Part shown: positions 1-64,000 of the stretch, piece by piece
Position numbering within the stretch: the first letter of the stretch is position 1
How the letters are laid out: each line of letters starts with the position of its first letter
Assembly: GCA_020072845.1 (NCBI GenBank)
Contig: JAIQGF010000009.1
Span: forward strand, 124,001 to 188,000
From: Terriglobia bacterium
GTDB taxonomy: Bacteria; Acidobacteriota; Terriglobia; Terriglobales; Acidobacteriaceae
Direction: 5' to 3'
Length of the DNA: 64,000 bases
The notes under the pieces: model-generated
The model's database searches: none
What the model was told of the DNA's origin: nothing
Seen by the model: only the letters and a program-made list of their open reading frames with translations
Program-made: the position numbers and the translations under genes

Positions 1-1053
1 GCCGATCCAACGCAGGTCATAGATTTTTCGTAGTTGGGCTTTTTCCCAAGCGATGCGCGAATCCCATCCCCAGGTGCGCAGATAATCGGACATCCACACC
101 AGTTCTGCGGCGGGATCGTAGGTCATCGACTGGCTGAGTTCCATCACCTCGGCGTACAGATCCATCCATTCGTGGATGACGGTATCGAGCGCGGACCCAG
201 CGCGCACGAGCTGGGAGACAGCGTGAGCATCGGAGGAATCGTAATGCGAGATCTCCGCCGCCAGCGATTCGGCATGGATGGGCCGCGTCAGCGCCCGCCG
301 GCCACAATTCAGCAGTTTCAGTCCGGCGAAATTGATGCTCGTCACCATCCCGCCCATCGCGCCTGGATCAATCAGAATGACCGCGCAACCGAGGGCCACG
401 GCTTCCAACGCGCAGCGGCCTTTGGCGAAGACGAGGTCGTATTGACCCAGCAAATCCTCCGGCGCGTCGCACTGGCGCCCGACGCCCCTGCCGGCAACGT
501 CCACAAGGATGCCCGCACTGCGGCAAACGCTGCGAACCAGTTCCAGGTAACGGCCCTCAGTCACGTAGTTGCTGAACACCAGCGCGCGGCGCGGACGTAC
601 CGGAAGAGGGCCGCGCACGCGAAAACGCTTCAGGTCCACTGCATTCGGAATAATGGAGATCCGCTTGGGATCGACTCCGTCGGCCACCAATCGATCGCGG
701 CATGTCAGATCGACTGCGACATAGCGCAGGATGCGCGGAAATAGTGGTGCAGCGTCACGCCAGCTCGCCGCGTCATGGCAGGCAAAAATTCCACAGGTCC
801 GCGGAAAACGCAACAGCGCGGTCACGGTGTTGAGGTGGTGATGGCCGTGAACCACCTCGGGCTCGGAGACCTCCGCAAGGTCGGAGGTGAGGCGCGCACC
901 CGCGGTTCGCGCTCGTTCGGCGATGACTCCGAGCCGAGGCGAATAAACCGTGACCTCATGTCCGCGCGAACACAGCTCGCGGGCCAGATCGCAGACCACA
1001 ATTTCCGTGCCGGTGGGCCGCTCCAGCACGCAATTGGTGATGAGCACCCTCAC
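1..1053 (-). CDS. GT4-like glycosyltransferase, 3' end cut by the window edge
   Basis: The frame is open to the left edge, so the C-terminus is missing and about 350 residues are visible. I start it at the GTG (1053-1051) giving MRVLITNCV; this GTG overlaps the upstream stop in a GTGA, which implies translational coupling. Near the middle it has IPNAVDLKRF, and further on LEAVALGCAVI, which correspond to the GT4 acceptor-loop and nucleotide-sugar EX7E-type regions. It is likely a retaining glycosyltransferase using an NDP- or GDP-sugar for surface glycan or glycolipid assembly. The coupled PIG-L-like gene and the methyltransferase upstream support a glycan-decoration cluster. Donor and acceptor cannot be inferred. 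Confidence 0.8.
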   Translation of the reverse strand, partial: MRVLITNCVLERPTGTEIVVCDLARELCSRGHEVTVYSPRLGVIAERARTAGARLTSDLAEVSEPEVVHGHHHLNTVTALLRFPRTCGIFACHDAASWRDAAPLFPRILRYVAVDLTCRDRLVADGVDPKRISIIPNAVDLKRFRVRGPLPVRPRRALVFSNYVTEGRYLELVRSVCRSAGILVDVAGRGVGRQCDAPEDLLGQYDLVFAKGRCALEAVALGCAVILIDPGAMGGMVTSINFAGLKLLNCGRRALTRPIHAESLAAEISHYDSSDAHAVSQLVRAGSALDTVIHEWMDLYAEVMELSQSMTYDPAAELVWMSDYLRTWGWDSRIAWEKAQLRKIYDLRWIG

Positions 1054-1874
1054 GCCTTGGGTCCCTCGGCGAAGTTGCGAATCGCTTCCATGATGGCGAG
1101 GACGTGCTCCATGCGAATCACGGTGGGGTAGTATCCCGCCGCTACTCTCTGTTCTGCCCACGATTCGTACTGCGGTGGTTGCCGATAAGGGTGAGTGGTA
1201 AACGGCTGCTCCACCAGGCGGAAACACTCGGTCGCAAAATAATTCTTGCCGCACCGATTCAGAGCGCCTTCGACCTCCGCTGCAAGTTCTTCATAGGTGA
1301 GCGCGCATTGCAGCTTGTGCCTGAGAGCCCGTTCGTCCAGTTGGAAATGGGAACATGTCGTGGAATGTCGCGAGTCCGCGTCGGTTGGGGATTCGGTCAG
1401 CAGGAACTCATAATTCCTGATGGCAAGTGCTGATTGTCGCTGCGCAAGGGTGATCGCGGCATTGATCATCCAGCGGCACAGATCGTGAGTGGGGTTGTAG
1501 CCTTCCAGCGCGTCGCCGGCCACGAAATTAATTTTGTCGCGGAGGAACGCTTCCACAAGGCGGCGGGTCTGATCGCAAAAGAACGAGGTGTCTCGGTTCA
1601 GGATCGCAGCGTAGACATCCCGGTCGGAGCAGTTACCGAAACAGGAGTCAACGGAAGCCTCTAACCCCCCAAGAAGACTCCTCGATCTGCTGGTCCGGGG
1701 GGTTGAACCATGGCCGGAACCATCGGTCAGGATAAATGTGCGAGGCCGGTATGCCGCGGTCCAGCCAAACACCTTGAGTTCATGTCCCGGATGGCCCAAC
1801 ACGAGAGCTGCGCGCGTTGTTTCAACGGGCGACAGATCGGTGAGAGAAGAGAAACAAAAAGAGGTTTCCGCCAC
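1050..1874 (-). CDS. PIG-L/LmbE-like protein of a glycan cluster
   Basis: The protein has about 274 residues. I prefer the GTG at 1874, which lies 5 nt behind a GGAGG; a GTG at 1886 is also possible. The N-terminal LGHPGHE followed by TDGSG resembles the AHPDDE motif of PIG-L/LmbE zinc deacetylases, and EGYNPTHDLCR further on could supply the second histidine ligand. In the family the product removes an N-acetyl group from a sugar, but here the DD pair of the first motif is GH, so catalysis is uncertain. It sits between a methyltransferase gene (38 nt upstream) and a glycosyltransferase (4-bp overlap), which fits a role in surface polysaccharide or glycoprotein building. Function is inferred only. 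Confidence 0.55.
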   Translation of the reverse strand: MAETSFCFSSLTDLSPVETTRAALVLGHPGHELKVFGWTAAYRPRTFILTDGSGHGSTPRTSRSRSLLGGLEASVDSCFGNCSDRDVYAAILNRDTSFFCDQTRRLVEAFLRDKINFVAGDALEGYNPTHDLCRWMINAAITLAQRQSALAIRNYEFLLTESPTDADSRHSTTCSHFQLDERALRHKLQCALTYEELAAEVEGALNRCGKNYFATECFRLVEQPFTTHPYRQPPQYESWAEQRVAAGYYPTVIRMEHVLAIMEAIRNFAEGPKA

Positions 1875-1911
1875 ATTCTCCTCCACATCCAGGGCATCAA
1901 GTGCACGGATT

Positions 1912-2697
1912 CTACTCTGATCTTCCGCCGCAAACCAACTTTCCTGTTCTCCGAAAAGCAGTCTGGAAGGTGCAGTACCAAATCCCGCAGCGATTTGCTA
2001 GGTAGCGTCGCCAGCGGCGCAACTTGCCGCGCCCAAGCCCACGGGCCGGCGCTGAATTTCGGCGGATCGCAAGCCAACATTGGCCATGCGCCTCGTCTTG
2101 TCCGAACCTGCTCACTTGCAGGTCTCGGTTCTTGCACTCGGCCTTAATCCACCGGGAGCTGTGGCGAATGCAGCCGGGCGTCTCGGACTCGTGGCTCGTA
2201 CCTACCCAGTGATCGCCTTTGTAGTCAGCGTGCCTCCAGCTTGACGGGTAATAAGTGGCCAGAAGAACACCATTCTCTTTCGAATCTCTGACGAACGCGT
2301 CCAGCATGGTCGCGATCTGCGGCTTGGACGCGTGCGTCCAGATGGAGTACGCCACGAAAAAGTCGAACTTCTCGCCGAAGACCGAGGTGTCGAAATTCGG
2401 GTTAGTGTCAAAACGCGGCTGCTTGAGCTTGATGATTTCCGGCTCCAGGATGTGGTCCGTGCCGATTTGCAGGCGTTCTTTGTGCGGCTCGATTCCGCAA
2501 TAGCATCCTGCATCGAGAAAATGAATCAGCCAGTAACCACCCCGCAGAACTCCACAACCCACATCCACGACCTTGGCGGCGGGAGTCAGGCCGGCCCGCA
2601 ACAGGTAAATGAATTGCTCCCTGCCGGCGCCTTCAAAGTTCTCAGTCGGAACGCCCAGAAACTTTCCCGCGCTCGCTAACTCCACCTTTGCCCTCAT
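1912..2697 (-). CDS. Class I SAM-dependent methyltransferase
   Basis: I use the ATG at 2697 (MRAKVELASAG) rather than an upstream TTG at 2763. The glycine-rich SAM-binding motif VVDVGCGVLRGG lies near residues 65-76, followed by an acidic YCGIEPHKERL segment and FDFFVAYSIWTH, the usual motif II/III region. The C-terminal 40 residues are arginine-rich and low-complexity, unlike a Rossmann core, so the end may be frame-shifted or recently extended. It is the first gene of a leftward glycan cluster and is divergent from the trehalose synthase. Its substrate may be a sugar; this is not determined by the sequence. Confidence 0.75.
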   Translation of the reverse strand: MRAKVELASAGKFLGVPTENFEGAGREQFIYLLRAGLTPAAKVVDVGCGVLRGGYWLIHFLDAGCYCGIEPHKERLQIGTDHILEPEIIKLKQPRFDTNPNFDTSVFGEKFDFFVAYSIWTHASKPQIATMLDAFVRDSKENGVLLATYYPSSWRHADYKGDHWVGTSHESETPGCIRHSSRWIKAECKNRDLQVSRFGQDEAHGQCWLAIRRNSAPARGLGRGKLRRWRRYLANRCGIWYCTFQTAFRRTGKLVCGGRSE

Positions 2698-2804
2698 ACT
2701 TACCCTATCGTACAAGAGTCGCTGCAATGGGGAGCTTTGGGGCAGGCGGACGAGGCAACCCAACGTCCTGTTCTTTCCTTCTAATCATTGTCATTTCGTG
2801 TCCT

Positions 2805-2819
2805 ATGGACGTCGTCCAT
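2805..2819. promoter_or_regulatory. 15-bp perfect palindrome between divergent genes
   Basis: ATGGACG-T-CGTCCAT is a perfect 7+1+7 inverted repeat in the 189-bp gap between the leftward methyltransferase and the rightward trehalose synthase. Its symmetry and position fit a dimeric repressor operator. No clear -35/-10 pair was found next to it. Confidence 0.35.
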
Positions 2820-2886
2820 GGCCACGATGTCCCGTCCCAACCATCCGGCAAGATCTGCAGAGGCTCAAAGTTCGTAACGAGGGGTT

Positions 2887-5277
2887 ATGCGTATTGTGGC
2901 GCGGCTGATCGGCTGCCTGGTGCTCTGCGTTCTGCTGGTGTCGGTGTTCTCGTCGTACTACCAGGCGGAGCGGGAGAGGTTGGTGCTGCGCCAGGAACTG
3001 GAGCATCGCGCCGATGCACTGGCGGAGAGCCTGCAGCCGCGGGTCGAATCCATGTTGCACCGCGGCGACAAGGCCGGCATTCAGCGGCTGGCCGTGCAAT
3101 TTGCCAACCAGAAGCAACTCGCCGGACTTGCGGTGTACGGCGAAAGCGGCGGCCCGGTAGCGATCTCGGCATCGTTGGTGGGGCAGATTGCGGGGCGGCC
3201 CGAAACGCTTGCGAAGGCCATGCATGAAGACATGCCGCAGGGAGCATTCTTGCGCCTCAACGGCCATCCGGTCCACTTCCGCGCTATCCCCCTCCACGAA
3301 GATGACCATGTCGCGGGTGGTTTGCTGGTGGTGCACGACGCCGCTTACATCGTCGCCGCGCGATGGCAGGCGTGGCGGGACATGTCGTGGCGCGTCCTGG
3401 CGCAGGTGCTCCTGATCATCCTGACCACGGTGATCATGTTCGAGCGCAGCGTGGTGAAACCCATTGCGCGTACCGCGGCCTGGATGCGCGAACTGCGCCA
3501 CGGACGCAATCCCGGCGCGTCCGGCCTGGCCGGCTCCGATGATGTTCTGAAACCCCTCGCCAACGAGGCGCATAACTTTGCGCGCAGCCTGGCGGAGGCG
3601 CGCGCTTCGGCGGAGCGGGAAGCCCGGATGCGCGAAACGGCGGAATCGTCGTGGACGGCGGAGCGCCTGGCGGTCTCGCTGCGCACCCGCTTGCAGGGAA
3701 GCCGCCTGTTCGTGATCTCCAACCGCGAGCCCTACATGCACACCCGCAAGGGGAACCTGCTGCAGACGATGGTGCCGGCCAGCGGCCTGGTCACCGCGCT
3801 GGAGCCCATCCTGCGCGCCTGCGACGGCACCTGGATCGCCCACGGCAGCGGCGACGCCGACCAGGAGACGGTGGACGCCAACCAATGCGTCCGCGTTCCC
3901 CCGGAGGACCCGCATTACACCCTGCGGCGGGTCTGGCTGACGAAAGAGGAGGAAGAACGGTATTACTACGGGTTTTCCAATGAAGGGCTATGGCCGCTTT
4001 GTCATATTGCGCACACCCGGCCGACGTTTCGCGCCGCCGATTTTGAGGAGTACCAGCGCGTCAACCAGAAATTCGCCGACGCGCTCTGGGACGAGATGCG
4101 CGGCGTGGAGCAACCGATCGTGGTCGTCCAGGATTATCACTTCGCGTTGCTGCCGCGGATGATCAAGCAGCGGCGTCCGGACGCGCGGGTCGGCGTGTTT
4201 TGGCACATCCCGTGGCCGAACCCGGAGGCGTTCGGCATTTGTCCGTGGCAAGCCGAGTTGCTCGACGGACTGCTGGGGGCGGACCTGGTCGGGTTCCATA
4301 TCCAGGCGCATTGCGACAATTTCCTGGAAACCGTGGACCGCGTCCTGGAATCGCGCATCGAGTGGGACCGCAGGAACGTGAATCGCGGCGAGCACATGAC
4401 CATGGTGCGGCCGTTTCCCATCAGCATTGTGATGCCTCCGGTCACCGAGCAGGAGGAGAAACCCAACCCGCACCAGCAGCAGGCGGAGCTGCTGCAGGAA
4501 ATCGGCGTGGACGCGCTCTACATCGGTCTCGGCGTGGACCGCATGGATTACACCAAGGGCATCGTGGAACGCATGCTGGCCGTGGAACGGTTCTTGGAGA
4601 AGTACCCGCAGAACCAGGGGCGGTTCAGCTTCGTACAGATCGGCGCTCCCAGCCGCACTCATATCCAGCGCTACCACGACTTCATGGGCGAGGTGGCGGC
4701 CACGGCGGAGCGCATCAACCGGCGCTTTCGGTCGGGAAAATGGCAGCCGATCATCCTCCGCGACCGCCATCACACCCACGCCGAACTGGAGCGGTTCTAC
4801 CGCGCCGCCGACGTCTGCCTGGTGACTTCGCTGCACGATGGCATGAACCTGGTGGCCAAGGAATATATCGCGTCACGAGATGACGACGAGGGTGTACTTG
4901 TCCTCAGTCCCTTCACCGGGGCGGCGCGCGAGCTGCCCGACGCCCTCATCGTCAACCCCTACGACACCGAGAAGCTGGCCGACGCCATTTACCAGGCGCT
5001 GGAGATGGAAGGCACGGAACGGCGGGCGCGCATGCGCCGCATGCGCCAGGTGGTGCGGCAGCACAACGTGTACCGCTGGGCGGCCAACCTGATCGGCGAG
5101 TTGTGCGACGTGCGCCTGGATCTGGCCGCTCCGCCGCGAAAGCCGGCGCTAGCCGCGGGTGTGGCGCAGGGCGTAGCGCCCGAGGTCGTTGTCGAGAAGC
5201 TGCCCGATCAGCTCCGCCACTCCGGCGCCATGAGCGGAAGCGGTAACCAGGGCGGCGTTTCGCTTGATCTGCGGTAG
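2887..5277 (+). CDS. otsA: Membrane-anchored trehalose-6-phosphate synthase (GT20)
   Basis: The protein has 796 residues against about 470 for ordinary OtsA. The first 270 residues are an added sensor-like module: a transmembrane helix at about 4-24, a periplasmic stretch to about 160, a second helix at about 165-187, then a HAMP-like linker with heptads. The GT20 catalytic domain runs from about 278 to 755 and keeps the family signatures: [38 protein letters not shown] (arginine and lysine for the donor phosphates) and [13 protein letters not shown]. It makes trehalose-6-phosphate from UDP-glucose and glucose-6-phosphate. The start has GAGGGG upstream. The last 40 residues lie opposite the HAD gene and look like antisense-derived tail. 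Confidence 0.93.
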
Positions 5278-5850
5278 GGCGTTGGCCACCGCCGCGGCAC
5301 AGCCGCACGCGGCGAGCATGCTGGCGTCGTTTTCCGCGTCGCCGATCCCGACCACGTTGGCGGGCGCCAGTTGCAGTTCGGCGAGCGCCGCTTCCAGGCC
5401 GGTCTTCTTGTCCACGCCCGTGGGAAGAATCATCAGGGAGCCCTTGTTCAGGATGATGTGGACGTCGAGGGCGAGATTCAGTTCGTGAATCGCCGAGGCC
5501 ACCGCGGCGTGGTGGGCGTCGTCGGTGGCAACGATCGCGCGCCCGGTAGAGTACGGAACTTCGCGGCCGCGCAACGCGGCCAGCAGCCTGGGATCAGGCG
5601 GGCCGCATAACGCGATTTCCTGGTTCGACGAAGGCCGGAACAGCAACGCGCCGTTCTCGGCGACGATGCGGTCAAAGAGCGCTGCTTCCGGGAAAGCATT
5701 CTGCAGGTCGTGCAGCTCGCGTCCGGTCACCAGCAAGAGTTTGCGGCCGGAGGCGCGCAACCGGTCCAGCGCCGGAAGCACGATGCCGTCAACTCGGCCG
5801 TGGGTGGCCAGCGTTCCGTCGTAATCGGTGGCAAGCGCAAGAAAGCGCAT
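5149..5850 (-). CDS. HAD-IIB family phosphatase
   Basis: The protein starts at MRFLALATDYDGTLA (ATG 5850) and has 233 residues. DYDGTLA is HAD motif I, LLVTGRE motif II, and VGIGDAENDASML motif IV; the cap region fits the Cof/sucrose-phosphatase (IIB) subtype. Such enzymes dephosphorylate sugar phosphates. The gene is convergent with the trehalose-6-phosphate synthase and overlaps its 3' end by 129 bp, which suggests (inference) that it is the missing trehalose-6-phosphate phosphatase or controls the same pool. It is not a canonical OtsB by motif. Upstream of the ATG lies the left arm of a heptanucleotide array, so longer in-frame starts are rejected. Confidence 0.85.
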   Translation of the reverse strand: MRFLALATDYDGTLATHGRVDGIVLPALDRLRASGRKLLLVTGRELHDLQNAFPEAALFDRIVAENGALLFRPSSNQEIALCGPPDPRLLAALRGREVPYSTGRAIVATDDAHHAAVASAIHELNLALDVHIILNKGSLMILPTGVDKKTGLEAALAELQLAPANVVGIGDAENDASMLAACGCAAAVANALPQIKRNAALVTASAHGAGVAELIGQLLDNDLGRYALRHTRG

Positions 5851-5884
5851 GGCGGATTGGATGCCAGAAAAAGCAAATTCATTG

Positions 5885-5913
5885 CTGATTGTCGATTGTC
5901 GATTGCCGATTTT
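5885..5913. repeat. Heptanucleotide array, left arm (GATTGTC type)
   Basis: Tandem 7-mers GATTGTC, GATTGTC, GATTGCC, GATTTTC. Positions 5888-5913 are the exact reverse complement of 6380-6405, giving 26-bp perfect inverted arms around the four-helix-bundle gene. Confidence 0.85.
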
Positions 5914-6026
5914 CAAATCAATCTTGCCGATTAGGGAATCGCAAGTATTCACGGCGACATTTTCCATTGAGAACGCCCAGATATCTCGCTTAACCTCATT
6001 AGTTCTCCATTGTTGCGGAGGTGAAC

Positions 6027-6425
6027 ATGGGGGCACAAGCCGAGCAGCTGAAGCAAAGGACCAAGGAATTTGCCGTTCGGGTGGTCCGCGTGGTCGAAGC
6101 CCTGCCGCGAAAACCCAGCGCCAGTGTCATTGGCCGCCAAGTGCTTAGGTCCGCGACGTCAGTTGCAGCAAACTACCGCGCCGCGTGCCGTTCCCGCTCT
6201 CGTGACGAATTTGTCGCAAAACTGGGAATTGTGATCGAAGAAGCGGACGAGACGACTTTCTGGCTCGAAATGCTGGTGGATACCGGCTTGGTGCCGCCCA
6301 AGCGCATGGCGCAGCTCATTGACGAAGCAAACCAACTGGTCGCGATCTTTACCGCTTCGAAACGAACGGCGGAGGCGGCAAAATCGGCAATCGACAATCG
6401 ACAATCGGAAATGGTTTTGCCTTAG
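6027..6425 (+). CDS. Four-helix-bundle protein (S23/23S intervening-sequence type)
   Basis: The protein has 132 residues. The ATG at 6027 follows GGAGG by 5 nt. It has the family core: KQRTKEFAVRVVRVVEALP, then RQVLRSATSVAANYRAA, then a helix with EEADETTFWLEML and a last helix with EANQLVAIF. The family (first seen in 23S rRNA intervening sequences) has no proven enzymatic role and may bind RNA or proteins. The final 15 residues (SAIDNRQSEMVLP) are encoded by the right repeat arm, so the 3' end of the gene has been extended or rewritten by the repeat. The gene lies between 26-bp inverted arms and 7 nt before osmC. Confidence 0.8.
   Translation: MGAQAEQLKQRTKEFAVRVVRVVEALPRKPSASVIGRQVLRSATSVAANYRAACRSRSRDEFVAKLGIVIEEADETTFWLEMLVDTGLVPPKRMAQLIDEANQLVAIFTASKRTAEAAKSAIDNRQSEMVLP
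6380..6408. repeat. Heptanucleotide array, right arm
   Basis: Units AATCGGC, AATCGAC, AATCGAC, AATCGG inside the 3' end of the four-helix-bundle gene, followed by AAATGGTTTTGC. The same suffix follows related arrays at 25032 and 29336. Confidence 0.85.
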
Positions 6426-6432
6426 GAGGAAA

Positions 6433-6843
6433 ATGACAATGGTAACTGCCTCCGCATCGTGGACCGATGGGGAACGATTCGTGGGGGTCGCCAGCAGCGG
6501 GCACGCGATTGTCGTGGATGCCGCCAAGGACAAAACCGGACCGAGCCCGATGGAACTGGTGCTCATCGGCCTGTGCGGCTGCACCGCCAGCGATGTCGTC
6601 GGCATTCTGCGCAAGAAGCGCGAGCCGTTCACGCGCCTGGAAGTCAGCGCCGAGGCGGAGCGCGCGCCCCAGCCTCCGGCGGTCTACACCTCCATCAAGC
6701 TGCGCTACCGCGTCGCCGGCAAAGTCTCGCGCAAGTCGGTCGAGGACGCGGTCCGCCTGTCCAAGGAGAAGTACTGCTCGGTCTCGCAAATGCTGGGCAA
6801 GACGGCGAAGATTACGTCGGAGATCGAGGTCCTGCCGGGGTGA
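6433..6843 (+). CDS. OsmC family peroxiredoxin-like protein (YhfA type)
   Basis: The protein has 136 residues, the normal size. The ATG at 6433 follows a strong AGGAGGA. It has a cysteine in GLCGCTASDV and a second in KEKYCSVSQML, matching the two redox cysteines of OsmC/Ohr relatives; the second motif is typical of the YhfA branch. These cytosolic dimers reduce organic hydroperoxides with thiols or serve in general stress. The next gene is a glutaredoxin-like protein with a probable selenocysteine, so the pair may work in thiol redox defence. A cysteine-to-Sec change is not present in this gene. Confidence 0.88.
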   Translation: MTMVTASASWTDGERFVGVASSGHAIVVDAAKDKTGPSPMELVLIGLCGCTASDVVGILRKKREPFTRLEVSAEAERAPQPPAVYTSIKLRYRVAGKVSRKSVEDAVRLSKEKYCSVSQMLGKTAKITSEIEVLPG

Positions 6844-6944
6844 GTTCCCGCCCCCTCGGTGGCTCGGTGGTGAATAGTTGCTGACTTGTGCATCCACAAC
6901 GAAAATATTTGCAGCCCCGAGCCAGGTAGCTGCGTCTAGCCTGC

Positions 6945-7184
6945 ATGCCAAAAAATGTCGTCATCTTCACGCAACCGGGTTGACCGCCGTGCCGCACCGC
7001 CAAGGCCTACCTCTCGGCGAGAGGTATCGAGTACGAGGACCGCGATGTGTCGGTGGACGCACAGGCGGTAAACGACTTGGTCCACAAGTACCAGAGCCGC
7101 TCGACGCCGACGCTGGTGATCGGCGAAGAGGTGATGATCGGATTCGATCCCGACCGCCTGGACGAGTTGATGATGGGCGACTAG
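6945..7184 (+). CDS. Glutaredoxin-like protein, probable selenoprotein (in-frame UGA in UPPC)
   Basis: Reading from ATG 6945 gives MPKNVVIFTQPG, then TGA at 6981-6983, then PPCRTAKAYLSARG and a normal glutaredoxin fold to TAG at 7182-7184 (79 residues). The TGA is exactly at the first cysteine of the CxxC redox motif, so reading it as selenocysteine gives U-P-P-C. The rest of the frame is intact: a SRSTPTLVIG segment carries the conserved cis-proline, and GFDPDRLDELM closes the domain. A perfect 8-bp hairpin lies 24 nt after the TGA. Known Sec-containing thioredoxin-fold proteins replace this same residue. The alternative is a single TGC-to-TGA nonsense mutation. No strong ribosome site precedes the ATG. 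A terminator follows at 7211. Confidence 0.75.
7008..7026 (+). promoter_or_regulatory. Candidate bacterial SECIS hairpin
   Basis: TACCTCTC-GGC-GAGAGGTA is a perfect 8-bp stem with a GGC loop inside the glutaredoxin reading frame. The stem begins 24 nt after the UGA and the loop 32 nt after it. Known bacterial SECIS elements lie immediately 3' of the UGA, with an apical loop about 16-37 nt away and a G among its first two bases; both hold here. SelB binding is inferred. Confidence 0.65.
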
Positions 7185-7210
7185 CCGCAGATTTGGATGA
7201 GGGACACGGA

Positions 7211-7234
7211 GGCACGGTGTGAGCCGTGCCTTTT
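7211..7234 (+). terminator. Rho-independent terminator after the glutaredoxin gene
   Basis: GGCACGG, loop TGTGAG, CCGTGCC, then TTTT. It lies 26 nt after the TAG of the selenoprotein candidate, which supports that reading frame being a complete transcription unit. Confidence 0.75.
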
Positions 7235-7244
7235 GTGTTGGACG

Positions 7245-7277
7245 CAGTCGACGGTCGATGGTCGATGGTCGACGGCC
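7245..7277. repeat. Heptanucleotide array (CGATGGT type)
   Basis: Units CGACGGT, CGATGGT, CGATGGT, CGACGGC directly upstream of the EamA transporter start. A related unit recurs at 16433-16584. Confidence 0.75.
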
Positions 7278-7299
7278 ATTCAGATAAACTCGAGCAGCC

Positions 7300-8286
7300 G
7301 TGAAAACGGAGATCGCAAACGCCGAATCGCGACTGCCGCCCAGTGGCGCTCATGCGGCCCACCCCGTTCGCGGCTACGTGTTCATCGCGGCGGCGGCGTT
7401 GTGTTGGGGAATTTCGGCATCGCTGGGAAGGGCAGCGTTCACCGGCCGGCTGGTCACGGGGCAGGCGCTGCCGCCGATCGGACCGCTGATTCTGGCGCAG
7501 ACGCGCGTCACGCTGGCCTTGCTGGTGCTCGCGCCCGTTCTGCTGGCGCGGCGGCGAGCGGCGGGGCTGAAGATGTCGCGCGCCGACCTAGTGCGCGCAC
7601 TGCTGATCGGCGTCCTCGGCGTGGCGGCCTCGAATTATTTCTATTACCTCGCGATCCAGAAGACCAACGTCGCCACCGCCATCATCCTGCAATACACCGC
7701 GCCGGTGTGCGTACTGCTGTACATGGTGGCGCGGGGCGTGCAGAAGGCGACGGCGTCGCGCGTATTCTCCGTCGCGCTGGCGGTGGTGGGCAGTGCTCTC
7801 GCCATCGGCGCCGTGGGCACAGGCCAGTTCCGCATCAATCCGATCGGGGTAGCGGCAGGCATGGCCGCGGCACTGTCATTTGCGTACTACAACATTTTTA
7901 TTCCGCCGCTGCTCAAGCGGCACGACCGTTGGAAGGTGCTGCTCTACATTCTGATCGGCTCGGCGCTGTGCTGGCTTGTGATCAACCCGCCGTGGCGAAT
8001 CATCGCCGGGCACTACTCGCGGGCGCAGTGGGCATTTCTGGCGGTGTTCTCGGTGACCTCGGTGCTGCTGCCGTTTTCGTTTTACATTGCAGGATTGCAG
8101 CACCTGGATGCCACCCGCGCCATCGTGACCAGTTGCCTGGAGCCGGTGTTCTCCATCCTGATCGCCGCCCTGACGCTGGGCGAACTGGTGCGCGGGGTGC
8201 AGGTGGTGGGAATCGTGGTGGTGCTGACGGGCACGGTGCTGGTGCAACTCTCGGGGAAAGAGGAGATGGTGGAGCCGATAGAGTGA
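7300..8286 (+). CDS. EamA/DMT family transporter
   Basis: The protein has 328 residues, with about ten hydrophobic helices arranged as two EamA repeats (about 27-155 and 170-320). Typical signs are the first helix AAAALCWGISASLGR, the SNYFYYLAIQKTNVATAIILQYTAPV stretch around helix 4, and LEPVFSILIAALTLGE near the end of the second repeat. It probably exports an amino acid or another small metabolite across the inner membrane; the substrate cannot be read from the sequence. The start is a GTG at 7300 with no clear ribosome site, just behind a heptanucleotide array. The gene is followed by a long inverted array shared with the convergent MFS gene. Confidence 0.85.
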   Translation: MKTEIANAESRLPPSGAHAAHPVRGYVFIAAAALCWGISASLGRAAFTGRLVTGQALPPIGPLILAQTRVTLALLVLAPVLLARRRAAGLKMSRADLVRALLIGVLGVAASNYFYYLAIQKTNVATAIILQYTAPVCVLLYMVARGVQKATASRVFSVALAVVGSALAIGAVGTGQFRINPIGVAAGMAAALSFAYYNIFIPPLLKRHDRWKVLLYILIGSALCWLVINPPWRIIAGHYSRAQWAFLAVFSVTSVLLPFSFYIAGLQHLDATRAIVTSCLEPVFSILIAALTLGELVRGVQVVGIVVVLTGTVLVQLSGKEEMVEPIE

Positions 8287-8386
8287 TTTGTAATTTGCAA
8301 TTTGTAATTTGCAATTGTTCTGTCGCGGCAGTGTCCAGAACCTGGAAATTACAAATTACAAATTACAAATTACCAATTACAAATTC
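8285..8386. repeat. Inverted heptanucleotide arms (AATTTGC type) between convergent genes
   Basis: Left arm 8285-8316 has AATTTGC/AATTTGT units; right arm 8345-8386 has ACAAATT-type units in the opposite sense, with a 28-bp spacer. The arms can pair as a long AT-rich stem between the convergent eamA and MFS stops. It could act as a bidirectional terminator. Confidence 0.8.
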
Positions 8387-8390
8387 GGGA

Positions 8391-9641
8391 CTATTCCCAC
8401 GCCTTCAGCTCTTTGCCTTTCGTTTCCGGCAGGAACACCACCGCTACGATCATCAGCAGGTACGCGGACAGGGAAAACGTTGCGATCGCAGCTCCCAGCG
8501 AGATGCGCACACTGAGGTAGCCGACGAGAGCGGGGAACAGGGCGCCGATGCCGCGTCCGAAATTGTAGGAAAAACCCTGGCCGGAGCCGCGCACGCGGCT
8601 GGGGAAAAGTTCGGTCAGAAACGCTCCCATGGGGCCAAACGATCCCGAGGCAAAAAATCCCAGCGGAAATCCCAGCACCAGCATGACGTGGTTGCCGATC
8701 GGGAGATAGGTGTAGGCGGCGACGGCCACCAACGAGCACACGGCGAAGAGGATGAGCGTGCGCCGCCGGCCGAGCCGGTCCGTCAGCCAGGCGCTGACCA
8801 TGTATCCGGTAAACGATCCCACGATCACCACCAGCAGGTACGCGCCCGTGTTCAGCACCGACAGGCCGCGCGCCGTCTTCAGGTAGGTGGGCAGCCAGGT
8901 GGTGATCGCGTAGTACCCGCCCTGCGCGCCGGTCGCCATCAACGAGGTCAGCACGGTGACGCGCAGCAGCGAGGGCGAGAAAATTTCCAAAAACCGGCTG
9001 GCATCGCCGGATGCGGCCAATTCCACCCGGGTGCGGCTATAGACCTCGGGCTCCGGCACGTAGCGCCGGATGTAAAAGACCAGCAGCGCCGGAAGGATCC
9101 CGATCCAGAACATGGCGCGCCACGCCAGTGTCGCTGGCAGGGCGGAAAATAGCACGGCATAGAAAATCGCCGCCATTCCCCACCCGACTGCCCATCCGCC
9201 TTGGACAGTGCCGACGGCCTTGCCGCGATGCTGGGCGCGGATGGCCTCACCCATCAACACCGATCCGACCGCCCATTCGCCGCCAAATCCGAGGCCCTGC
9301 AGGCCGCGCGTGACCAGCAATTGCCAAAACGAATTGGTGAAGCCGCTGAGAAAGGTGAACAGCGCGAACCAGGCAATGGTGATCTGCAGCACGCGGGCGC
9401 GTCCGTAGCGGTCGGCCAGAAGTCCGGCGAGCCAGCCGCCGACGGCGGAGATGATGAGCGTGGCGGCGGCCAGAATCCCGGCGCGTCCTTTGCTGATATG
9501 CCACAGCGTAATCAGGGCCGGAATCGCGAAGCTGTACACCATAACGTCCATGCCGTCGAGCGCCCATCCGCCAAAGGTGGCGATTAGCGTGCAGCGCTCG
9601 TGGGGAGCCAGGTCGAGGAGCCAGGGCTTGGACTGATGCAT
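8391..9641 (-). CDS. MFS transporter, AAHS-like (organic acid:H+ symporter)
   Basis: The protein has 416 residues and twelve predicted helices. GGWALDGMDVMVYSFAIPAL in helix 1 is close to the aromatic-acid and sialic-acid transporter branch. The loop 2-3 motif LLADRYGRARVL and its repeat WLTDRLGRRRTL in loop 8-9 are the MFS signature pair. ELFPSRVRGSGQGFSYNFGRGIGAL matches the sugar-acid/aromatic-acid carriers near helix 10-11. It probably imports an aromatic or other carboxylic acid with protons. The ATG is at 9641; a TATAAT lies 9 nt before it, so the mRNA may be almost leaderless. No catabolic genes adjoin it. Confidence 0.85.
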   Translation of the reverse strand: MHQSKPWLLDLAPHERCTLIATFGGWALDGMDVMVYSFAIPALITLWHISKGRAGILAAATLIISAVGGWLAGLLADRYGRARVLQITIAWFALFTFLSGFTNSFWQLLVTRGLQGLGFGGEWAVGSVLMGEAIRAQHRGKAVGTVQGGWAVGWGMAAIFYAVLFSALPATLAWRAMFWIGILPALLVFYIRRYVPEPEVYSRTRVELAASGDASRFLEIFSPSLLRVTVLTSLMATGAQGGYYAITTWLPTYLKTARGLSVLNTGAYLLVVIVGSFTGYMVSAWLTDRLGRRRTLILFAVCSLVAVAAYTYLPIGNHVMLVLGFPLGFFASGSFGPMGAFLTELFPSRVRGSGQGFSYNFGRGIGALFPALVGYLSVRISLGAAIATFSLSAYLLMIVAVVFLPETKGKELKAWE

Positions 9642-9650
9642 GGCGGCGGG

Positions 9651-9656
9651 ATTATA
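9651..9656 (-). promoter_or_regulatory. -10 box (TATAAT) of the MFS gene
   Basis: A perfect TATAAT lies 9 nt upstream of the MFS ATG. With a usual 6-8 nt to the start site the 5' UTR would be 1-3 nt. No good -35 is visible. Confidence 0.5.
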
Positions 9657-9658
9657 GA

Positions 9659-9692
9659 GGATTGACGACTGAAGATTGGAGATTGACGATCC
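9659..9692. repeat. Short heptanucleotide array (GATTGAC type)
   Basis: Units GATTGAC, GACTGAA, GATTGGA, GATTGAC in the divergent gap between the MFS gene and higA. It is degenerate and has one orientation only. Confidence 0.6.
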
Positions 9693-9783
9693 TTTGGCTC
9701 GGCTGACATCCGGATGCGCTGAGTCGCGTACTGCAGCCGATCATGGCATTATGCTTGACGTAACGCGTAGCTTGGAGAAAATC

Positions 9784-10086
9784 ATGCCACTTACCGCTAT
9801 TCACCCTGGTGAACATCTGGCCGAAGAGCTGAAGAAACTGGGCATGAGCGCCGCGGAGCTTGCGCGCCAGCTCGATGTTCCGACCAACCGCGTCACCGAG
9901 ATCCTGAATGGAAGGCGCGCCATCACTGGCGACACGGCCCTGCGCCTCGCCCACTTCTTCGGCACAACTGCCGAATTCTGGCTCAATCTGCAAAGTCTTT
10001 ATGATTTACGGATCGCGCAGAAGAAGGTTGGGAGATCCATTAAGGGATTGCCGATCCTGAAACGTGTCGAACACGTACACGCATAG
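9784..10086 (+). CDS. higA: HigA-type antitoxin, orphan
   Basis: The protein has 100 residues with a helix-turn-helix of the XRE/HigA class: HPGEHLAEELKKLGMSAAELARQLDVPTNRVTEILNGRRAITGDTALRL covers the DNA-binding core, followed by FGTTAEFWLNLQSLYDLRIAQ, typical of the VapI/HigA addiction-module family. HigA binds and neutralises the HigB mRNA interferase and represses the operon. Here no higB toxin lies upstream (only about 140 bp with a short repeat array) or downstream, where a convergent permease ends 10 bp away. It is therefore an orphan antitoxin or a domesticated regulator. An upstream ATG at 9748 is possible but less likely. Confidence 0.85.
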   Translation: MPLTAIHPGEHLAEELKKLGMSAAELARQLDVPTNRVTEILNGRRAITGDTALRLAHFFGTTAEFWLNLQSLYDLRIAQKKVGRSIKGLPILKRVEHVHA

Positions 10087-10095
10087 AACTCTTAT

Positions 10096-11337
10096 TTATT
10101 CGTAGCGCAGCGCTTCGATGGGATCGAGGTTGGCGGCGCGGATGGCGGGGAACATGCCGCTGGCGAGTCCAACAAAAGCAAGGATGGCGGTGGCGATGGC
10201 CAGGATACGCGGTTGGATCAGCAGCGTGATATCGCCGGCTTCCGCGTGCTTTGCCAGTGCGCTATAAAGAGTGATGCGTCCGGCGCCGAGCGAAACCGCA
10301 TACGACATGATGATGCCGCAGACCCCGCCCACCGCGGTGATGACCAGCGCTTCGGCGAGGAATTGAAAGAGGATGTCGCGTTTGCGGGCGCCGAGCGCTT
10401 TCTCCACACCGATCTCGCGGGTGCGCTGGGTCACCGACACCAGCATGATGTTCATCAGCCCGACGCCGCCGATCCCCAGCGTGAGCGTGCCGATGAAGCC
10501 CATCAGGATCTGGATGCCGAGGGTGATGATTTCAAATTGCGCGAGCTGCTTTTGCGCGTCGAACACAAAGATGGCGCGCTGGTCCTCGGGATTGAAGCTG
10601 TGCGCGATTCCCATGGTTTCGCGAATGGTCTTGGTCACCTTGTCGTGGTCGAGCGCCTCGTAATCCAGCCAGATGCTGCCGACATAATGGATGTCCTTCA
10701 GCAGGCCCATAGTGTTGTAGGGGATGTAGACGGTGCGGTTGATGTCGTCGTCGCCCTCCTGCATGCGCGCATTGAGCACCCCGACAACTTCAAAGGTCAC
10801 GCCGCCCAGGCGCACACGCTGGCCCACCGCGGGCGCTCCCGAGAACAGCTTTTGCTTGGCTTCCCAGGCGAGGACCGCGACCCGCGCGTGAGAAAAATTG
10901 TCTTCATCGGTAAGCAGGCGGCCGGACTCGGTGTTCAGGTTCCAGATATTTTGTGCCGGCGGATCGATGCCCTCAACGTCGAAATTGAAGGCCCGCTCCT
11001 CGCGCTGCACGGGAACGGTCTTGCCGTTGGCACGGGCCATGTGGCGTACCAGCGGCACAACGTTGCGCAGGCGCTCCAGGTCGTCGTCGGTGAATCGAGT
11101 CTCCACGCCCGCTTTGTTGCCGCCCGCCTGCATCGAAGTGCGCCCGGGAAATACGCCGACCGCCTTGGCGCCAAAATTGTTGAAGATGGCATAAATAGCG
11201 CGGCCGAAGCCGTCGCCGTAGGCGAGCAGCAGCACCACGGTGGCGATGCCCCACGCCATGCCGAGCATGGTAAGGAGGGTGCGCCGCCGGTTGTGGCTCA
11301 TGGCCTCGTACGCCATCTTGAGCAGGTCGCCGCTCAT
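10096..11337 (-). CDS. MacB-like ABC transporter permease (second of pair)
   Basis: The protein has 413 residues with MacB architecture: N-terminal helix at about 15-40 (RRRTLLTMLGMAWGIATVVLLLA), a periplasmic MacB_PCD domain to about 280, then the FtsX core with three helices, including GIGGVGLMNIMLVSVTQRTREIGVEKALGARKRDI, the coupling-helix motif that contacts an ATPase. It ends with IRAANLDPIEALRYE, the usual family end. The start codon follows the upstream stop directly (TAAATG), with GAGGAAGGA as ribosome site inside the upstream gene, so the two permeases are co-translated. Such pairs work as mechanotransmission ABC systems exporting peptides, macrolides or lipoproteins. Confidence 0.88.
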   Translation of the reverse strand: MSGDLLKMAYEAMSHNRRRTLLTMLGMAWGIATVVLLLAYGDGFGRAIYAIFNNFGAKAVGVFPGRTSMQAGGNKAGVETRFTDDDLERLRNVVPLVRHMARANGKTVPVQREERAFNFDVEGIDPPAQNIWNLNTESGRLLTDEDNFSHARVAVLAWEAKQKLFSGAPAVGQRVRLGGVTFEVVGVLNARMQEGDDDINRTVYIPYNTMGLLKDIHYVGSIWLDYEALDHDKVTKTIRETMGIAHSFNPEDQRAIFVFDAQKQLAQFEIITLGIQILMGFIGTLTLGIGGVGLMNIMLVSVTQRTREIGVEKALGARKRDILFQFLAEALVITAVGGVCGIIMSYAVSLGAGRITLYSALAKHAEAGDITLLIQPRILAIATAILAFVGLASGMFPAIRAANLDPIEALRYE

Positions 11338-12588
11338 TTATTCCTTCCTCAACGCTTCCACCGGCTGCAGCATGGCGGCTTTGCGCGCCGGATAGAGGCC
11401 GGCGATGATTCCCGCCAGCGCCAAACTCCCGATCGCTATAGCCGCCGATGAAGGCACGATCTTGGGCGTGTCCCATCCCGGCGGCGCGGGCAGCGTGCCC
11501 AGCGCGGCACACAATGCGGCGGCCACGGCCATGCCAAAGCCGCCGCTGAGCAGGGTCAGGAACGCGCCCTCGGCAAAAAACTGGAACATGACGCTGCGAT
11601 TGGTGGCGCCCAGCGCCTTGCGCAGTCCGATCTCCGGGGTGCGCTCCGCCACCGCCACCAACATGATGTTGATGATTCCGATCGCGCCCAGTGCCAGGGT
11701 CACCAGGCCGACGGTGCCGAGAAACATGTCCATGGCGTCAAAAATCTTGCCCACCATGTCGTAGGTCTGGATCGAGTCCCACTCGTCGAAGGCGTCTTTG
11801 TTGGTCCAGTCGAACTGGTGGTTGCGGCCCACGATCTTGTGCACCTGGGCGCGGGCGAGTTCATGCAGCGCGTGCACCCGCGGCTGGTAATTGATAAACG
11901 AAATTGCGTCCGGCACCTCGCCGGTGTCCTTGCGGGGAAAGAACATGCGCATGGTCTCGAAAGGGATCATGATGCGCAGGTTCATGGTGTTGTTATCGCC
12001 GTGCCCGATGCGTTCGACGGTGCCGATCACCTCGAAGCGGACGCCGTTGAGCAGGATGGTGCTGCCCACGGCGGGTTGTCCCTGGAACAGGATTCGGCGC
12101 GCTTCATCGCCGAGCACGACCACCGAGTGGCGTTCGGTGTTGTCGCCGTCGTTCAGCCAGCGGCCGGTCTTGATGGGGATGTAGCGAATCAGGTTGTAAT
12201 TCGGGGTCACGCCCATGAGCTGGCCGGAGGAGCTGTTGAACGCGCTCACCGCGCGGATGTCGCCGCGAAAAATTCCGGGAGCGGCAGCGCGGCACTCGTT
12301 GCATTCGCGAACGATATCTTCCCAGTCGCGAAAGGTGAGGTAGTACTGGCGCATGCCGTTGAAGTTGCCTTCAACCGCCGGCGCGCGCCCGCCCCAGATA
12401 AAGAGCACGTCTTCGCCCAGCGTCGAGAGCTGCTTCTTCTGACCGGTGCGGAAGCCTTCCCCAAGGCCCACCAGCAGCAGCAGCGAACCCACGCCCCACG
12501 CGATGCCGAACATGGTGAGAAACGAGCGCATCTTGTGCGCCCACAGGGTGCGCAGCATCTGGCCGAGAATATCGAACAGCATGCGCAT
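11338..12588 (-). CDS. MacB-like ABC transporter permease (first of pair)
   Basis: The protein has 416 residues with the same architecture as its downstream partner: RMLFDILGQMLRTLWAHKMRSFLTMFGIAWGV at the N-terminus, a periplasmic MacB_PCD domain, then LGAIGIINIMLVAVAERTPEIGLRKALGATNRSV and the end RKAAMLQPVEALRKE. The two genes probably form a heterodimer of permeases. An ATPase subunit is not encoded in the flanks (ribF upstream, orphan higA downstream), so one must be supplied in trans. No membrane-fusion protein is seen either. The ATG at 12588 has no clear ribosome site. The gene follows a 228-bp gap with an inverted repeat. Confidence 0.88.
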   Translation of the reverse strand: MRMLFDILGQMLRTLWAHKMRSFLTMFGIAWGVGSLLLLVGLGEGFRTGQKKQLSTLGEDVLFIWGGRAPAVEGNFNGMRQYYLTFRDWEDIVRECNECRAAAPGIFRGDIRAVSAFNSSSGQLMGVTPNYNLIRYIPIKTGRWLNDGDNTERHSVVVLGDEARRILFQGQPAVGSTILLNGVRFEVIGTVERIGHGDNNTMNLRIMIPFETMRMFFPRKDTGEVPDAISFINYQPRVHALHELARAQVHKIVGRNHQFDWTNKDAFDEWDSIQTYDMVGKIFDAMDMFLGTVGLVTLALGAIGIINIMLVAVAERTPEIGLRKALGATNRSVMFQFFAEGAFLTLLSGGFGMAVAAALCAALGTLPAPPGWDTPKIVPSSAAIAIGSLALAGIIAGLYPARKAAMLQPVEALRKE

Positions 12589-12712
12589 GTTGCTGTACCG
12601 GGATAGACGGGGCGAACGGAGCTTGGTTATCGTCCCTGTCTACACATACGCCAGAGTAAGCGGAATTGTTCCTGGGAGATGACGCGAAACGGGGAATTTA
12701 CAACGTTTTACA

Positions 12713-12801
12713 TAGGTTCTCGGTTCACGGTTATCGGTTCTCGGTTTGTGACTAACGCCGGCCATAAGGTCACCGAAAACCGATAACCGAGAACCGAAAA
12801 C
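12713..12801. repeat. Inverted heptanucleotide arms (CGGTTCT type)
   Basis: Left arm 12713-12751: CGGTTCT, CGGTTCA, CGGTTAT, CGGTTCT, CGGTTTG. Right arm 12768-12801 has the complementary ACCGATA/ACCGAGA units. The arms pair almost fully with a 16-bp loop, just 3' of ribF. Confidence 0.85.
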
Positions 12802-12816
12802 GTGCCAGCGAAGTCA

Positions 12817-13758
12817 CTAGGTCTTGCTCGCCAGATGGAAGTACCTTCTCGCGTGCTTCACATCATGCGCGATCTGCTCGCGCAGCGCTTCCACGTTGGG
12901 AAACTTCTGTTCGTCTCGCAGGCGCCGCAGGAAACAGAGCTCGACCTCCGTTTGCGCGGTCAGGGAAATGGGATGGAAGTTGAGCAAGTGGCTCTCGATG
13001 GCGAAGGAGTCAGGTCCGAAGGTGGGACGGACGCCAACATTGGTGACCGAGTCGAAGGTCTCCCCGTTGACCCGCGTGCGCGTGATGTACACGCCGTTGC
13101 GCGGGACCATCTCGTCGTAGCGGCTCAGATTGATGGTCGGGACGGTGTACTTGAGCCCGTAGCCGCGGCCGCGCCCGGGCGTGGAGACGATGCTGAACAC
13201 GCGGTCCAGCAGATGACGCGCGCGGCTCACATTGCCCGCGGCCAGCAGTTCCCGGATGCGCGAGCTGGAAACCACTTCGCCGCGGATGGTGAGCGCGGGG
13301 TAGATTTTCACTTCGAACCCGAACTCGCGTCCGAACTCGGCCAACCGGTCCACGTTCCCCTGCGCGCGGTGTCCGAAGTGGAAATTGAAGCCCTCGTGCA
13401 CTTCGCGCGCATGCAGGGCGCGCACCATCACCTCCTCGACAAATTCCAGCGGCGTCATCAGCGACAGGTCGCGCGAAAACGGGAGCACGAGCACGGCATC
13501 AACGCCGGTTTCCTCCAGCAGGCGCAGCTTCACCGGCAAGGGCGTGAGCAGGCGCTGCGCTACGTCGGGGCGCAGCACGCGCATGGGATGCGGGTCGAAG
13601 GTGACCACGATCGAGCTGCCGCCGATCTCCCGCGCGCGACGCACCAGTTCGCTCACCACTCGGCGATGTGCCCGGTGCACGCCATCGAAGTTGCCGACCG
13701 AGGCGATGGCAGGTCCGTGGTCGGCCGGAACTTCGTCGAGATGGCGGAAAATCTTCAT
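12817..13758 (-). CDS. ribF: Bifunctional riboflavin kinase/FMN adenylyltransferase
   Basis: The protein has 313 residues, the standard length. The N-terminal FAD synthetase domain has GNFDGVHRAHR (HxGH-type nucleotidyltransferase motif), TFDPHP and SSSRIRELL. The C-terminal riboflavin kinase domain begins at GRGRGYGLKYTVPTINL and contains NGVYIT and NVGVRPTFG. It converts riboflavin to FMN and FAD in the cytoplasm. The first motif reads HRAH instead of the common HLGH, a tolerated change. The gene stands alone, with repeat arrays on both sides and no riboswitch-like leader visible. The ribA gene for an early riboflavin step is at 29.4 kb. Confidence 0.95.
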   Translation of the reverse strand: MKIFRHLDEVPADHGPAIASVGNFDGVHRAHRRVVSELVRRAREIGGSSIVVTFDPHPMRVLRPDVAQRLLTPLPVKLRLLEETGVDAVLVLPFSRDLSLMTPLEFVEEVMVRALHAREVHEGFNFHFGHRAQGNVDRLAEFGREFGFEVKIYPALTIRGEVVSSSRIRELLAAGNVSRARHLLDRVFSIVSTPGRGRGYGLKYTVPTINLSRYDEMVPRNGVYITRTRVNGETFDSVTNVGVRPTFGPDSFAIESHLLNFHPISLTAQTEVELCFLRRLRDEQKFPNVEALREQIAHDVKHARRYFHLASKT

Positions 13759-13793
13759 TCAGGTGCGACTAGCGACTCACCAGCAAAAAGCTG

Positions 13794-13866
13794 AACCGCA
13801 AAGGACGCCAAGGACGCAAAGAAGGAAGAACGAAATCCTTTGCGGCCCTTCGCGTCCTTAGCGGTT
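13794..13866. repeat. Inverted repeat of AAGGACGC units
   Basis: Left arm 13794-13821 (AACCGCAAAGGACGCCAAGG and on) and right arm 13838-13866 (ending CGTCCTTAGCGGTT) are complementary and separated by 16 bp. The period is about 8-9 bp. Confidence 0.8.
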
Positions 13867-13892
13867 GACTCTTTTTCGATTCCCAAGTTCAT

Positions 13893-14663
13893 TCAAATCT
13901 CAAATTCCAGCTTCATTCCATCGTGCGAAAGCCGCACGTGCTCCGGCAGCCCGGCATTGGTTTCTTCGTGCCCTAGGTCGTGGGAGATGTGGGTGAAAAA
14001 TGCCCGGCGCGGATGGAGCCGCTCGATCAACTCCAGCGAATTCGCAACCGTCGAGTGCGTCGGGTGCGGCTTGTGGCGCAACGCGTCAAGGAACAGGATG
14101 TCCAGTCCTCCCAGCCGCTCCATCGAGCGCTCCGGAATTTCGTTGAAGTCGGTAAGATAGGCGGCCGAACCGAAGCGGAAGCCGCAAATTTCGACGTCGC
14201 CGTGCATCACCGGGATGGGATCGAAGCAGACGCCGTGCAGTTCCAACGGTCCCTCCAGCGTATTCAGTTCCACCTGCGCGATGCCGCCGTACTTGTAATC
14301 ACCCGCAAAGATGTAGCTGAACATTTCGCGGATGCGTCCAATCGCCGATGTCTGCGCGTACAGCGGAATCTTGCCGGCGCTGTGAAAGGTCAGCGGGCGC
14401 AGGTCGTCGAGGCCGAGGATGTGGTCGGCGTGAGCATGGGTGTAGAGCACGGCGTCGAGGTGGCGGATGCCTTCGCGGATCGCCTGCTCGCGAAAATCCG
14501 GCGTGGAGTCGATCAGCACCCGGTGCTCGCCGTACTCCACCAGGACGGACGGGCGCGTGCGGCGGTCGTGCGGGTCGGTCGAGGTGCACACCGCACACCG
14601 GCAGCCGATGGTGGGCACGCCCATGGACGTCCCGCTGCCGAGCACGGTCAGGATGGCTTTCAT
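13893..14663 (-). CDS. PhnP-like metallo-beta-lactamase-fold hydrolase
   Basis: The protein has 256 residues. It opens with LGSGTSMGVPTIGCRCAVC, the PhnP-type N-terminus with an extra cysteine-bound structural zinc site (CRCAVC). The catalytic metal motif is THAHADHILGLDDL (HxHxDH), with later ligands in PVMHGD, LTDFNE and ISHDLGHEE. PhnP itself is a 5-phospho-alpha-D-ribosyl 1,2-cyclic phosphate phosphodiesterase; without phn genes here, this member is probably a general cyclic-phosphate or nucleotide phosphodiesterase. Its ATG overlaps the stop of the DUF1844 gene (ATGA), so the two are translationally coupled. Confidence 0.88.
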   Translation of the reverse strand: MKAILTVLGSGTSMGVPTIGCRCAVCTSTDPHDRRTRPSVLVEYGEHRVLIDSTPDFREQAIREGIRHLDAVLYTHAHADHILGLDDLRPLTFHSAGKIPLYAQTSAIGRIREMFSYIFAGDYKYGGIAQVELNTLEGPLELHGVCFDPIPVMHGDVEICGFRFGSAAYLTDFNEIPERSMERLGGLDILFLDALRHKPHPTHSTVANSLELIERLHPRRAFFTHISHDLGHEETNAGLPEHVRLSHDGMKLEFEI

Positions 14664-15268
14664 TTGATGTTGAGTCCACCTGGTGGCGGCGGCGCGCCCG
14701 GCGTCTGCGGGCCGCGCGCGATCGCGTTGGTGACCTCGACATAGGCCATGCGCAGCTCGTAGAGGACGTTTTGCATCAGGTTGTCTTCCATCATCGTGAG
14801 ATTGCCCTTGGTTTTGTCGGCCAGCATCCCCAGCGTGTCAATGGTCGAGCGCGCGCCCAGCAGGTCCACCCCCGCCTGGCCTCCCTGCTCGTGCATCAAG
14901 CCCAATTGCATGAGAGCGCTCATGTACAGCGAGGCGATGAAGCGCTCGAAGTTCATCTCGAAGTCCTGCACGCGGCGTCCGCCGAGTTCGGACTGGATCT
15001 GCGCATCGAGCTTCTTCGACGTTTCCTTGAAGGCATCGTGCTGCGCCTGGCGGTCGGCAACGCTCGGCGGCGGCGGGACGTTGCGCTCTTCCGGCTTCGG
15101 CGGTTCGGGTGGCGGCGGCTCAGGCGCCACGGGCGCCACCGCCTTTGGCGGCTCCGCAGGGCGCGCTGCCGGCGCCGGCTCGAGCGCCGGTTCGGGCGCA
15201 GTTTCACCTTCCGACGTGAAGCGCCGGCGGTCGGTCACGGTAAATTCGGGTTCTTTCTTGTCAGGCAT
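14660..15268 (-). CDS. DUF1844 domain protein
   Basis: The protein has 202 residues. About 70 N-terminal residues after MPDKKEPEFTVTDRRRF are a proline/alanine/glutamate-rich disordered segment. The DUF1844 domain follows at about 100-185: FERFIASLYMSALMQLGL, ARSTIDTLGMLADKTKGNLT and LYELRMAYVEVTN. The family has no established role; it is common in Acidobacteriota and Planctomycetota. It is the first gene of a two-gene operon with the PhnP-like hydrolase. Confidence 0.85.
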   Translation of the reverse strand: MPDKKEPEFTVTDRRRFTSEGETAPEPALEPAPAARPAEPPKAVAPVAPEPPPPEPPKPEERNVPPPPSVADRQAQHDAFKETSKKLDAQIQSELGGRRVQDFEMNFERFIASLYMSALMQLGLMHEQGGQAGVDLLGARSTIDTLGMLADKTKGNLTMMEDNLMQNVLYELRMAYVEVTNAIARGPQTPGAPPPPGGLNIK

Positions 15269-15313
15269 AGCTGTGACTGTTTAGAAGAATTACGGGTCCT
15301 TACATCGCCCCGG

Positions 15314-15340
15314 CTGAAACTGAAACTGAAACTGAAACTG
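15314..15340. repeat. Hexanucleotide array (CTGAAA)
   Basis: Four and a half copies of CTGAAA between the DUF1844 gene and ygfZ. The complementary AGTTTC unit appears at 28345-28372, so the same simple repeat occurs in opposite orientation elsewhere. Confidence 0.8.
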
Positions 15341-15342
15341 AT

Positions 15343-16413
15343 TCATGCCGCCAGCTCCTTGTAGGGCAGCAGTTGGGCGATGGCGCGCGCACCGTCAACC
15401 CTGAACTCCGTGCCGGTAGCGAGGGCTTCTGTGCGCACATACCCGAGCGCCAGCGTGCGGGCGCCGTTGCTGCCCGGAACCGTGAGCGCGCTGGTGACCT
15501 CGCCGACGTCCTTGCCGTCCTGCTGGATCTTGGCGCCCGGTACGGGCGGTGGGCCATCCACCACAAACCCGGTCAGCTTGCGATGGAGCAGCGCGCGCGA
15601 GTGGATGCGTTCCACGATTTCCTGCCCAATGTAACAGCCTTTCTTGAAATTGAGTGCCTGCCCCTGATCGGTTTCCTGCGGCAGGTAGCGCTCGCTGATG
15701 TCCTGGCCGTAGCGCGGAATGCCGGCGGCGAGACGGAACATCTCCAGCGCCTCGGTGCCGACCGGCTTGGCGCCGCTGCGCACCAGCGCATCCCATGCAG
15801 CGCCGGCGTTGGCGGGCGCGAGCCAGATTTCATAGGCGTGCGAGATGTCGCCGGCCGTGCGCGTAACCGAAAGCCCGATGTCGTTCCAGGTAATGTCCTG
15901 CACCTGAAGCGGCTCTGCGTCGGCCAATTTGAAGCCGAATCCCGCATCGCCGAGCACCTCGCGCGCGCGCGGCCCCTGAACGGCGAGCGAGGTGAGCTTG
16001 TCGCTGATCTCGGTGAGCTCCACATCATCCATGATGATGTATTTGTTCATCACTTCCAGCAGCTTGGGCGCCTGCCAGCGCGCCGTGTCCATCAGCAGGT
16101 AGTCGCCGCGATTGTAGATGTACATGTCCGCCAGGATGCGCCCCTGCGCGTTGAGCAGGAAATTGTAATTGCCGTGGCCAAACGGAAGGTCGCGAACGTT
16201 ATTGGTAACCATGCCATTCATCCAGCGGACGCGGTCGGCGCCGGTGGCCACGATTTTCGCGCGCCAGCCCAGGTCGTAGATGCCGGCCCCGGAGCGCAGT
16301 TCCACGTATTCGCGCCGGGCATCGCCGAAGGCGGCAGCGGTTTCCGCGCCCAGGTAGTCGCTGAAGCGCGCGCCGGCGGCGGCAAGCCGGTCATGGAGTG
16401 GAGTCGTGGGCAT
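15343..16413 (-). CDS. ygfZ: YgfZ/GcvT folate-binding Fe-S maintenance protein
   Basis: The protein has 356 residues. KGCYIGQEIVERIHSR is the YgfZ signature, with the conserved cysteine. The rest is GcvT-like: RVRWMNGMVTNNVRDL, FLLNAQGRILADMYIY and the C-terminal beta-barrel. YgfZ uses tetrahydrofolate to help mature or repair Fe-S clusters such as that of MiaB; the glycine-cleavage partners of true GcvT are absent here, supporting this call. The ATG at 16413 has TATAAT (16427-16432 on the other strand) 13 nt upstream. It is divergent from the LeuB-family gene, with inverted repeat arms filling the shared gap. Confidence 0.9.
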   Translation of the reverse strand: MPTTPLHDRLAAAGARFSDYLGAETAAAFGDARREYVELRSGAGIYDLGWRAKIVATGADRVRWMNGMVTNNVRDLPFGHGNYNFLLNAQGRILADMYIYNRGDYLLMDTARWQAPKLLEVMNKYIIMDDVELTEISDKLTSLAVQGPRAREVLGDAGFGFKLADAEPLQVQDITWNDIGLSVTRTAGDISHAYEIWLAPANAGAAWDALVRSGAKPVGTEALEMFRLAAGIPRYGQDISERYLPQETDQGQALNFKKGCYIGQEIVERIHSRALLHRKLTGFVVDGPPPVPGAKIQQDGKDVGEVTSALTVPGSNGARTLALGYVRTEALATGTEFRVDGARAIAQLLPYKELAA

Positions 16414-16426
16414 GGTCGAAGAAATG

Positions 16427-16584
16427 ATTATAGTCGACGGTCAGCGGTCGACGGCTGACGGCAAACTCAAGATCCCTCGACTCGCGCCACCCAAAACCAG
16501 GCAGCGCTCGCTCGGGATGACATTTCAATCAGTGTCGGTCCTTGGACCGTCGGGTGTCGACCGTCGACCGTAGACCGTCGACTG
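16427..16584. repeat. Inverted GTCGACG arrays and -10 box in a divergent promoter region
   Basis: A TATAAT for ygfZ (minus strand, 16432-16427) is followed by GTCGACG, GTCAGCG, GTCGACG, GCTGACG (16434-16461). The opposite-sense arm GACCGTCGACC and relatives is at 16546-16584, just before the leuB-like start. The 85-bp spacer holds nothing recognisable. Confidence 0.75.
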
Positions 16585-16591
16585 CTGTATC

Positions 16592-17647
16592 GTGTCACCC
16601 GTGAGCGAGAGAAAAAGGATTGCCGTGGTCCCCGGCGACGGCATCGGCAAAGAAGTCATTGCCGAGGCGCTGAAGGTGGTGCGCGCCTGCGGAGCGCCGG
16701 TGGACTGCACCGAATTCGACTGGAGCGCCGATCGCTACCTGCGCGACGGCACCACCATCCCAGCCGACGGATTCGAGATGCTGGCGCGCGATTTCGACGC
16801 CATCCTGGTCGGCGCCCTCGGCGATCCGCGCGTTCCCAGCAACCTCCATGCCAAGGAAATCCTGCTCGGCATGCGCTTCAAGATGGACCTCTACGCCAAC
16901 CTCCGCCCGGTGCGGTTGCTCGACGAAAGTCTCTGCCCGCTCAAGAACGTGAAGCCCGAGGACGTCAACTTCACCATCATTCGCGAGAACACCGAGGGCG
17001 TGTACATGGACATGGGCGGCACGTTCAAGCAGGGCACGCCCGATGAGGTCGCGACGCAAGAGGACATCAACACGCGCAAGGGCGTGGAGCGCGTGATCCG
17101 CTACGCGTTCGATTATGCGCGACGCCACGGCCGCAAGAGAGTTCTGATGACCGACAAATCGAACGTCATGACCTATGCGGGCGGGCTGTGGCAGCGCGTG
17201 TTCAAAGAAGTGGCAAAGGAATCTCCGGAGATCGCAACGCAGCACATGTTCGTGGACGCGCTCTGCCCTGCGATGGTGCGCGAGCCGCGGCAGTTCGAGG
17301 TGATCGTCACCAACAACATGTTCGGCGACATCCTCACCGACCTTGCCGCCGCGCTGCAGGGCGGGCTGGGAATGGCCGCAAGCGGAAACATTCATCCCGG
17401 CCGCACGTCGATGTTCGAGCCGGTGCATGGGTCGGCGCCGCCGCTGGCGGGAAAAAACGTGGCCAACCCGCTGGGTGCAATCCAGAGCGCGGCCATGATG
17501 CTGGCGCACCTGGGACTCCAGGAGCATGCCGGCCGCATGGATGCCGCGGTGTTGGCGGCGGTCCGGGCGAAACAGTTGACCCGGGACGTTGGCGGAAACA
17601 TGGGCACGCGAGAGGTAGGCGACTGGGTCGCGAAGCGGGTGAGCTAA
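16592..17647 (+). CDS. Isocitrate/isopropylmalate dehydrogenase family protein (LeuB-like)
   Basis: The protein has 351 residues. IAVVPGDGIGKEVIAEAL is the family N-terminus. IRENTEGVYMDMGGTF and TDKSNVMTYAGGLW are active-site segments, with VTNNMFGDILTDLAAALQGGLGMAASGNI as the metal-binding aspartate region, then FEPVHGSAPPLAGKNVANPLG. It oxidatively decarboxylates a 2-hydroxy acid with NAD, most likely 3-isopropylmalate (leucine) or tartrate/homoisocitrate; the substrate-loop is not decisive and no leuA/C/D genes adjoin. Two GTG starts (16592, 16601) are possible; no ribosome site separates them. Confidence 0.88.
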   Translation: MSPVSERKRIAVVPGDGIGKEVIAEALKVVRACGAPVDCTEFDWSADRYLRDGTTIPADGFEMLARDFDAILVGALGDPRVPSNLHAKEILLGMRFKMDLYANLRPVRLLDESLCPLKNVKPEDVNFTIIRENTEGVYMDMGGTFKQGTPDEVATQEDINTRKGVERVIRYAFDYARRHGRKRVLMTDKSNVMTYAGGLWQRVFKEVAKESPEIATQHMFVDALCPAMVREPRQFEVIVTNNMFGDILTDLAAALQGGLGMAASGNIHPGRTSMFEPVHGSAPPLAGKNVANPLGAIQSAAMMLAHLGLQEHAGRMDAAVLAAVRAKQLTRDVGGNMGTREVGDWVAKRVS

Positions 17648-17682
17648 TCGGGCGATCGGGTGATCGGGTGATCGGGTGATCT
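17647..17682. repeat. Octanucleotide array (GATCGGGT)
   Basis: Four copies of GATCGGGT or GATCGGGC directly after the leuB-like stop. The same unit recurs at 23830, 24938 and 58272, each time at a gene's 3' end. Confidence 0.85.
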
Positions 17683-17709
17683 GAAAATCCCAGTAAGTTC
17701 AAACGCAGC

Positions 17710-19221
17710 ATGCGAACCTCAGTGAATTGTCATTCCGAGCGAAGCGAGGAATCTTTGTTTCATTTCCGATTGTCGATTGCCGATTGCCGATTGTTGCTGC
17801 GCGTCGCGATTCTCGTCCTCTTCGTCGTTTCATTGGCAACGGCGCAGGCGCCTCCGCAAGCCCAGCCACCGCCATCGAAGCCCAACGTCACCCTGCAACC
17901 GCCGCAGCAGCCGGGAACCAAGCCCACGCCGCCCGCGCAGGCCACCCCCGAGCACCGCATCACGCCCGAGGAAGCCCAAGAACTGCTCAATGCGGTTGAT
18001 GAGGTGCTGAAGTTCGACAGCGCCGACACCGGCCTGCGCATCAAGCACCAGATCAAGCGCCAGCTTGCCGACCGCGAGCAGGTGCAGACCTACATCGAGG
18101 CCCGGCTGAAAGAGGATGAAGACACGCAGCGGCTGCGGCGCTCCGAAGTTGTGCTCAAGAAATTGGGTTTGCTGCCGCGCGATTTCGATTTGCAGACCTT
18201 CCTGGTTGAATTGTTGCGCGAGCAGGTGGCCGGCTATTACGACACCAAGAGCAAGACCGTGTACCTGCTCGACTGGCTGCCGCCGGCGTCGCAACTGCCG
18301 GTGATGGCGCATGAGCTGACGCACGCCCTGCAGGACCAGAATTTCGGGCTGGAGAAGTGGATCGAGAAGGGAACGTCGGAGAAGACGCCGACGGAAGAGG
18401 CGCGCGGTGACGAGGAGATCGCGGCGCGCCACGCGGTGGTCGAGGGCCAGGCGATGGCGGTCATGATCGATTACTTGCTGGCGCCCACCGGCAACTCGGT
18501 CGCGAACTCGCCGACCATCACGCAGGCGATCCAGCAGGGCATGATGGAGAGCGACGACTCCCCGGTGTTCAACCGCGCGCCGCTGTTCCTCAAGCGCGTG
18601 CTGCTGTTTCCTTACCGCGAAGGGCTCAATTTCGAGCGCGAGTTGCTGGTCAAGGGCGGCAAAGACAAGGCCTACGCCGGCGTGTTCAAGTCGCCGCCGC
18701 AAAACACGCGCCAGGTGATGGAGCCCGCAACCTACCTCGCCGGTGAAAATCTCCCGCAAATGCCGGTGCCCGACATCGCCAAGCTGCTGGGAAAAGATTG
18801 GGAGAAGTATGACGTGGGTTCGATTGGCGAGTTCGACGTCGCGGTGATGGCGGAAATTTATTCCGGCGCCGACGTGGCGAAGAAAATTTCTCCGCAGTGG
18901 CGCGGCGGCTGGTATTACGCGGTGAAGCGGAAAAATGGCGGCGAGCTGGCGCTAGTGATGGTGACGAAGTGGGCGAACGGGATAGCGGCGAACGATTTCT
19001 ATGGCCTGTATGGCGGTTACGTCCCCAAGCGCTACCAGACGCTCCCGGCGCCCTTGCCCGCTCCTCCCGTGCTTTCAGGACCAGCACCTCGTGCCGCCGA
19101 ACTCTGGAACACCGCCGAGGGCCCCGTGGAAATCAGGCTGAGTGGCGATATCGTCATCACGATCGAGAGCGTGCCGGCGGAGATAGTCGAAAAAGTGCGG
19201 CAGGCAGTGCTAGGGAAGTAA
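17710..19221 (+). CDS. Secreted zinc-metalloprotease-like protein (HELTH)
   Basis: The frame has 503 codons, but its first 27 residues (NCHSERSEESLF... RLSIADCR) are translated repeats, so the real start is probably a TTG at 17791 or 17794, giving a signal peptide LLLRVAILVLFVVSLATAQA. After a proline/glutamine-rich linker comes the catalytic motif VMAHELTHALQDQNF (HExxH) near residues 196-210. GDEEIAARHAVVEGQA downstream could hold the third zinc ligand (a gluzincin-like glutamate). It is probably an exported or periplasmic peptidase of a family common in acidobacteria; its substrate is unknown. A CCCT hairpin follows. Confidence 0.75.
   Translation: MRTSVNCHSERSEESLFHFRLSIADCRLLLRVAILVLFVVSLATAQAPPQAQPPPSKPNVTLQPPQQPGTKPTPPAQATPEHRITPEEAQELLNAVDEVLKFDSADTGLRIKHQIKRQLADREQVQTYIEARLKEDEDTQRLRRSEVVLKKLGLLPRDFDLQTFLVELLREQVAGYYDTKSKTVYLLDWLPPASQLPVMAHELTHALQDQNFGLEKWIEKGTSEKTPTEEARGDEEIAARHAVVEGQAMAVMIDYLLAPTGNSVANSPTITQAIQQGMMESDDSPVFNRAPLFLKRVLLFPYREGLNFERELLVKGGKDKAYAGVFKSPPQNTRQVMEPATYLAGENLPQMPVPDIAKLLGKDWEKYDVGSIGEFDVAVMAEIYSGADVAKKISPQWRGGWYYAVKRKNGGELALVMVTKWANGIAANDFYGLYGGYVPKRYQTLPAPLPAPPVLSGPAPRAAELWNTAEGPVEIRLSGDIVITIESVPAEIVEKVRQAVLGK
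17729..17795. repeat. Dispersed repeat (CATTCCGAGCGAAGCGAGG) plus heptanucleotide array
   Basis: CATTCCGAGCGAAGCGAGG at about 17731 is a widely dispersed bacterial intergenic repeat, recognisable by its translation CHSERSEESLF. It is followed at 17764-17795 by GATTGTC, GATTGCC, GATTGCC, GATTGTT units. It overlaps the apparent 5' end of the protease frame. Confidence 0.75.
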
Positions 19222-19227
19222 GCTGTG

Positions 19228-19249
19228 GCACACGCGCCCTCGCGTGCGC
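19228..19249. repeat. CCCT-loop hairpin, copy 1
   Basis: CACGCG-CCCT-CGCGTG, extended to nine stem positions with one A/C mismatch. It is preceded by TGTG and lies between the protease stop and mtnP. Confidence 0.7.
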
Positions 19250-19323
19250 AGTACGAACCACCAACCACCCACCCTAGCCACCGTTTTGTATAATCCCGAT
19301 TCACCCCTCATCAGGAGACTTCC

Positions 19324-20196
19324 TTGCCGGAAGCGGAAATCGGAATCATCGGCGGCAGCGGCCTGTACCAGATGCCGGGCCTGACCGGCATGCGCGAGAG
19401 CAAGCAGGAAACACCTTTCGGGGATCCCTCGGACAAGTACATCCTGGGCACGCTCGAGGGCCGCAAGGTGGCTTTTCTTTCGCGGCACGGGCGCGGGCAC
19501 CGCCTCATGCCCAGCGAACTGAATTTCCGCGCCAACATTTACGGCTTTAAACAGCTCGGAGTGGAGCGCATCCTGTCGCTTTCGGCGGTGGGATCGCTGA
19601 AGGAAGAGCACAAGCCGCTGGAGTTCGTTATCCCCGACCAGTTCTACGACCGCACCCGGCGGCGCGTTTCCACGTTCTTCGGTGACGGCGTAGTGGTGCA
19701 CATCGCCTTTGCCGATCCCGTCTGTCCCGAGGTCGCGCAGGCAATGCAGCAGGCATGCGGCGCGGCGGGCGTGGTCGGCAAGCGCGGCGGGACCTACCTG
19801 TGCATCGAAGGGCCGCAGTTTTCCACCAAGGCGGAGTCCAACCTGTACCGCTCCTGGGGCATGGACGTGATCGGCATGACCAACCTGCAGGAGGCCAAGC
19901 TGGCCCGCGAGGCCGAGATCTGCTACGCGACGTTGGCCATGGTCACCGATTACGACTGCTGGCACCCGGCGCACGATTCCGTCACCGTGGACCAGGTGGT
20001 CGCGGTCCTGCTGAAGAACGCGGCCAACGCCTGCAACGTGGTGCGCGAGGCGGTGAAGGTGATGCCGAAACAACGCAAGTGCCATTGCGGGTCGGCGCTG
20101 GCCTCGGCGATCATTTCCGACCCCAAGTTGATTCCGGCGGAGACGCGCGAGCGGCTGAAGCTGATTCTGGAAAAGTATCTTGGCAAGAGTTCGTAA
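19324..20196 (+). CDS. mtnP: S-methyl-5'-thioadenosine phosphorylase
   Basis: The protein has 290 residues. The start is a TTG at 19324 behind AGGAGA, and a TATAAT lies about 30 nt upstream. Signatures of the PNP/MTAP family are IGIIGGSGLYQ, FLSRHGRGHRLMPSELNFRANIYGFKQLGVERILSLSAVGSL (phosphate and base site), EGPQFSTKAESNLYRSWGMDVIGMTNLQEAKLAREAEI and TDYDCW. The enzyme phosphorolyses methylthioadenosine to adenine and methylthioribose-1-phosphate in methionine salvage. A PfkB-type kinase follows in the same direction after a repeat array. Confidence 0.93.
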   Translation: MPEAEIGIIGGSGLYQMPGLTGMRESKQETPFGDPSDKYILGTLEGRKVAFLSRHGRGHRLMPSELNFRANIYGFKQLGVERILSLSAVGSLKEEHKPLEFVIPDQFYDRTRRRVSTFFGDGVVVHIAFADPVCPEVAQAMQQACGAAGVVGKRGGTYLCIEGPQFSTKAESNLYRSWGMDVIGMTNLQEAKLAREAEICYATLAMVTDYDCWHPAHDSVTVDQVVAVLLKNAANACNVVREAVKVMPKQRKCHCGSALASAIISDPKLIPAETRERLKLILEKYLGKSS

Positions 20197-20197
20197 G

Positions 20198-20268
20198 AGT
20201 CTTCAGTCTTCAGTCGCCGGTCTTCAGGCCCGCGCTGACGACCGAAGACTGACGACTGAAGACTTCTT
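20198..20268. repeat. Inverted heptanucleotide arms (AGTCTTC type)
   Basis: Left arm AGTCTTC, AGTCTTC, AGTCGCC, GGTCTTC; right arm GACGACC, GAAGACT, GACGACT, GAAGACT. Both arms have period 7. Identical units recur at 49659 and 53510-53629. Confidence 0.85.
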
Positions 20269-20277
20269 GGGGGAGTA

Positions 20278-21201
20278 ATGGCAATTCTAGTTGTAGGCTC
20301 GGTCGCGTTCGACACCATCCAAAGTTCTTTCGGCAAGGTGGAAAAAATCCTCGGCGGATCGGCGACTTACTTTTCCCTCGCCGCCAGTTATTTCACCGAG
20401 GTGCGCATTGTCGCCGTGGTGGGCGACGATTTCACGCGTGAGCACGAAGACGTCCTGCGCGCGCGCGGCGTCTGCCTCAAAGGCCTGCAGCGCGCCCCGG
20501 GCAAGACGTTTCACTGGGGCGGCGAGTACGGCGAGAACGTCAACGAGGCCAAGACGCACTTCACCGACCTCAACGTCTTCGAAAAATTCCAGCCGCAGAT
20601 TCCCGCCGAATATCTCGACTCCGAATTTCTTTTTCTCGCCAATATTGATCCCGTGCTCCAGGCGCAGGTGCGGCGCGAGCTCAAGCTGGTGCGCCTGGTT
20701 GGCGGCGACACCATGAATTTCTGGATCAACGGCAAGCGCCGCGAGTTGCTGGAGACGCTCAAGCTGATAGACCTGCTGCTGATCAACGACACCGAAGCCA
20801 AGATGCTGGCCGGCGAGTCCAACCTGTTGCGCGCGGCCAACAAGGTGATGGCGATGGGTCCCAAGGCGCTGGTCATCAAGCACGGCGAGTACGGCGCGAC
20901 CATCTTTTTCGGCGACCGTATGTTCGGCGTCGGTCATCATCCGTTCCGCGCGCCCGCGCTGCCGCTGGCCGAAGTCCGCGATCCTACCGGCGCCGGCGAT
21001 TCTTTTGCCGGCGGATTCATGGGCTACATCGCCTCGCAGGGCGAACTGAACCGAGAAGTGCTGAAGCGCGCCATGTTTTATGGCGGCGTGATGGGATCGT
21101 TTGCCGTGGAGCGCTTCGGCCCGGAACGCCTGCAGAACTTGACGCGGGAAGAGATCGACGCGCGCTTCGAGATTTTCCGCGAACTCACGCATCTCGAGTG
21201 A
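20278..21201 (+). CDS. PfkB family sugar/nucleoside kinase
   Basis: The protein has 307 residues. The ATG follows GGGGGAG closely. It starts with the PfkB signature region VGSVAFDTIQ...KILGGSATYFSLAASYF and ends with DPTGAGDSFAGGFMGY, which carries the anion hole and the catalytic aspartate. These enzymes phosphorylate a sugar or nucleoside hydroxyl with ATP. The position after mtnP suggests (inference) adenosine or ribose salvage in the same pathway; MtnP already yields a phosphorylated ribose, so a methylthioribose kinase role is unlikely. Confidence 0.88.
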   Translation: MAILVVGSVAFDTIQSSFGKVEKILGGSATYFSLAASYFTEVRIVAVVGDDFTREHEDVLRARGVCLKGLQRAPGKTFHWGGEYGENVNEAKTHFTDLNVFEKFQPQIPAEYLDSEFLFLANIDPVLQAQVRRELKLVRLVGGDTMNFWINGKRRELLETLKLIDLLLINDTEAKMLAGESNLLRAANKVMAMGPKALVIKHGEYGATIFFGDRMFGVGHHPFRAPALPLAEVRDPTGAGDSFAGGFMGYIASQGELNREVLKRAMFYGGVMGSFAVERFGPERLQNLTREEIDARFEIFRELTHLE

Positions 21202-21207
21202 CCAGTT

Positions 21208-21289
21208 CACCACCGAGACACCGAGATCACCGAGCTTCACCGAGAGATTACAAACTCGGTGAGTCTCGGTGTCCTCTGTGCCTCGGTGG
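21208..21289. repeat. Inverted CACCGAGA arms
   Basis: Left arm 21208-21244 repeats CACCGAGA, CACCGAGA, TCACCGAG; right arm 21255-21289 is complementary (CTCGGTGAGTCTCGGTG). The same element, in nearly the same sequence, recurs at 50808-50910. Confidence 0.85.
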
Positions 21290-21311
21290 CAAGTTCATTT
21301 AAGCTTCTCCC

Positions 21312-23015
21312 ATGGCCGTTGCGCCGAAAAACTGGAGTGTGCGCCAGGAACGCGCCGAGCGCCTGCGCGAACGCGCTGTCGGCATCGGCGAGGTGCAGGT
21401 GCTGGCGCTGGCCGCGATTGTGCTCTCCGTGGCCTCGGTCGCGCACTACTACAAGTGGGGCCAGATCCTGCTTTCCGGCGATGCCGTGGCGCACATCAAC
21501 ATCGCCCGCCGCGTCTTCGATTCGCGCACGCCCGGCTTGCAGCAACTCGGCACCGTATGGCTGCCGCTGCAACACCTGCTCACCATTCCATTCATCATCT
21601 CCGACGCCGGCTGGAGCAGCGGAATCGGCGGCGCCATTCCCTCGATGGCCGCGTTTGTTTTCGGCGTGCTCGGGATGTTTCGCCTGGTGCGCTCCGGACT
21701 CGCCTGGATTGGCGGCGAGGATGGTCCCGCGCGCGTGGCCGCCTGGATCGCCGCCGGCATCTTCGCCGCCAATCCCAACCTGATTTATCTCCAGACCACG
21801 GCGCTCAACGAGCCGCTCAGCCTGGCGCTGCTGATCTGGGCCACCGCCTTCTTTACCGACTTCGCGCAGTTCGCCCTCCACGGTGAAGACGAGGAGGCGG
21901 CGCGCCATCTGAAGTGGTGCGGCTGGCTGCTGATGTGCGACATGCTGCTCCGCTATGACGGCTGGTTCTACGGCGCGGCATTCGTCGCGGCGGCTGCGGG
22001 GGTCGTCCTGGTTGCATCGCGCGCGCGCCTGCGCCGCAACTTGCTGGGCAATCTCGGTCGTGCGCTCGCCACTTTCGTTCTCATTAATGCGCTCGCGCCC
22101 GCGCTCTGGTTCGGCTACAACGCATTTCTCTGGGGGAACCCGCTGGAGTTCGCCACCGGCCGGTATTCGGCCAGGGCGATTGCGCAGCGCTCGCGCCACG
22201 CCGGCGAACCGCATCATCCCGGCTGGCACAGCCCGACTGTCGCCACGCAACACTTAGTCCGCAATGCAACCCTGACGCTCGCCGAAACGCGCCGAGATCC
22301 GCGCTCTCCATCATCGTGGATGGAGAAAACCTGGGTGTTGCTCGCGATGGCGTCAATCGGTCTTGTCCTGGTCCGCTGCCGGGGACTGTTGCCGTGGCTG
22401 CTGCTCTGGCTTCCATGGCCGTTTTACGCCATCGCCATCGCCTGGGGCGACGTGCCCATCTTCATTCCGCAGTGGTGGCCGTTTTCGTATTACAACACGC
22501 GCTACGGGCTGCAATTGTTGCCGGCCGCCGCCGCCTTGGTCGCGCTGCTGGTGTATTTCGCCATGACCCGTGACCGTTCGCCGGTGTGGCGCGCGGGCGT
22601 GGCGGTGATGGTGTGCGCGTTCGTCGCCCTCAGCTACACCTCCGTTTGGCGAAACGTGCCCATCTGCCTGCGCGAAATCAGGGTCAACGGCGGCCCGCGC
22701 TACGCCTTGGATGGGCGGCTGGGATCGCTGCTGGCGAGCCTGCCGCCTTCTTCGACCCTACTGATGTTCCTCGGCGACCATGGCGGCGCGCTCGAGCGGG
22801 CCTCGATCCCCATGAAGCGCACCATCAATGAAGGGACTAAGAACGTGTGGGACGCCGCCCTGCGCGCGCCCGCCGCGAATGCGGATTTTGTGATTTCCGG
22901 CACCGGCGACCCGGTGGCAGAGGCGGTGGCGCTGCATCCCGAGAATTTGGAATTGCTGATCGTGGTGCAGACTGCGGGCCAAGTGCCGGTGAGAATCTAT
23001 AGGAGCAGGCATTAG
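21312..23015 (+). CDS. GT-C type membrane glycosyltransferase (GT39-like)
   Basis: The protein has 567 residues with about ten to twelve hydrophobic helices. After the first helix it has LLSGDAVAHINIARRVFDSRTPGLQQLGTVWLPLQHLL, where the acidic DA motif in the first periplasmic loop is the usual catalytic site of GT-C enzymes that use polyprenyl-phosphate sugars. Other loops have YYNTRYGLQLLPAAAAL. The C-terminal 130 residues form a soluble domain without transmembrane segments. It likely transfers mannose or another sugar to a lipid or protein at the outer face of the inner membrane. Donor and acceptor are unknown. Confidence 0.78.
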   Translation: MAVAPKNWSVRQERAERLRERAVGIGEVQVLALAAIVLSVASVAHYYKWGQILLSGDAVAHINIARRVFDSRTPGLQQLGTVWLPLQHLLTIPFIISDAGWSSGIGGAIPSMAAFVFGVLGMFRLVRSGLAWIGGEDGPARVAAWIAAGIFAANPNLIYLQTTALNEPLSLALLIWATAFFTDFAQFALHGEDEEAARHLKWCGWLLMCDMLLRYDGWFYGAAFVAAAAGVVLVASRARLRRNLLGNLGRALATFVLINALAPALWFGYNAFLWGNPLEFATGRYSARAIAQRSRHAGEPHHPGWHSPTVATQHLVRNATLTLAETRRDPRSPSSWMEKTWVLLAMASIGLVLVRCRGLLPWLLLWLPWPFYAIAIAWGDVPIFIPQWWPFSYYNTRYGLQLLPAAAALVALLVYFAMTRDRSPVWRAGVAVMVCAFVALSYTSVWRNVPICLREIRVNGGPRYALDGRLGSLLASLPPSSTLLMFLGDHGGALERASIPMKRTINEGTKNVWDAALRAPAANADFVISGTGDPVAEAVALHPENLELLIVVQTAGQVPVRIYRSRH

Positions 23016-23083
23016 GGTTTTAGGCTTTAGGTTTTAGGCGTTAGGCTTTAGGCTGCCTAAGACCTGAATCCTAACGCCTAAGA
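23012..23083. repeat. Inverted heptanucleotide arms (TTAGGCT type)
   Basis: Left arm TTAGGCT, TTAGGTT, TTAGGCG, TTAGGCT, TTAGGCT; right arm CCTAAGACCTGAATCCTAACG and on, in the opposite sense. It lies between the GT-C gene and dapF. Confidence 0.85.
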
Positions 23084-23092
23084 CCCAAAAAT

Positions 23093-23836
23093 ATGTCCGC
23101 CATTCCATTCACCAAGGCTCACGCATGCGGCAACGACTTCCTGCTCATTGAGGGCAAGCACGCCCCCAAGGATCTGGAGGCGTTTGCGGTTAAGATCTTC
23201 GACTGGCATCAAGGCGTTGGTGCCGACGGCGTCCTGTTTAACGCCGACGGCTCTGAGGCCGAAATCTCCGGCAATGGCACGCGCTGCGTCGCCGCCCACC
23301 TGGTGGCGCAGAAAAAACGCGACAAGCTGACCATCCGTACCGGCGCGGGCATCAAGACCTGCGCCCTCATCCGTCACGAAGGGCATCATTTTGAATTTGA
23401 AATCGCCATGGGCGAGCCGCAGGTCGGCGATCCGTTTTCCCTCAAGATGGCTTTCGGCGAGCAGCTTGGCATTCCGGTCTCAATGGGCAACCCGCACTTT
23501 GTGTTGTTCGTGGATGAGTTCGTTCCCGGATGGCAGGCGGAGGCGAGCGAGATCGAGCATCATCACGACTTCAAGTTTGGCACGAACGTTGAGCTGGTAC
23601 GCATTCTAGCCAAAGGAGAAATTGAAATCCGAATTTTCGAGCGTGGGGTGGGCGAAACGCGCTCCTCGGGTACCGGATCGTGCGCCGCCGCCGTGGCCGC
23701 AATCGCCAGCGGACGGGCGCAGTCGCCGCTGCGCGTGACATCGCCCGGCGGCTCGCAGACGGTGCGCTGGGAACGCGAGGTCTTCCTCACCGGCCCGGCG
23801 GAGATTGTGTGTCGTGGAGAATTTTTCATCGGGTGA
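23093..23836 (+). CDS. dapF: Diaminopimelate epimerase
   Basis: The protein has 247 residues, slightly shorter than the usual 270-280. Both catalytic cysteines are present: SGNGTRCVAAH and SSGTGSCAAAV. KAHACGNDFLLIE is the family N-terminus and SMGNPHFVLFVDEF the substrate loop. It interconverts LL- and meso-diaminopimelate for lysine and peptidoglycan. The stop is inside a GATCGGGT repeat (FFIG then TGA), so the repeat has trimmed or reset the C-terminus. It begins a run of wall genes: dapF, ldcA, mpl. Confidence 0.92.
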   Translation: MSAIPFTKAHACGNDFLLIEGKHAPKDLEAFAVKIFDWHQGVGADGVLFNADGSEAEISGNGTRCVAAHLVAQKKRDKLTIRTGAGIKTCALIRHEGHHFEFEIAMGEPQVGDPFSLKMAFGEQLGIPVSMGNPHFVLFVDEFVPGWQAEASEIEHHHDFKFGTNVELVRILAKGEIEIRIFERGVGETRSSGTGSCAAAVAAIASGRAQSPLRVTSPGGSQTVRWEREVFLTGPAEIVCRGEFFIG

Positions 23837-23931
23837 TCTGGTGATCGGGTGATCGGGCGATCTGCGCAGCGAAAGGCGACCGACGACAAGCAGCCGAAAA
23901 CCTAACGCCTAAAACCTAAAGCCCGAAGCCT
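23826..23931. repeat. Octanucleotide (GGTGATCG) and heptanucleotide (CCTAACG) arrays
   Basis: GGTGATCT, GGTGATCG, GGTGATCG, GGCGATCT at 23830-23863 overlap the dapF stop. CCTAACG, CCTAAAA, CCTAAAG at 23898-23931 are the same family as the array at 23012, in the opposite sense. Confidence 0.8.
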
Positions 23932-23944
23932 CATCGCTGCTACC

Positions 23945-24961
23945 ATGAACGCAATGCCGGGCGTGCGAAACGATTCATCCAAGACGCCAACTCTGCTCAA
24001 GCCTCCCGCGCTCCGTCCCGGCGACCGCGTGGGGATTGTCGCGCCCGCCAGCTATTTCAAGCGCGAGCTATTCGATCGCGGTGTGGCGGCGCTGCGCCGG
24101 ATGGGATACGAGCCCGTATTCCTCGACACCATCTTCGACCGCGATCTCTATTTTGCCGGTTCGGCCGCCAGACGAGCTCGCGAACTGGAAGGCATGTTCT
24201 CCCGCGATGACATCCGCGCCATCCTCTGTGTGCGCGGCGGTTACGGCGCCAATTACCTGCTGCCGCATATCGACCTGGACATCGTCCGCAAGCATCCCAA
24301 AATTTTTGCCGGCTACAGCGACGTCACCTGCCTGCTCACATGGTTCCACGATGCTGCCGGCCTGGTGACGTTTCACGGTCCCATGATCACCGGTGATTTC
24401 GCCCGCGAGCACGGCGTCAACGAAATGTCGTGGCAGGCGGCGACTGCGGGGAACTTCAACTGGGAACTGGCTTCGCACCAGGTGTTCGGACTCAATCCGA
24501 TGGTGCCGGGCCACGCCGAGGGCGCGCTCTACGGCGGCTGCCTGTCCATCCTGGTGGCTTCGCTCGGCACCCCCTACGAAGCGCAGACGGAAGGCAAGCT
24601 GCTTTTTTTGGAAGACGTCGGCGCCAAGCCTTACCAGATCGATCGTATGCTGATGCAGATGAAGTTCGCGGGAAAGTTCCGCGACGTGCGCGGCATCATC
24701 TTCGGCGAGATGATGGACTGCATCCAGTCGCCCGACCAGCCCTACACCTTGCAGGAAATCGTGCAGAGAATTGTCGGCGATCTCCGGATTCCCATCGCGT
24801 ATGGCTTGAGATCGGGACACGTCTCGCGCGAAAATGCAACCTTGCCTTTTGGGGTGAAAGTGGCGCTCACCGTGACCGCGGAAACCGTCCGCCTCGAGTT
24901 TCTGGAAAGTGCGGTGGCGGCGCGGGGAATTGCAACATCGGGTGATCGGACGAGCGGGTGA
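23945..24961 (+). CDS. ldcA: LD-carboxypeptidase (peptidase S66)
   Basis: The protein has 338 residues. The Ser-Glu-His set of the S66 family is visible: FAGYSDVTCLL (nucleophile serine), LLFLEDVGAKPYQIDRML (glutamate) and LRSGHVSRENATLPFG (histidine). It cuts the terminal D-alanine from muropeptides at an LD bond in the cytoplasm, supplying tripeptide for recycling by Mpl, the next gene. The final residues ATSGDRTSG are encoded by an octanucleotide array, an appended tail. No signal peptide is present, in line with a recycling role. Confidence 0.9.
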   Translation: MNAMPGVRNDSSKTPTLLKPPALRPGDRVGIVAPASYFKRELFDRGVAALRRMGYEPVFLDTIFDRDLYFAGSAARRARELEGMFSRDDIRAILCVRGGYGANYLLPHIDLDIVRKHPKIFAGYSDVTCLLTWFHDAAGLVTFHGPMITGDFAREHGVNEMSWQAATAGNFNWELASHQVFGLNPMVPGHAEGALYGGCLSILVASLGTPYEAQTEGKLLFLEDVGAKPYQIDRMLMQMKFAGKFRDVRGIIFGEMMDCIQSPDQPYTLQEIVQRIVGDLRIPIAYGLRSGHVSRENATLPFGVKVALTVTAETVRLEFLESAVAARGIATSGDRTSG

Positions 24962-25042
24962 TCTGAAATAAAGATGGAGCGCGCTCGCCCTCGAGCGCGT
25001 TTCAATCGGCAATCGGCAATCGACCATCGAAAATGGTTTTGC
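24938..25042. repeat. Repeat cluster: GATCGGGT array, CCCT-loop hairpin copy 2, heptanucleotide array
   Basis: GATCGG-type units at 24938-24963 form the ldcA tail. GCGCTCG-CCCT-CGAGCGC (24980-24999 with extension) is a CCCT hairpin. AATCGGC, AATCGGC, AATCGAC, CATCGAA then AAATGGTTTTGC (25003-25042) is the same array type as at 6380 and 29306, just before mpl. Confidence 0.8.
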
Positions 25043-25050
25043 GTTAACTC

Positions 25051-26469
25051 ATGTCGAAGCACGTTCATCTGATCGGTATCTGTGGCACCGCCATGGCATC
25101 GCTGGCGGGCATGCTGAAGCAGCGCGGCTTCGATGTCCGCGGCTCCGACACCGCCGTCTATCCGCCGATGTCGGATTTCCTCGCCTCGCTCGACATTCCG
25201 GTTGCGCAGCCCTACGCCGCCCAAAACCTCGATCCCCGCCCTGACCTGGTCATTGTCGGCAATGCCATCTCCCGCGGAAACCCTGAGCTGGAGCGCGTTT
25301 TGAACGACCGCATCCCGTTTCAGTCCATGGCCCAGTTGCTCTACGACGAATTCCTGCGCGGCCGCGAAATCATCAGTGTCGCGGGCACGCACGGCAAGAC
25401 GACCACCACCTCCATGCTGGCGTGGATCTTCGAAGCCGCCGGCCGCCGCCCGTCGTTCCTCATCGGCGGCATCGCGGAAAATTTCCGCGCCAGCTTCAAA
25501 CTGGACGGCGGGCGCCACTTCATCATCGAGGGCGACGAGTACGACACCGCCTTTTTCGACAAGGGCCCGAAGTTCCTGCACTACTTTCCCGACGCCGTCG
25601 TGCTCACTTCCGTCGAGTTCGATCACGCCGACATCTACAAGGACCTTGACTCGGTGAAGACCGCCTTCAAGCGCCTGGTCAACCTGGTGCCGCAGCGCGG
25701 GCGCATCATCGCATGGGACGGCGCGCCCGAGGTGGACGAATGTGTCGCGCGCGCCTTCTGCCCTGTCGAACGCTACGGCTTTGCCGGCGAGTCGCACTGG
25801 CGCGTCACCGGCGTCCGCTACGATACCGACCGCACCCGCTGGTCGGTGCTGCGCCAAGGAAAGCCTTGGGCGGAGTTCGATTTCGCGCTCGCCGGCGAGT
25901 ACAACGTGCTCAACGCCACCGCTGCCGCGGCCATGGCGTCCACTTCCGGCATTGACGCCGCGCAGATCGCCGAAGCGTTGAGCACCTTCCAGAGCGTGAA
26001 GCGCCGCCTGGAGGTGAAGGCCGAAATCGGCGGCATCACCATCATCGACGATTTTGCGCATCATCCCACCGCCATAGCCGAAGCGCTGAAGGCGCTGCAC
26101 ACGCGCTATCCCGGACGCCGCTTGTGGGCCGTGCTGGAGCCGCGCTCGAACACGCTGCGCCGCAACGTCTTCCACGAAGCTTTGGCGCAAAGCCTCTCCA
26201 TGGCCGACGAGGTGATCGTAGCCGGCATCTTTAAGTCGGAGGCGATTCCGCAGGCCGAGCGGCTCGATGTCGGCGAGGTCGTGCTGGCAGTCCGCCGCCG
26301 TGGCACGCCGGCGCGGCAATTGCCCGATGCTGACGCCATCGTCAGTGCCATCGTGCCCGAACTGCGCTCCGGCGACGTGGTCGCCATTCTTTCCAATGGC
26401 GGCTTCGGCGGCATCTATGAGAAGCTTCCGCGTTCGCTGAAAAGCCGCGAGGTCTCCGCGAAAGCGTGA
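25051..26469 (+). CDS. mpl: UDP-MurNAc:L-Ala-gamma-D-Glu-meso-DAP ligase
   Basis: The protein has 472 residues, close to E. coli Mpl. The N-terminal IGICGTAMASLAGMLKQRGFDVRGSD is the Mur-ligase Rossmann start; SVAGTHGKTTTTSML is the ATP P-loop; EGDEYDTAFFDKGPKF and EFDHADIYKDL are Mpl/MurC active-site motifs; DDFAHHPTAIAEALKAL is typical for Mpl. It attaches recycled tripeptide to UDP-MurNAc. With dapF and ldcA it forms a peptidoglycan synthesis and recycling group. Its TGA overlaps a GTG of the next gene. Confidence 0.93.
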   Translation: MSKHVHLIGICGTAMASLAGMLKQRGFDVRGSDTAVYPPMSDFLASLDIPVAQPYAAQNLDPRPDLVIVGNAISRGNPELERVLNDRIPFQSMAQLLYDEFLRGREIISVAGTHGKTTTTSMLAWIFEAAGRRPSFLIGGIAENFRASFKLDGGRHFIIEGDEYDTAFFDKGPKFLHYFPDAVVLTSVEFDHADIYKDLDSVKTAFKRLVNLVPQRGRIIAWDGAPEVDECVARAFCPVERYGFAGESHWRVTGVRYDTDRTRWSVLRQGKPWAEFDFALAGEYNVLNATAAAAMASTSGIDAAQIAEALSTFQSVKRRLEVKAEIGGITIIDDFAHHPTAIAEALKALHTRYPGRRLWAVLEPRSNTLRRNVFHEALAQSLSMADEVIVAGIFKSEAIPQAERLDVGEVVLAVRRRGTPARQLPDADAIVSAIVPELRSGDVVAILSNGGFGGIYEKLPRSLKSREVSAKA

Positions 26470-28343
26470 ACTACTCCCGCATGAAAAGACCCACATCTGC
26501 CAAACCCGGGCAGATGTGGGCCACCCTCGTTCTTATCCTTGTATGTAGCTGGCCGGCCCTGGCGCAGACGGCCGCGCCGGTTACGCCCGAGCAGGGAACT
26601 GGTCCAGGCCACGTCGGCGGCGTCAACATCGAGGTCGGCTATACCGTTTCGTTAAAGAGTGCGGCGCAGCATATCGTGCATGTATCTATGCGTGTCCGCC
26701 CGCTTGCCCCGAAGCACTCCTACCAGCTGCAGCTTCCCGTGTGGAACGCGCTCTACCAGGTTCGCGATTTCGCGCAGTATGTCCGAGCGGTTGCGGCTCA
26801 CGACAATGGCGGTGTTGCACTGAACGTGACGCTAGTCGACAAAACGACGTGGAAAGTGGATGCGCAGGGTCCCCTGACCTTCGAATATGACGTGCTCGCC
26901 GACAACGCCGGACCGTTCGGGGCGGAGTTGAATGAGCATCATGCGTTCTTGAACCTTGCCGAAATCCTGATGTACCCGCTTGGATTGAGGGACGGCTGGT
27001 TGCAGGTGGTGTTCACGGACGTTCCCACAGCCTGGAAGCTTGCGACATCGCTGCGGCAAATCCGCACGAATCTATTGCTCGCCCGCAATTACGATGAGCT
27101 GGTCGATTCTCCCGTTGAGCTAGGAACGTTTCAGGAATCTGTTTTGCAAGAACCCGGCGCAACCTACCGCGTCGTGGTGGATGCCAATCCGGGCGATTAC
27201 GACATGAGCGCGATCACCGGGATGGCTCATAACCTCGCAATCACCGAGGTTGAATGGATGCAGGACCGTCCGTTCGGCGAGTACGTTTTCATCTACCACT
27301 TCCCGCGCGGCCCCGCGGGCGGCGGCATGGAGCACGCCTACTCCACCGCGATCGACGCCTCCGCCGACCGCGTCAAGCGCAACCCGCTGTCGCTCGCCGA
27401 CGTCACTGCCCACGAATTTTTTCACCTGTGGAACGTGAAGCGCATCCGCCCGCAGTCTCTGGAACCGGTGGACTACACCAAGGAGCAGTACACGCGCGCG
27501 CTGTGGTTCAGCGAAGGCGTCACCTCCACTGTCGCCGACTACATGCGGGTGCGCGCCGGCTATCTCGACGAGAAAGGATTCCTCTCCGAACTCGCCGCCG
27601 ACATCCGTTACTTGGAATCCCGCCCGGCGCGCCTGACCCAATCCGTGGAAGAATCCAGTCTCGATACCTGGCTGGAGAAATATCCGCCGTATGAGTCACC
27701 GCAGCGCTCGATTTCCTACTACAACAAGGGCGAGATCCTCGGCATGCTGCTTGACTTGCAAATGCGCGAGGCGAGCGCCGGCAAGCGGTCGTTGCGCGAC
27801 CTTTTCCTCTGGATGAACGACCATTACGCCAAGCAGGGCAAATTCTTTCCCGATTCCCGCGGTGTTGAGGAAGCCGCGGAGGCGGTCACGGGCGCCGACT
27901 TCCGTGAATTTTTCGCGCGCTTCGTCGCCGGCGCCGATGCCATTCCGTACGATGAGTTTTTCGCGACCGTCGGTCTTCGTCTCGACAAGCAAACCGTCGT
28001 GCTCCCCGATCCCGGTTTCCGCACCGTCCGCCGCCCGGCCAACGCCGCGATCGTGGTATCGGTGAATGCCGACAGCGAAGCCGAAAAGGCGGGCCTGCGC
28101 CCCGGCGATATCGTTCAGCAGGTCAACGGGAGGGCGCCCGCCGAGGCGCCGGAGAATAATCTGATGACCCTGCGCATCGGCGACACCGTGGACCTGCGAG
28201 TTTCCGGCGCCACCGGCGCGCGTCGCGTGAAATTCAAGCTCGCCGGCACGCCGGCTGAGAACTACGCGCTGGTGGAGCGCGAAGGCGTTACCGAGGCCCA
28301 GCGTGCCCGCCGTGCCGCCTGGATCCGCGGCGACTCGGAATAA
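26466..28343 (+). CDS. M61 family metallopeptidase with PDZ domain, exported
   Basis: The frame has 625 codons from a GTG at 26466 that overlaps the mpl stop; the ATG at 26481 is also plausible. The N-terminal MWATLVLILVCSWPALAQ is a signal peptide, and the residues before it (PTSAKPGQ) are encoded by a REP hairpin. The M61 N-terminal beta domain spans about 50-220; the zinc site is DVTAHEFFHLWNVKRIRP with the third ligand in LWFSEGVTSTVADY. A PDZ domain is near 520-600 (AGLRPGDIVQQVNG). Family members are glycyl-type aminopeptidases, here probably periplasmic. Confidence 0.9.
   Translation: MNYSRMKRPTSAKPGQMWATLVLILVCSWPALAQTAAPVTPEQGTGPGHVGGVNIEVGYTVSLKSAAQHIVHVSMRVRPLAPKHSYQLQLPVWNALYQVRDFAQYVRAVAAHDNGGVALNVTLVDKTTWKVDAQGPLTFEYDVLADNAGPFGAELNEHHAFLNLAEILMYPLGLRDGWLQVVFTDVPTAWKLATSLRQIRTNLLLARNYDELVDSPVELGTFQESVLQEPGATYRVVVDANPGDYDMSAITGMAHNLAITEVEWMQDRPFGEYVFIYHFPRGPAGGGMEHAYSTAIDASADRVKRNPLSLADVTAHEFFHLWNVKRIRPQSLEPVDYTKEQYTRALWFSEGVTSTVADYMRVRAGYLDEKGFLSELAADIRYLESRPARLTQSVEESSLDTWLEKYPPYESPQRSISYYNKGEILGMLLDLQMREASAGKRSLRDLFLWMNDHYAKQGKFFPDSRGVEEAAEAVTGADFREFFARFVAGADAIPYDEFFATVGLRLDKQTVVLPDPGFRTVRRPANAAIVVSVNADSEAEKAGLRPGDIVQQVNGRAPAEAPENNLMTLRIGDTVDLRVSGATGARRVKFKLAGTPAENYALVEREGVTEAQRARRAAWIRGDSE
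26490..26520. repeat. REP hairpin with AAACCCG loop, inside a coding region
   Basis: CCCACATCTGCC, loop AAACCCG (first bases of the right arm included), GGCAGATGTGGG: a perfect 12-bp stem. It is followed by CCACCC. It encodes part of the M61 signal-peptide n-region. A near copy is at 56199. Confidence 0.85.
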
Positions 28344-28344
28344 A

Positions 28345-28372
28345 CAGTTTCAGTTTCAGTTTCGAGTTTCAG
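28345..28372. repeat. Hexanucleotide array (AGTTTC)
   Basis: AGTTTC, AGTTTC, AGTTTC, GAGTTTC between the M61 gene and plsC. It is the reverse complement of the CTGAAA array at 15314. Confidence 0.75.
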
Positions 28373-28392
28373 AAGACCGGACCTGATAGCCA

Positions 28393-29100
28393 ATGCGCAC
28401 GCTGCTCATCCTCGCCTGGTGGACGCTGATGACGCCCCTCACTGCTTTGCTGACGCTGCCGGTTGCGCTGCTCACCGGCAACAGCGATTTCCTCTATCGC
28501 GCCAGCATGTGGGTGGTGCGCGTCGGCGTCAGGCTCGCCGGCGTTCGCCTCCAGATCGTCGGACGCGACCAGCTTGATCCCGCCCGAACCTACATCTTCA
28601 TGTCGAACCATGTCTCCAATCTTGACCCGCCGGTGCTCATCCCGCTTCTGCCCGGGCGCACTTCGGTGCTGGTCAAAAAGGAGTTGTTCCGCATTCCCAT
28701 TCTCGGGTTCGCGATGCGCGTCGCCCGCCTTGTCCCGGTGGACCGCCGCAATCGCGATGCCGCCATCGCCAGCGTGCGCGCCGCCGCCGATGTGATCCGC
28801 TCCGGCCTGAGCATGACCATCTTTCCCGAAGGCACCCGCTCGTTGGATGGCCGCCTGCAGCCGCTCAAGAAAGGTCCCTTCTATCTCGCCATTGAATCCG
28901 GTTGCCCGATCGTGCCGGTCACGCTGCTCGGCACCTACGAAATCCTGCCGAAAGGGAAGCGGCTGATCGCGCCGGAGAAGGCAGTGGCGCAGATCGTTTT
29001 TCACCCGCCGATCTCACCCCAGGATTTTCCGGATCGCGACGCCCTCATCGCCGCGGTGCGCGATTCCATCGCCAGCGCGCTGCCGGAGGATCGAAGATAG
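28393..29100 (+). CDS. plsC: 1-acyl-sn-glycerol-3-phosphate acyltransferase
   Basis: The protein has 235 residues. The N-terminal 45 residues are a membrane segment (LILAWWTLMTPLTALLTLPVALL). The PlsC acyltransferase motifs are MSNHVSNLDPP (HX4D catalytic pair), RRNRDAA, FPEGTRSLDGRL (substrate phosphate) and IVPVTLLG. It adds the second acyl chain to lysophosphatidate in phospholipid synthesis at the inner membrane. It is a single gene between repeat arrays. Confidence 0.92.
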   Translation: MRTLLILAWWTLMTPLTALLTLPVALLTGNSDFLYRASMWVVRVGVRLAGVRLQIVGRDQLDPARTYIFMSNHVSNLDPPVLIPLLPGRTSVLVKKELFRIPILGFAMRVARLVPVDRRNRDAAIASVRAAADVIRSGLSMTIFPEGTRSLDGRLQPLKKGPFYLAIESGCPIVPVTLLGTYEILPKGKRLIAPEKAVAQIVFHPPISPQDFPDRDALIAAVRDSIASALPEDRR

Positions 29101-29105
29101 AAGCT

Positions 29106-29273
29106 CACCACGGAGACACGGAGTAATGAGGACCTGATTTGGTAATTTCGTAATTTGGTGATCTGGTAATTCTGCCGGCCCTTCTCGGCAGAGATTATGG
29201 ACTGAGACCGTTTTTCCGATTACCAAATTACCAAATTACAAAATTACCAAATCCCCTCCGTGTCTCCGTGGTG
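29106..29273. repeat. Nested inverted repeat (outer 18-bp perfect arms)
   Basis: The outer arms CACCACGGAGACACGGAG (29106-29123) and its exact complement (29256-29273) enclose inner arms of GGTAATTT units (29136-29170) and their complement (29217-29252). The whole can fold into a long stem between plsC and ribA (convergent). Confidence 0.85.
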
Positions 29274-29305
29274 GAAGGGATACTCGCGCGCGACTGCGTC
29301 TTCCC

Positions 29306-29346
29306 GAAAATCGGCAATCGGCAATCGAAAATCGGAAATGGTTTTG
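29306..29346. repeat. Heptanucleotide array (AATCGGC) with AAATGGTTTTG end
   Basis: AATCGGC, AATCGGC, AATCGAA, AATCGG followed by AAATGGTTTTG. It is the third copy in the window of an array with this fixed 3' flank. Confidence 0.8.
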
Positions 29347-29354
29347 TAGTTGGT

Positions 29355-29987
29355 TTACTTCGAGAACAGGTGCCCCATCTTCTCTTTCTTGGTCCTGAGG
29401 TACCGCTTGGAGTGCGCTGACCGCGGCTCCGGCTCGCACGGCACGCGCTCCCGCACCGCGATCCCCGCGGCCTCCACCGCCGCCACTTTGTCCGGGTTAT
29501 TTGACAGGAGCTTAATCTCCTTCAGATCCAGCGCCTTCAGCACCTCGACCGGCAGCGCGTACTGGCGGCAGTCGGCGGCGAACCCCAGCTTCTCGTTTGC
29601 CTCCACCGTGTCTAGGCCGCGGTCCTGCAGTTCGTAGGCCTGCAGCTTCGCCATCAGCCCGATGCCGCGCCCTTCCTGCTGCTCGTAGACCAGAACGCCG
29701 CAACCGGCCGCGGCGATCATCTCCAGCGCCATCTCCAGTTGCTGGCGGCAATCGCAGCGCAGCGATCCGAACACGTCGCCGGTCAGGCACTGCGAGTGGA
29801 TGCGCACCAGCGGAGCGCGCGCGTGAATGTCGCCCATGACCAGCGCGACCGCGGTTTCCTTGCGCCGCTCGCCGCTTCCGTTCGACCCCGTGGGGAACTG
29901 GCCTTCGAACCCGACGATGCGGAACTGTCCCCAGCGGGTGGGAAAATCCGCTTCGGCGAGCTTGCGCACATGTTTCGATGGCGTCAC
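29355..29987 (-). CDS. ribA: GTP cyclohydrolase II
   Basis: The protein has 210 residues. It is a stand-alone RibA without the RibB domain often fused in this phylum. RIHSQCLTGDVFGSLRCDCRQQL holds the three zinc cysteines; YEQQEGRGIGL is the catalytic stretch, and LLSNNPDKVAAVEAAGI the C-terminal GTP-binding motif. It opens GTP to start riboflavin synthesis. The start is a GTG at 29987 with TATAAT only 6 nt upstream, so the transcript is probably leaderless. The other riboflavin gene in the window is ribF. Confidence 0.93.
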   Translation of the reverse strand: MTPSKHVRKLAEADFPTRWGQFRIVGFEGQFPTGSNGSGERRKETAVALVMGDIHARAPLVRIHSQCLTGDVFGSLRCDCRQQLEMALEMIAAAGCGVLVYEQQEGRGIGLMAKLQAYELQDRGLDTVEANEKLGFAADCRQYALPVEVLKALDLKEIKLLSNNPDKVAAVEAAGIAVRERVPCEPEPRSAHSKRYLRTKKEKMGHLFSK

Positions 29988-29993
29988 AGCTTC

Positions 29994-29999
29994 ATTATA
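29994..29999 (-). promoter_or_regulatory. -10 box (TATAAT) 6 nt before the ribA start
   Basis: TATAAT-GAAGCT-GTG. Normal initiation would start the RNA on or next to the GTG. A matching -35 is not evident. Confidence 0.55.
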
Positions 30000-30142
30000 T
30001 TCGCCCGCGCTGGGGCACGGCGGCGCGGAACCCGGTCACACTGCGATGTGATCGAGATGGCCGCCAGCGATTGGTTACGCGTGCTCGCGCGCCCCTTGAC
30101 TGGCGGGGCTCGGCGCGCTGCTGCTAAAATCAATTTACTCGT

Positions 30143-30218
30143 GGGCCTGTAGCTCAGCTGGGAGAGCGCATCGTTCGCAACGATGAGGTCACCGGTTCGA
30201 TCCCGGTCAGGTCCACCA
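30143..30218 (+). tRNA. tRNA-Ala (anticodon CGC)
   Basis: Full cloverleaf: acceptor GGGCCTG/CAGGTCC, D arm GCTC...GAGC, anticodon stem CATCG/CGATG with loop TTCGCAA (anticodon CGC, reads GCG), T arm ACCGG-TTCGATC-CCGGT. CCA is encoded. A TAAAAT lies 12 nt upstream as a likely -10. Confidence 0.97.
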
Positions 30219-30241
30219 TTTCCAACCACGTAGGACACCCT

Positions 30242-31516
30242 TCAGACGATGCGCTCGTGTTCGTAGCCTGCTTCCTCGAGGGCGCGGATCAGTTGATCGC
30301 AGTGCTCATGGCCGCGTGTTTCCATGGTCAGATCGATCACCGTGTGGCTGAGCTTGGCGCCATGAAAGGCGCGGTGGTAGCTGGTCTCGACGATGTTGAC
30401 GCGGTTGCGGGCGATCACTTCGGTCAAGCGGTGCAGCGCGCCGGGATGATCGGGCAGGGGAATTCTCAGCCTCACCAGCCGCCCGTCTTTGACCAGGCCG
30501 CGCTCGATAATGCGGGAAAGCAGGGTGACGTCCATGTTGCCGCCCGAGACGATGGCGGCTACGCGTTTGCCGGCCAGGGACAGCTTGCCATGCATCAGCG
30601 CCGCCACCGCGACTGCGCCCGCGCCTTCCGCCAAAGTCTTTTCACGTTCCAGCAGCAGCAGCACGGCGGCCGCGATCTCTTCCTCGTCCACCAGCACCAG
30701 ATCGTCGACCAGGCGCGCGACAATCGGCATGGTCTTCTCGCCTGCCGATCGCACCGCGATGCCGTCTGCAATGGTTGATTTGCCGGCCAAATGGACCGGC
30801 TTGCCGTGCTTCACCGCCTCCAGCATCGAGGGCAGCAAGGCCGTCTGAACGCCGATCACCTGAATCGACGGATTGATTTCCTTGAGCGCCACGGCGATGC
30901 CCGCAATCAACCCTCCGCCACCAACCGGAACCACGACCGCGTCGAGCTTCGGCAGTTGATCCACCAACTCCAGAGCCAGGGTTCCCTGGCCGGCCATCAC
31001 TCGTTCGTCGTCAAACGGATGAATAAAGATCGCCCCGTTCTGGCGGCAACGCTCCAGGGCTGCACCAAACGTATCGTCAAAATTTGTGCCTTCCAGCACC
31101 ACTTCGGCGCCCCAGGCGCGAGTAGCCGATACCTTGATCAGCGGCGTGGTGAGCGGCATCCAGATCTCTGCTTTGAGGCTCAGTCGCGCAGCATGGTAGG
31201 CCACCGCCTGGGCATGATTGCCGGCCGAAGCTGTCACCAGAGCTTGTTGGCGCTCGGCAGGCGTGAGCGCGAGCAGACGGTTCAGTGCGCCGCGCTCTTT
31301 GTAGGAGCCGGTGCGTTGCAGATTCTCAAGCTTCAGAAAAACGGTGCCACCTGTCAGCTCCGACAGCGCGCGCGACACCGTACAGGGTGAGGCCGGGATC
31401 GCCTCACGAATCCGGGCCGCCGCCAGGCGTATCTCGTTCAGCGTGACACCGCTGGTCGCTGGCAGGGCTGGGATCGGAAGATTCGGCGCACCCTCTTTTG
31501 CGGTTGGTTGCAGCAT
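30242..31516 (-). CDS. ilvA: Threonine ammonia-lyase with C-terminal ACT domain
   Basis: The protein has 424 residues from the ATG at 31516, which has AAGG at a good distance. The PLP lysine lies in RTGSYKERGALNRL; VTASAGNHAQAVAYHA and VPVGGGGLIAGIA are cofactor motifs of fold type II. The C-terminal 80 residues (RLRIPLPDHPGALHRLTEVI) form one ACT domain rather than the two of E. coli IlvA. It deaminates threonine to 2-oxobutanoate, the first committed step to isoleucine. The upstream RNA has an attenuator with a Val/Ile-rich leader peptide, so expression responds to branched-chain aminoacyl-tRNA. No other ilv genes lie near. Confidence 0.93.
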   Translation of the reverse strand: MLQPTAKEGAPNLPIPALPATSGVTLNEIRLAAARIREAIPASPCTVSRALSELTGGTVFLKLENLQRTGSYKERGALNRLLALTPAERQQALVTASAGNHAQAVAYHAARLSLKAEIWMPLTTPLIKVSATRAWGAEVVLEGTNFDDTFGAALERCRQNGAIFIHPFDDERVMAGQGTLALELVDQLPKLDAVVVPVGGGGLIAGIAVALKEINPSIQVIGVQTALLPSMLEAVKHGKPVHLAGKSTIADGIAVRSAGEKTMPIVARLVDDLVLVDEEEIAAAVLLLLEREKTLAEGAGAVAVAALMHGKLSLAGKRVAAIVSGGNMDVTLLSRIIERGLVKDGRLVRLRIPLPDHPGALHRLTEVIARNRVNIVETSYHRAFHGAKLSHTVIDLTMETRGHEHCDQLIRALEEAGYEHERIV

Positions 31517-31553
31517 GTGCCTTGTGTCTCCTTTGCTTTGAGGGAACAAATGA

Positions 31554-31587
31554 AAAGGCCGCCACCGGTTGCGGGATGACGGCCTTT
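31554..31587 (-). terminator. Attenuator terminator of ilvA
   Basis: On the minus strand AAAGGCCGTCA, a 12-nt loop, then TGGCGGCCTTT and a run of T. The 11-bp stem (one G-U pair) is 38 nt before the ilvA ATG. Its 5' arm and loop (CGTCATCCCGC) can instead pair with GCGGGTGACG at the leader-peptide stop, which would form the antiterminator. Confidence 0.85.
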
Positions 31588-31613
31588 CGAGCAGAGCTGA
31601 AGGTTCGGCGTCG

Positions 31614-31745
31614 TCACCCGCTCAGTGGCGGGCTAATAATTCGCACGACGACGGCGATAGCGACGGTGCGCTCGAGCCGGCACGAGACGGCTGTGCCATA
31701 GCCGGCGGCAACGTGATGACGATCGCTTTGGGTCGAAGCGCACAT
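31614..31745 (-). CDS. ilvA leader peptide
   Basis: A 43-residue frame from ATG 31745 to TGA 31614, too short to be a normal gene. Its end reads VAIAVVVRIISPPLSG: a dense run of Val, Ile and Ala codons, including GTC GTC GTG and ATT ATT, before a CCCGC/GCGGG hairpin (31617-31632). This resembles ilv operon leaders such as E. coli ilvL. A ribosome stalled at ATT ATT would cover the first hairpin arm and free the second to pair with the terminator arm. There is no strong ribosome site, so the true start might be internal. Confidence 0.75.
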   Translation of the reverse strand: MCASTQSDRHHVAAGYGTAVSCRLERTVAIAVVVRIISPPLSG

Positions 31746-31896
31746 CGCAAAATCTGCTGTCTTGTAGCACTGTTAATGCTGCGAATTCCAATTGATTATG
31801 TTGATGCGGCGCAACTGAAAAAGTAATCACGGGCTGCTGGCCCGAGGAGATGGGGCTGCGCCCGTTTTGTCGTGTCCCGATCTATCACAGGAAAAA

Positions 31897-31910
31897 GTGA
31901 CGTGTGTCAC
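31897..31910. promoter_or_regulatory. CRP/FNR-like palindrome upstream of the Rrf2 gene
   Basis: GTGACGTGTGTCAC fits GTGA-N6-TCAC, the core of CRP-family operators; the following base extends TCACA. It lies 56 nt before the Rrf2 ATG and may also affect the divergent ilvA leader. Confidence 0.5.
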
Positions 31911-31965
31911 AGCGCGGACGACTGCCCTCCCGGTACAAGAGGATTTCTGTATCAAGAGGTCACCA

Positions 31966-32433
31966 ATGCTCTCCGCCACCTCCGAATACGCCCTGCGCGC
32001 GCTCAGCCGGCTGGCTCAGCTCTCTCGCGGCGAAGCCATCCTCGGCCGCGACCTGTCCAAAGCGACCGGCGTGCCCCAGCAGTACCTGGCGAAGATCATG
32101 CTCTCGCTGCGCAATGCCGGGCTGGTGTTGGCCACCCGCGGTACCGGCGGCGGCTACATGTTGCTCCGTCCCGCCGACGCCATTCACCTCATCGATGTCG
32201 TCAGCCTCTTCGAAGGCCCTTCCACCTGGCCGCATTGTTTGCTGCGCGGCGATCGAAAATGCACCTCGGACAAGCCCTGCACGGCCCACGCCCACTGGGG
32301 CAAGGTCCGCGACGGCTACCTCGAATTTCTCGAGCGCACCACGCTCATTGACATTACGGAGGGCAACGCGCATGAGACGCAGCTCACCCGCCCTCTGCGC
32401 AAAAAACGCGCCCGCGCTACCACCAACTGCTGA
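31966..32433 (+). CDS. Rrf2 family transcriptional regulator with cysteine cluster
   Basis: The protein has 155 residues from the ATG at 31966 (AGAGG upstream). The winged helix is MLSATSEYALRALSRLAQLSRGEAILGRDLSKATGVPQQYLAKIMLSLRNAGLV, then RGTGGGYML. Three cysteines follow at about 89-105 (HCLLRGDRKCTSDKPC), the position where IscR, NsrR and RsrR bind an Fe-S cluster, so it may sense NO, iron or redox state. It is divergent from ilvA and has a CRP-like site upstream. No target genes adjoin. The C-terminus is basic. Confidence 0.88.
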   Translation: MLSATSEYALRALSRLAQLSRGEAILGRDLSKATGVPQQYLAKIMLSLRNAGLVLATRGTGGGYMLLRPADAIHLIDVVSLFEGPSTWPHCLLRGDRKCTSDKPCTAHAHWGKVRDGYLEFLERTTLIDITEGNAHETQLTRPLRKKRARATTNC

Positions 32434-32435
32434 AC

Positions 32436-32513
32436 GTCGGCCTCCAGCCTGCAGCCTGACCTGAAGCCCGAAGTCCGCAGCCCGAAGCCTAAAGCCTAAA
32501 ACCTAAAGCCTGT
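32436..32513. repeat. Heptanucleotide array (GAAGCCC/AAAGCCT)
   Basis: Units GAAGCCC, GAAGTCC, GCAGCCC, GAAGCCT, AAAGCCT, AAAACCT, AAAGCCT: a strict period of 7 that drifts in sequence along the array. It fills the gap between the convergent Rrf2 and ubiD genes. Confidence 0.85.
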
Positions 32514-32514
32514 T

Positions 32515-34125
32515 TTATTCGATCCCCAGGCTCTTCCACATCCGATCAACCTTCTCTTTGGTAGCGCGGTCCATGGTGATCTCATCCGGCCAGGGCCGCG
32601 TGAAGCCTTCGCTCGGCCATTTGCGCGTGGCATCCACGCCCATCTTCGACCCGAAATCCGGCAGCCGCGAGGCGTGGTCCAGCGAGTCAACCGGACCCAG
32701 CGTGAACTGAATGTCGCGCTCCGGATCGATGTTGTTGAACGCCCGCAGTACCACCTCGCGCAGGTCCTGCACGTCGCAATCTTCGTCCACCACAACGATG
32801 CATTTGGTGAACATGGCCTGCCCCAGCGACCAGATCGCGTTCATCACCTTGCGCGCCTGTCCCGGATAGGACTTGCGTATGGACACGATCATCAGGTTGT
32901 GGAACACGCCTTCCACCGGCAGGTTGACGTCCACCAGTTCGGGAATCGTCAGCGTCATCAGCGGCAGGAAAATTCGCTCCACCGCCTTGCCCATCCATGC
33001 GTCCTCCATCGGCGGCTTGCCGACGATCGTGGTCGCGTAAATGGGGTCCCGCCGGTGCGTGATGCAGGTTACGTGGAAGACGGGATAGAGATCTTCCAGC
33101 GAGTAGAAGCCGGTGTGATCGCCGAACGGACCCTCGGTGCGCAGCTCGTCAAGATTGACATAGCCCTCCAGCACGATCTCCGACGTCGCCGGCACTTCCA
33201 GGTCCACCGTCTCGCACTTCACCAGTTCCACCGGCTTCTCCCGCAGGAAGCCGGCGATCATGAATTCCTCCACATCGGGCGGCGCCGGCACGATCGCTGC
33301 AAAGGTCAGCGCGGGCTCGGTGCCGATGGCGACCGCGACTTCCATTTTTCCCTGCGGCCGCTCGCCGTCGGGCACGCGCGCGCCACCCGACGTCCGCGCC
33401 ATGATGTCAACGCTGGATGTGGCGCGGGCGCCCTCGCCCGCGGCTTTCTCCGCCATCGCCTCGACCGCTGGCGACTGGCGACTGGCGACCGGCGACTGCG
33501 ATGCTGCCGCCCTTCGCATTGCCTCGCGGTAATGTTCCGCGCCCACCTTCTGCCGCTGCCAATGCATGCCGGCGGTGCGCTCGTCGTACACCTGCATGCG
33601 ATACATCCCGACGTTGCGCTTGCCGGTGCGCGGGTCGCGGCTGATCACGCACGGCAACGTGATGAACCGTCCCGCGTCTTTCGGCCAGCATTGCAGGATG
33701 GGAAAATCGAGCAGCGAGAATCTGTCCTTCTTGATCACTTCCTTGCACGGCCCGGTCGCCACCGTCTTGGGGAAAAACTTGCCGAGGTCGGCCAGCATCG
33801 GGAGCATCTTGATTTTGTCCAGCAACCCCTGCGGCGACTTCACGTCCATGAACATCCGCAGCCGCTCGGCGATTTCGTCCAGCGACTCCACTCCCAGCGC
33901 CATATTCATTCGCCGCGCCGAACCGAACTGGTTGATCAGCACTTTCGACCCGGCATAGCCCTTCACGTTCTCAAACAGCAGCGCCGGCGACCCGAGCGCG
34001 TTCTTGCTCACCCGGTCGGTAATTTCGGTGATTTCCAGAATCGGGTCCACCTCGGCGCGCACCCGTTTCAGTTCGCCGGCCTTTTCCAGCGCCGCTATCC
34101 ACTCGCGCAGATCGTTGTAGGCCAT
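32515..34125 (-). CDS. ubiD: UbiD family decarboxylase with repeat-derived insert
   Basis: The protein has 536 residues from the ATG at 34125. UbiD motifs are clear: LREWIAALEKAGELKRV, RFITLPCVISRDPRTGKRNVGMYRMQV, the E-x-P/DHTGFY active-site area (LRTEGPFGDHTGFYSLEDLYPVF) and KSYPGQARKVMNAIWSL. These enzymes use prenylated FMN (made by UbiX) to decarboxylate aromatic or unsaturated acids, e.g. in ubiquinone or menaquinone synthesis. Residues about 208-258 (SQSPVASRQSPAVEA... GARATSSVDIMARTSGG) are an insert coded by a heptanucleotide array and a CCCT hairpin, in frame. No ubiX is visible nearby. Confidence 0.92.
   Translation of the reverse strand: MAYNDLREWIAALEKAGELKRVRAEVDPILEITEITDRVSKNALGSPALLFENVKGYAGSKVLINQFGSARRMNMALGVESLDEIAERLRMFMDVKSPQGLLDKIKMLPMLADLGKFFPKTVATGPCKEVIKKDRFSLLDFPILQCWPKDAGRFITLPCVISRDPRTGKRNVGMYRMQVYDERTAGMHWQRQKVGAEHYREAMRRAAASQSPVASRQSPAVEAMAEKAAGEGARATSSVDIMARTSGGARVPDGERPQGKMEVAVAIGTEPALTFAAIVPAPPDVEEFMIAGFLREKPVELVKCETVDLEVPATSEIVLEGYVNLDELRTEGPFGDHTGFYSLEDLYPVFHVTCITHRRDPIYATTIVGKPPMEDAWMGKAVERIFLPLMTLTIPELVDVNLPVEGVFHNLMIVSIRKSYPGQARKVMNAIWSLGQAMFTKCIVVVDEDCDVQDLREVVLRAFNNIDPERDIQFTLGPVDSLDHASRLPDFGSKMGVDATRKWPSEGFTRPWPDEITMDRATKEKVDRMWKSLGIE
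33423..33442. repeat. CCCT-loop hairpin, copy 3, inside ubiD
   Basis: CGCGGGCG-CCCT-CGCCCGCG, a perfect 8-bp stem, in the ubiD coding sequence. It codes for part of the insert. Confidence 0.8.
33469..33500. repeat. Heptanucleotide array (GACTGGC) inside ubiD
   Basis: GACTGGC, GACTGGC, GACCGGC, GACTGCG, coding on the minus strand for SQSPVASRQSP. It keeps the reading frame. Confidence 0.85.
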
Positions 34126-34200
34126 GGTCAGGAGTCCAGTACGACGCACGATTATAGCGAGCCCGGACGGCGACCACGGGTGATATTCTCAACCAAAGCC

Positions 34201-34410
34201 ATGCGTCTGCTCATCAATGGCGAAGAGCGCGAGTTTGCCGCCGACCGGTTCACCCTGGCCGTCCTGGTCGAACAACTCGGCATGAAAGCGGACCGCGTGG
34301 CCATCGAACTCAACCGCGACATTGTCGCCCGCGACCGCTGGCCCGCCACGCTCCTCTGCGAAGGCGACCGCCTCGAGATCGTCCATTTCGTCGGCGGCGG
34401 CCGCTCCTGA
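34201..34410 (+). CDS. thiS: Sulfur carrier protein ThiS
   Basis: The protein has 69 residues: MRLLINGEEREF, then LAVLVEQLGMKADRVAIELN, ending DRLEIVHFVGGGRS. It is the ubiquitin-fold sulfur donor for the thiazole part of thiamine. The C-terminal GG used for adenylation is not terminal here: GRS follows, so either processing occurs or the GGG-RS end works differently. No thiG or thiF adjoin, and no TPP riboswitch is apparent in the 50 bp before it. It is divergent from ubiD. Confidence 0.85.
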   Translation: MRLLINGEEREFAADRFTLAVLVEQLGMKADRVAIELNRDIVARDRWPATLLCEGDRLEIVHFVGGGRS

Positions 34411-34474
34411 TTCCGGCATTTCCGTTTTGAATTCATCCGCGCCGTTGTGGTCAACCCTTGCGGCCGGTTTCATC

Positions 34475-34514
34475 TTGACATTCAACATCCCACGCCTAGA
34501 ATGTTTTAAACATT
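34475..34514 (+). promoter_or_regulatory. Sigma-70 promoter with operator palindrome for the MerR gene
   Basis: TTGACA (34475-34480), 16 bp, TAGAAT (34497-34502): near-consensus. AATGTTT-T-AAACATT (34500-34514) is a perfect 15-bp palindrome over the -10 end and start site, well placed for autorepression. The MerR ATG is at 34556. Confidence 0.75.
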
Positions 34515-34555
34515 TTCAGTTGCAAATGTCTTTTCGATTTGGGGTTGCGTGAGGC

Positions 34556-35080
34556 ATGGAGCAGAGGTTCACATCGAACGAGGTCATGGCGCTGACCGGC
34601 CTTAGCGCTCGCCAGCTCCAATGGTGGGACGAGCGCGGCCTGGTGGTACCGCTCAAGCAGGGCCACCGCCGGCTGTACTCGCTGGACGACGTCGCGGAAG
34701 TGGCGGTGATCTGCGATCTGCGGCGGCGCGGCTTCTCGTTGCAGCGCGTCCGCGTGGTGATTCGTTTTCTGCAGAAGGAATTCGGCAAGCGCCTGGTGGA
34801 GACCGTCAGCGCCGCCTCCGATTACCACCTGCTTACCGACGGCAAGCGCCTGTTCCTGGAAACTTCACCCCGGCAGGTGATCGACATCCTGAAAAACTCG
34901 CGCCAGCCGATGTTCACCATTTGCCTGAGCGATACGGTGCGGCAAATCCGCGCCGAGCTACCAGCAATGCGACCCGAGGCTGCGCCACAACGGCGCACTG
35001 CGGGCGCGCACTCTCGTGAGAGGAAAACAGTCCGCTCTGATTCCGGTGCGCGGCGGTTGCGCGCCCGGCGCATTTCCTAG
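34556..35080 (+). CDS. MerR family transcriptional regulator
   Basis: The protein has 174 residues. The N-terminal winged helix reads FTSNEVMALTGLSARQLQWWDERGLVVPLKQGHRRLYSLDDVAEVAVICDLRRRGFSL, close to MerR/MlrA-type DNA-binding domains. Residues 70-130 form a helical dimer and effector region without the MerR metal cysteines; the tail is basic and low-complexity. It has its own near-consensus promoter with an overlapping palindrome. The next gene, a small zinc-ribbon-like protein 29 nt downstream, may be co-transcribed. Its effector is unknown. Confidence 0.85.
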   Translation: MEQRFTSNEVMALTGLSARQLQWWDERGLVVPLKQGHRRLYSLDDVAEVAVICDLRRRGFSLQRVRVVIRFLQKEFGKRLVETVSAASDYHLLTDGKRLFLETSPRQVIDILKNSRQPMFTICLSDTVRQIRAELPAMRPEAAPQRRTAGAHSRERKTVRSDSGARRLRARRIS

Positions 35081-35109
35081 GAGCACGGCATCTACTGTGG
35101 AGGTGACGG

Positions 35110-35373
35110 ATGGTCGCTGAGATTGACGTCCTGAACGAGTGGATCCCGGAGCAGATGGGCCCCGGCGCGATGTTCGTGCTGGAAAATGCCGGCGAAGTCG
35201 GCGAGGCCGACGACCCCTACTGGGCGGTCCTGGCCTGCCCGGCTTGCGGCACGCTGGGCTTGATCACCCGTCGCCAGATTGCCGGGCTCATTCCCATCAT
35301 CTGCGGTTCCGATAAGTGCTCGGCGCAGTTTTTCCTGATCGAAGGCCAGGTCGTCGCACGCCAGCCGAGTTAG
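35110..35373 (+). CDS. Small protein with paired cysteines (possible zinc ribbon)
   Basis: The protein has 87 residues behind a GGAGG. It begins with VAEIDVLNEWIPEQMGPGAMFVLENAGEVG, has LACPACGTLG near residue 43, and IICGSDKCSAQFFL near 65. The CPAC and CGSDKC pairs would fit one zinc site. I do not recognise a named family. It may be co-transcribed with the MerR regulator. Confidence 0.65.
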   Translation: MVAEIDVLNEWIPEQMGPGAMFVLENAGEVGEADDPYWAVLACPACGTLGLITRRQIAGLIPIICGSDKCSAQFFLIEGQVVARQPS

Positions 35374-35460
35374 CTTTTGCTGCCCGGCGGTTCGCCGCGC
35401 GAGTGGAAAGGAAATTCTTCGGACCACCACCATCGCCTGGCGAGCATGTGTTCAGCTAAC

Positions 35461-35486
35461 AACCAGAAACCAGAAACTAGAAACTG
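35461..35486. repeat. Heptanucleotide array (ACCAGAA)
   Basis: ACCAGAA, ACCAGAA, ACTAGAA, ACTG just before the aminotransferase stop on the other strand. Confidence 0.7.
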
Positions 35487-35488
35487 CC

Positions 35489-36355
35489 TCACTTCACTGC
35501 CGCGGCCGCTCGCGCCAAATACTCTTTCACGTACTCCTCGAACAGCTTTGCCAATTTTTGCGTCACCGGACCCGGCGCCTGCTTCATGGCCCGCTTTTCG
35601 ATGTGCGAAATCGGCTGCACGTGCCGCGTGGTTGAGGTGATGAAGACCTCGTCGGCGTAGTAGAAGTCTTCCAGCTTCAGCACCCGTTCGGTGATCGACA
35701 CCCCAATCTTGGGGCCTTCTTCCATCAAAATGGCGCGGCTGACCCCGGCCAGGCACCCGGAACTCAGCGGAGGCGTGGCCACGTCGCCACCCCGGATGCA
35801 GTAGATATTGGCCGCCGTGCACTCCGCAACCTCGCCGCGTTCATTCAGCAGCAGCGCATCGTCGCAGCCGCGCCGGTGCGCCTGCTCCACCATCCACGCG
35901 TTGTTCAGCCACGAGGTCACCTTGGTTCCGGTCAGCGGGTGCGCGGCATGGCGCCCGTGCTCCTGCACCGACAGGGTGGTCGGACCCACGCGCTCGGGCA
36001 CGTCCATGGCGTACATGATCAGATCCACTTGCGGGAACGGCTCGGCGCTCTTCCAGATTCCGATGGTGTTGAAGATGAAATAAATCCGCACGCAGGCGTT
36101 GCCGATTCGGTTGGCCTGCAGCATTTGCAGCATGGCATCGCGCACTTCACCCAGGCTGGTCTTCAGCGGAAGCTGGATGCGCCCCGCATCGCGCGAAAGG
36201 CGCTCATAGTGGCGCTCCAGGGCGAACGGAATGCCGTCATACACACGGACTGTGCTGAAAATTCCCCAACCGTTGATCAGGCCCGCCTGCCCGGGCGACA
36301 GCCGCACCTCTTCCAGGGGAAGCACACGGTCATTGTGATAGATGAATCGGTGCAT
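35489..36355 (-). CDS. Aminotransferase class IV
   Basis: The protein has 288 residues. The PLP lysine lies in PLTGTKVTSWLNNAWMVEQAH, and GEVAECTAANIYCIRG is the class IV fold-type signature; FSTVRVYDGIPFALERHYERLSRDA is the N-terminal substrate region. The family includes IlvE (branched-chain), D-alanine aminotransferase and PabC aminodeoxychorismate lyase. The sequence does not decide among them; the size and the lack of pab neighbours slightly favour an IlvE-like or D-amino acid role. Confidence 0.88.
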   Translation of the reverse strand: MHRFIYHNDRVLPLEEVRLSPGQAGLINGWGIFSTVRVYDGIPFALERHYERLSRDAGRIQLPLKTSLGEVRDAMLQMLQANRIGNACVRIYFIFNTIGIWKSAEPFPQVDLIMYAMDVPERVGPTTLSVQEHGRHAAHPLTGTKVTSWLNNAWMVEQAHRRGCDDALLLNERGEVAECTAANIYCIRGGDVATPPLSSGCLAGVSRAILMEEGPKIGVSITERVLKLEDFYYADEVFITSTTRHVQPISHIEKRAMKQAPGPVTQKLAKLFEEYVKEYLARAAAAVK

Positions 36356-36441
36356 GCGGCCTCCATCGAGCCTGCTGTAGTGGGAGCTTCTATTCTAAAC
36401 GGAAGCGCAAATCAGCGTGTACGCCAGGGTGGGCGCGAGCC

Positions 36442-37188
36442 TCACCGGGTGCTGTCACGGCCGGTCCAGCGCGCCAGGGCCCGCCGGGTACCGCGCACGG
36501 CATTGCGCAAAAGCTTCTTGCGGCGCTGCGATTCGTAGAGTTCCGGATGCACCATGCCGAGCACCTCCGGCGTCTTCTCGGGCAGGTGGTAGCGCGGCGC
36601 GGCGGAATCGGCGACATACAGAACCGTGTTTTGCCGGTACCACACCTCCACGCGATCATCATTCCAGATTCGCGGACGGATGAAATCGTATGCGGAATAA
36701 TTCCTGGCTCGAAACAGCGCCTGCCAATACGCCGGCCACTGCTCGTTGACATGGTGCACTCCGCCCTGGCCCGGGATTGCGGCCGAGAACAGGACTACGT
36801 CCGACAGGGAAGTCAGCGTGCCGGCCAGCGTCGCCGCGGAGGTTGCCGGCAGGTGCTCGGCGACTTCGCAGGAAATTGCCAGATCAAACTTCCGCTCCGC
36901 TTGCAGGGGCTGGCGGAGATCAACCGCCGCGAACCGAGCTTGCGGAATGCACAACTGGGTGACGTGCGGGCCATCGTACCCAAGGTAGTCATGCGCGCCG
37001 AGTTCATAGGCCGCACGCAACCACGTCCCGGTCCCGCAGCCAAGGTCTACGACACTGCGCGGGGTGACGATAGAGAAAACCAGCGGCAGCACGATCATCG
37101 CCGAGCGATAGGATCCCTCGTTCTTGCCCGCATAAAACTCCTCGTCATACGGGCTGCTGGGCGAGGGACGGCCTTTCCGCGTCGTCAT
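36442..37188 (-). CDS. Class I SAM-dependent methyltransferase
   Basis: The protein has 248 residues from the ATG at 37188 (MTTRKGRPSPSSPYDEEFYAGKN). VVDLGCGTGTWLRAAYELGAHDYLGYDGPHV is the SAM-binding motif I with the acidic end; FDLAISCEVAEHLP is motif II. YDEEFYAG near the start is shared by methyltransferases of surface-glycan clusters. The C-terminal 60 residues are basic. Its substrate is unknown, and its neighbours give no pathway. Confidence 0.82.
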   Translation of the reverse strand: MTTRKGRPSPSSPYDEEFYAGKNEGSYRSAMIVLPLVFSIVTPRSVVDLGCGTGTWLRAAYELGAHDYLGYDGPHVTQLCIPQARFAAVDLRQPLQAERKFDLAISCEVAEHLPATSAATLAGTLTSLSDVVLFSAAIPGQGGVHHVNEQWPAYWQALFRARNYSAYDFIRPRIWNDDRVEVWYRQNTVLYVADSAAPRYHLPEKTPEVLGMVHPELYESQRRKKLLRNAVRGTRRALARWTGRDSTR

Positions 37189-37480
37189 GGCGAAATCATA
37201 CAGCAGCCCAAAATGACACGGCATCGCTCCGCTTTTCGCTCGCAGGTGCCGCTCCCCCATTGCGAACTCGCTCACCAGCAGTATGATTCGGGGGATTCAG
37301 AGCTGAAACAGGAAATTCCGGTTAGCCTCTTGGGGAAAGTTTCGGAGGTCTCGGACAAAAATATCGAAACCTGGGCGTAAAGTGATCCCTTGCGGACAGA
37401 CCCCAAGTTGCATCTAATTAGCATGATGAAGAAGCAGTGAGCGTGAACCGACCCATTGCGCTCAAAAGGAGCACGGATCA

Positions 37481-38224
37481 ATGAAACGAGCGGGCATTCT
37501 CAGCACAGCAGTTCTGTTCTTGCTTCTCGGAAACACTGCCCCTGCCAACGCACAGCAAGAGCAACGCGGTAAGGAGCAGGGCAAATCGCAACCAGGGCAG
37601 CAACATCAACAGGCGAAACCCGCGCCGCAACCGCATCAGCAACCCGCGCCGCAAACGCATCAGCAACCCGCGCAGCAACCGCATCAGCAGCCGCCATCAC
37701 CGCGCTCAGGCGCAATCCCTTATCAAACAAAAGTTCAACCAACCAACCGGCCTGCGCATGCTCAGGAGAAACCTCAATCGAGCTACGGCACCGCCTATCA
37801 CGGCGGCGTCAAGCCCGGCGGCCCTACCTATGGTGGCGTCCACCATAGCGGTGTCCCACAACAGAAAGCACAGGTGCACAGCGGCTTCGGCCAGTCGCGC
37901 GCCAGGTCGTGGGATCACGACCACCGCACCTGGGCGCAGCGCGGCGGCTACAACGGCTACCGCATACCTGATGACCGCTTCCGGACCTACTGGGGGAGAG
38001 GGCACTACTTCCGCATTTACAGCCTGCCGATGCTTTTCGTAGGCGGGTATCCACGCTTCCGCTACGACGGCTATTGGGTCACCTTCGTTGATCCGTGGCC
38101 GGAAATGTGGCCGGCAGACTGGTACGAAACCGACGACGTATATCTGGATTACACCGACGATGGGTACTACCTGTATGACCTCACCCGTCCCGGCCCCGGT
38201 ATCGCCGTCACCATCTCGTTCTGA
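37481..38224 (+). CDS. Exported Q/H/P-rich protein, acidobacterial type
   Basis: The protein has 247 residues behind AAAGGAG. A signal peptide runs to about residue 25 (AGILSTAVLFLLLGNTAPANA). Residues 26-75 are low-complexity with repeats of HQQPAPQ. A C-terminal domain of about 100 residues follows: WDHDHRTWAQRGGYNGYRIPDDRF, YWGRGHYFRIYSLP, and YWVTFVDPWPEMWPADWYETDDVYLDYTDDGYYLYD. Similar aromatic-rich domains occur in many acidobacterial periplasmic or envelope proteins with no known activity. The histidines could bind metal. Function unknown. Confidence 0.75.
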   Translation: MKRAGILSTAVLFLLLGNTAPANAQQEQRGKEQGKSQPGQQHQQAKPAPQPHQQPAPQTHQQPAQQPHQQPPSPRSGAIPYQTKVQPTNRPAHAQEKPQSSYGTAYHGGVKPGGPTYGGVHHSGVPQQKAQVHSGFGQSRARSWDHDHRTWAQRGGYNGYRIPDDRFRTYWGRGHYFRIYSLPMLFVGGYPRFRYDGYWVTFVDPWPEMWPADWYETDDVYLDYTDDGYYLYDLTRPGPGIAVTISF

Positions 38225-38550
38225 CGAGATGGAAGGGAAACGGGACGGGATTGAACTCCCGTTCCGAATTCGACCATGGTTCTCGCGCCGGCGCCGATTG
38301 CAGGTGGCCGGGGTGTCGACTCGTGTTCCTTTCCAATGGGCAGCATGCGAGGCGGCACAGCACGATGAGCATGGCGTGTAGCCGCATCTTCCTCGCGCCG
38401 GCCTGCCAGTTGGCCGTGGTGGAGCGGCTGTGTGACAATAACCCTGATGCACAGGCTGGGATGACTGACACCTGATCTGGCGTCGAGCCCGCCACCACAG
38501 GCGGGCGAGACCGTTAGTGCCAGCTCGCGTTCATCGCGTCAGTTGATGTT
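38225..38550. other. 326-bp gap without a gene
   Basis: Between the exported protein and tRNA-Leu. I see no credible reading frame, no array, and no clear promoter. Confidence 0.5.
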
Positions 38551-38639
<89 letters not shown>

Positions 38640-38834
38640 CTTTCAGAGCCGTACTCTCGCCCCGATTTGAACGCGTCCCAACATGGGACGGTCAGCCGCC
38701 GGACTGACTGCAAGTCGTTGATTCTTTTACTTCTACGCCTGTGTGTGCAGCCACCAGTTAGTGGTGTAATCAGTTGATTCGCAAGCACTTGCCGGCTGCT
38801 GGCGGGAGCACGCGTTTTTTTTCATTTTTTTTGC

Positions 38835-38863
38835 TTGTTCAAGCGGGGAAAAAGCCTTAAAAT
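38835..38863 (+). promoter_or_regulatory. Candidate sigma-70 promoter in the gap after tRNA-Leu
   Basis: TTGTTC, 17 bp, TAAAAT. It would give a leader of about 150 nt before the small gene at 39023. T-rich runs at 38813-38833 precede it. The rest of the 383-bp gap (38640-39022) holds no gene that I can support. Confidence 0.5.
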
Positions 38864-39022
38864 CGTTAGTTTTGGCGGGGTTTCTGGAACGCATCTAGGG
38901 CCGAGGCATGGGGCAAGTCGGCGCGTTTCCCATGAATCCTTCCCGCTGTTTTTGGAATCCAATCAGTTGGCCCTTAAAAATCTAGGACATAAATCCATTC
39001 TTGAGGCAGGTCAGAACTCATC

Positions 39023-39250
39023 ATGGCGAAGCGACGTGGAAATCCGAACTGGGGCAAGCCTGAGCCGATTGGTCCGGTTGTCCCGACCATTACCGAGTTC
39101 GAGCAAGTGGTGCGCGAGTTCAAGCTTTCACCCGATCAGTACTTGCGTTCGACGCGGCTCCGCGAGTGGGCGCGCCGCAACAAGAACTCCAAGTACATCC
39201 CCGAACCGTTGCTGGAAGCGTGGGGATTTGAAATCGAGTCCACTCTGTAG
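39023..39250 (+). CDS. Small conserved-type protein of unknown function
   Basis: The protein has 75 residues: MAKRRGNPNWGKPEPIGPVV, then TITEFEQVVREFKLSPDQYLRSTRLREWARRNKNSKYIPEPLLEAWGFEIE. It is basic at the start with one or two helices after. It is followed at 21 nt by a good terminator, and has a promoter candidate upstream, so it looks like a real monocistronic gene. Function unknown; nucleic-acid binding is a guess from charge. Confidence 0.75.
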   Translation: MAKRRGNPNWGKPEPIGPVVPTITEFEQVVREFKLSPDQYLRSTRLREWARRNKNSKYIPEPLLEAWGFEIESTL

Positions 39251-39270
39251 TCGGTCGCATTCCGCAATGC

Positions 39271-39295
39271 GGGCCGCCGGCATGGCGGCCCTTTT
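39271..39295 (+). terminator. Rho-independent terminator
   Basis: GGGCCGCC, loop GGCAT, GGCGGCCC, TTTT. It follows the 75-residue gene by 20 nt. Confidence 0.85.
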
Positions 39296-39303
39296 CATTT
39301 GGA

Positions 39304-39425
39304 ATTGGCGATTAGTGATCTGCGATTTCCTGCCTGCTCAAGTGCCCGTCCCCGCTCCACCGGTTCGCGACATTCAACCAAGCACAGCAATTCACTGAAT
39401 CACGAATCACGCAACCGCAGATCAC
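39304..39425. repeat. Inverted arms of GCGATTAGTGATC / GAATCAC type
   Basis: Left arm 39304-39329 (GGCGATTAGTGATCTGCGAT) and right arm 39393-39425 (TGAATCACGAATCACGCAAC). They are partly complementary, with a 63-bp spacer. Confidence 0.6.
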
Positions 39426-39428
39426 AAA

Positions 39429-39917
39429 ATGACCCTCGCCCCTGACCAGCTTGCTGGTTTGATGTCTGCGATTAGTTTTGCGGCCGGGTGGAGCGTCCAT
39501 GCAACCGTCGCCACACTCGGTCGGCTGACCCGCGCCGGCTTCCTCGCTCTCCCGCCGTCGCCGCACCTGGTCGGAAGCTGGCCCGTCATCGCGACCTGTG
39601 CGGTCATGTTTGTGATGGAGTTCTTCGCCGACAAAATTCCCACCTTCGACTGGATCTGGAACGCGCTGCACGCTTTCGTGCGCGTCCCGGTTGCGGGCTC
39701 GCTCGCCTACGCCGCCGCCGCCCATCTTTCTTCCCTGGCGCAGGCCATCAGCGCCTCTGCCGGAGGTGCCATCGCGCTGGCGGCGCACGGCGGCAAAACG
39801 GCAGCGCGAGCCGCGGGGTACCATAACCCCCCAAATCCTCGGGCTGCGCGGGCTCAAGGCAGCTCCGATTTCATTTTCCATAGCAGCCACTATGAAATCC
39901 TGAACCAGCCCTCGTAA
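39429..39917 (+). CDS. DUF4126-like membrane protein, C-terminus altered
   Basis: The frame has 162 residues. FAAGWSVHATVATLGRLTRAG, LPPSPHLVGSWPVIATCAVMFVMEFFADKIPTFDWIWNALHAFVRVPVAGSLAYAAA match the DUF4126 type inner-membrane family with about four helices. After residue 118 (HGGKTAARAA) the sequence becomes polar and unlike a membrane protein (HNPPNPRAARAQGSSDF), and the last expected helix is missing. This suggests a frameshift or 3' replacement. Function unknown. Confidence 0.65.
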   Translation: MTLAPDQLAGLMSAISFAAGWSVHATVATLGRLTRAGFLALPPSPHLVGSWPVIATCAVMFVMEFFADKIPTFDWIWNALHAFVRVPVAGSLAYAAAAHLSSLAQAISASAGGAIALAAHGGKTAARAAGYHNPPNPRAARAQGSSDFIFHSSHYEILNQPS

Positions 39918-40034
39918 CTCATCCCAAAATACAGCTTAAGTTGCTGATTCTAAGTTGCCAAGTTTTGGCCGACGACGTGCAGTGCTCAAGCTGGCTTTCC
40001 CCAGACAGACACAGACTCACGAACTGGAGGCAGT

Positions 40035-43000
40035 ATGAACGCTGCGTTTACACGGCGCTTGGTCACAATCTTTGCGATCACCGTCGTCATGGTCAGCTTG
40101 TTCTCCACCGCCGCCTTGGCCGATGAACTGTACGCACGCGTCCGCGGCACAGTCACCGACACCAGCGGCGCGGTGGTACCAGGCGCTACATTGAAGATCA
40201 ACAACTTTGCCACCGGCTTCTCGAGACAGACCACTTCGAGCGGCGAGGGGAGCTATGAGTTTATCAACCTGAGTCCCGGCACTTACTCCATTAGCGCCGC
40301 CAAAACCGGGTACGCCACCACCACGGTTAGCAACATTAAGCTGGAGCCAAACCAGACCTATGTTGGCGGTATCAGTCTGAAGGTGGGAGCTGTCACCGAG
40401 GAAGTGACCGTCACCGCCAACCCTGCCCAGGTTGAGCAGACCAGCATACAGTTGACGGCCACCATCGACTCAAAGACCATCACCGACCTGCCGCTGAACG
40501 GCCGCAACTGGGTTAACTTGCAGCAGAACCTGCCCGGCGTGGTTATTCCGGACACCCGCTTCGGCGTCAACTTCTCGACCAACGGCAGCCAGGCGCAACA
40601 AAACAGCTACCTGATCAACGGCTCGGATAACAATGACCTGCCGCTGAACAGCCCGCTGGCGCCGCCCAACCCGGACGCGATCGCCGAAGTCCGCATGATC
40701 ACCAGCTCGATCAATCCGGAATACGGGCGCAACTCGGGCGCGATTATGAACGCCGTGACCAAGTCAGGAACGAACTCGTTCCATGGCACGCTGTTCGAGT
40801 TCTACCGCGACCATTCGCTGAACACCGCTAACTACTTCCAGACCACCGTTGTTGGTGGGGTTGTGAAGAAGAATGTCTCGCCATTCCATCAGCACCAGTA
40901 CGGCGGGACGGTTGGCGGCCCGATTATCAAGAACAAGAGTTTCTTCTTCTTCAGCCTGCAGAACACCCGCAACGCCAATCCGCAGGTGCTGGGTGCGACG
41001 CCGACGGTTTTCCCCGCGTCAGCGTTGGCTGGCACCCTCTCGGGGTTCCAGTTTCCGGGTTGTACCTCTGCCCCTGGCGCGGCTTGCCTGAGCACGAACC
41101 CAACACCATTCGCGATTAACGGACATCCAGCCGGCACACCGTGGAATGTGGCTCTGGCCGGCGGCTCGGTCCCAACGGCGGCATTTAGCCCGCTGTCTGT
41201 AAATTTGGTGAAGCAGTTCGTCCCCGCGCCGAACGCCAGTGCGAACCAGTTTACCTGGAACCCGATAACGCGCACCAAGGTCAACCAATACCTCGGCCGG
41301 TTCGACCAGAACGTCGGCTCGAAGGACGCTTTCTGGTTTTACGCCTTCGCCAACAACCAGGCAGCCCAGAACGACTTGGCATTTACGGCAGCGAACCTGC
41401 CGGGATTTGGCGACCAAAGCGCGCCACAAACCAAGAATTTCGTGGCCGCCTGGAGCCACACCATCACCAACAACATGCTGAACGAATTGCGCCTCGGCTA
41501 CACCCGCTTGTACTTCCCGACTGGGCAGCCGCTGAATGTTCGTCAACCCAAGGACGTCGGTTTCCCGAACATCTTCCCGCAGCTCCCGAGTGCAGCCGAC
41601 TACCCGCAGATGGCCATTACGGGGTACTTCACGCTCGGCGGCACGACCAACGGTCCGCAGCCTCGCAAGGACCAGACCTTCCAGATCACCGACAACTTTA
41701 GCTGGCAGCATGGACACCACAGCCTGAAGTTCGGATACGAAGGCCGCAAGATGCTGGTCTGGAATCCGTTCCTGGCCCGCAACGAAGGCGTGTTTAACTT
41801 CGACGTCAGCGCGACCTACAGCACCGGCGATCCGGGTCTGGATTTCCTGCTGGGCATTCCCGCCGGCTACAACCAGCAGACCGGCCAATTGATTGTTGCT
41901 CAGGCCTATGAACACTACATGTACGCCCAGGACCAGTGGCGTTTCCGCGACAACCTGACCCTGACCTTCGGCACGGGCTACCAAATCGATCAACCGATCC
42001 AGGAGTTCCAGGAGAAAGGGTTGGCCCGTATATGCTTCCAGCCTGGCGTGCACTCTACGGCCTTCCCGACCGCTCCGGTGGGCTACACCTTCCCTACTGA
42101 TAAGGGTTGCAACAAGGGGGGCGGTGCTACCACCAAGTACTCCCATTTCGGTCCGCGCTTGGGCTTCGCTTACAGCCCCAACTGGGGCCGGATCTCCGGC
42201 GCACCGGGGAAGATGTCCATCCGCGGCGGAATCGGAATCTACTTCAACCGTTCGGAAGAAGAATTGAACCTGCAGGACTTGGGCGTTCCGCCGTTCGGCC
42301 TGGGCAGCGCCGGTATCGGCGACGTGGGCGGGGATCCGTCGTTCCCGAACCCGTGGGTTGACATCAAAACCGGCGCGGTGCTGGCGAACAAGTTCCCGTT
42401 CGCCGGCGTCACTCCGGGAACCCCTGTTGACTTCAGCGGGTTCCTCCCGTTCGGCATCAGCGTGATAGACAAGAACGCAACCATTCCCTACGCGACAAAC
42501 TACAACCTGACGCTGGAGCGTGAGATGCCCGGCCAGGCGATCCTGCGTGTCGCTTATGTCGGGTCGGCGGGCCGCAAGCTGTGGGTTTCGCGTTCCTTCA
42601 ACCCGGCGACGCCGGCGGGCGTGGCCGCTTGTCTGGCAGGCGCGGTTAACGCTGCCGGGCAAGTTTGCACTGCCAGCCCAGCCAACATGGCTGTCCGCTT
42701 CCCCACCTTCTTCACCTACCCGGGCGATGTCTGGGGCAGCAGCGGCATCCAGTACAATGGCGGCTCCTCGAACTACAACTCGCTGCAGATCACCGTGGAC
42801 AAGCACCTCAGCCACGGTCTGCAACTGCTGACCACCTACACCTGGGCGCATGCGATCGACACGGGATCGTCGTTTGAAGACGTTGCGTTCCAGGCGGCCG
42901 GTTCGTTCGACGCATATGGCAACCTGAGGCGCGACCGCGGTGACTCGGCGTTTGATGCCCGGCACCGCTTCACCCTGAGCACCAGCTACGACATCCCGAA

Positions 43001-43520
43001 CCTGAACAAGCTGTCCGCGTTCTCGTGGATGCCAAGCCGGGTATTCGGTGGGTGGCGCATCACCGGCATCAACGCGTGGCAAACCGGCTTCCCGATCAAC
43101 TTCCAGGACAGCGGCAGCCGGTCGCTGACATGCAGCTTGAACTACTCGTTCTACGCCTGCCCGGACCGCCCGGATCTGGTGACCAGGCCGACGGCGCTTG
43201 ATCCCAAAACCACCACCACCCACAACTACTTCGCCGCGGCGGACTTTACACGTAACGCGCTGGGCACGGAAGGAACCACCCCGCGTGGCTTCTTCCATGG
43301 TCCCGGCTTCTGGAACATCGACTTCTCTCTTCAGAAAGATACGAAGGTCACCGAAGGCACGACGTTCCAGTTGCGCGTAGAGGCGTTCAACTTGCTCAAC
43401 CACACCAATTTCGCGAACCCGACCGGAAGCATCACTAGCGGCAACTTCGGGCGCGTCACCGCGATTCGAAACTTCACGAACTCGCGGTTGGTGCAGTTGG
43501 GTGCGAAGTTCATCTTCTAA
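40035..43520 (+). CDS. Oar-like TonB-dependent outer-membrane protein
   Basis: The protein has 1161 residues. The ATG has CTGGAGG upstream. A signal peptide ends near ALA (residue 29). Residues 34-125 are a carboxypeptidase-regulatory-like beta sandwich (VRGTVTDTSGAVVPGATLKI, GSYEFINLSPGTYSI). A plug-like region follows: LPLNGRNWVNLQQNLPGV, SYLINGSDNN, EYGRNSGAIMNAVTKSGTNSFHG. The rest is a long beta-barrel ending FTNSRLVQLGAKFIF with the aromatic last residue used for outer-membrane assembly. Such proteins are greatly expanded in Acidobacteriota and are linked to uptake of large oligomers and surface roles. No substrate gene adjoins it. A terminator follows. Confidence 0.92.
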   Translation: MNAAFTRRLVTIFAITVVMVSLFSTAALADELYARVRGTVTDTSGAVVPGATLKINNFATGFSRQTTSSGEGSYEFINLSPGTYSISAAKTGYATTTVSNIKLEPNQTYVGGISLKVGAVTEEVTVTANPAQVEQTSIQLTATIDSKTITDLPLNGRNWVNLQQNLPGVVIPDTRFGVNFSTNGSQAQQNSYLINGSDNNDLPLNSPLAPPNPDAIAEVRMITSSINPEYGRNSGAIMNAVTKSGTNSFHGTLFEFYRDHSLNTANYFQTTVVGGVVKKNVSPFHQHQYGGTVGGPIIKNKSFFFFSLQNTRNANPQVLGATPTVFPASALAGTLSGFQFPGCTSAPGAACLSTNPTPFAINGHPAGTPWNVALAGGSVPTAAFSPLSVNLVKQFVPAPNASANQFTWNPITRTKVNQYLGRFDQNVGSKDAFWFYAFANNQAAQNDLAFTAANLPGFGDQSAPQTKNFVAAWSHTITNNMLNELRLGYTRLYFPTGQPLNVRQPKDVGFPNIFPQLPSAADYPQMAITGYFTLGGTTNGPQPRKDQTFQITDNFSWQHGHHSLKFGYEGRKMLVWNPFLARNEGVFNFDVSATYSTGDPGLDFLLGIPAGYNQQTGQLIVAQAYEHYMYAQDQWRFRDNLTLTFGTGYQIDQPIQEFQEKGLARICFQPGVHSTAFPTAPVGYTFPTDKGCNKGGGATTKYSHFGPRLGFAYSPNWGRISGAPGKMSIRGGIGIYFNRSEEELNLQDLGVPPFGLGSAGIGDVGGDPSFPNPWVDIKTGAVLANKFPFAGVTPGTPVDFSGFLPFGISVIDKNATIPYATNYNLTLEREMPGQAILRVAYVGSAGRKLWVSRSFNPATPAGVAACLAGAVNAAGQVCTASPANMAVRFPTFFTYPGDVWGSSGIQYNGGSSNYNSLQITVDKHLSHGLQLLTTYTWAHAIDTGSSFEDVAFQAAGSFDAYGNLRRDRGDSAFDARHRFTLSTSYDIPNLNKLSAFSWMPSRVFGGWRITGINAWQTGFPINFQDSGSRSLTCSLNYSFYACPDRPDLVTRPTALDPKTTTTHNYFAAADFTRNALGTEGTTPRGFFHGPGFWNIDFSLQKDTKVTEGTTFQLRVEAFNLLNHTNFANPTGSITSGNFGRVTAIRNFTNSRLVQLGAKFIF

Positions 43521-43543
43521 GACGAGCTTCGTGGCAAGACTTG

Positions 43544-43570
43544 GGGCACCCGGTTTCGGGTGCCCTTTTT
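43544..43570 (+). terminator. Rho-independent terminator of the Oar-like gene
   Basis: GGGCACCCG, loop GTTT, CGGGTGCCC, then TTTTT. A textbook hairpin 24 nt after the stop. Confidence 0.95.
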
Positions 43571-43573
43571 CTT

Positions 43574-43646
43574 GGTCTGTCGGTCGTTCGGTCGATCGGT
43601 CTTTCCCAAGCCGGGTGACCGATAGACCGATCAACCGACAGACCTA
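43574..43646. repeat. Inverted arms (GGTCGTTC / GACCGATA, period 8)
   Basis: Left arm CGGTCGTT, CGGTCGAT, CGGTC; right arm GACCGATA, GACCGATC, AACCGACA, GACC. It sits between the convergent Oar-like and mutT genes. The same unit is in the 50920-50962 array. Confidence 0.8.
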
Positions 43647-44078
43647 CAAGATTTCCCCGCGCGCGATCTCATCCACCAGCCCGGCGTCGGCTTCCAGGAA
43701 ATCGAACTTCGGCAGGTCCTTGCGCGCCACCCAGCGCACGTCCTTGAAGATGCGGTTCTCGATCTTCCCGGCGAATTCTTCCACGATAAAAAACCGCAGC
43801 TCGACCGTGCCGCCGCGCGGGTAGGTGTGCTGGATACGGAGGACCTCGTCGCCGATTTTCGCGTCCATGCCGAGTTCTTCGTCCAGCTCGCGCCGGAGCG
43901 CGTCGCGCGGCTGCTCGCCTTGCTCGATCTTGCCGCCGGGGAACTCCCACTTCAGGGGAAACGGCTGGTGGCGGGTGCGCTGGCAAATCAGGATCTTTCC
44001 GCGCTCCAGGATGAACGCGGCCGCAACGCGCTTGATGGGACGGCGGCGCCGCGCTGGTTTCGCCGGTACCCGCTTCAT
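43644..44078 (-). CDS. NUDIX hydrolase, MutT-like
   Basis: The protein has 144 residues. The NUDIX box is GGKIEQGEQPRDALRRELDEELG, and LKWEFPGGK just before it is the MutT type. The basic N-terminus KRVPAKPARRRRPIKRV precedes AAAFILERGKILICQR. It probably hydrolyses 8-oxo-dGTP in nucleotide-pool cleaning. Its ATG overlaps the TGA of the GAF gene, so the two are coupled. Confidence 0.9.
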   Translation of the reverse strand: MKRVPAKPARRRRPIKRVAAAFILERGKILICQRTRHQPFPLKWEFPGGKIEQGEQPRDALRRELDEELGMDAKIGDEVLRIQHTYPRGGTVELRFFIVEEFAGKIENRIFKDVRWVARKDLPKFDFLEADAGLVDEIARGEIL

Positions 44079-44557
44079 CCCTGCTTCTCGAGCCGGCGCC
44101 CGACCAGCTCGGCGCAGTGCTCCACCAGCTGGCGATCGTCGGCGGTGAAGGCGGCGGAAAAATGGCTGTCAATGTCAATCTCGCCCACCACCTGCCCGCG
44201 CACGAAGATGGGCGCCACGATTTCCGACTTGGTCTCGATCGAGCACGCCAGGTAGCGCTGGTCGCTGTTGACATCGTCCACCACCACCGTTTTTCCGGTG
44301 GAGGCGGCCGCGCCGCAAATGCCCTGGTTCAGCTGGATGCGGGTGTGCGGAGTCATGCTCCCCACAAAGCGGCCCAGTTGCAGCACGCGTTCGCCGGCGT
44401 CTTCCTCGATCATGTAGAAGCCGACCCAGTTGTACTTGAGCATGCGCTGGTGCAGGCGCTCGCAAATGGCATTCATCAGCTCGTCGGCGGACCGCGCCGA
44501 GCGCGCCGCTTCGTCCACTTCGCGCATTACGTCCGAAGTTTTGATTGCGGGAGTCAT
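44075..44557 (-). CDS. GAF domain protein, free-methionine-(R)-sulfoxide-reductase-like
   Basis: The protein has 160 residues from the ATG at 44557 (MTPAIKTSDVM). LKYNWVGFYMIEEDAGERVLQLG, IQLNQGICGAAASTGKTVVVDDVNSDQRYLACSIETKSEIVAPIF and GEIDIDSHFSAAFTADDRQLVEHCAE match fRmsr-type GAF proteins; two of the cysteines (GICGAA and LACSIE) fit the catalytic pair. It may reduce free methionine sulfoxide, or sense. Co-expression with mutT supports an oxidative-damage role. Confidence 0.78.
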   Translation of the reverse strand: MTPAIKTSDVMREVDEAARSARSADELMNAICERLHQRMLKYNWVGFYMIEEDAGERVLQLGRFVGSMTPHTRIQLNQGICGAAASTGKTVVVDDVNSDQRYLACSIETKSEIVAPIFVRGQVVGEIDIDSHFSAAFTADDRQLVEHCAELVGRRLEKQG

Positions 44558-44646
44558 ACGCGGTATTAAAACACAGAAGCCGGCCGGCGCCGGATTCCCT
44601 CCGCTGTGGGAAACCGGTCGGGTTGAATGGCGTGCGCTGAGCATGA

Positions 44647-44699
44647 CCTGGATACAAATTTCTTCAAAATTGGCCTGAACCTGGAAACAAATCTCTTCA
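44647..44699. repeat. Pair of 20-bp direct repeats
   Basis: CCTGGATACAAATTTCTTCA (44647) and CCTGGAAACAAATCTCTTCA (44680), differing at two positions, spaced 33 bp. They lie upstream of the GAF-mutT operon and downstream of the radical SAM gene. They may be paired regulator sites. Confidence 0.55.
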
Positions 44700-44707
44700 G
44701 ACTTGTA

Positions 44708-44731
44708 GGCCCCGGCGCCCTCGCCGGGGCC
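44708..44731. repeat. CCCT-loop hairpin, copy 4
   Basis: CCCCGGCG-CCCT-CGCCGGGG, extended to ten stem pairs. It is 30 bp from copy 5 in the GAF-radical SAM gap. Confidence 0.85.
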
Positions 44732-44760
44732 GAATCGGAATTGCCCAAGAATGATAATGT

Positions 44761-44780
44761 CGCGGGCGCCCTCGCCCGCG
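44761..44780. repeat. CCCT-loop hairpin, copy 5
   Basis: CGCGGGCG-CCCT-CGCCCGCG, identical in stem and loop to copy 3 inside ubiD, 11 kb away. A heptanucleotide array (CCGATAA units, 44828-44861) follows. Confidence 0.85.
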
Positions 44781-44858
44781 ATTACAACATGCGCGCGTCT
44801 GGCTTCCCATGAAACGCAGCCTGGAAAAACCGGCAACCGCGAACCGATAACCGATAAC

Positions 44859-46022
44859 CTACACCGGCGCATCTCTTACCTGGAACCGCTCGAATTCTCG
44901 CGCCTCGCTTTGCGGCAACCGCTGCCACCTCGATTTCAGGTACGCCCACGGAATATGGAAGAGCAGCACCCGGGGACTGAACTTCGACGACGCATGGATC
45001 CAGCAGGAGTGCGTGCACCAGCACTTCGCTCCCGGGATCGCCTTCACTTCCTCCTGCATCTCCTGCGAAGCCAGCGCGGCGGTAAGATTGAAATCGAAAT
45101 CCTGCAATCGGCCCAGCTTCGGCCGCAGCTCGCAGGCCCGGAAGTGGCCGTCGTGGTCAATTACTACCGTGCTTTGACCTGCCGTACAGGCCATCGGCCA
45201 AGCCTTGTCGCTGTAATGATTCTGCTCGTGAATGTCGAAGTGAAACTTGATGTTTCCCAGGTAGTATGCCCGGGCCAGCGCGCGCGGCACCGCCGGTAGG
45301 TGTGCGAACAGGCGCTCGGCATAGCGCGCGTGAAACCACATCAATTTTTGATGGAGTGCGGCCAGTTCTTCCCGCGGCAAACGCTTGAGCGAGGCGTCCA
45401 TCGGATCGCCGCGAATGATCTCGAAGTAATGTCCGTCGCTGTCGCTCTCGCGCATCATCTTCAGCCCGAGTTCCACCAGCTCGCGATAATTCTCCGCCGT
45501 AACGCAACTGACCACGTTGCGCCGCAGCCGCCGCACGCCGCGCCACTTCTTCGCCGCCATGTCCATGGTCGCCAGCGTCTTCTGAAAATTATTGGGCACG
45601 CCGCGAATGGCGTCGTGGGTGTTGGCCAGCCCGTCGAGCGAGAAATTCAGGTCAATCACCAGCTCGGGGCAGCGCTCCAGCAGCGCCGAAATCACCGACT
45701 CTACTTTCCCTGGCAACAGTCCGTTGGTCGGCAGGTTGATGTGGCGCACGCCGTTGTTGACGTAGAACAGCTCGACGATTTCCGCCAATTCCTTGCGCAT
45801 GAAAGGCTCGCCGCCGGAAATCCAGAGCTTGTGAAACCGCGGCGCGGTGCGGCTCAGCTCTTCGATCTGCTCGAAGCTGAGGTCGCGCCCCTGGTTCAGC
45901 TCGTCCCAGTAAAAGCAGGTCCGGCAGAGCGAGTTGCAGGTCGAGGTAACGAACAAGAACACGGATTCCAGGCCCGCAGGACGAAACACCGTCTTGGCGT
46001 AATGAAAGTAGTCGAACCCCAC
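44859..46022 (-). CDS. Radical SAM protein with C-terminal cysteine cluster
   Basis: I start it at the GTG 46022 (VGFDYFHYAK); an upstream frame extension (NWQLPATN...) is repeat-coded. TSTCNSLCRTCFYW is the CxxxCxxC cluster, WISGGEPFMR the SAM-binding GGE motif, and DLNFSLDGL a later strand. The C-terminal ACELRPKLGRL and CWCTHSCWIH are cysteine-rich and SPASM-like, for auxiliary Fe-S clusters. Such enzymes modify peptides, cofactors or lipids by radical chemistry. The substrate is unknown. A TATAAT lies 6 nt before the GTG. It is divergent from the NifU-like gene. Confidence 0.85.
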   Translation of the reverse strand: MGFDYFHYAKTVFRPAGLESVFLFVTSTCNSLCRTCFYWDELNQGRDLSFEQIEELSRTAPRFHKLWISGGEPFMRKELAEIVELFYVNNGVRHINLPTNGLLPGKVESVISALLERCPELVIDLNFSLDGLANTHDAIRGVPNNFQKTLATMDMAAKKWRGVRRLRRNVVSCVTAENYRELVELGLKMMRESDSDGHYFEIIRGDPMDASLKRLPREELAALHQKLMWFHARYAERLFAHLPAVPRALARAYYLGNIKFHFDIHEQNHYSDKAWPMACTAGQSTVVIDHDGHFRACELRPKLGRLQDFDFNLTAALASQEMQEEVKAIPGAKCWCTHSCWIHASSKFSPRVLLFHIPWAYLKSRWQRLPQSEAREFERFQVRDAPV

Positions 46023-46028
46023 GAGGTG

Positions 46029-46034
46029 ATTATA
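46029..46034 (-). promoter_or_regulatory. -10 box (TATAAT) 6 nt before the radical SAM start
   Basis: TATAAT-CACCTC-GTG. The spacing equals that at ribA. Leaderless initiation at the GTG is likely; no -35 is evident. Confidence 0.55.
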
Positions 46035-46047
46035 TGCGGTAGCCCGG

Positions 46048-46159
46048 TTGGTAGCTGGTAGCTGCCAGTTGGGCAAGAATCTCGACCGTTCTTTAATTAC
46101 ACTTGTCCCCGACTACGGACCCCCAACTACCAGCTACGAGCTACCAGCTACCAGCTACA
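46048..46159. repeat. Inverted heptanucleotide arms (GGTAGCT / CTACCAG)
   Basis: Left arm 46048-46072: GGTAGCT, GGTAGCT, GCCAGTT. Right arm 46132-46159: CTACCAG, CTACGAG, CTACCAG, CTACCAG, CTAC. The 59-bp spacer has no clear gene signal. It fills a divergent promoter region. Confidence 0.85.
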
Positions 46160-46167
46160 ATTCCCCC

Positions 46168-46533
46168 ATGTACTCCGCCCAGGTTCTGGACCATTTCGAG
46201 CATCCGCGCAACGTCGGCGAACTCACTGACGCAACGGCCGTCGCACAGGTGGAGAATCCCGCGTGCGGAGACGTGATGAAGTTGTGGCTGCGCGTTGAAG
46301 AACGACTCATCGTTGAGGTTCGCTTTCGCGCCAAGGGATGCGTGCCCGCGATCGCCTGCGGGTCAGCACTAACCGAAATGATTGCAGGTCGGACCCTCAG
46401 TCAAGCGCGCGCCGTACGCAGGATCGAGTTGGTATTGAAGCTGGGAGGCCTGCCCAGCGCATCATTGCACGCGAGTCATCTCGCAATTGACGTATTGGCG
46501 AAGGCGCTGAATCAGGTGCCGGGTCGCCAGTAG
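46168..46533 (+). CDS. NifU/IscU-like Fe-S scaffold protein, third cysteine missing
   Basis: The protein has 121 residues: YSAQVLDHFEHPRNVGELTDATAVAQVENPACGDVMKLWL (first cysteine), VRFRAKGCVPAIACGSALTEMIAGR (second), and LGGLPSASLHASHLAIDVLAKAL. In IscU the last stretch has a cysteine (HC-x-L); here it is alanine, so one of the three cluster ligands is lost. It may still bind metal or work with a partner. No iscS is in the flanks. Confidence 0.85.
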   Translation: MYSAQVLDHFEHPRNVGELTDATAVAQVENPACGDVMKLWLRVEERLIVEVRFRAKGCVPAIACGSALTEMIAGRTLSQARAVRRIELVLKLGGLPSASLHASHLAIDVLAKALNQVPGRQ

Positions 46534-46586
46534 TGTGGAGATCGTTGACGGCTCGCCCGCTGCGGATTCGCTCGGCTCTGCTGCCG

Positions 46587-47303
46587 TCATGGGTGGTAGA
46601 TGGTCCACCCGCGCCGGCGCGCAACTTCCTCCAGATCAGGATTCGGATTGATGGCGAACGCGTGCTTCCCCAGCTCCATCATGGCGAGGTCGTGTAGGGA
46701 ATTGCCGAACACCGCGTCCGGAGTGCGCGGCAGCAACTGGTGAATCGCCGCCGCTTTCAGTTCGTCGGTGGGAACCCGGATCAGCCGCCCGGTGCAGCGC
46801 CCATTCTCGTTCTCCACGCAGGCGGCGATGACGCGTTCCGCGGGAAAGCGGAACCTCGCTGCGGCGGCGCGGATCACCCAGTCATTGGTGGAGGAGACTG
46901 CCCACAGCTCGCATCCCGAATCGGCGAGGCGGCGCGTAAGTTCCGCCATCTCCGGAAAAATGCGCGGCACAATGCGCTCGGCGAAAAATTCGGCGGCGCT
47001 GCGCTCCAGCGTTGCCCAGTCGATCCCCTCGTTGATGGTGACCATTTCGCCGCACATCTGCTCCTCGCCGACGCGCCCGGCCCGATATTCCTCATAACGC
47101 GCGCGGGCCCAGCGCGCAACGTCATCCGGCAGCAGGCCGCGTTCCATCTCCCAGTAAAAAAACTCTTCGCCGGCGTCGCCATCCCATAACGTGCCGTCGC
47201 AATCAAACACCGCGATGCGCAGCCGCAGCCGCAGCACCGAGGCGACGAACTCCTCGGCGGGCGCCGGCAGGGAAGTGGTCTGAAAATTTCCGCGCGTGCT
47301 CAT
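46587..47303 (-). CDS. HAD-IB family phosphatase (SerB-like)
   Basis: The protein has 238 residues. VFDCDGTLWDGDAGEEFFYWEME is HAD motif I with the helical cap typical for phosphoserine phosphatase-like members; LWAVSSTNDWVIRAAA is motif II and DAVFGNSLHDLAMMEL motif IV. It hydrolyses a small phosphate ester; phosphoserine or phosphocholine are family examples. It is the second gene of a pair with the MobA-like transferase, with a 4-bp overlap. Confidence 0.85.
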   Translation of the reverse strand: MSTRGNFQTTSLPAPAEEFVASVLRLRLRIAVFDCDGTLWDGDAGEEFFYWEMERGLLPDDVARWARARYEEYRAGRVGEEQMCGEMVTINEGIDWATLERSAAEFFAERIVPRIFPEMAELTRRLADSGCELWAVSSTNDWVIRAAAARFRFPAERVIAACVENENGRCTGRLIRVPTDELKAAAIHQLLPRTPDAVFGNSLHDLAMMELGKHAFAINPNPDLEEVARRRGWTIYHP

Positions 47304-47905
47304 CCTTGGGTGATCCGCTGGTAATCCTCGGGGGTATCGACATTCCAGACTACCAGAGGATCATCCACGGTCACATACTCGATGTGCTGCTGGTGCGCGT
47401 GCTCCACGTCGCGCGCGGTCGCCGTCGGCGGTGCGGAAAGGAACGCGTTGATCATCTCGCGCCCCACCACCAGCGGGTGTCCGTTTCGTTCCCCGTAGCG
47501 CGGAATCACCGCCCAGATGCCCTCCGCCGCGCGCTCCAGAAATCGGTCTATCAGCAGCGCCACCGTCGCCGGACTTGCCGGCGGACGGTCCACCAGCGCG
47601 ACGATCGCCGCATCGCGTCCGTGGTTCATCACGTCCTGCAACCCGAGGCGCAGCGAGCTGAACTGCCCGCGCTCCGGCTCGCGGTTCACCACCAGGTACG
47701 CGCTTGCGGCGTAGACAAGCGGCTCCAGTTGCGGCGCGTTTTTCCCCGCGACCACGATCACCATCTCCGTCAGCGGCGCCAGCAGATCAATCGCTCCCCC
47801 GAGAAACGTTGACTCCCGCCAGGGCAGCAGCGCCTTGTCCCGTCCCATGCGCGAGGATTCCCCCGCCGCCAGGATGACTCCGCAAAAGCTGGGTGAACGT
47901 GCCAT
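47300..47905 (-). CDS. MobA/MocA-like nucleotidyltransferase
   Basis: The protein has 201 residues from the ATG at 47905 (MARSPSFCGVILAAGESSRMG). ILAAGESSRMGRDKALLPW is the NTP transferase signature with the lysine; VDRPPASPATV holds the metal aspartate in the MobA/MocA fashion. The family transfers CMP, GMP or other nucleotides to molybdopterin or to sugar or phospho-polyol acceptors. Its coupling to a HAD phosphatase suggests a two-step small-molecule pathway (inference). Confidence 0.83.
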   Translation of the reverse strand: MARSPSFCGVILAAGESSRMGRDKALLPWRESTFLGGAIDLLAPLTEMVIVVAGKNAPQLEPLVYAASAYLVVNREPERGQFSSLRLGLQDVMNHGRDAAIVALVDRPPASPATVALLIDRFLERAAEGIWAVIPRYGERNGHPLVVGREMINAFLSAPPTATARDVEHAHQQHIEYVTVDDPLVVWNVDTPEDYQRITQG

Positions 47906-48006
47906 TGCTGAACAGCTTAACAAATACCGCCATTTTTTCGCTCACCTTCCTGGCCGCATCGCGTCCAACCGCCCGAGCGCTTATACTCTGACGCCGGAGT
48001 CTGCCC

Positions 48007-49653
48007 ATGAAGACACGCATTGCCCTCGCCGTGTTGGCGGCCGCATCTCTGTGCTACGGACAACAGCAAACGCAGGTCGAGGTCGGCATGCGGCCCGGGT
48101 CCTCGCGCCAGGCCGAGCCGGCTCGCAAGGCCACGCCCGAACAATTGGAGCGCGGCCGCCAGATGCTGGAAGTTGCCGAGGTCCAGGCGGCGGGCCTGGA
48201 GGGCGGAATGCGCAGCTACGCGTTGCTGCAGGTGGCCCGCGCCTATCAGCCGACCGACAAGAAAAAGGCGCTGGCACTGCTGGAAGACGCGCTGGCCGCC
48301 ACTCGGGCCATCGACGACGACAATCTGAACACCCGCTTCCAGCTTCAAAAGCAGATTCTCCAGGAGATGGTGCCGCTGGCGCCGCAGCGCGTCGATGAGC
48401 TGCTCACCCAAGTCGAGCCGCAGGCGCGCGCCTCCGTGCTCAGCTCCCTGCTTCAGTACTACGAAAAGCAGAAGGAACTGGGCCACGCGGTGGAAGTGCT
48501 CTACCGCATCGCGCAGGAATCGGAGATGCCGTACGGGGCGGCGTTGCGCGTGATGCAGGCGCTGCCGCCGGAGCGTGCCGCCGACGCGCAGCAACTCTTC
48601 GCTGTCTCCCTCGCCAGTTTCCAGGATCACAAGCACAGCGGCGGCTGCATGGGCGACTGCGACTTCGTGCCGCTCATCCTGCGCTTCTGGAACCGCCTGC
48701 CCAAGGAAGCCGTGCTCGACGCCATCCACGCCGTCCTCAAGGACGCCCGCGACAACGGTCAGAAGAGCTCGATCTCGATGGCCTCCGACCAGGGCGCGGT
48801 CGCCTTCAGCTCTCTCTACGAATTCCGCCTGTTCCAGGTGCTGCCCGTTTTGCGGCAGCTCGACGAATCGGAAGCCAAGAAACTCCTCGAGCAATACCAG
48901 CAAGTCCAGACCCTGCTGGCCAAGTATCCGCAGGGTACCGACTCGTTGCAGCCGCCGAAAGCCCCCGGGGGAGGCCAGGATCGGAGCCCGGGCGCCTCCT
49001 TCATGATGAGCAACGACGGCCCGGGCGGCGGCGGACGCCCTGGTCCCGGCCCGCAGATGCCGGCGCCGCTTGAGATGCAGCAGGTGTCGAAGGTCGCCGC
49101 CGAGGCCGAGAAGCATCCCCGCGATGCTCTCGCCATGTGTGCCGGCATCTCCGATCCCGGACTGCGCTCGCAGGCGCTGCTGATGGTCGCGCGCTCCACC
49201 TGGAAGAACGATTCTTCCATCGCCCGCGAGGCTTTGCAGAAGTTCATGGAGCTGAACCCCAAACTCGAGATCGCGCAGCAGGTCATGTCCCTCTCCACCG
49301 CGGCCGACATCTACCTCAAGATGGGCGAGACCGACGACGCCAAGGGCGTGATCGAGAAGGGTCTGGCCGCCGCCGAGAGTGCCTACAAGAAGGACAGCAA
49401 TGCCGACGATCCCAACAAGGCGCTGAAGGCCTACTGGCCTTCGGCCGAGGCGTATCGCGGCATGTTGCGCCTGGCCGTCCGCATTTCCCCGGTCTGGGCC
49501 GCAAATTTGGTCAAGGAAATTTCCGATCCGGAGATGAAGGTCGTCGCGCAGATCGCCATGGCCGCATCCTTGCTCGACATTCCCACCGGCTCCACCATGA
49601 TCATGAACTCGACCAAGCAGGGCACCAATATGAGCATGAGCATGGAGCGGTGA
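48007..49653 (+). CDS. Exported helical-repeat protein of unknown function
   Basis: The protein has 548 residues, with a signal peptide to about residue 18 (ALAVLAAASLCYGQ). The body is alpha-helical, with TPR-like units such as ARAYQPTDKKKALALLEDALAAT and IYLKMGETDDAKGVIEKGLAAAES. A glycine/proline-rich linker lies at about 320-355, and the end is methionine-rich (STMIMNSTKQGTNMSMSMER). I see no catalytic motif. It is likely a periplasmic scaffold. A TATACT lies 19 nt before the ATG. Confidence 0.75.
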   Translation: MKTRIALAVLAAASLCYGQQQTQVEVGMRPGSSRQAEPARKATPEQLERGRQMLEVAEVQAAGLEGGMRSYALLQVARAYQPTDKKKALALLEDALAATRAIDDDNLNTRFQLQKQILQEMVPLAPQRVDELLTQVEPQARASVLSSLLQYYEKQKELGHAVEVLYRIAQESEMPYGAALRVMQALPPERAADAQQLFAVSLASFQDHKHSGGCMGDCDFVPLILRFWNRLPKEAVLDAIHAVLKDARDNGQKSSISMASDQGAVAFSSLYEFRLFQVLPVLRQLDESEAKKLLEQYQQVQTLLAKYPQGTDSLQPPKAPGGGQDRSPGASFMMSNDGPGGGGRPGPGPQMPAPLEMQQVSKVAAEAEKHPRDALAMCAGISDPGLRSQALLMVARSTWKNDSSIAREALQKFMELNPKLEIAQQVMSLSTAADIYLKMGETDDAKGVIEKGLAAAESAYKKDSNADDPNKALKAYWPSAEAYRGMLRLAVRISPVWAANLVKEISDPEMKVVAQIAMAASLLDIPTGSTMIMNSTKQGTNMSMSMER

Positions 49654-49658
49654 AGCAA

Positions 49659-49718
49659 GTCTTCAGTCTGGCGGGCGTCCGCCTTTCCTGAAGACTGACG
49701 ACTGAAGACCGACGACTG
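49659..49718. repeat. Inverted heptanucleotide arms (AGTCTTC / GAAGACT)
   Basis: A short left arm (GTCTTCAGTC) and a longer right arm (GAAGACT, GACGACT, GAAGACC, GACGACT). The units match those at 20198 and 53510. Confidence 0.8.
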
Positions 49719-49772
49719 TGGTAGCTTGGTGCGTTTCAATTCCCGCACATCACCCTTTAGGGGAGGCTCGCC

Positions 49773-50795
49773 ATGAAAGCCGTCCGTCTCCACCAGTTTG
49801 GCGGTCCGGAAGTCCTCAAGTACGAAGACGTCCCCGACCCGCAGCCGCGCCAGGACCAGGTGCTGGTCCGCGTCCGCGCCTGTGCCCTGAACCATCTTGA
49901 CCTCTGGGTCTGCAAGGGCCTGCCCGGAGTCAAGCTGCCGCACATCCTGGGCAGCGATGTCGCCGGCGAAATCGTGGACGTCGGCGGGTTCGTCACCGGG
50001 CTGCAAAAGGGCCAGCGCGTCATCCTCGCGCCCATGGTGTTTTGCGGTCACTGCCGTTTCTGCGTCTCCGGCGTGCACAACATGTGCCGCGAGTTCACCG
50101 TGCTCGGCAACGGCGTGGACGGCGGCGACTGCGAGCTGATCGCCGCGCGCCACGATTGCGTCATCCCCATCCCCGATTCGCTCAGCTTCGAGGAAGCCGC
50201 GGCGGTGCCGCTGGTCGGCCTTACCGCGTGGCACATGATGGTCACCCGCGCGCAAATCCGCCCCGACCAGAACGTGCTCGTGCTCGGCGCCAACTCTGGC
50301 GTCGGCATGGCGGCCATCCAGATCGGCAAGCTGTTTAACGCCCGCGTCATCGCCACCGCCGGCGACGAGCATAAGATGCAGCGCGCCCGCGAACTCGGCG
50401 CCGACGAGGTCATCAACCACTACACCCAGAAAATTTCCGACGAGGTCAAGCGCATCACCAACAAGGAAATGTGCGACATCGTCATCGAGCACGTCGGCCA
50501 GGCCACCTGGGGCGAGAGCATGAAGTCGCTCAAGCCGGGCGGGACGATCGTCACCTGCGGCGCCACCACCGGGCCCAAGGTGGACCTCGACCTGCGCTTC
50601 CTCTTCTCCAAGCAGTTCTCGTTCATCGGCTCCTACATGGGCACCATGGGCGATCTGCACGAGGTGCTGAAGCACGTTGTCGGCGGCAAGATCAAAGGCG
50701 TGGTGGACTCCACCTTCCCGCTCTCGGAAGCCCGCGCCGCCCACGAGCGCATGGAGAAAAGCCAGATGTTCGGGAAAATCGTGCTGAAGCCGTGA
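49773..50795 (+). CDS. Zinc-binding medium-chain alcohol dehydrogenase
   Basis: The protein has 340 residues. It has GSDVAGEIVDVGG, then FCGHCRFCVSGVHNMCREF, the four-cysteine structural zinc lobe, and VLVLGANSGVGMAAIQIGKLFNARVIATAGDEHK, the Rossmann NAD(P) site. The usual catalytic zinc ligand HE/GHE is modified (ILGSDVAG), so it may be a zinc-lobe member that reduces quinone- or enone-type substrates. Its substrate is unknown. Repeats flank the gene on both sides. Confidence 0.85.
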   Translation: MKAVRLHQFGGPEVLKYEDVPDPQPRQDQVLVRVRACALNHLDLWVCKGLPGVKLPHILGSDVAGEIVDVGGFVTGLQKGQRVILAPMVFCGHCRFCVSGVHNMCREFTVLGNGVDGGDCELIAARHDCVIPIPDSLSFEEAAAVPLVGLTAWHMMVTRAQIRPDQNVLVLGANSGVGMAAIQIGKLFNARVIATAGDEHKMQRARELGADEVINHYTQKISDEVKRITNKEMCDIVIEHVGQATWGESMKSLKPGGTIVTCGATTGPKVDLDLRFLFSKQFSFIGSYMGTMGDLHEVLKHVVGGKIKGVVDSTFPLSEARAAHERMEKSQMFGKIVLKP

Positions 50796-50807
50796 GCTTC
50801 TTCACCA

Positions 50808-50962
50808 CCGAGACACCGAGGTCACCGAGGCTCACCGAGTTATTGGTTAGTCAAAATCCCAGAACGTGTTTTCTCTGTGAATCTCGGTGTACTCGGTGTC
50901 TCGGTGGTGACCGACAGACCGACAAACCGACAGACCGACAGACCGATAGACCGATAGACCTT
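50808..50962. repeat. Inverted CACCGAGA arms followed by GACCGACA array
   Basis: CACCGAGA-type arms at 50806-50840 and 50882-50910 pair; then GACCGACA, AACCGACA, GACCGACA, GACCGATA at 50911-50962 repeat with period 8. The first part is almost identical to the element at 21208. Confidence 0.85.
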
Positions 50963-51014
50963 TCCCGCGTCTCCGTACTCGTTTCGTCATCTAATCAATT
51001 ACAATGGTCCCCGC

Positions 51015-51581
51015 ATGAACGGCGACGAACGCTTGGAAAATCTCGAGGGTAGCCACCAGCACGAGTCCAAGGGAATCCTCCGCGAGGTCATCTTCGGCGA
51101 TCCGCAAGCCGAAGGCATCATCATGACCACGCTCGACAACGCCGTGAACTGGGTGCGCAAGAACTCGCTCTGGCCCATGACCTTCGGCCTGGCCTGCTGC
51201 GCCATCGAGATGATGTCCATGGGCGCTTCTCGTTTCGATATCGCGCGCTTCGGTGCCGAGGTCTTCCGCCCCTCGCCGCGCCAGTCCGACCTGATGATCA
51301 TCGCCGGCCGCGTCTCGCAGAAGATGGCGCCCGTCATCCGCCAGCTCTGGGAGCAGATGCCGGAGCCCAAGTGGGTGATCTCCATGGGCGCATGCGCTAC
51401 CTCCGGCGGAGTGTTCAACAACTACGCGCTGGTGCAGGGCGTCAACCAGGTGATCCCCATCGACGTCTACGTCCCCGGCTGCCCGCCCCGTCCCGAGCAA
51501 CTGATCTACGCCATCACCCTGCTCCAGGAAAAAATCCAGAACGAACGCGGCTCGTTCAAGGATGCGCTGAACCTGAAGTAA
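51015..51581 (+). CDS. nuoB: NADH-quinone oxidoreductase subunit B, solitary
   Basis: The protein has 188 residues. The N2 cluster ligands are present: [12 protein letters not shown] (tandem cysteines), [10 protein letters not shown] and [11 protein letters not shown]. It is the complex I subunit that carries the terminal Fe-S cluster near quinone. Usually it sits between nuoA and nuoC/D; here no other nuo gene is within the window, so this may be a second, unlinked copy. TACAAT lies 9 nt before the ATG (51000-51005), so the 5' leader is nearly absent. Confidence 0.93.
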
Positions 51582-51645
51582 TCTAGGCGATCTCAAGTCT
51601 TCAAAATGGGGGCTGGCTGACCCTTTGAGTCAAGAATAAACTTTG

Positions 51646-51684
51646 CGGTTGCCCCGCCCTTGTCGCTCCCGGGAGCGGGAGCGG
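51646..51684. repeat. Degenerate REP fragment
   Basis: GCGGTTGCCCCGCCCTTGTC followed by CGCTCCCGGGAGCG; it has the GGTTGCCCC head of the REP family with a disturbed stem. Confidence 0.6.
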
Positions 51685-51730
51685 CTCGGAATCTGTCCGC
51701 GATTGAGGCAGCGCGATGGACAATAACAGC

Positions 51731-51764
51731 CCCACCCTTCGCCAAACCCGGGCGAAAGGGTGGG
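51731..51764. repeat. REP hairpin with AAACCCG loop
   Basis: CCCACCCTTCGCC, AAACCCG, GGCGAAAGGGTGGG (one bulge), followed by CCACCC. It is just upstream of the cyclase-like gene. Confidence 0.85.
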
Positions 51765-51816
51765 CCACCCGCGGTCGGTTACGGTGCAGTGCGAAAAGAA
51801 AGCACAAGGGAATGGT

Positions 51817-52674
51817 ATGGTCACGCGTCGCTTTGTCGCAATGATTGACATTCTTGGATTTAGACGGATGGTACAAACCTTACCTGCCGAGGATGTCGTC
51901 CGACGGGTAGAGAAGCTATTTAAGCATATTCCGAAACTGGACATAGCTTGGGGAGTAGGTGGCGGAAACATCCAGGAGGAGTCGGGAATAACGAAAACCG
52001 CGCATGCTCAGTTCAGCGACACAATCTTGCTGTGGACTCCCCCAATAGACAGCTGTTCAATTTACCGTCAGGATTTTGAACTTCAGGGCCTATTATTCGC
52101 AACGACTGGAGCTATCTTTCATGGGTTCCTCAATGGGCTACCATTGAGAGCCGGTGTTGCATTTGGGGAATGCTACATCAATAAGAGGACCCAGACTTAT
52201 GTCGGCCAAGCTATCGTTGACGCCTACAGCACAGAAAGGCAGCAGGACTGGATAGGAGGCGCATTGCACCCAAGCTGTGATGGCCGAGTAGCACATAGAA
52301 CTGATTTCAAAAACGTCGTTATGCCTTATTCAGTACCTGTAAAACCTGGCAGTACGATCGCTATCACTTATGCCTTGAATTGGCCCGAGACCGCTCACTC
52401 AAGCGTGCGGGTCAACAGAAGAAAGTACGGCGTCTCCGTACGTAATTTGCTGCGGCAGGCTCTTCAAGAGCATCTCGCGTCGGAGATTCCGGAATCCGTG
52501 AATCTGAAGTACAAGAACACCGCGGCATTCATCGAAGATAGTCTCAGGTCGGGCGTTTTGTATTGGTTGAATTCCGCCAGGCGTTTTCGGCGGCGACAAC
52601 GGCAACTACGCGCAAGAAAAGCACGCGCAAGAAAAGCACGCGCAAGAAAAGCACGCGCAAGAAAAGCACGCTAG
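51817..52674 (+). CDS. Nucleotidyl-cyclase-like domain protein with ARKAR tail
   Basis: The protein has 285 residues from the ATG at 51817, with AAGGGA upstream. RRFVAMIDILGFRRMVQTL opens a fold like class III adenylate cyclases; AQFSDTILLWTPP and LPLRAGVAFGECYINKRTQTYVGQAIVDAY match the strands and turn where cyclases hold FGD and RIG..GE. Several catalytic residues are not obvious, so it may be inactive or act on another nucleotide. The C-terminus is a basic tail of ARKAR repeats coded by a perfect 15-bp tandem repeat. Codons are more AT-rich than in neighbours, and REPs flank it, which suggests acquisition by transfer. Confidence 0.7.
   Translation: MVTRRFVAMIDILGFRRMVQTLPAEDVVRRVEKLFKHIPKLDIAWGVGGGNIQEESGITKTAHAQFSDTILLWTPPIDSCSIYRQDFELQGLLFATTGAIFHGFLNGLPLRAGVAFGECYINKRTQTYVGQAIVDAYSTERQQDWIGGALHPSCDGRVAHRTDFKNVVMPYSVPVKPGSTIAITYALNWPETAHSSVRVNRRKYGVSVRNLLRQALQEHLASEIPESVNLKYKNTAAFIEDSLRSGVLYWLNSARRFRRRQRQLRARKARARKARARKARARKAR
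52611..52670 (+). repeat. 15-bp tandem repeat, four perfect copies, in coding sequence
   Basis: CGCAAGAAAAGCACG repeated four times without a mismatch, in frame, coding for the ARKAR tail. Perfect identity implies recent expansion and likely copy-number variation. Confidence 0.95.
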
Positions 52675-52736
52675 GTGTAGCGCTTGCTAAACTTGGCTGG
52701 TGGCCCACCCTTCGGCAGTAAACAACATGTGGGTGC

Positions 52737-52765
52737 CCCACCGTTCGCGGTTTTCGAACGGTGGG
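52737..52765. repeat. REP-like hairpin (CCCACCGTTCG)
   Basis: CCCACCGTTCG, loop CGGTTTT, CGAACGGTGGG: a perfect 11-bp stem between the cyclase-like gene and the next small gene. CCCACCCTTCGG at 52704 is a partial copy. Confidence 0.85.
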
Positions 52766-52806
52766 AATAGGGGATTTCAACTCCAAGAAGGAGGCGCGCG
52801 CCCCGC

Positions 52807-53070
52807 CTAAGCCGCTTTCACCGTGGCGGTTCGCAGACACGCCGAAACATCGTCGAGGACCTTCTCGTAGTCGGCGGTCATGGCCCGCTCCACATAAATG
52901 CGAGCGCCCTTTACACCCGCTTCTTGCGCCATCCGCTTGAAGTCAAACTGAAGAAAGTTTTCAACTTGCTTCGGGGTCAGGAAAGCGATGCCGACAGTGG
53001 CGGACTGGCCTGTCGTGGTCTCGATCTTCACCGAGTACGGGTATTCAGCCTGTTGCGTTTCCGGGGTCAT
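52807..53070 (-). CDS. Small protein of unknown function
   Basis: The protein has 87 residues behind GAGGAGGTG: TPETQQAEYPYSVKIETTTGQSATVGIAFLTPKQVENFLQFDFKRMAQEAGVKGARIYVERAMTADYEKVLDDVSACL is visible as a mixed alpha/beta fold. The strong ribosome site supports it. I do not recognise the family. It is divergent from a 57-residue gene at 53247. Confidence 0.7.
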   Translation of the reverse strand: MTPETQQAEYPYSVKIETTTGQSATVGIAFLTPKQVENFLQFDFKRMAQEAGVKGARIYVERAMTADYEKVLDDVSACLRTATVKAA

Positions 53071-53246
53071 GCGACACCTCCTCTTGAGCGACGAAAGGTG
53101 GCCAGAGAATCTGCGCTTTCTTGATCGACAAGAGTGGCGGGAAAACGAATCTGTCAGATTCTAGCGTGATCTGCTGCATGAGTTGTAGTGCATGAATCAA
53201 GAAAAGCATCCCTCCCTCCTCTGTCGAGCATCTCACGTGAGACCCC

Positions 53247-53420
53247 ATGAATGTCGAGAAGATCATCGCCGAGGTGGAGTGGCTGGAGGGCATCTACTCC
53301 CTTCCGGACACAAGACCCCTCGGGCTGACCGACCGCGACGCTGCGAATCAAAGTCACGACGAGAGGTACGCGGACAACCCGTGGTTCCGGCTTTGGCAGC
53401 GCTACGGCCTTCCTCGATAA
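53247..53420 (+). CDS. Small 57-residue protein (NPWFRLWQRYG type)
   Basis: A short frame, MNVEKIIAEVEWLEGIYSLP, then DRDAANQSHDERYADNPWFRLWQRYGLPR. I recall similar small acidobacterial proteins ending in NPWFRLWQRYG, so it is probably real despite the weak ribosome site. No domain is recognised. It sits in the accessory stretch between an unknown gene and repeat arrays. Confidence 0.65.
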   Translation: MNVEKIIAEVEWLEGIYSLPDTRPLGLTDRDAANQSHDERYADNPWFRLWQRYGLPR

Positions 53421-53509
53421 GCGGGCAGAACGCTGTGCCCGAGAATATTCAAACTGCGAGCGGCGGCTCCGTTTCGACGCCGCAGGTTGGCTGATTTCAC
53501 TCCACGCCT

Positions 53510-53629
53510 GACGACTGAAGACTGGTGACTGAAGACTCTTCGGGTTTACTGTTCACCCGCTGCACGCGTTATTCTTCCAAACGCCGGGGCTCCAAGCCCG
53601 ACGACTGAAGACTGACGACCGAAGACTCT
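53510..53629. repeat. Two direct heptanucleotide arrays (GACGACT / GAAGACT)
   Basis: 53510-53539 and 53600-53629 each read GACGACT, GAAGACT, GGTGACT/GACGACC, GAAGACT in the same direction, 60 bp apart. The second ends 1 bp before the decarboxylase ATG. Confidence 0.85.
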
Positions 53630-53630
53630 C

Positions 53631-55040
53631 ATGTCCCAACTCGAAATTCCTCCCGAACAATTCTGGCGCGTGGCCGGCTACATCCTCTCGCTCGCCAATG
53701 ATTATCTCGGCGAACTCGACACGCTCCCCACATTCCCGCCCGATGCCACCGGCGCGGAACTCAGCCAGGCGTTTGCCGAACCTCTGCCGCAGCAAGGCGC
53801 GGGAGAAGACGCGCTCGTCGCCCTGATGGGCGTGCTCCGCTGGTCGCGCCCGCCCAGTCCGCGTTTTTTCGGGTACGTGCTCGGCTCCGGCGATCCCATT
53901 GCCGCCTGCGCCGATCTGCTCGCCAGCGTGATGAACCAAAACGTCACCGCCTGGCGTACTTCGCCGGCCGCGGTCACCCTCGAACGCATCGTCGTGGGCT
54001 GGCTGGGGGAGGCGATCGGCTGCCGCGACTTCTCGGGAAGCCTTACTGGTGGCGGATCTTCAGCCAATACGATGGCGCTGGCCATGGCCCGCGAAGCACG
54101 TCTGCCGGCCAACGAAGACGGCGCCCAGCCCGCCATCGTGTACGCCTCCGATGAAGTTCACATGTCCATTCCCAAAGCGGTGGCGCTGCTCGGCTTGGGC
54201 CGCAAGAACCTGCGCCTGATTCCGACTGACGAAAACTTCCGCATGCGTTCTGCGGAACTCGAAAAACAGATTGAGGCCGACCAGCGCGCAGGCAAGAAGG
54301 CCATCGCAGTGGTCGCCTCCGCCGGCACGGTGAGCACCGGTGCCATTGATCCGCTGCCCGAAATTGCCGACATCTGCCGCCGCCACCATCTCTGGCTGCA
54401 CGTGGACGGCGCTTATGGTGCGCTCGCTGCCATCGCCGCGCCCGAAAAGTTTCCCGGCCTCTCGCTCGCCGACTCCATCTCGCTCGATCCGCACAAGTGG
54501 CTCTACCAGCCTCTGGACTGCGGCTGCCTGCTCTATCGCGATCCGCAGCACGCGCGCGCCGCCTTCGCCCACAGCGGCGATTACGCGCGCTCGCTCAGCC
54601 AGGACCCGGTGGAAGGGTTTGCGTTTTTCGAGGAGTCGCTGGAATTGTCGCGCCGCTTCCGCGCGCTCAAGCTCTGGCTCTCGCTGCGCTATCACGGGCT
54701 GAACGCTTTTCGCGACGCCATCCGCGCCGATCTCGACCACGCCCAACAACTCGCCGAACTGGTCCGCGCCAACGAGAAGCTCGAATTGCTGGCGCCGGTC
54801 GAGTTGAGCGCTGTGTGTTTCCGCTACGTGTGGCGCGGGTCTCCGGCCCGCGAGGAGGACCTGAACGCGCTCAATGAGCGCATCCTCAAGCGCGTCATCC
54901 AGCGCGGTCGCGTATTCATCTCCAACGCGGTCATCCACGGCAAGTTCGCGCTGCGCGCCTGCTTTGTCAATCACCGCACAAAATCGGAGGACGTGCAGGC
55001 GGTCGTCGACGAAGTCATCGCTGCCGCCACCGAGGTCTAA
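53631..55040 (+). CDS. PLP-dependent group II decarboxylase
   Basis: The protein has 469 residues. SLDPHKWLYQPLDCGCLLYR carries the PLP lysine; LTGGGSSANTMALAMAR and VDGAYGALAAI (the HVDAAxxG-like segment) are cofactor motifs; ASAGTVSTGAIDPL precedes them. This is the aromatic-L-amino-acid/glutamate decarboxylase family. PPSPRFFGYVLGSGDP near the N-terminus is usual for tryptophan/tyrosine-type enzymes. It would make an amine and CO2; the amino acid is not determined. Confidence 0.9.
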   Translation: MSQLEIPPEQFWRVAGYILSLANDYLGELDTLPTFPPDATGAELSQAFAEPLPQQGAGEDALVALMGVLRWSRPPSPRFFGYVLGSGDPIAACADLLASVMNQNVTAWRTSPAAVTLERIVVGWLGEAIGCRDFSGSLTGGGSSANTMALAMAREARLPANEDGAQPAIVYASDEVHMSIPKAVALLGLGRKNLRLIPTDENFRMRSAELEKQIEADQRAGKKAIAVVASAGTVSTGAIDPLPEIADICRRHHLWLHVDGAYGALAAIAAPEKFPGLSLADSISLDPHKWLYQPLDCGCLLYRDPQHARAAFAHSGDYARSLSQDPVEGFAFFEESLELSRRFRALKLWLSLRYHGLNAFRDAIRADLDHAQQLAELVRANEKLELLAPVELSAVCFRYVWRGSPAREEDLNALNERILKRVIQRGRVFISNAVIHGKFALRACFVNHRTKSEDVQAVVDEVIAAATEV

Positions 55041-55157
55041 ATCGGCACTTTCCCGTTTTGAAACCGGCCCGGCAAATAAACGCGATTTCCACAGGGGTTC
55101 CACGTAGAACATCATGCCAAACCTGCTTCGCCTCTAAGTTCGTGATAAAAAAAGGGC

Positions 55158-56255
55158 ATGCCATCTCAAAATGATCGCCGCGCGGTGCTGGCCAAGGCCC
55201 CCTGCCGCGCCGACCTGGCCGGCGCCACCATTGACCTGTGGCCGCTGTATCTGTTTCATCCCGGAAGCGTTACGGTCAATTTTGCGGTCAGTGTCATGAC
55301 CACCTGCCGCATCACTCCGCTCGCCGGTAAAGCCATTCAGCTCAAGTCGTTAGACACCGGGCGTGAGGAGCGCTTCGCCGACCTGGAGGCGCTGTGCCGC
55401 GCCCCCAAATACGCCCACCCGCTGGCCGCCCGGCTGCTGCAGTTTTTTCAGCCGGAGGGCGGTCTGGCGCTGGAGACAACGTCGGAATCGCCGGCGGGCG
55501 CGGGCATCGCCGGGTCATCGGCGCTGATGATAGCGGCCACCGGGGCGCTGGCGCGCTACACCGGGCGCCGGATCGGGCGCGAGCAGATGCGCGTGCTGGC
55601 GCAGAACGTGGAAGCGCAACTCATCAACGTGCCCACCGGCTGCCAGGATTATTACCCGGCGCTCTACGGCGGCGTGAGCGCCATTCATCTCGACACCGAC
55701 CAGGTGCGCCGCGAGGCCCTGCCGGTTGCCCCGGAAGAGATCGAGGCGCGTTTCCTGCTGGTGTATACCGGCGCGCCGCGCGCTTCGGGCATCAACAACT
55801 GGGAAGTGTTCAAGGCGCACATTGACGGCGACCGCAAGGTGGTGCGCAACTTCGAGCGCATGGCGCAGATCTCGCGCGCCATGCACGGCGCGCTCTCGCA
55901 CGGCGACTGGGACGAGGTGGCACGCCTGCTGCTGGACGAGTGGAAGTTTCGCAAGAGCAACTACGCGGGCATCTCGACGCCGCTGATTGACAACCTGGTG
56001 GCGGTGGCGGCGAAAAATGGCGGGCGCGCCGCCAAGGTGTGCGGCGCCGGCGGCGGCGGGTGCGTGGTGTTCATGGTGCGGGAGGATGCCAAGCAGCGCG
56101 TGGCCGAGGCGCTGCGCCAGGCGGGCGGGCGCGTGCTGCCATTCCGCGTGGCGAGCGACGGGCTGGTAATTTCGGCGGTCAACACGGAGACGAAACAACC
56201 ACATCTGCCAAGCGCGGGCAGATCTGGGGCACCCAGTCCGAGGGGGCGCGCGTGA
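55158..56255 (+). CDS. GHMP kinase
   Basis: The protein has 365 residues. KAPCRADLAGATIDLWPLYLFHPG is the N-terminal GHMP motif, like D-glycero-D-manno-heptose 7-phosphate kinase (HddA) and related sugar kinases; TSESPAGAGIAGSSALMIAATG is the ATP phosphate loop; KVCGAGGGGCVVFMV is motif 3. It phosphorylates a small sugar or isoprenoid precursor. The final residues KQPHLPSAGRSGAPSPRGRA are coded by a REP hairpin, a tail unlikely to be functional. The stop overlaps the GTG of the CPBP gene. Confidence 0.88.
   Translation: MPSQNDRRAVLAKAPCRADLAGATIDLWPLYLFHPGSVTVNFAVSVMTTCRITPLAGKAIQLKSLDTGREERFADLEALCRAPKYAHPLAARLLQFFQPEGGLALETTSESPAGAGIAGSSALMIAATGALARYTGRRIGREQMRVLAQNVEAQLINVPTGCQDYYPALYGGVSAIHLDTDQVRREALPVAPEEIEARFLLVYTGAPRASGINNWEVFKAHIDGDRKVVRNFERMAQISRAMHGALSHGDWDEVARLLLDEWKFRKSNYAGISTPLIDNLVAVAAKNGGRAAKVCGAGGGGCVVFMVREDAKQRVAEALRQAGGRVLPFRVASDGLVISAVNTETKQPHLPSAGRSGAPSPRGRA
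56199..56227. repeat. REP hairpin in the GHMP kinase 3' end
   Basis: CCACATCTGCC, loop AAGCGCG, GGCAGATCTGG with one mismatch, followed by GGCACCC. It is a diverged copy of the element at 26490. Confidence 0.8.
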
Positions 56256-57154
56256 GCCTGTGGCTCGACAACCAGGAGCGGGTGCGCCCGGGGTGGCGCT
56301 TCCTGCTCGGCGCCGCCGTCGCGGTCATCGCCAACTTTATCGCCATCGGCGTGGCCGGGCCGCTGGCGCACGGCAAGACGAGACTGCTGGAAGCGTTGTA
56401 CCGTCCGCTGACCTTGCTCCTGCTGCTGGGCGGCTATGCGCTGCTGCTGATGTCCGCCGACCAGGTGCACGAACGTTTGTTCTCCGCCATGGGCCTGGGG
56501 AGGTTTCCCAGGTGGGTCCGGCAGGCGGTGTGGGGCGTGGCAATCGGGACAGGGCTGACCGTGGTGGCGGTACTCTGCATTGTGATTTCCGGCGACCTGG
56601 CGGTGGTGACGCTCAAGCTCAACAGCCACAGGCTCGGGCTGGCGCTGGTGGAGTTGTTCATCCTCTCGACCGCGGCCATGGGCGAGGAGATGATGTTTCG
56701 CGGCTATCCGTTCCATCGGCTGGCAGAAACGACGGGGCCGGCGATCGCGGTGGTGGTGATGTCGTTGCTGTTCGGATTCGCCCACGGAGGAAATCCGCAC
56801 GCCTCGAAGCTGGCCATGGTGAACACCTGCGCCATCGGAGCGCTGCTGTGCACGGCCTACCTGCGCACGGGCGCGCTGTGGATGTCGTGGGGAATCCACT
56901 TTGCCTGGAACACCGCACTGGGCCTGGTTTTCGGGCTTCCGGTCAGCGGCCTCACCGACTTTGCCGTGATCCTACGGACGCGCGCCACCGGCCCGCGCTG
57001 GGTGACCGGCGGCGCCTACGGCATCGAGGGCAGCGTGGTGGGCACGATCGTCATCCTGCTGGGATTCATCCCCGTGATCCTGCTGACGCGCACGGGCGCG
57101 CGTGGGCCTGCCGGTGAGTTGGAAATTCCCCACCCTGTCGCTCCCCCTTGCTAA
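56252..57154 (+). CDS. CPBP family intramembrane metalloprotease
   Basis: The protein has 300 residues, with about eight hydrophobic helices, starting at GTG 56252 (GTGA overlap with the kinase stop). The protease motifs are AMGEEMMFRGYPFHRLAE (EExxxR), FGFAHGGNPHASKL (FxxxH) and WGIHFAWNTALG (HxxxN/D). Family members cleave CAAX-like or bacteriocin-type substrates in the membrane. The C-terminal IPHPVAPPC and the stop codon come from a REP hairpin at 57128. Confidence 0.88.
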   Translation: MSLWLDNQERVRPGWRFLLGAAVAVIANFIAIGVAGPLAHGKTRLLEALYRPLTLLLLLGGYALLLMSADQVHERLFSAMGLGRFPRWVRQAVWGVAIGTGLTVVAVLCIVISGDLAVVTLKLNSHRLGLALVELFILSTAAMGEEMMFRGYPFHRLAETTGPAIAVVVMSLLFGFAHGGNPHASKLAMVNTCAIGALLCTAYLRTGALWMSWGIHFAWNTALGLVFGLPVSGLTDFAVILRTRATGPRWVTGGAYGIEGSVVGTIVILLGFIPVILLTRTGARGPAGELEIPHPVAPPC

Positions 57155-57194
57155 CGCTTAGGGGCAGGCTTCCCCGGAAGCGACAAGGGTGGGG
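57128..57194. repeat. REP element that supplies the CPBP stop codon
   Basis: CCCCACCCTGTCGCT at 57128-57142 pairs with AGCGACAAGGGTGGGG at 57179-57194 (small internal loop); followed by CAACCTC. The reading frame of the protease ends inside it. Confidence 0.85.
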
Positions 57195-57256
57195 CAACCT
57201 CAGCACCTCTGGATGTACAACCGCGGCTATAATTGAGTTACTCCGGCCGAGTATTC

Positions 57257-58270
57257 ATGACGTTCCTACGCAGTACGCTTGCCATCCTCGCCTTGCTGAT
57301 TGGTGCGACGCTGCTGCTCGCCGACAACCGGCGCGCGTCCTCCGCCGAGATGACGGAAGAGACGCGCATGACGGTGATCCGCGGTCTTAACGCCGAACTG
57401 GTGTTCATCCGCCGCCCGTTTCCGCTGGGGCGGAGAGGGCTGACCATCAAGGACGGCAAAGTGTCGCCCAGCGAGGAAGAGGTGCAGCGCATGATCGCGG
57501 GCTACGGGCCGGCGGTCAAGCCGGGCGATCGCGCGCACATCACCGGCATTAAGTTCAAAGGCGACAAAGTCATCATTTTCGAGATCAACGGCGGGCCGGT
57601 CAAGAAAAGGAAATGGTACGAGCACATCCAGATTTCGGGCATGGGAGGAGGAGTCACGCCCACCGATCCCACCGCCGACGAAAAAGCCAACGCGCGCGGC
57701 ACCTTTGTCGCCTTGGTGTTTGATAACTACGTGCCGGATCTGACCGTCGGCGAGATCAAGGACATGCTCAGGCCGGTGTTCGATTTCAACGCCAAGTCGG
57801 TGGAGCAGGCCTACATTGACACGCTGCCGCCGAAGGTGAAGGAAGCGATCACCAAGCACCAGGTGCTGGTCGGCATGAACCGGGAGATGGTGACCTATGC
57901 CCTGGGGCGTCCGCCGAAAAAATACCGCGACCGCGACGGCGACACCGACTACGAGGAGTGGATCTACGGCGCGCCGCCGGCCGAGGTGCAGTTCGTGCGC
58001 TTCGTGGGCGACGAGGTGGTGCGGCTGGAGATCATGAAGGTGAGCGGCGAAAAGGTGGTCCGCACCGAGCGCGAGGTGGCGCCGCAACCGACGGTGGCGA
58101 AGCAGCAAGTCGACCCGGTGGAGCTGACCAACAATCCCGGCAAGGCGCCGACGCTGCGGCGTGCCGGAGAGCCCGCGCCCGCGGCTGAACCCCTGCCCAA
58201 GGGCGGCATTGACGATCCCACGCCGAAGAACGCACCGCCTCCGATCCCGGGGAACGGCCCGCCGGAGTAA
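57257..58270 (+). CDS. Exported protein of unknown function
   Basis: The protein has 337 residues from the ATG at 57257. A signal peptide or anchor is FLRSTLAILALLIGATLLLA. The middle has IKFKGDKVIIFEINGGPVKKRKWYEHIQISG and LVFDNYVPDLTVGEIKDMLRPVFDF; then VLVGMNREMVTYALGRPPKKYRDRDGDTDYEEWIYG, similar to a SmpA/OmlA-like short fold around substrate or lipoprotein. The tail is proline-rich. TATAAT lies at 57228-57233. Function unknown. Confidence 0.72.
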   Translation: MTFLRSTLAILALLIGATLLLADNRRASSAEMTEETRMTVIRGLNAELVFIRRPFPLGRRGLTIKDGKVSPSEEEVQRMIAGYGPAVKPGDRAHITGIKFKGDKVIIFEINGGPVKKRKWYEHIQISGMGGGVTPTDPTADEKANARGTFVALVFDNYVPDLTVGEIKDMLRPVFDFNAKSVEQAYIDTLPPKVKEAITKHQVLVGMNREMVTYALGRPPKKYRDRDGDTDYEEWIYGAPPAEVQFVRFVGDEVVRLEIMKVSGEKVVRTEREVAPQPTVAKQQVDPVELTNNPGKAPTLRRAGEPAPAAEPLPKGGIDDPTPKNAPPPIPGNGPPE

Positions 58271-58271
58271 G

Positions 58272-58311
58272 CGCGATCGGGTGATCCGGGTGATCGGGCG
58301 ATCGGGTGATT
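58272..58311. repeat. Octanucleotide array (GATCGGGT)
   Basis: GATCGGGT, GATCCGGGT, GATCGGGC, GATCGGGT right after a stop codon, as at 17647 and 23830. Confidence 0.85.
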
Positions 58312-58414
58312 TGCCCCACCGTTCGCGCCTTCGATTCCGCTTGCCGTGCTCCCCCGGGCGAAAGGATGGCCACACTGCGAATGCGCTCCGTGTCTGTGAT
58401 GGGGGACAGAAAAT

Positions 58415-58456
58415 CCCCACCCTGTCGCTCCAAACCCGGGAGCGACAAGGGCGGGG
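58415..58456. repeat. REP hairpin with AAACCCG loop
   Basis: CCCCACCCTGTCGCTCC, AAACCCG, GGAGCGACAAGGGCGGGG followed by CAACCTC. A degenerate copy is at 58312-58365. Confidence 0.9.
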
Positions 58457-58501
58457 CAACCTCATAGTGATCATGCAGCGAAAGGGCGGGCCAGCCTCCA
58501 G

Positions 58502-58765
58502 CTATTTTGAAAAAGTTTCCGGAGCGTCCGGGTGAGTTAAGCAGACGACCGCAAATACGCCTTCCGGTAGCTCTTCGACTGAGAACTTACAGTAATGCTG
58601 GCCAATATGCACGCGCATGGAGTTGAGGTTGTTGCACTCTGACTCAGCTTGCCGAACAAATTCCAGTGTCCACACGGGCCGCTTGCTGTACTCGATGTTA
58701 TACGGCGTGGGATTTTGTTCTGTCGCATTCTCCTGGGGCTTATAGTCGGCCACGTACACTTTCAT
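58502..58765 (-). CDS. Small protein of unknown function
   Basis: The protein has 87 residues: KVYVADYKPQENATEQNPTP, then WTLEFVRQAESECNNLNSMRVHIGQHYCKFSVEELPEGVFAVVCLTHPD. It looks like a compact alpha/beta domain with two cysteines. TACAAT lies 7 nt before the ATG (58773-58778), so a leaderless transcript is likely. Unknown family. Confidence 0.68.
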   Translation of the reverse strand: MKVYVADYKPQENATEQNPTPYNIEYSKRPVWTLEFVRQAESECNNLNSMRVHIGQHYCKFSVEELPEGVFAVVCLTHPDAPETFSK

Positions 58766-58837
58766 GAGCGGGATTGTAACCCATCAGTCGCCGCCTGAAG
58801 ATCCGCGCGGTTATGAGGTTCGCGTAGAATTGGACGC

Positions 58838-59062
58838 ATGAGCATGGTGATTTCTGTGCGCGAAGACAGCGAACGCGGACCCTACATTGGTTTTCGAGTT
58901 GATAACGAGATCCTGGAGTGCAGCGAATGCACGGAAGCGGCGGCATACCGGCTTCGCCACACCGAGGACGAGCAAAGAAATCCCGCGGAGCACCGTTTTG
59001 CTGCCCATCGCATAATTGAAGCGGAGTACCCGAGCCACAGCGACGAAATCCGCGTTGGGTAA
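58838..59062 (+). CDS. Small protein with CSEC motif
   Basis: The protein has 74 residues: SMVISVREDSERGPYIGFRVDNEILECSECTEAAAYRLRHTEDEQRNPAEHRFAAHRIIEAEYPSHSDEI is visible, with one CxxC. TAGAAT lies 7 nt before the ATG (58825-58830), mirroring its divergent neighbour. I do not recognise the family. It is probably real because the promoter and frame coincide. Confidence 0.62.
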   Translation: MSMVISVREDSERGPYIGFRVDNEILECSECTEAAAYRLRHTEDEQRNPAEHRFAAHRIIEAEYPSHSDEIRVG

Positions 59063-59123
59063 GATCCCGCTTCAGTGCGATAGCAAACTCACGCGGGGGC
59101 CTGGCCCACCCTTTCCTCCGCAG

Positions 59124-59714
59124 CTACTTTTGAGGTTGCCCCACCCTTGTCGCTCCCGGTTTTGGAGCGACAGGGTGGGGTAGTTCCTGACGGCGCACCA
59201 TCCGCAAGTCATTTCCCGTTCGCTCTCGCTTGCGCGCGGTCCATTGCGATTCGATCTCGACGGTCCCCTCGCGTCCGGTCGCGACGTGCAGAAAGCTGCT
59301 CCACTTCCAATCGTCGGGCCGTTTCACGAGCCCGCGCTTCACTGGATTCTGATGGATGTAGTGCAACTTTTCCAGCCGCTTCTTTTCGCTCGAGACCGGA
59401 AAATCGTAGTAACGGGTCTGCCAGAACTGGCGCTCACCGGGCCGGCGGAGCTTGCGCGACACGATCTGCTTCAACATCTGGATCGCAACCGAAAGCTGTT
59501 TGCGCTCAGGTTCGCTGACCAGCAGGTGCACGTGCTCGGGCATGACCGCGTATCCGCAGACATAGAATCCGTACCAACGGCGCACGCGCTCCAGTTCCTC
59601 TTCGAAGGTGTCCCGCGCCCGCGCCGTCGCCAGCAGCGGCTCGCGCCGATAACAACTGAAGGTGATGAAGTGCAGGCAGCGCGCCTGCTGGTAACGCTTC
59701 AGTCCCCAAGGCAT
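59124..59714 (-). CDS. REP-associated tyrosine transposase (RAYT, Y1 family)
   Basis: The protein has 196 residues from the ATG at 59714. CLHFITFSCYRREPLLATA, GYAVMPEHVHLLVSEPERKQLSVAIQML (HUH metal motif H-V-H), and LEKLHYIHQNPVKRGLVKRPDDWKWSSF (catalytic tyrosine region) match TnpA-REP proteins. These HUH endonucleases nick REP palindromes and are thought to spread them. Here one REP covers its own 3' end (C-terminal PHPVAPKPGATRVGQPQK is REP-coded) and another lies upstream in the opposite direction. All REP copies in 51-60 kb are likely its substrates (inference). Confidence 0.92.
   Translation of the reverse strand: MPWGLKRYQQARCLHFITFSCYRREPLLATARARDTFEEELERVRRWYGFYVCGYAVMPEHVHLLVSEPERKQLSVAIQMLKQIVSRKLRRPGERQFWQTRYYDFPVSSEKKRLEKLHYIHQNPVKRGLVKRPDDWKWSSFLHVATGREGTVEIESQWTARKRERTGNDLRMVRRQELPHPVAPKPGATRVGQPQK
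59139..59180. repeat. REP hairpin at the RAYT 3' end
   Basis: Preceded by GAGGTTG; CCCCACCCTTGTCGCTCC, loop CGGTTTT, GGAGCGACAGGGTGGGG. The head (GAGGTTG) faces away from the RAYT gene. Confidence 0.9.
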
Positions 59715-59767
59715 GCGAAGAGGGTAAAGCTGGAAAATGGTACGTGTCTGTGATCTGGATGGAAAAT

Positions 59768-59836
59768 CCCCACCCTGTCTCGCCACTGTATATCCGCCTT
59801 AAAACAGGCTTCCTCCCGGGCGAGACAAGGGTGGGG
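59768..59836. repeat. REP element upstream of RAYT, opposite orientation
   Basis: CCCCACCCTGTCTCGCC pairs with GGGCGAGACAAGGGTGGGG over a 33-bp loop and is followed by CAACCTC. With the element at 59139 it encloses the RAYT gene between outward-facing heads. Confidence 0.9.
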
Positions 59837-59929
59837 CAACCTCAGGATTCTAGTACGTGGGAAAGGTTGGACAGGCACCGTGAGCATAGATCGCCTGGCC
59901 TGAGGGTCTGTGACGTAGGACAGAAAATC

Positions 59930-60027
59930 CCCACCCCTTCGACTTCGCTCAGCGCAGGCTCAGGGCGCCCACGCCACTCAGCTCTTCGACTCGGCGTCAC
60001 GGCGACGCCTCGCTCAGGATGACATTC
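59930..60027. repeat. Diverged REP plus CTTCGACT-type dispersed repeats
   Basis: CCCCACCCCTTCGACTTCGC, then CGACTCGGCG and CTCGCTCAGGATGACATTCC, related to the dispersed CATTCCGAGCGAAG repeat at 17731 in the other direction. No gene is supported in 59845-60071. Confidence 0.55.
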
Positions 60028-60071
60028 CTCAAAAATGGTGCGGAAGGAGACGCCCGCCGGCAGGTGCGTGG

Positions 60072-60803
60072 TCAATCTCCAGACGACAAGCGAAAGTCGA
60101 TGAACAGGGTCGTGACCTTGATTGTGTCCTCGCGCCGATATTTTTCCAGCTTGGCCATGGTGATCATACGAAGCATGGCGCCGGGATTTCCGCCGGAAAG
60201 TTCCGCGACACGCGCGACGAAATCGGGCAAATTGTCTGCTGTGAGGCGCTGATGTTCGGCTGCGGCCTTGGCGAAATCGTAGGCGGCGGCCGGCGGCAGA
60301 TTACGGATCTCGAAGCGATCGTTGCGATCGGGAAACAGGCCATGGAGAGAGCCGAGGTCTTCCATGTGCGGCGAGCGTGCGATGGCGATGACTGGGGTGT
60401 TCGCCCAGCCGATGATTTCGCGAACGGCGGAGCCGAAAGAAGCTGCAGGGCGGTCAACCTGGTCGAGGACGAGAGCGTAGCGGCTGTCGCGAAGCGTGTC
60501 CACGACCAGACCTTTGAGGCTGACGGCGGACTTGCGGCGCAGCGCGGCGAAATCTCCATGGCAGGCGCGCTGGAGGCGGGGCGCGCCGGCCCGGCACAAT
60601 TGTTCGGCGAGCGAGCGGAGGACGGCAAGCAGGGTGGCGGAATCGCCGCAGTAGAGCAACGAAGGGAACTCGGGCAGAAGAGCGCGAACCAGGAATGTCT
60701 TGCCGGCGCCTGCCGGTCCATGGATGAGCGAAGGAGCGGGATCGGCAAAGCGGCGGCGCAGGGCCGCCGCTTCTTCGGGTCGAGGAAAATCAAAATCGTG
60801 CAT
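60072..60803 (-). CDS. AAA/ExeA-like ATPase
   Basis: The protein has 243 residues. FPRPEEAAALRRRFADPAPSLIHGPAGAGKTFLVRALL has the Walker A motif; YALVLDQVDRPAA is Walker B-like; VIAIARSPHMEDLG is sensor-like, and LSGGNPGAMLRMI is similar to the STAND/ExeA/TniB C-lid. It probably binds ATP and switches a partner. It lies 69 nt after the dynamin-like gene on the same strand, so it may be the third gene of its operon. Possible roles include membrane or DNA-related remodelling; none is proved here. Confidence 0.8.
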   Translation of the reverse strand: MHDFDFPRPEEAAALRRRFADPAPSLIHGPAGAGKTFLVRALLPEFPSLLYCGDSATLLAVLRSLAEQLCRAGAPRLQRACHGDFAALRRKSAVSLKGLVVDTLRDSRYALVLDQVDRPAASFGSAVREIIGWANTPVIAIARSPHMEDLGSLHGLFPDRNDRFEIRNLPPAAAYDFAKAAAEHQRLTADNLPDFVARVAELSGGNPGAMLRMITMAKLEKYRREDTIKVTTLFIDFRLSSGD

Positions 60804-60872
60804 GAAGCGGAGTGCTGAAAACCGCCACCATGGCGGATGTTGACGGGCGCGCTGATTCGCGAAGAACCTGCA

Positions 60873-62660
60873 TCAATCACCTGGGCCCGCCGGGGGCATG
60901 GTCGCGCAGCAGCGATCCGCCTTCGAGGTCAATCGAGTGATGGCGATCAATTCCGACTCGCTGGCGTTGAGCCGCGTGAGGGCATCGCCGACGGCGGTGG
61001 CGCCGGATTGCTGCGCCGCGCGGGCATGCGCCAAGGCCTGCCCGGCGACATGCGTGACCTCGCGCAACAGGATGCGAATATCGGCCTCAAGCCGGTTACG
61101 GCTTTCCAGGAGCCGCTGGTTGATGTCACTCCGCACGCGGCTGCTGTTGACTTCCAGCAACTTTTCCAGAAACGCCGCACCATCACGGCGGATGCGATCA
61201 TAGCCGCCGAAGAATCCGAGAAACAGATCGGCGGCGAAGCGGAACACGGACGACGGTTGCGCCAGAGTTATGAAGTCATGAAAGTAGAAGCGAGAACGGG
61301 TGCGCAAGCCGCGCTCCGGGTCAAGCGCGTGCGGGAGCCTGGCCAGTTCGGGCAGGCCCGCGCCGGCCAGGCGATGCAGAAAATCGTTGGCGAACTCCAC
61401 GAAACGCTGCGTGGCTTCGCGATAAACGTGGCCGGCAAATTCCTCCTCGGCGGAGAGCCATGGAACGATGTGGTGGCGAGCGATGTCCTGGGCGCGAGCC
61501 ATGATCGCGCGGCGGAACGAAGGTCCGCCGGCGGGAGAAAGCGCGTTCACGGTTTCGTCAAACTTCGTGCGCGAGGCAACGAGAGCGGTAGCGAGAAATT
61601 TCTTGCGGCGGTCGAGGAAGAGGTCGGAGAGGCGGTGCTGCTCGGCGGTGAAGCGGTAGCCGAGTTCGTGCATGGCGCGCTCGGCTTCGGCGACCGTTTG
61701 ATCCATGGCAGCCAGACGGCACTCCGATTCCTGGAGCGGACGCAAGAGGGCGCCGCGTTCTTCCGCGATGGCGGCGAGGACCTGCTCAACGATGCGCTGG
61801 AGGCCGCGCAGACCCGCGCTGGAAACCAGCTCCGCGCCGGAGCTGTATGCCAGCTCTTCCAGGGCGCGCACGAATGCCGGCCAATCGCGGTCGGGGCCGG
61901 TGCGCGCGAGGCGCTCGGCAGCGCTCAGGATGTACATCGGGCCGCTCGGGCGACCAAGGCGGGTGGCGAGATTTTCTCTGGCAAAATCGGCGGAGGCGGC
62001 GACTTCGGCGTCGGAGACGCGATCGGCCTTGTTGATGACGATGAGCAGGTCGCAGACATGCCGGGAAACCGTTTCGACCAGGCTGGCTTCGTCGCCGGAA
62101 ATGGGAGGATCGGCGCCGAGCACGACAATGGCAGCATCCACGTGAGGAACAAAGGCGTGCGTGGCTTCGGTGTTGGCGGAGAACACGGAACCTAAGCCGG
62201 GCGTATCCACCAGGCACATTCCGCCGGCCAGAAGTGCGCTGGGCACGAAAGCCTCGACGCCCTCGATGCCTTTCGCATTACCCGGATTCAGCGCTTCGGA
62301 AACGAATTGCGCGAGATCGGCGATATCGGTGGCGTGCCATGTGCCATCGCGCGTGCGGAAGCGGGCTGCGGGGCGCTCCCCGAAACGAACGATGGTGGGC
62401 ACGGCAGTAACGGGGATAATCCCGGCGGGCAAGATGGATTGACCAACGAGCGCGTTCAGCAGAGTGGACTTGCCGCGCTTGAATTGGCCGACGCAGGCAA
62501 CGTAGAAGCGGCCCTCGGCGACGCGGGCGGCCAAATCGCGTGCCTCGGAGGAGGCGCGGTCGGCTCCCAATTCGGCAGCGATGGCGGACAGGCGGGCCAG
62601 CGCCGTGGTGATGTCGCTGCCGACGGTCTCGCGGACGATCTGATCAGCGCTTTCAGTCAT
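60873..62660 (-). CDS. Bacterial dynamin-like GTPase
   Basis: The protein has 595 residues. The GTPase domain has CVGQFKRGKSTLLNALVG (G1), PVTAVPT (G2 threonine), LVDTPGLGS (G3) and LIVINKADRV (G4). The remainder is helical, with a hydrophobic patch near 466-480 (VFRFAADLFLGFFGGY) suited to membrane contact, as in BDLP and DynA. Such proteins bend or fuse membranes, and some give phage or membrane-stress tolerance. Its ATG overlaps the stop of the helical gene (ATGA), and an AAA ATPase follows. Two-partner dynamin systems are known in bacteria. Confidence 0.88.
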   Translation of the reverse strand: MTESADQIVRETVGSDITTALARLSAIAAELGADRASSEARDLAARVAEGRFYVACVGQFKRGKSTLLNALVGQSILPAGIIPVTAVPTIVRFGERPAARFRTRDGTWHATDIADLAQFVSEALNPGNAKGIEGVEAFVPSALLAGGMCLVDTPGLGSVFSANTEATHAFVPHVDAAIVVLGADPPISGDEASLVETVSRHVCDLLIVINKADRVSDAEVAASADFARENLATRLGRPSGPMYILSAAERLARTGPDRDWPAFVRALEELAYSSGAELVSSAGLRGLQRIVEQVLAAIAEERGALLRPLQESECRLAAMDQTVAEAERAMHELGYRFTAEQHRLSDLFLDRRKKFLATALVASRTKFDETVNALSPAGGPSFRRAIMARAQDIARHHIVPWLSAEEEFAGHVYREATQRFVEFANDFLHRLAGAGLPELARLPHALDPERGLRTRSRFYFHDFITLAQPSSVFRFAADLFLGFFGGYDRIRRDGAAFLEKLLEVNSSRVRSDINQRLLESRNRLEADIRILLREVTHVAGQALAHARAAQQSGATAVGDALTRLNASESELIAITRLTSKADRCCATMPPAGPGD

Positions 62661-63127
62661 GGCGTATCGGCGGGCGAGTCCGAGAAATCCTGACCACGGG
62701 ACAGGAGCGCATCAACCTGGTGGACGAGCTGTTCCAGTTGGTCGACAGTGCGGTCGAGTTGGGCGGCGGCTTCCGGGGGAACGGCGCCGTAGCCGCGCAT
62801 ATAGCGGGGGCGCAGCTCGGTGACCGCGATGTCAATGAAGTTGAGAGCGCTGCGGATGGCCTGGACAGCCGAGATCGAGGGCGGCTCGACGGCAATGTTG
62901 TTGTCCGCCAAGGCTTGGGTTAGCCGGGCGCGAATTTGCGCGATCCCGCTCTGCAGAAGGACGCGTTGCGAGGGCGCGAAGTCAACCGCGTAGCGCGGAA
63001 ACAGAGCGCCGGAGTCGCGAGGAGTCAGCATGGCGTCGATGGCCGATAGCAGGTTATCAATGTACTGAAAGGTAGCTCGCAGCCGGCGCTGATGGTGCGG
63101 ATTGAGAGTGGCGAGTTCGGCTGACAT
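62657..63127 (-). CDS. Helical protein, first gene of the dynamin operon
   Basis: The protein has 156 residues from the ATG at 63127 (MSAELATLNPHHQRRL). It is predicted to be mostly helical: RATFQYIDNLLSAIDAMLTP, SQRVLLQSGIAQIRARLTQALADN, and QLDRTVDQLEQLVHQVDALL. No enzyme motif is seen. The 4-bp overlap with the GTPase indicates a partner role, such as a membrane or coiled-coil adaptor (inference). The operon has its own strong promoter. Confidence 0.75.
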   Translation of the reverse strand: MSAELATLNPHHQRRLRATFQYIDNLLSAIDAMLTPRDSGALFPRYAVDFAPSQRVLLQSGIAQIRARLTQALADNNIAVEPPSISAVQAIRSALNFIDIAVTELRPRYMRGYGAVPPEAAAQLDRTVDQLEQLVHQVDALLSRGQDFSDSPADTP

Positions 63128-63263
63128 GGGCCTCCCGACAAGATTGCGGGCCATTGTGCTTGCGGGAGACGCTGGCGCAGCCGACTCCCGGCAAGACAAG
63201 CCTTGTAGGAGTCATCTGCCCAGCAGGGGCGGTTATGAGGCGAACTCCAACGCCTGACACCCG

Positions 63264-63292
63264 ATTATGCGAAGCGGAGAGCGCAGTGTCAA
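63264..63292 (-). promoter_or_regulatory. Sigma-70 promoter of the dynamin operon
   Basis: TTGACA (63292-63287), 17 bp, CATAAT (63269-63264), reading leftward. It is a near-consensus promoter between the polyprenyl synthase stop and the operon, giving a leader of about 130 nt. Confidence 0.8.
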
Positions 63293-63355
63293 CCTGGGGA
63301 GGTCTCCTGGCTAGTCCGGCGGAGTGAAACAGCTTTGGTCGCCGCGCAAACGCCG

Positions 63356-64000
63356 TCATTTTTCGCGGGCGACGACGAAGTCGGGAACCCAGAGCAGGGC
63401 GCGCTTGATTTCCGAGTCGGGGAAGTTGCCGAGGGCGCGGCGGGCGTCTTCGGCGAACTGCGAGGCGCGGGCGAGGGCGGCGTCGAGCGAGCCGTAGCGG
63501 TTGAGAATGTCGAGAATCTGGGGGTGGGAGACGCTGCCAAAAGCGCGCTCGTCCATGACGGTCTGAATCTTTTCGCGTTCCTCGGGGGTGCAGCGCTGGA
63601 GAGCGTGGATGACCGCCATGGTCACCTTGCCTTCACGGAGATCGCTGCCGACCGGCTTGCCGAGGATATCTTCCGAGGCGGTATGGTCGAGGACGTCATC
63701 CACGATCTGAAACGCCATGCCGGTGGAGCGTCCGTAGAGCGCGAGCTTGTCTTCCTGCTCGGAAGTGGCGCCGCCGAGAATGGCGCCGAGGCGCATGCAG
63801 GTGGAGAACAAGCACGCCGTCTTGCGGTAGATGAGGTCGAAATGCTCGTCGAGCGAGATAAGGCGGCCGAGCTTCTCCATCTGCAGCAGCTCGCCTTCCA
63901 CCATCATCTGGGTGAGATCAGTCAGCACATCGAGCAGACGGAAGTTGCGCTGCTGGACGGCGACCTTGAAGGCCTGCATGTAGAGCCAGTCGCCGGCAAG
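63356..64000 (-). CDS. Polyprenyl diphosphate synthase, 5' end cut by the window edge
   Basis: About 215 C-terminal residues are visible; the frame continues through the right edge (LAGDWLYMQAFKVAV). STGMAFQIVDDVLDHTASEDILGKPVGSDLREGKVTMAVIHAL contains the second aspartate-rich motif (DDVLD) and the KPxGxDL region. The enzyme adds isopentenyl units to make the side chain of quinones or the carrier lipid. The first DDxxD lies outside the window. Confidence 0.92.
   Translation of the reverse strand, partial: LAGDWLYMQAFKVAVQQRNFRLLDVLTDLTQMMVEGELLQMEKLGRLISLDEHFDLIYRKTACLFSTCMRLGAILGGATSEQEDKLALYGRSTGMAFQIVDDVLDHTASEDILGKPVGSDLREGKVTMAVIHALQRCTPEEREKIQTVMDERAFGSVSHPQILDILNRYGSLDAALARASQFAEDARRALGNFPDSEIKRALLWVPDFVVAREK

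Follow-up and report, generated by a model that had tools for sequence, protein, structure and literature searches.

A glutaredoxin gene with an in-frame TGA

The 64,000-nucleotide stretch of Terriglobia DNA analyzed here (the window) contains a short glutaredoxin gene crossed by an in-frame TGA and lying between an OsmC-family gene and an EamA-family transporter gene. The features of this locus are the following:

6433–6843, + strand: OsmC-family gene, upstream, with TGA as its own stop codon (PF02566, 69.7 bits, cut-off 27.5)
6945–7184, + strand: putative selenocysteine (Sec)-containing glutaredoxin gene, 79 residues, U13-P-P-C16, stop codon TAG (Pfam and AlphaFold2)
6981–6983, + strand: in-frame TGA, the inferred selenocysteine codon (of 146 distinct loci classified, 83 have TGA here)
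7008–7026, + strand: predicted SECIS hairpin (covariation in 33 Sec-form sequences, synonymous-shuffle null, codon bias)
7211–7234, + strand: hairpin and T run resembling an intrinsic terminator (by eye; the scan gives 7216–7230, near chance)
7300–8286, + strand: EamA-family transporter gene, downstream (PF00892, 106.7 bits)

From the ATG at 6945 to the TAG at 7182–7184, the frame is open once the TGA codon at 6981–6983, which encodes the first residue of the U-P-P-C motif, is read through. The window protein matches the Pfam family Glutaredoxin (PF00462) with 54.1 bits against a cut-off of 22.9, in agreement with an earlier reading of the letters alone (the sequence-only reading), which had placed the TGA at the first cysteine of a redox motif with the glutaredoxin intact on both sides. 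An AlphaFold2 model, computed with Sec as Cys from a 20-row alignment, has a mean pLDDT of 94.0 and the order beta-alpha-beta-alpha-beta-beta-alpha; the nearest solved structures are the BC3987 thioredoxin-like protein and dithiol cGrx1 (TM by query length 0.86–0.89). The score above the gathering cut-off and the thioredoxin-like fold, seen in the model and with Foldseek, place the protein in PF00462. Genes of this kind, which lack an ordinary open frame, are easily omitted by annotation.

Downstream of the TAG, where the sequence-only reading had seen a terminator, a GGCACGG-loop-CCGTGCC-TTTT element was recognized by eye at 7211–7234. The hairpin and T run are present, but a terminator scan of the whole stretch gave two such sites against 0.7 ± 0.9 in shuffles, and because this count is near the shuffle level, the element is weak evidence. 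Short repeated units were also noticed by eye in the intergenic stretches at 7243–7275 and 8288–8390.

A candidate SECIS hairpin downstream of the TGA

The perfect 8-bp stem that the sequence-only reading had described at 7008–7026 is present, TACCTCTC (7008–7015) pairing with GAGAGGTA (7019–7026) around a GGC loop at 7016–7018. Counted from the TGA, the stem starts after 24 nt and the loop after 32 nt. As outlined in an excerpt of PMC13188914, the bSECIS model asks for a loop of 3–9 nt, a stem of 4–16 bp, a G at loop position 1 or 2, and a loop 16–37 nt after the UGA, this spacing being measured to the loop. The window hairpin has this geometry (8 bp, GGC loop, 32 nt); since the 16–37 nt limit runs to the loop, the earlier claim that a stem starting 24 nt after the TGA falls in the bacterial range holds.

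In 100,000 synonymous-codon shuffles of the window gene, an 8-bp stem with a G loop arose in the same register at a frequency of 4e-5; for any position allowed by the published bSECIS spacing, the frequency was 3.9e-4. The fold energy of 6981–7040 does not stand out (z −0.59; equalled or bettered by 52 of 200 shuffles): this 60-nt stretch reaches −19.1 kcal/mol, a value for the whole stretch with the stem included and not for the hairpin alone, where the bSECIS energy criterion is −7.5 kcal/mol or lower. The case for the hairpin thus rests on comparison and not on energy. The Rfam search gave no family at threshold, the best of four chance-level matches having an E value of 0.81.

Selenocysteine machinery in the window genome and its relatives

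Profile searches of the window genome, which is related to named Terriglobia (Acidobacteriota), found selA (563.7 bits), selB (364.7 bits), and selD (352 bits over two parts), and a tRNA-Sec was identified with 66.8 bits and the anticodon TCA by ARAGORN. The sequence-only reading had named these four genes as the ones to look for and a lack of selB and tRNA-Sec as grounds for rejecting it; the full set of SelA, SelB, SelD, and tRNA-Sec was found. The selD gene itself (L053, G000:C11:217393–218031) carries an in-frame TGA, in the form G-U-A-S-K, and a GGC-loop hairpin was seen by eye in the fold 20 nt after that TGA; on these features, selD is itself a predicted selenoprotein gene. In G001, a genome of the same genus, the stretch is the same as in contigs L055 and L056, which are named Terriglobia bacterium isolate SRVP_22.

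The window genome and 60 relatives were then compared (61 genomes). Intact TGA-bearing homologs occur in 21 of them, the window genome included, the motif being UPPC in 18 (19 loci) and UMFC or UIFC in 3. Each of these 21 genomes has selB above the cut-off or a tRNA-Sec above 60 bits, a threshold of our own choosing, set because tRNA-Ser genes reach the family cut-off. Taken separately, selB was found in 20/21 and tRNA-Sec in 19/21, the misses (selB in G001, tRNA-Sec in G004 and G010) all being in draft assemblies. No Sec form was found in the 13 genomes having neither gene, while 27/61 have machinery with the glutaredoxin gene absent or in the Cys form. The association between Sec form and machinery has a hypergeometric probability of 0.0018 over the 61 genomes and 0.00074 for the 37 genomes of the family (9 having neither gene, 18 Sec-form), kinship being ignored in both. 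Among individual genomes, G020, a single contig with neither selB nor tRNA-Sec, has a Cys form and no hairpin, and G035 has both selB and tRNA-Sec, yet also a Cys form without hairpin.

Two further loci were observed in this set. The Cys ortholog L031, in G032 (tRNA-Sec 76.1 bits, no selB above the cut-off), retains the hairpin in the position found in the window gene (register A below), which is likely a fossil SECIS after a recent loss of Sec in that genome. L047 (G017:C107) is a decayed UPPC copy with several stops in which the register-A stem is still there (score 6.3); the same genome also has an intact UMFC gene, L038 (G017:C221), with the second type of hairpin (register B).

Two hairpin registers in one gene family

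Homologous loci were collected and 172 were classified, of which 146 are distinct over a 147-nt stretch. Left out before the counts were the decayed L047, in which the motif was not found, and four further loci in which it was not found either, namely L105 (starts too late), L132 (not placed), and L121 and L122 (no U or C at this place); the classification also omits the distant Cys loci L040–L045. At the position of the TGA codon, 83 distinct loci have U and 63 have C; a third residue is absent from these counts because only U or C loci were taken, and the U:C share is not a natural frequency because the searches were seeded mostly with Sec forms. An in-frame UGA aligned with the Cys of homologs, one of the criteria for a bacterial selenoprotein, is therefore found in this family.

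Hairpins were scored in two positions, register A with the loop 32 nt and register B with the loop 23 nt after the UGA, and a register label was given at a score of at least 5. A hairpin in one or the other is present in 79 of the 83 Sec forms (A only in 32, B only in 44, both in 3, neither in 4). Among the 63 Cys forms, 60 have no hairpin, 2 have register A, and 1 has register B; the score of one Cys form, L112, is meaningless because a frameshift put the reading at the wrong place. Within the clade of the window (52 rows, with a weak support of 83/84), the hairpin is missing in 19 of 20 Cys forms, the exception being L031. L079 was considered as a carrier of both hairpins and rejected, as it has register B only.

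Scores of at least 6 were reached by 32/32 register-A genes, against 0.14% expected from synonymous-codon shuffles and partly by selection, as the labels required a score of at least 5 there, and by 45/47 register-B genes (0.74% expected). The same score was reached by one Cys form in register A and by none in register B, and anywhere in the published spacing by 7 of the 63 (4.7% expected).

The pairing of register A was followed in 33 Sec-form sequences, including L061 (identical in L171), a stretch with a C-A mismatch in its stem. Paired cells amount to 93.9%, against at most 70.8% when the pattern is slid, and four of the eight pairs have changed on both sides, mostly in the 6-bp core; the second outer pair is unpaired in 13/33 sequences. 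The covariation score was reached in 0/500 shuffles, while the number of pairs changed on both sides (16/500) and the number of further pair types (98/500) were not extreme. For register B (47 sequences), 92.8% of the cells are paired and six pairs have changed on both sides. In the crossed tests, register B applied to the A sequences paired 54.2%, and register A applied to the B sequences paired 70.7% against 53.5–61.2% for the slides, with a paired share and covariation score reached in 13/500 shuffles. The loops also differ, being GGN in 33/33 register-A and GUN in 46/47 register-B sequences. The expectation that orthologs would show U or C at the TGA position, the U forms sharing a covarying hairpin, is thus borne out.

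Codon choice points the same way. Codons of the hairpin vary less at the third position than codons outside it (Mann-Whitney 0.005 for A and 0.0003 for B), with the last hairpin codon of each register as the exception. In the A set, 24/28 sequences have AGA for Arg +13, a codon used for 1 of the 104 other Arg residues of these genes; Ser +11 is TCG in 30/30, compared with 19/122 elsewhere. Outside the hairpin, the third base of Ser +38 (window 7095–7097) is invariant in 33/33 register-A sequences, and this codon is AGC in all 19 sequences of a smaller comparison.

Reading of the TGA

Taken together, the gene anatomy, the machinery, and the conservation lead us to infer selenocysteine insertion, and it is highly probable that 6945–7184 is an intact glutaredoxin-family selenoprotein gene whose UGA would be decoded through SelB and the GGC-loop hairpin. 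The sequence-only reading of a probable selenoprotein is supported, with the machinery, the U and C orthologs, and a covarying hairpin all in place; the two registers of the wider family go beyond what that reading noted. Alternatively, a Cys glutaredoxin could be decaying, the TGA being a nonsense mutation and the hairpin a product of chance, a history to which the decayed L047 of G017 and the unremarkable fold energy of the stretch would be suited. The sequence-only reading had taken further lesions in close relatives as the mark of a pseudogene; that one decayed copy exists, but intact TGA-bearing orthologs are common, the shared TGA codon extends over several phyla, the hairpins covary and are missing in nearly all Cys forms of the clade, and the protein columns 3′ of the TGA remain conserved in the alignment of homologs. 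Decay of a Cys gene is accordingly very improbable, and we rejected it together with a chance hairpin. There is just as little to recommend a UGA read as another amino acid, whether at this codon or through TGA reassignment in general. That the inserted residue is Sec is a deduction here, and the left-out L121 and L122 lack both U and C at this place, but the near orthologs without TGA have Cys, the genome encodes a Sec-type tRNA with the anticodon TCA along with SelA, SelB, and SelD, and general reassignment is unlikely, and was rejected, because the adjacent OsmC gene terminates at TGA.

Relation between the two registers

The two hairpins share the Leu-Ser codons, which supply the 3′ arm of the register-B hairpin and, with a different pairing partner, the 5′ arm of the register-A hairpin. 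Register B was seen in loci from Chloroflexota, Bacillota, Actinomycetota, and Acidobacteriota. All register-A loci seen here come from the window's family and order or are named Acidobacteriota relatives; the same class holds five UPPC forms with register B (L185, L186, L187, L189, and L190). Among the 47 register-B genes, 10 have a latent register-A pairing (score of at least 4), where 1.57 would be expected with all codons shuffled and 10.16 with the central arm kept. As the observed number equals the latter expectation, latent register-A hairpins appear to be a by-product of register B, which makes a move by exchange of arms plausible. Three genes scoring at least 5 in both registers (L088, L131, and L151) were considered as selected intermediates and rejected, since 3/47, against 0.42 expected with all codons shuffled, is not above the 5.13 expected with the central arm kept.

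We see an even chance that the SECIS moved by nine nucleotides (three codons) within one gene family through such an exchange. In the ancestral state, with a GUN loop 23 nt after the UGA, the Leu-Ser codons CTTTC/CTCTC would have provided the 3′ arm; by pairing with the Arg/Lys-Gly codons downstream, they would then have turned into the 5′ arm of a hairpin with a GGN loop at 32 nt. A short version of the new pairing is already present in about one fifth of the old-type genes, which could have offered a path without loss of recoding. That Sec was instead gained separately, the window's clade descending from a Cys form and building a new hairpin at +32, falls just short of an even chance. Most register-A rows have a 16-row Cys group as their near sister. 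The trees are short of columns and leave many forks open, and a single register-A clade is not rejected yet not shown (p-AU 0.584 with nested Cys rows and 0.767 when the Acidobacteriaceae Cys rows were also included, both from quick trees with 23 of the 146 rows left out for long or odd branches). The constrained tree beat the free tree in both tests, so the tree search was not exhaustive, and a tree without the hairpin-encoded residues (65 columns) gave no resolution. Speaking against separate gains are the spread of register B over four phyla, the five UPPC register-B forms within the same class, and the register-A pairing already latent in register-B genes.

The two registers make this family a natural experiment on the movement of a bacterial SECIS inside coding sequence, and they bear on what SelB needs, pointing to a G-led loop within a range of spacings rather than at a fixed place.

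Genomic neighborhood and proposed function

The Pfam match of the upstream gene confirms the OsmC neighbor noted in the sequence-only reading. OsmC lies upstream in 26/32 register-A loci; two of the misses have a short stretch (L179) or a nearby contig end (L065), while in L022, L025, L035, and L169 the flank is present and OsmC absent. The EamA transporter lies downstream in 30/32 (misses L030 and L035), and the Cys forms L031, L196, and L197 retain both neighbors. Neither was found in the 47 register-B loci, many of whose stretches have only 300 bases of flank. Just upstream of OsmC, 6021–6425 encodes a 23S rRNA-intervening sequence protein (PF05635), matched in only 2 of the 146 loci besides the window's own. 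Further upstream, at 2887–6036, a glycosyltransferase family 20 gene (+) faces a HAD-type hydrolase gene (−), presumably a pair of the trehalose synthesis type.

Bound to the hairpin with its GGC loop at +32, SelB with Sec-tRNA-Sec would place selenocysteine first in the UPPC active site of an enzyme predicted to reduce disulfides. The catalytic cysteines of OsmC-type peroxidases need a dithiol reductant. From this chemistry and the gene order, the likeliest partner reduced by the window protein would be an OsmC-type peroxidase. The clade is a well-supported Sec-glutaredoxin group in Acidobacteriota, and the partnership with its OsmC neighbor is testable.

Comparison with known systems

Dithiol cGrx1, which we take to be the Sec-glutaredoxin of Clostridium (Alkaliphilus) sp. 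OhILAs in its Cys version, is close to the window protein in structure and in sequence (PDB 7c10, 7c12, and 7c13; profile match 72.2 bits, TM 0.87, 37% identity). The second active-site Cys of cGrx1 is residue 16 (entry title C16S), as is C16 in the window protein. The best NCBIfam match is the YruB-family glutaredoxin-like profile TIGR02196, whose cut-off of 88.55 bits lies just above the score of 87.8, so that the protein falls outside this family. The UXX-star selenoproteins are likewise small glutaredoxin-like selenoproteins by name and profile, and their cut-offs were not reached either (NF041212, 58.5/66; NF041114, 30.7/72; NF041211, 43.8/100; NF047338, 33.4/97).

Sec-glutaredoxin (Grx, PF00462, UxxC) is a listed family in the excerpts of PMC13188914, PMC9312934, PMC1794560, and PMC1088965, and an excerpt of PMC1794560 counts four selenoproteins in three families for Acidobacteria; the main text of PMC5029168 mentions neither glutaredoxin nor "Acidobacteri". 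Among the matches listed in a literature search by title, none concerned the window's Sec-glutaredoxin clade or a relocation or register change of a SECIS, though titles alone leave room for an earlier report.

The window protein shares with the known Grx selenoprotein the glutaredoxin fold, the Sec in first position of UxxC near the N-terminus, and the SECIS just downstream. It differs in its UPPC motif, in belonging to an Acidobacteriota clade with mostly conserved OsmC and EamA neighbors, and in its loop at +32, compared with +23 in the other Sec relatives found here. The window protein is a new member of an already known Sec-glutaredoxin family, and the two-register SECIS of its relatives and itself is the less expected part.
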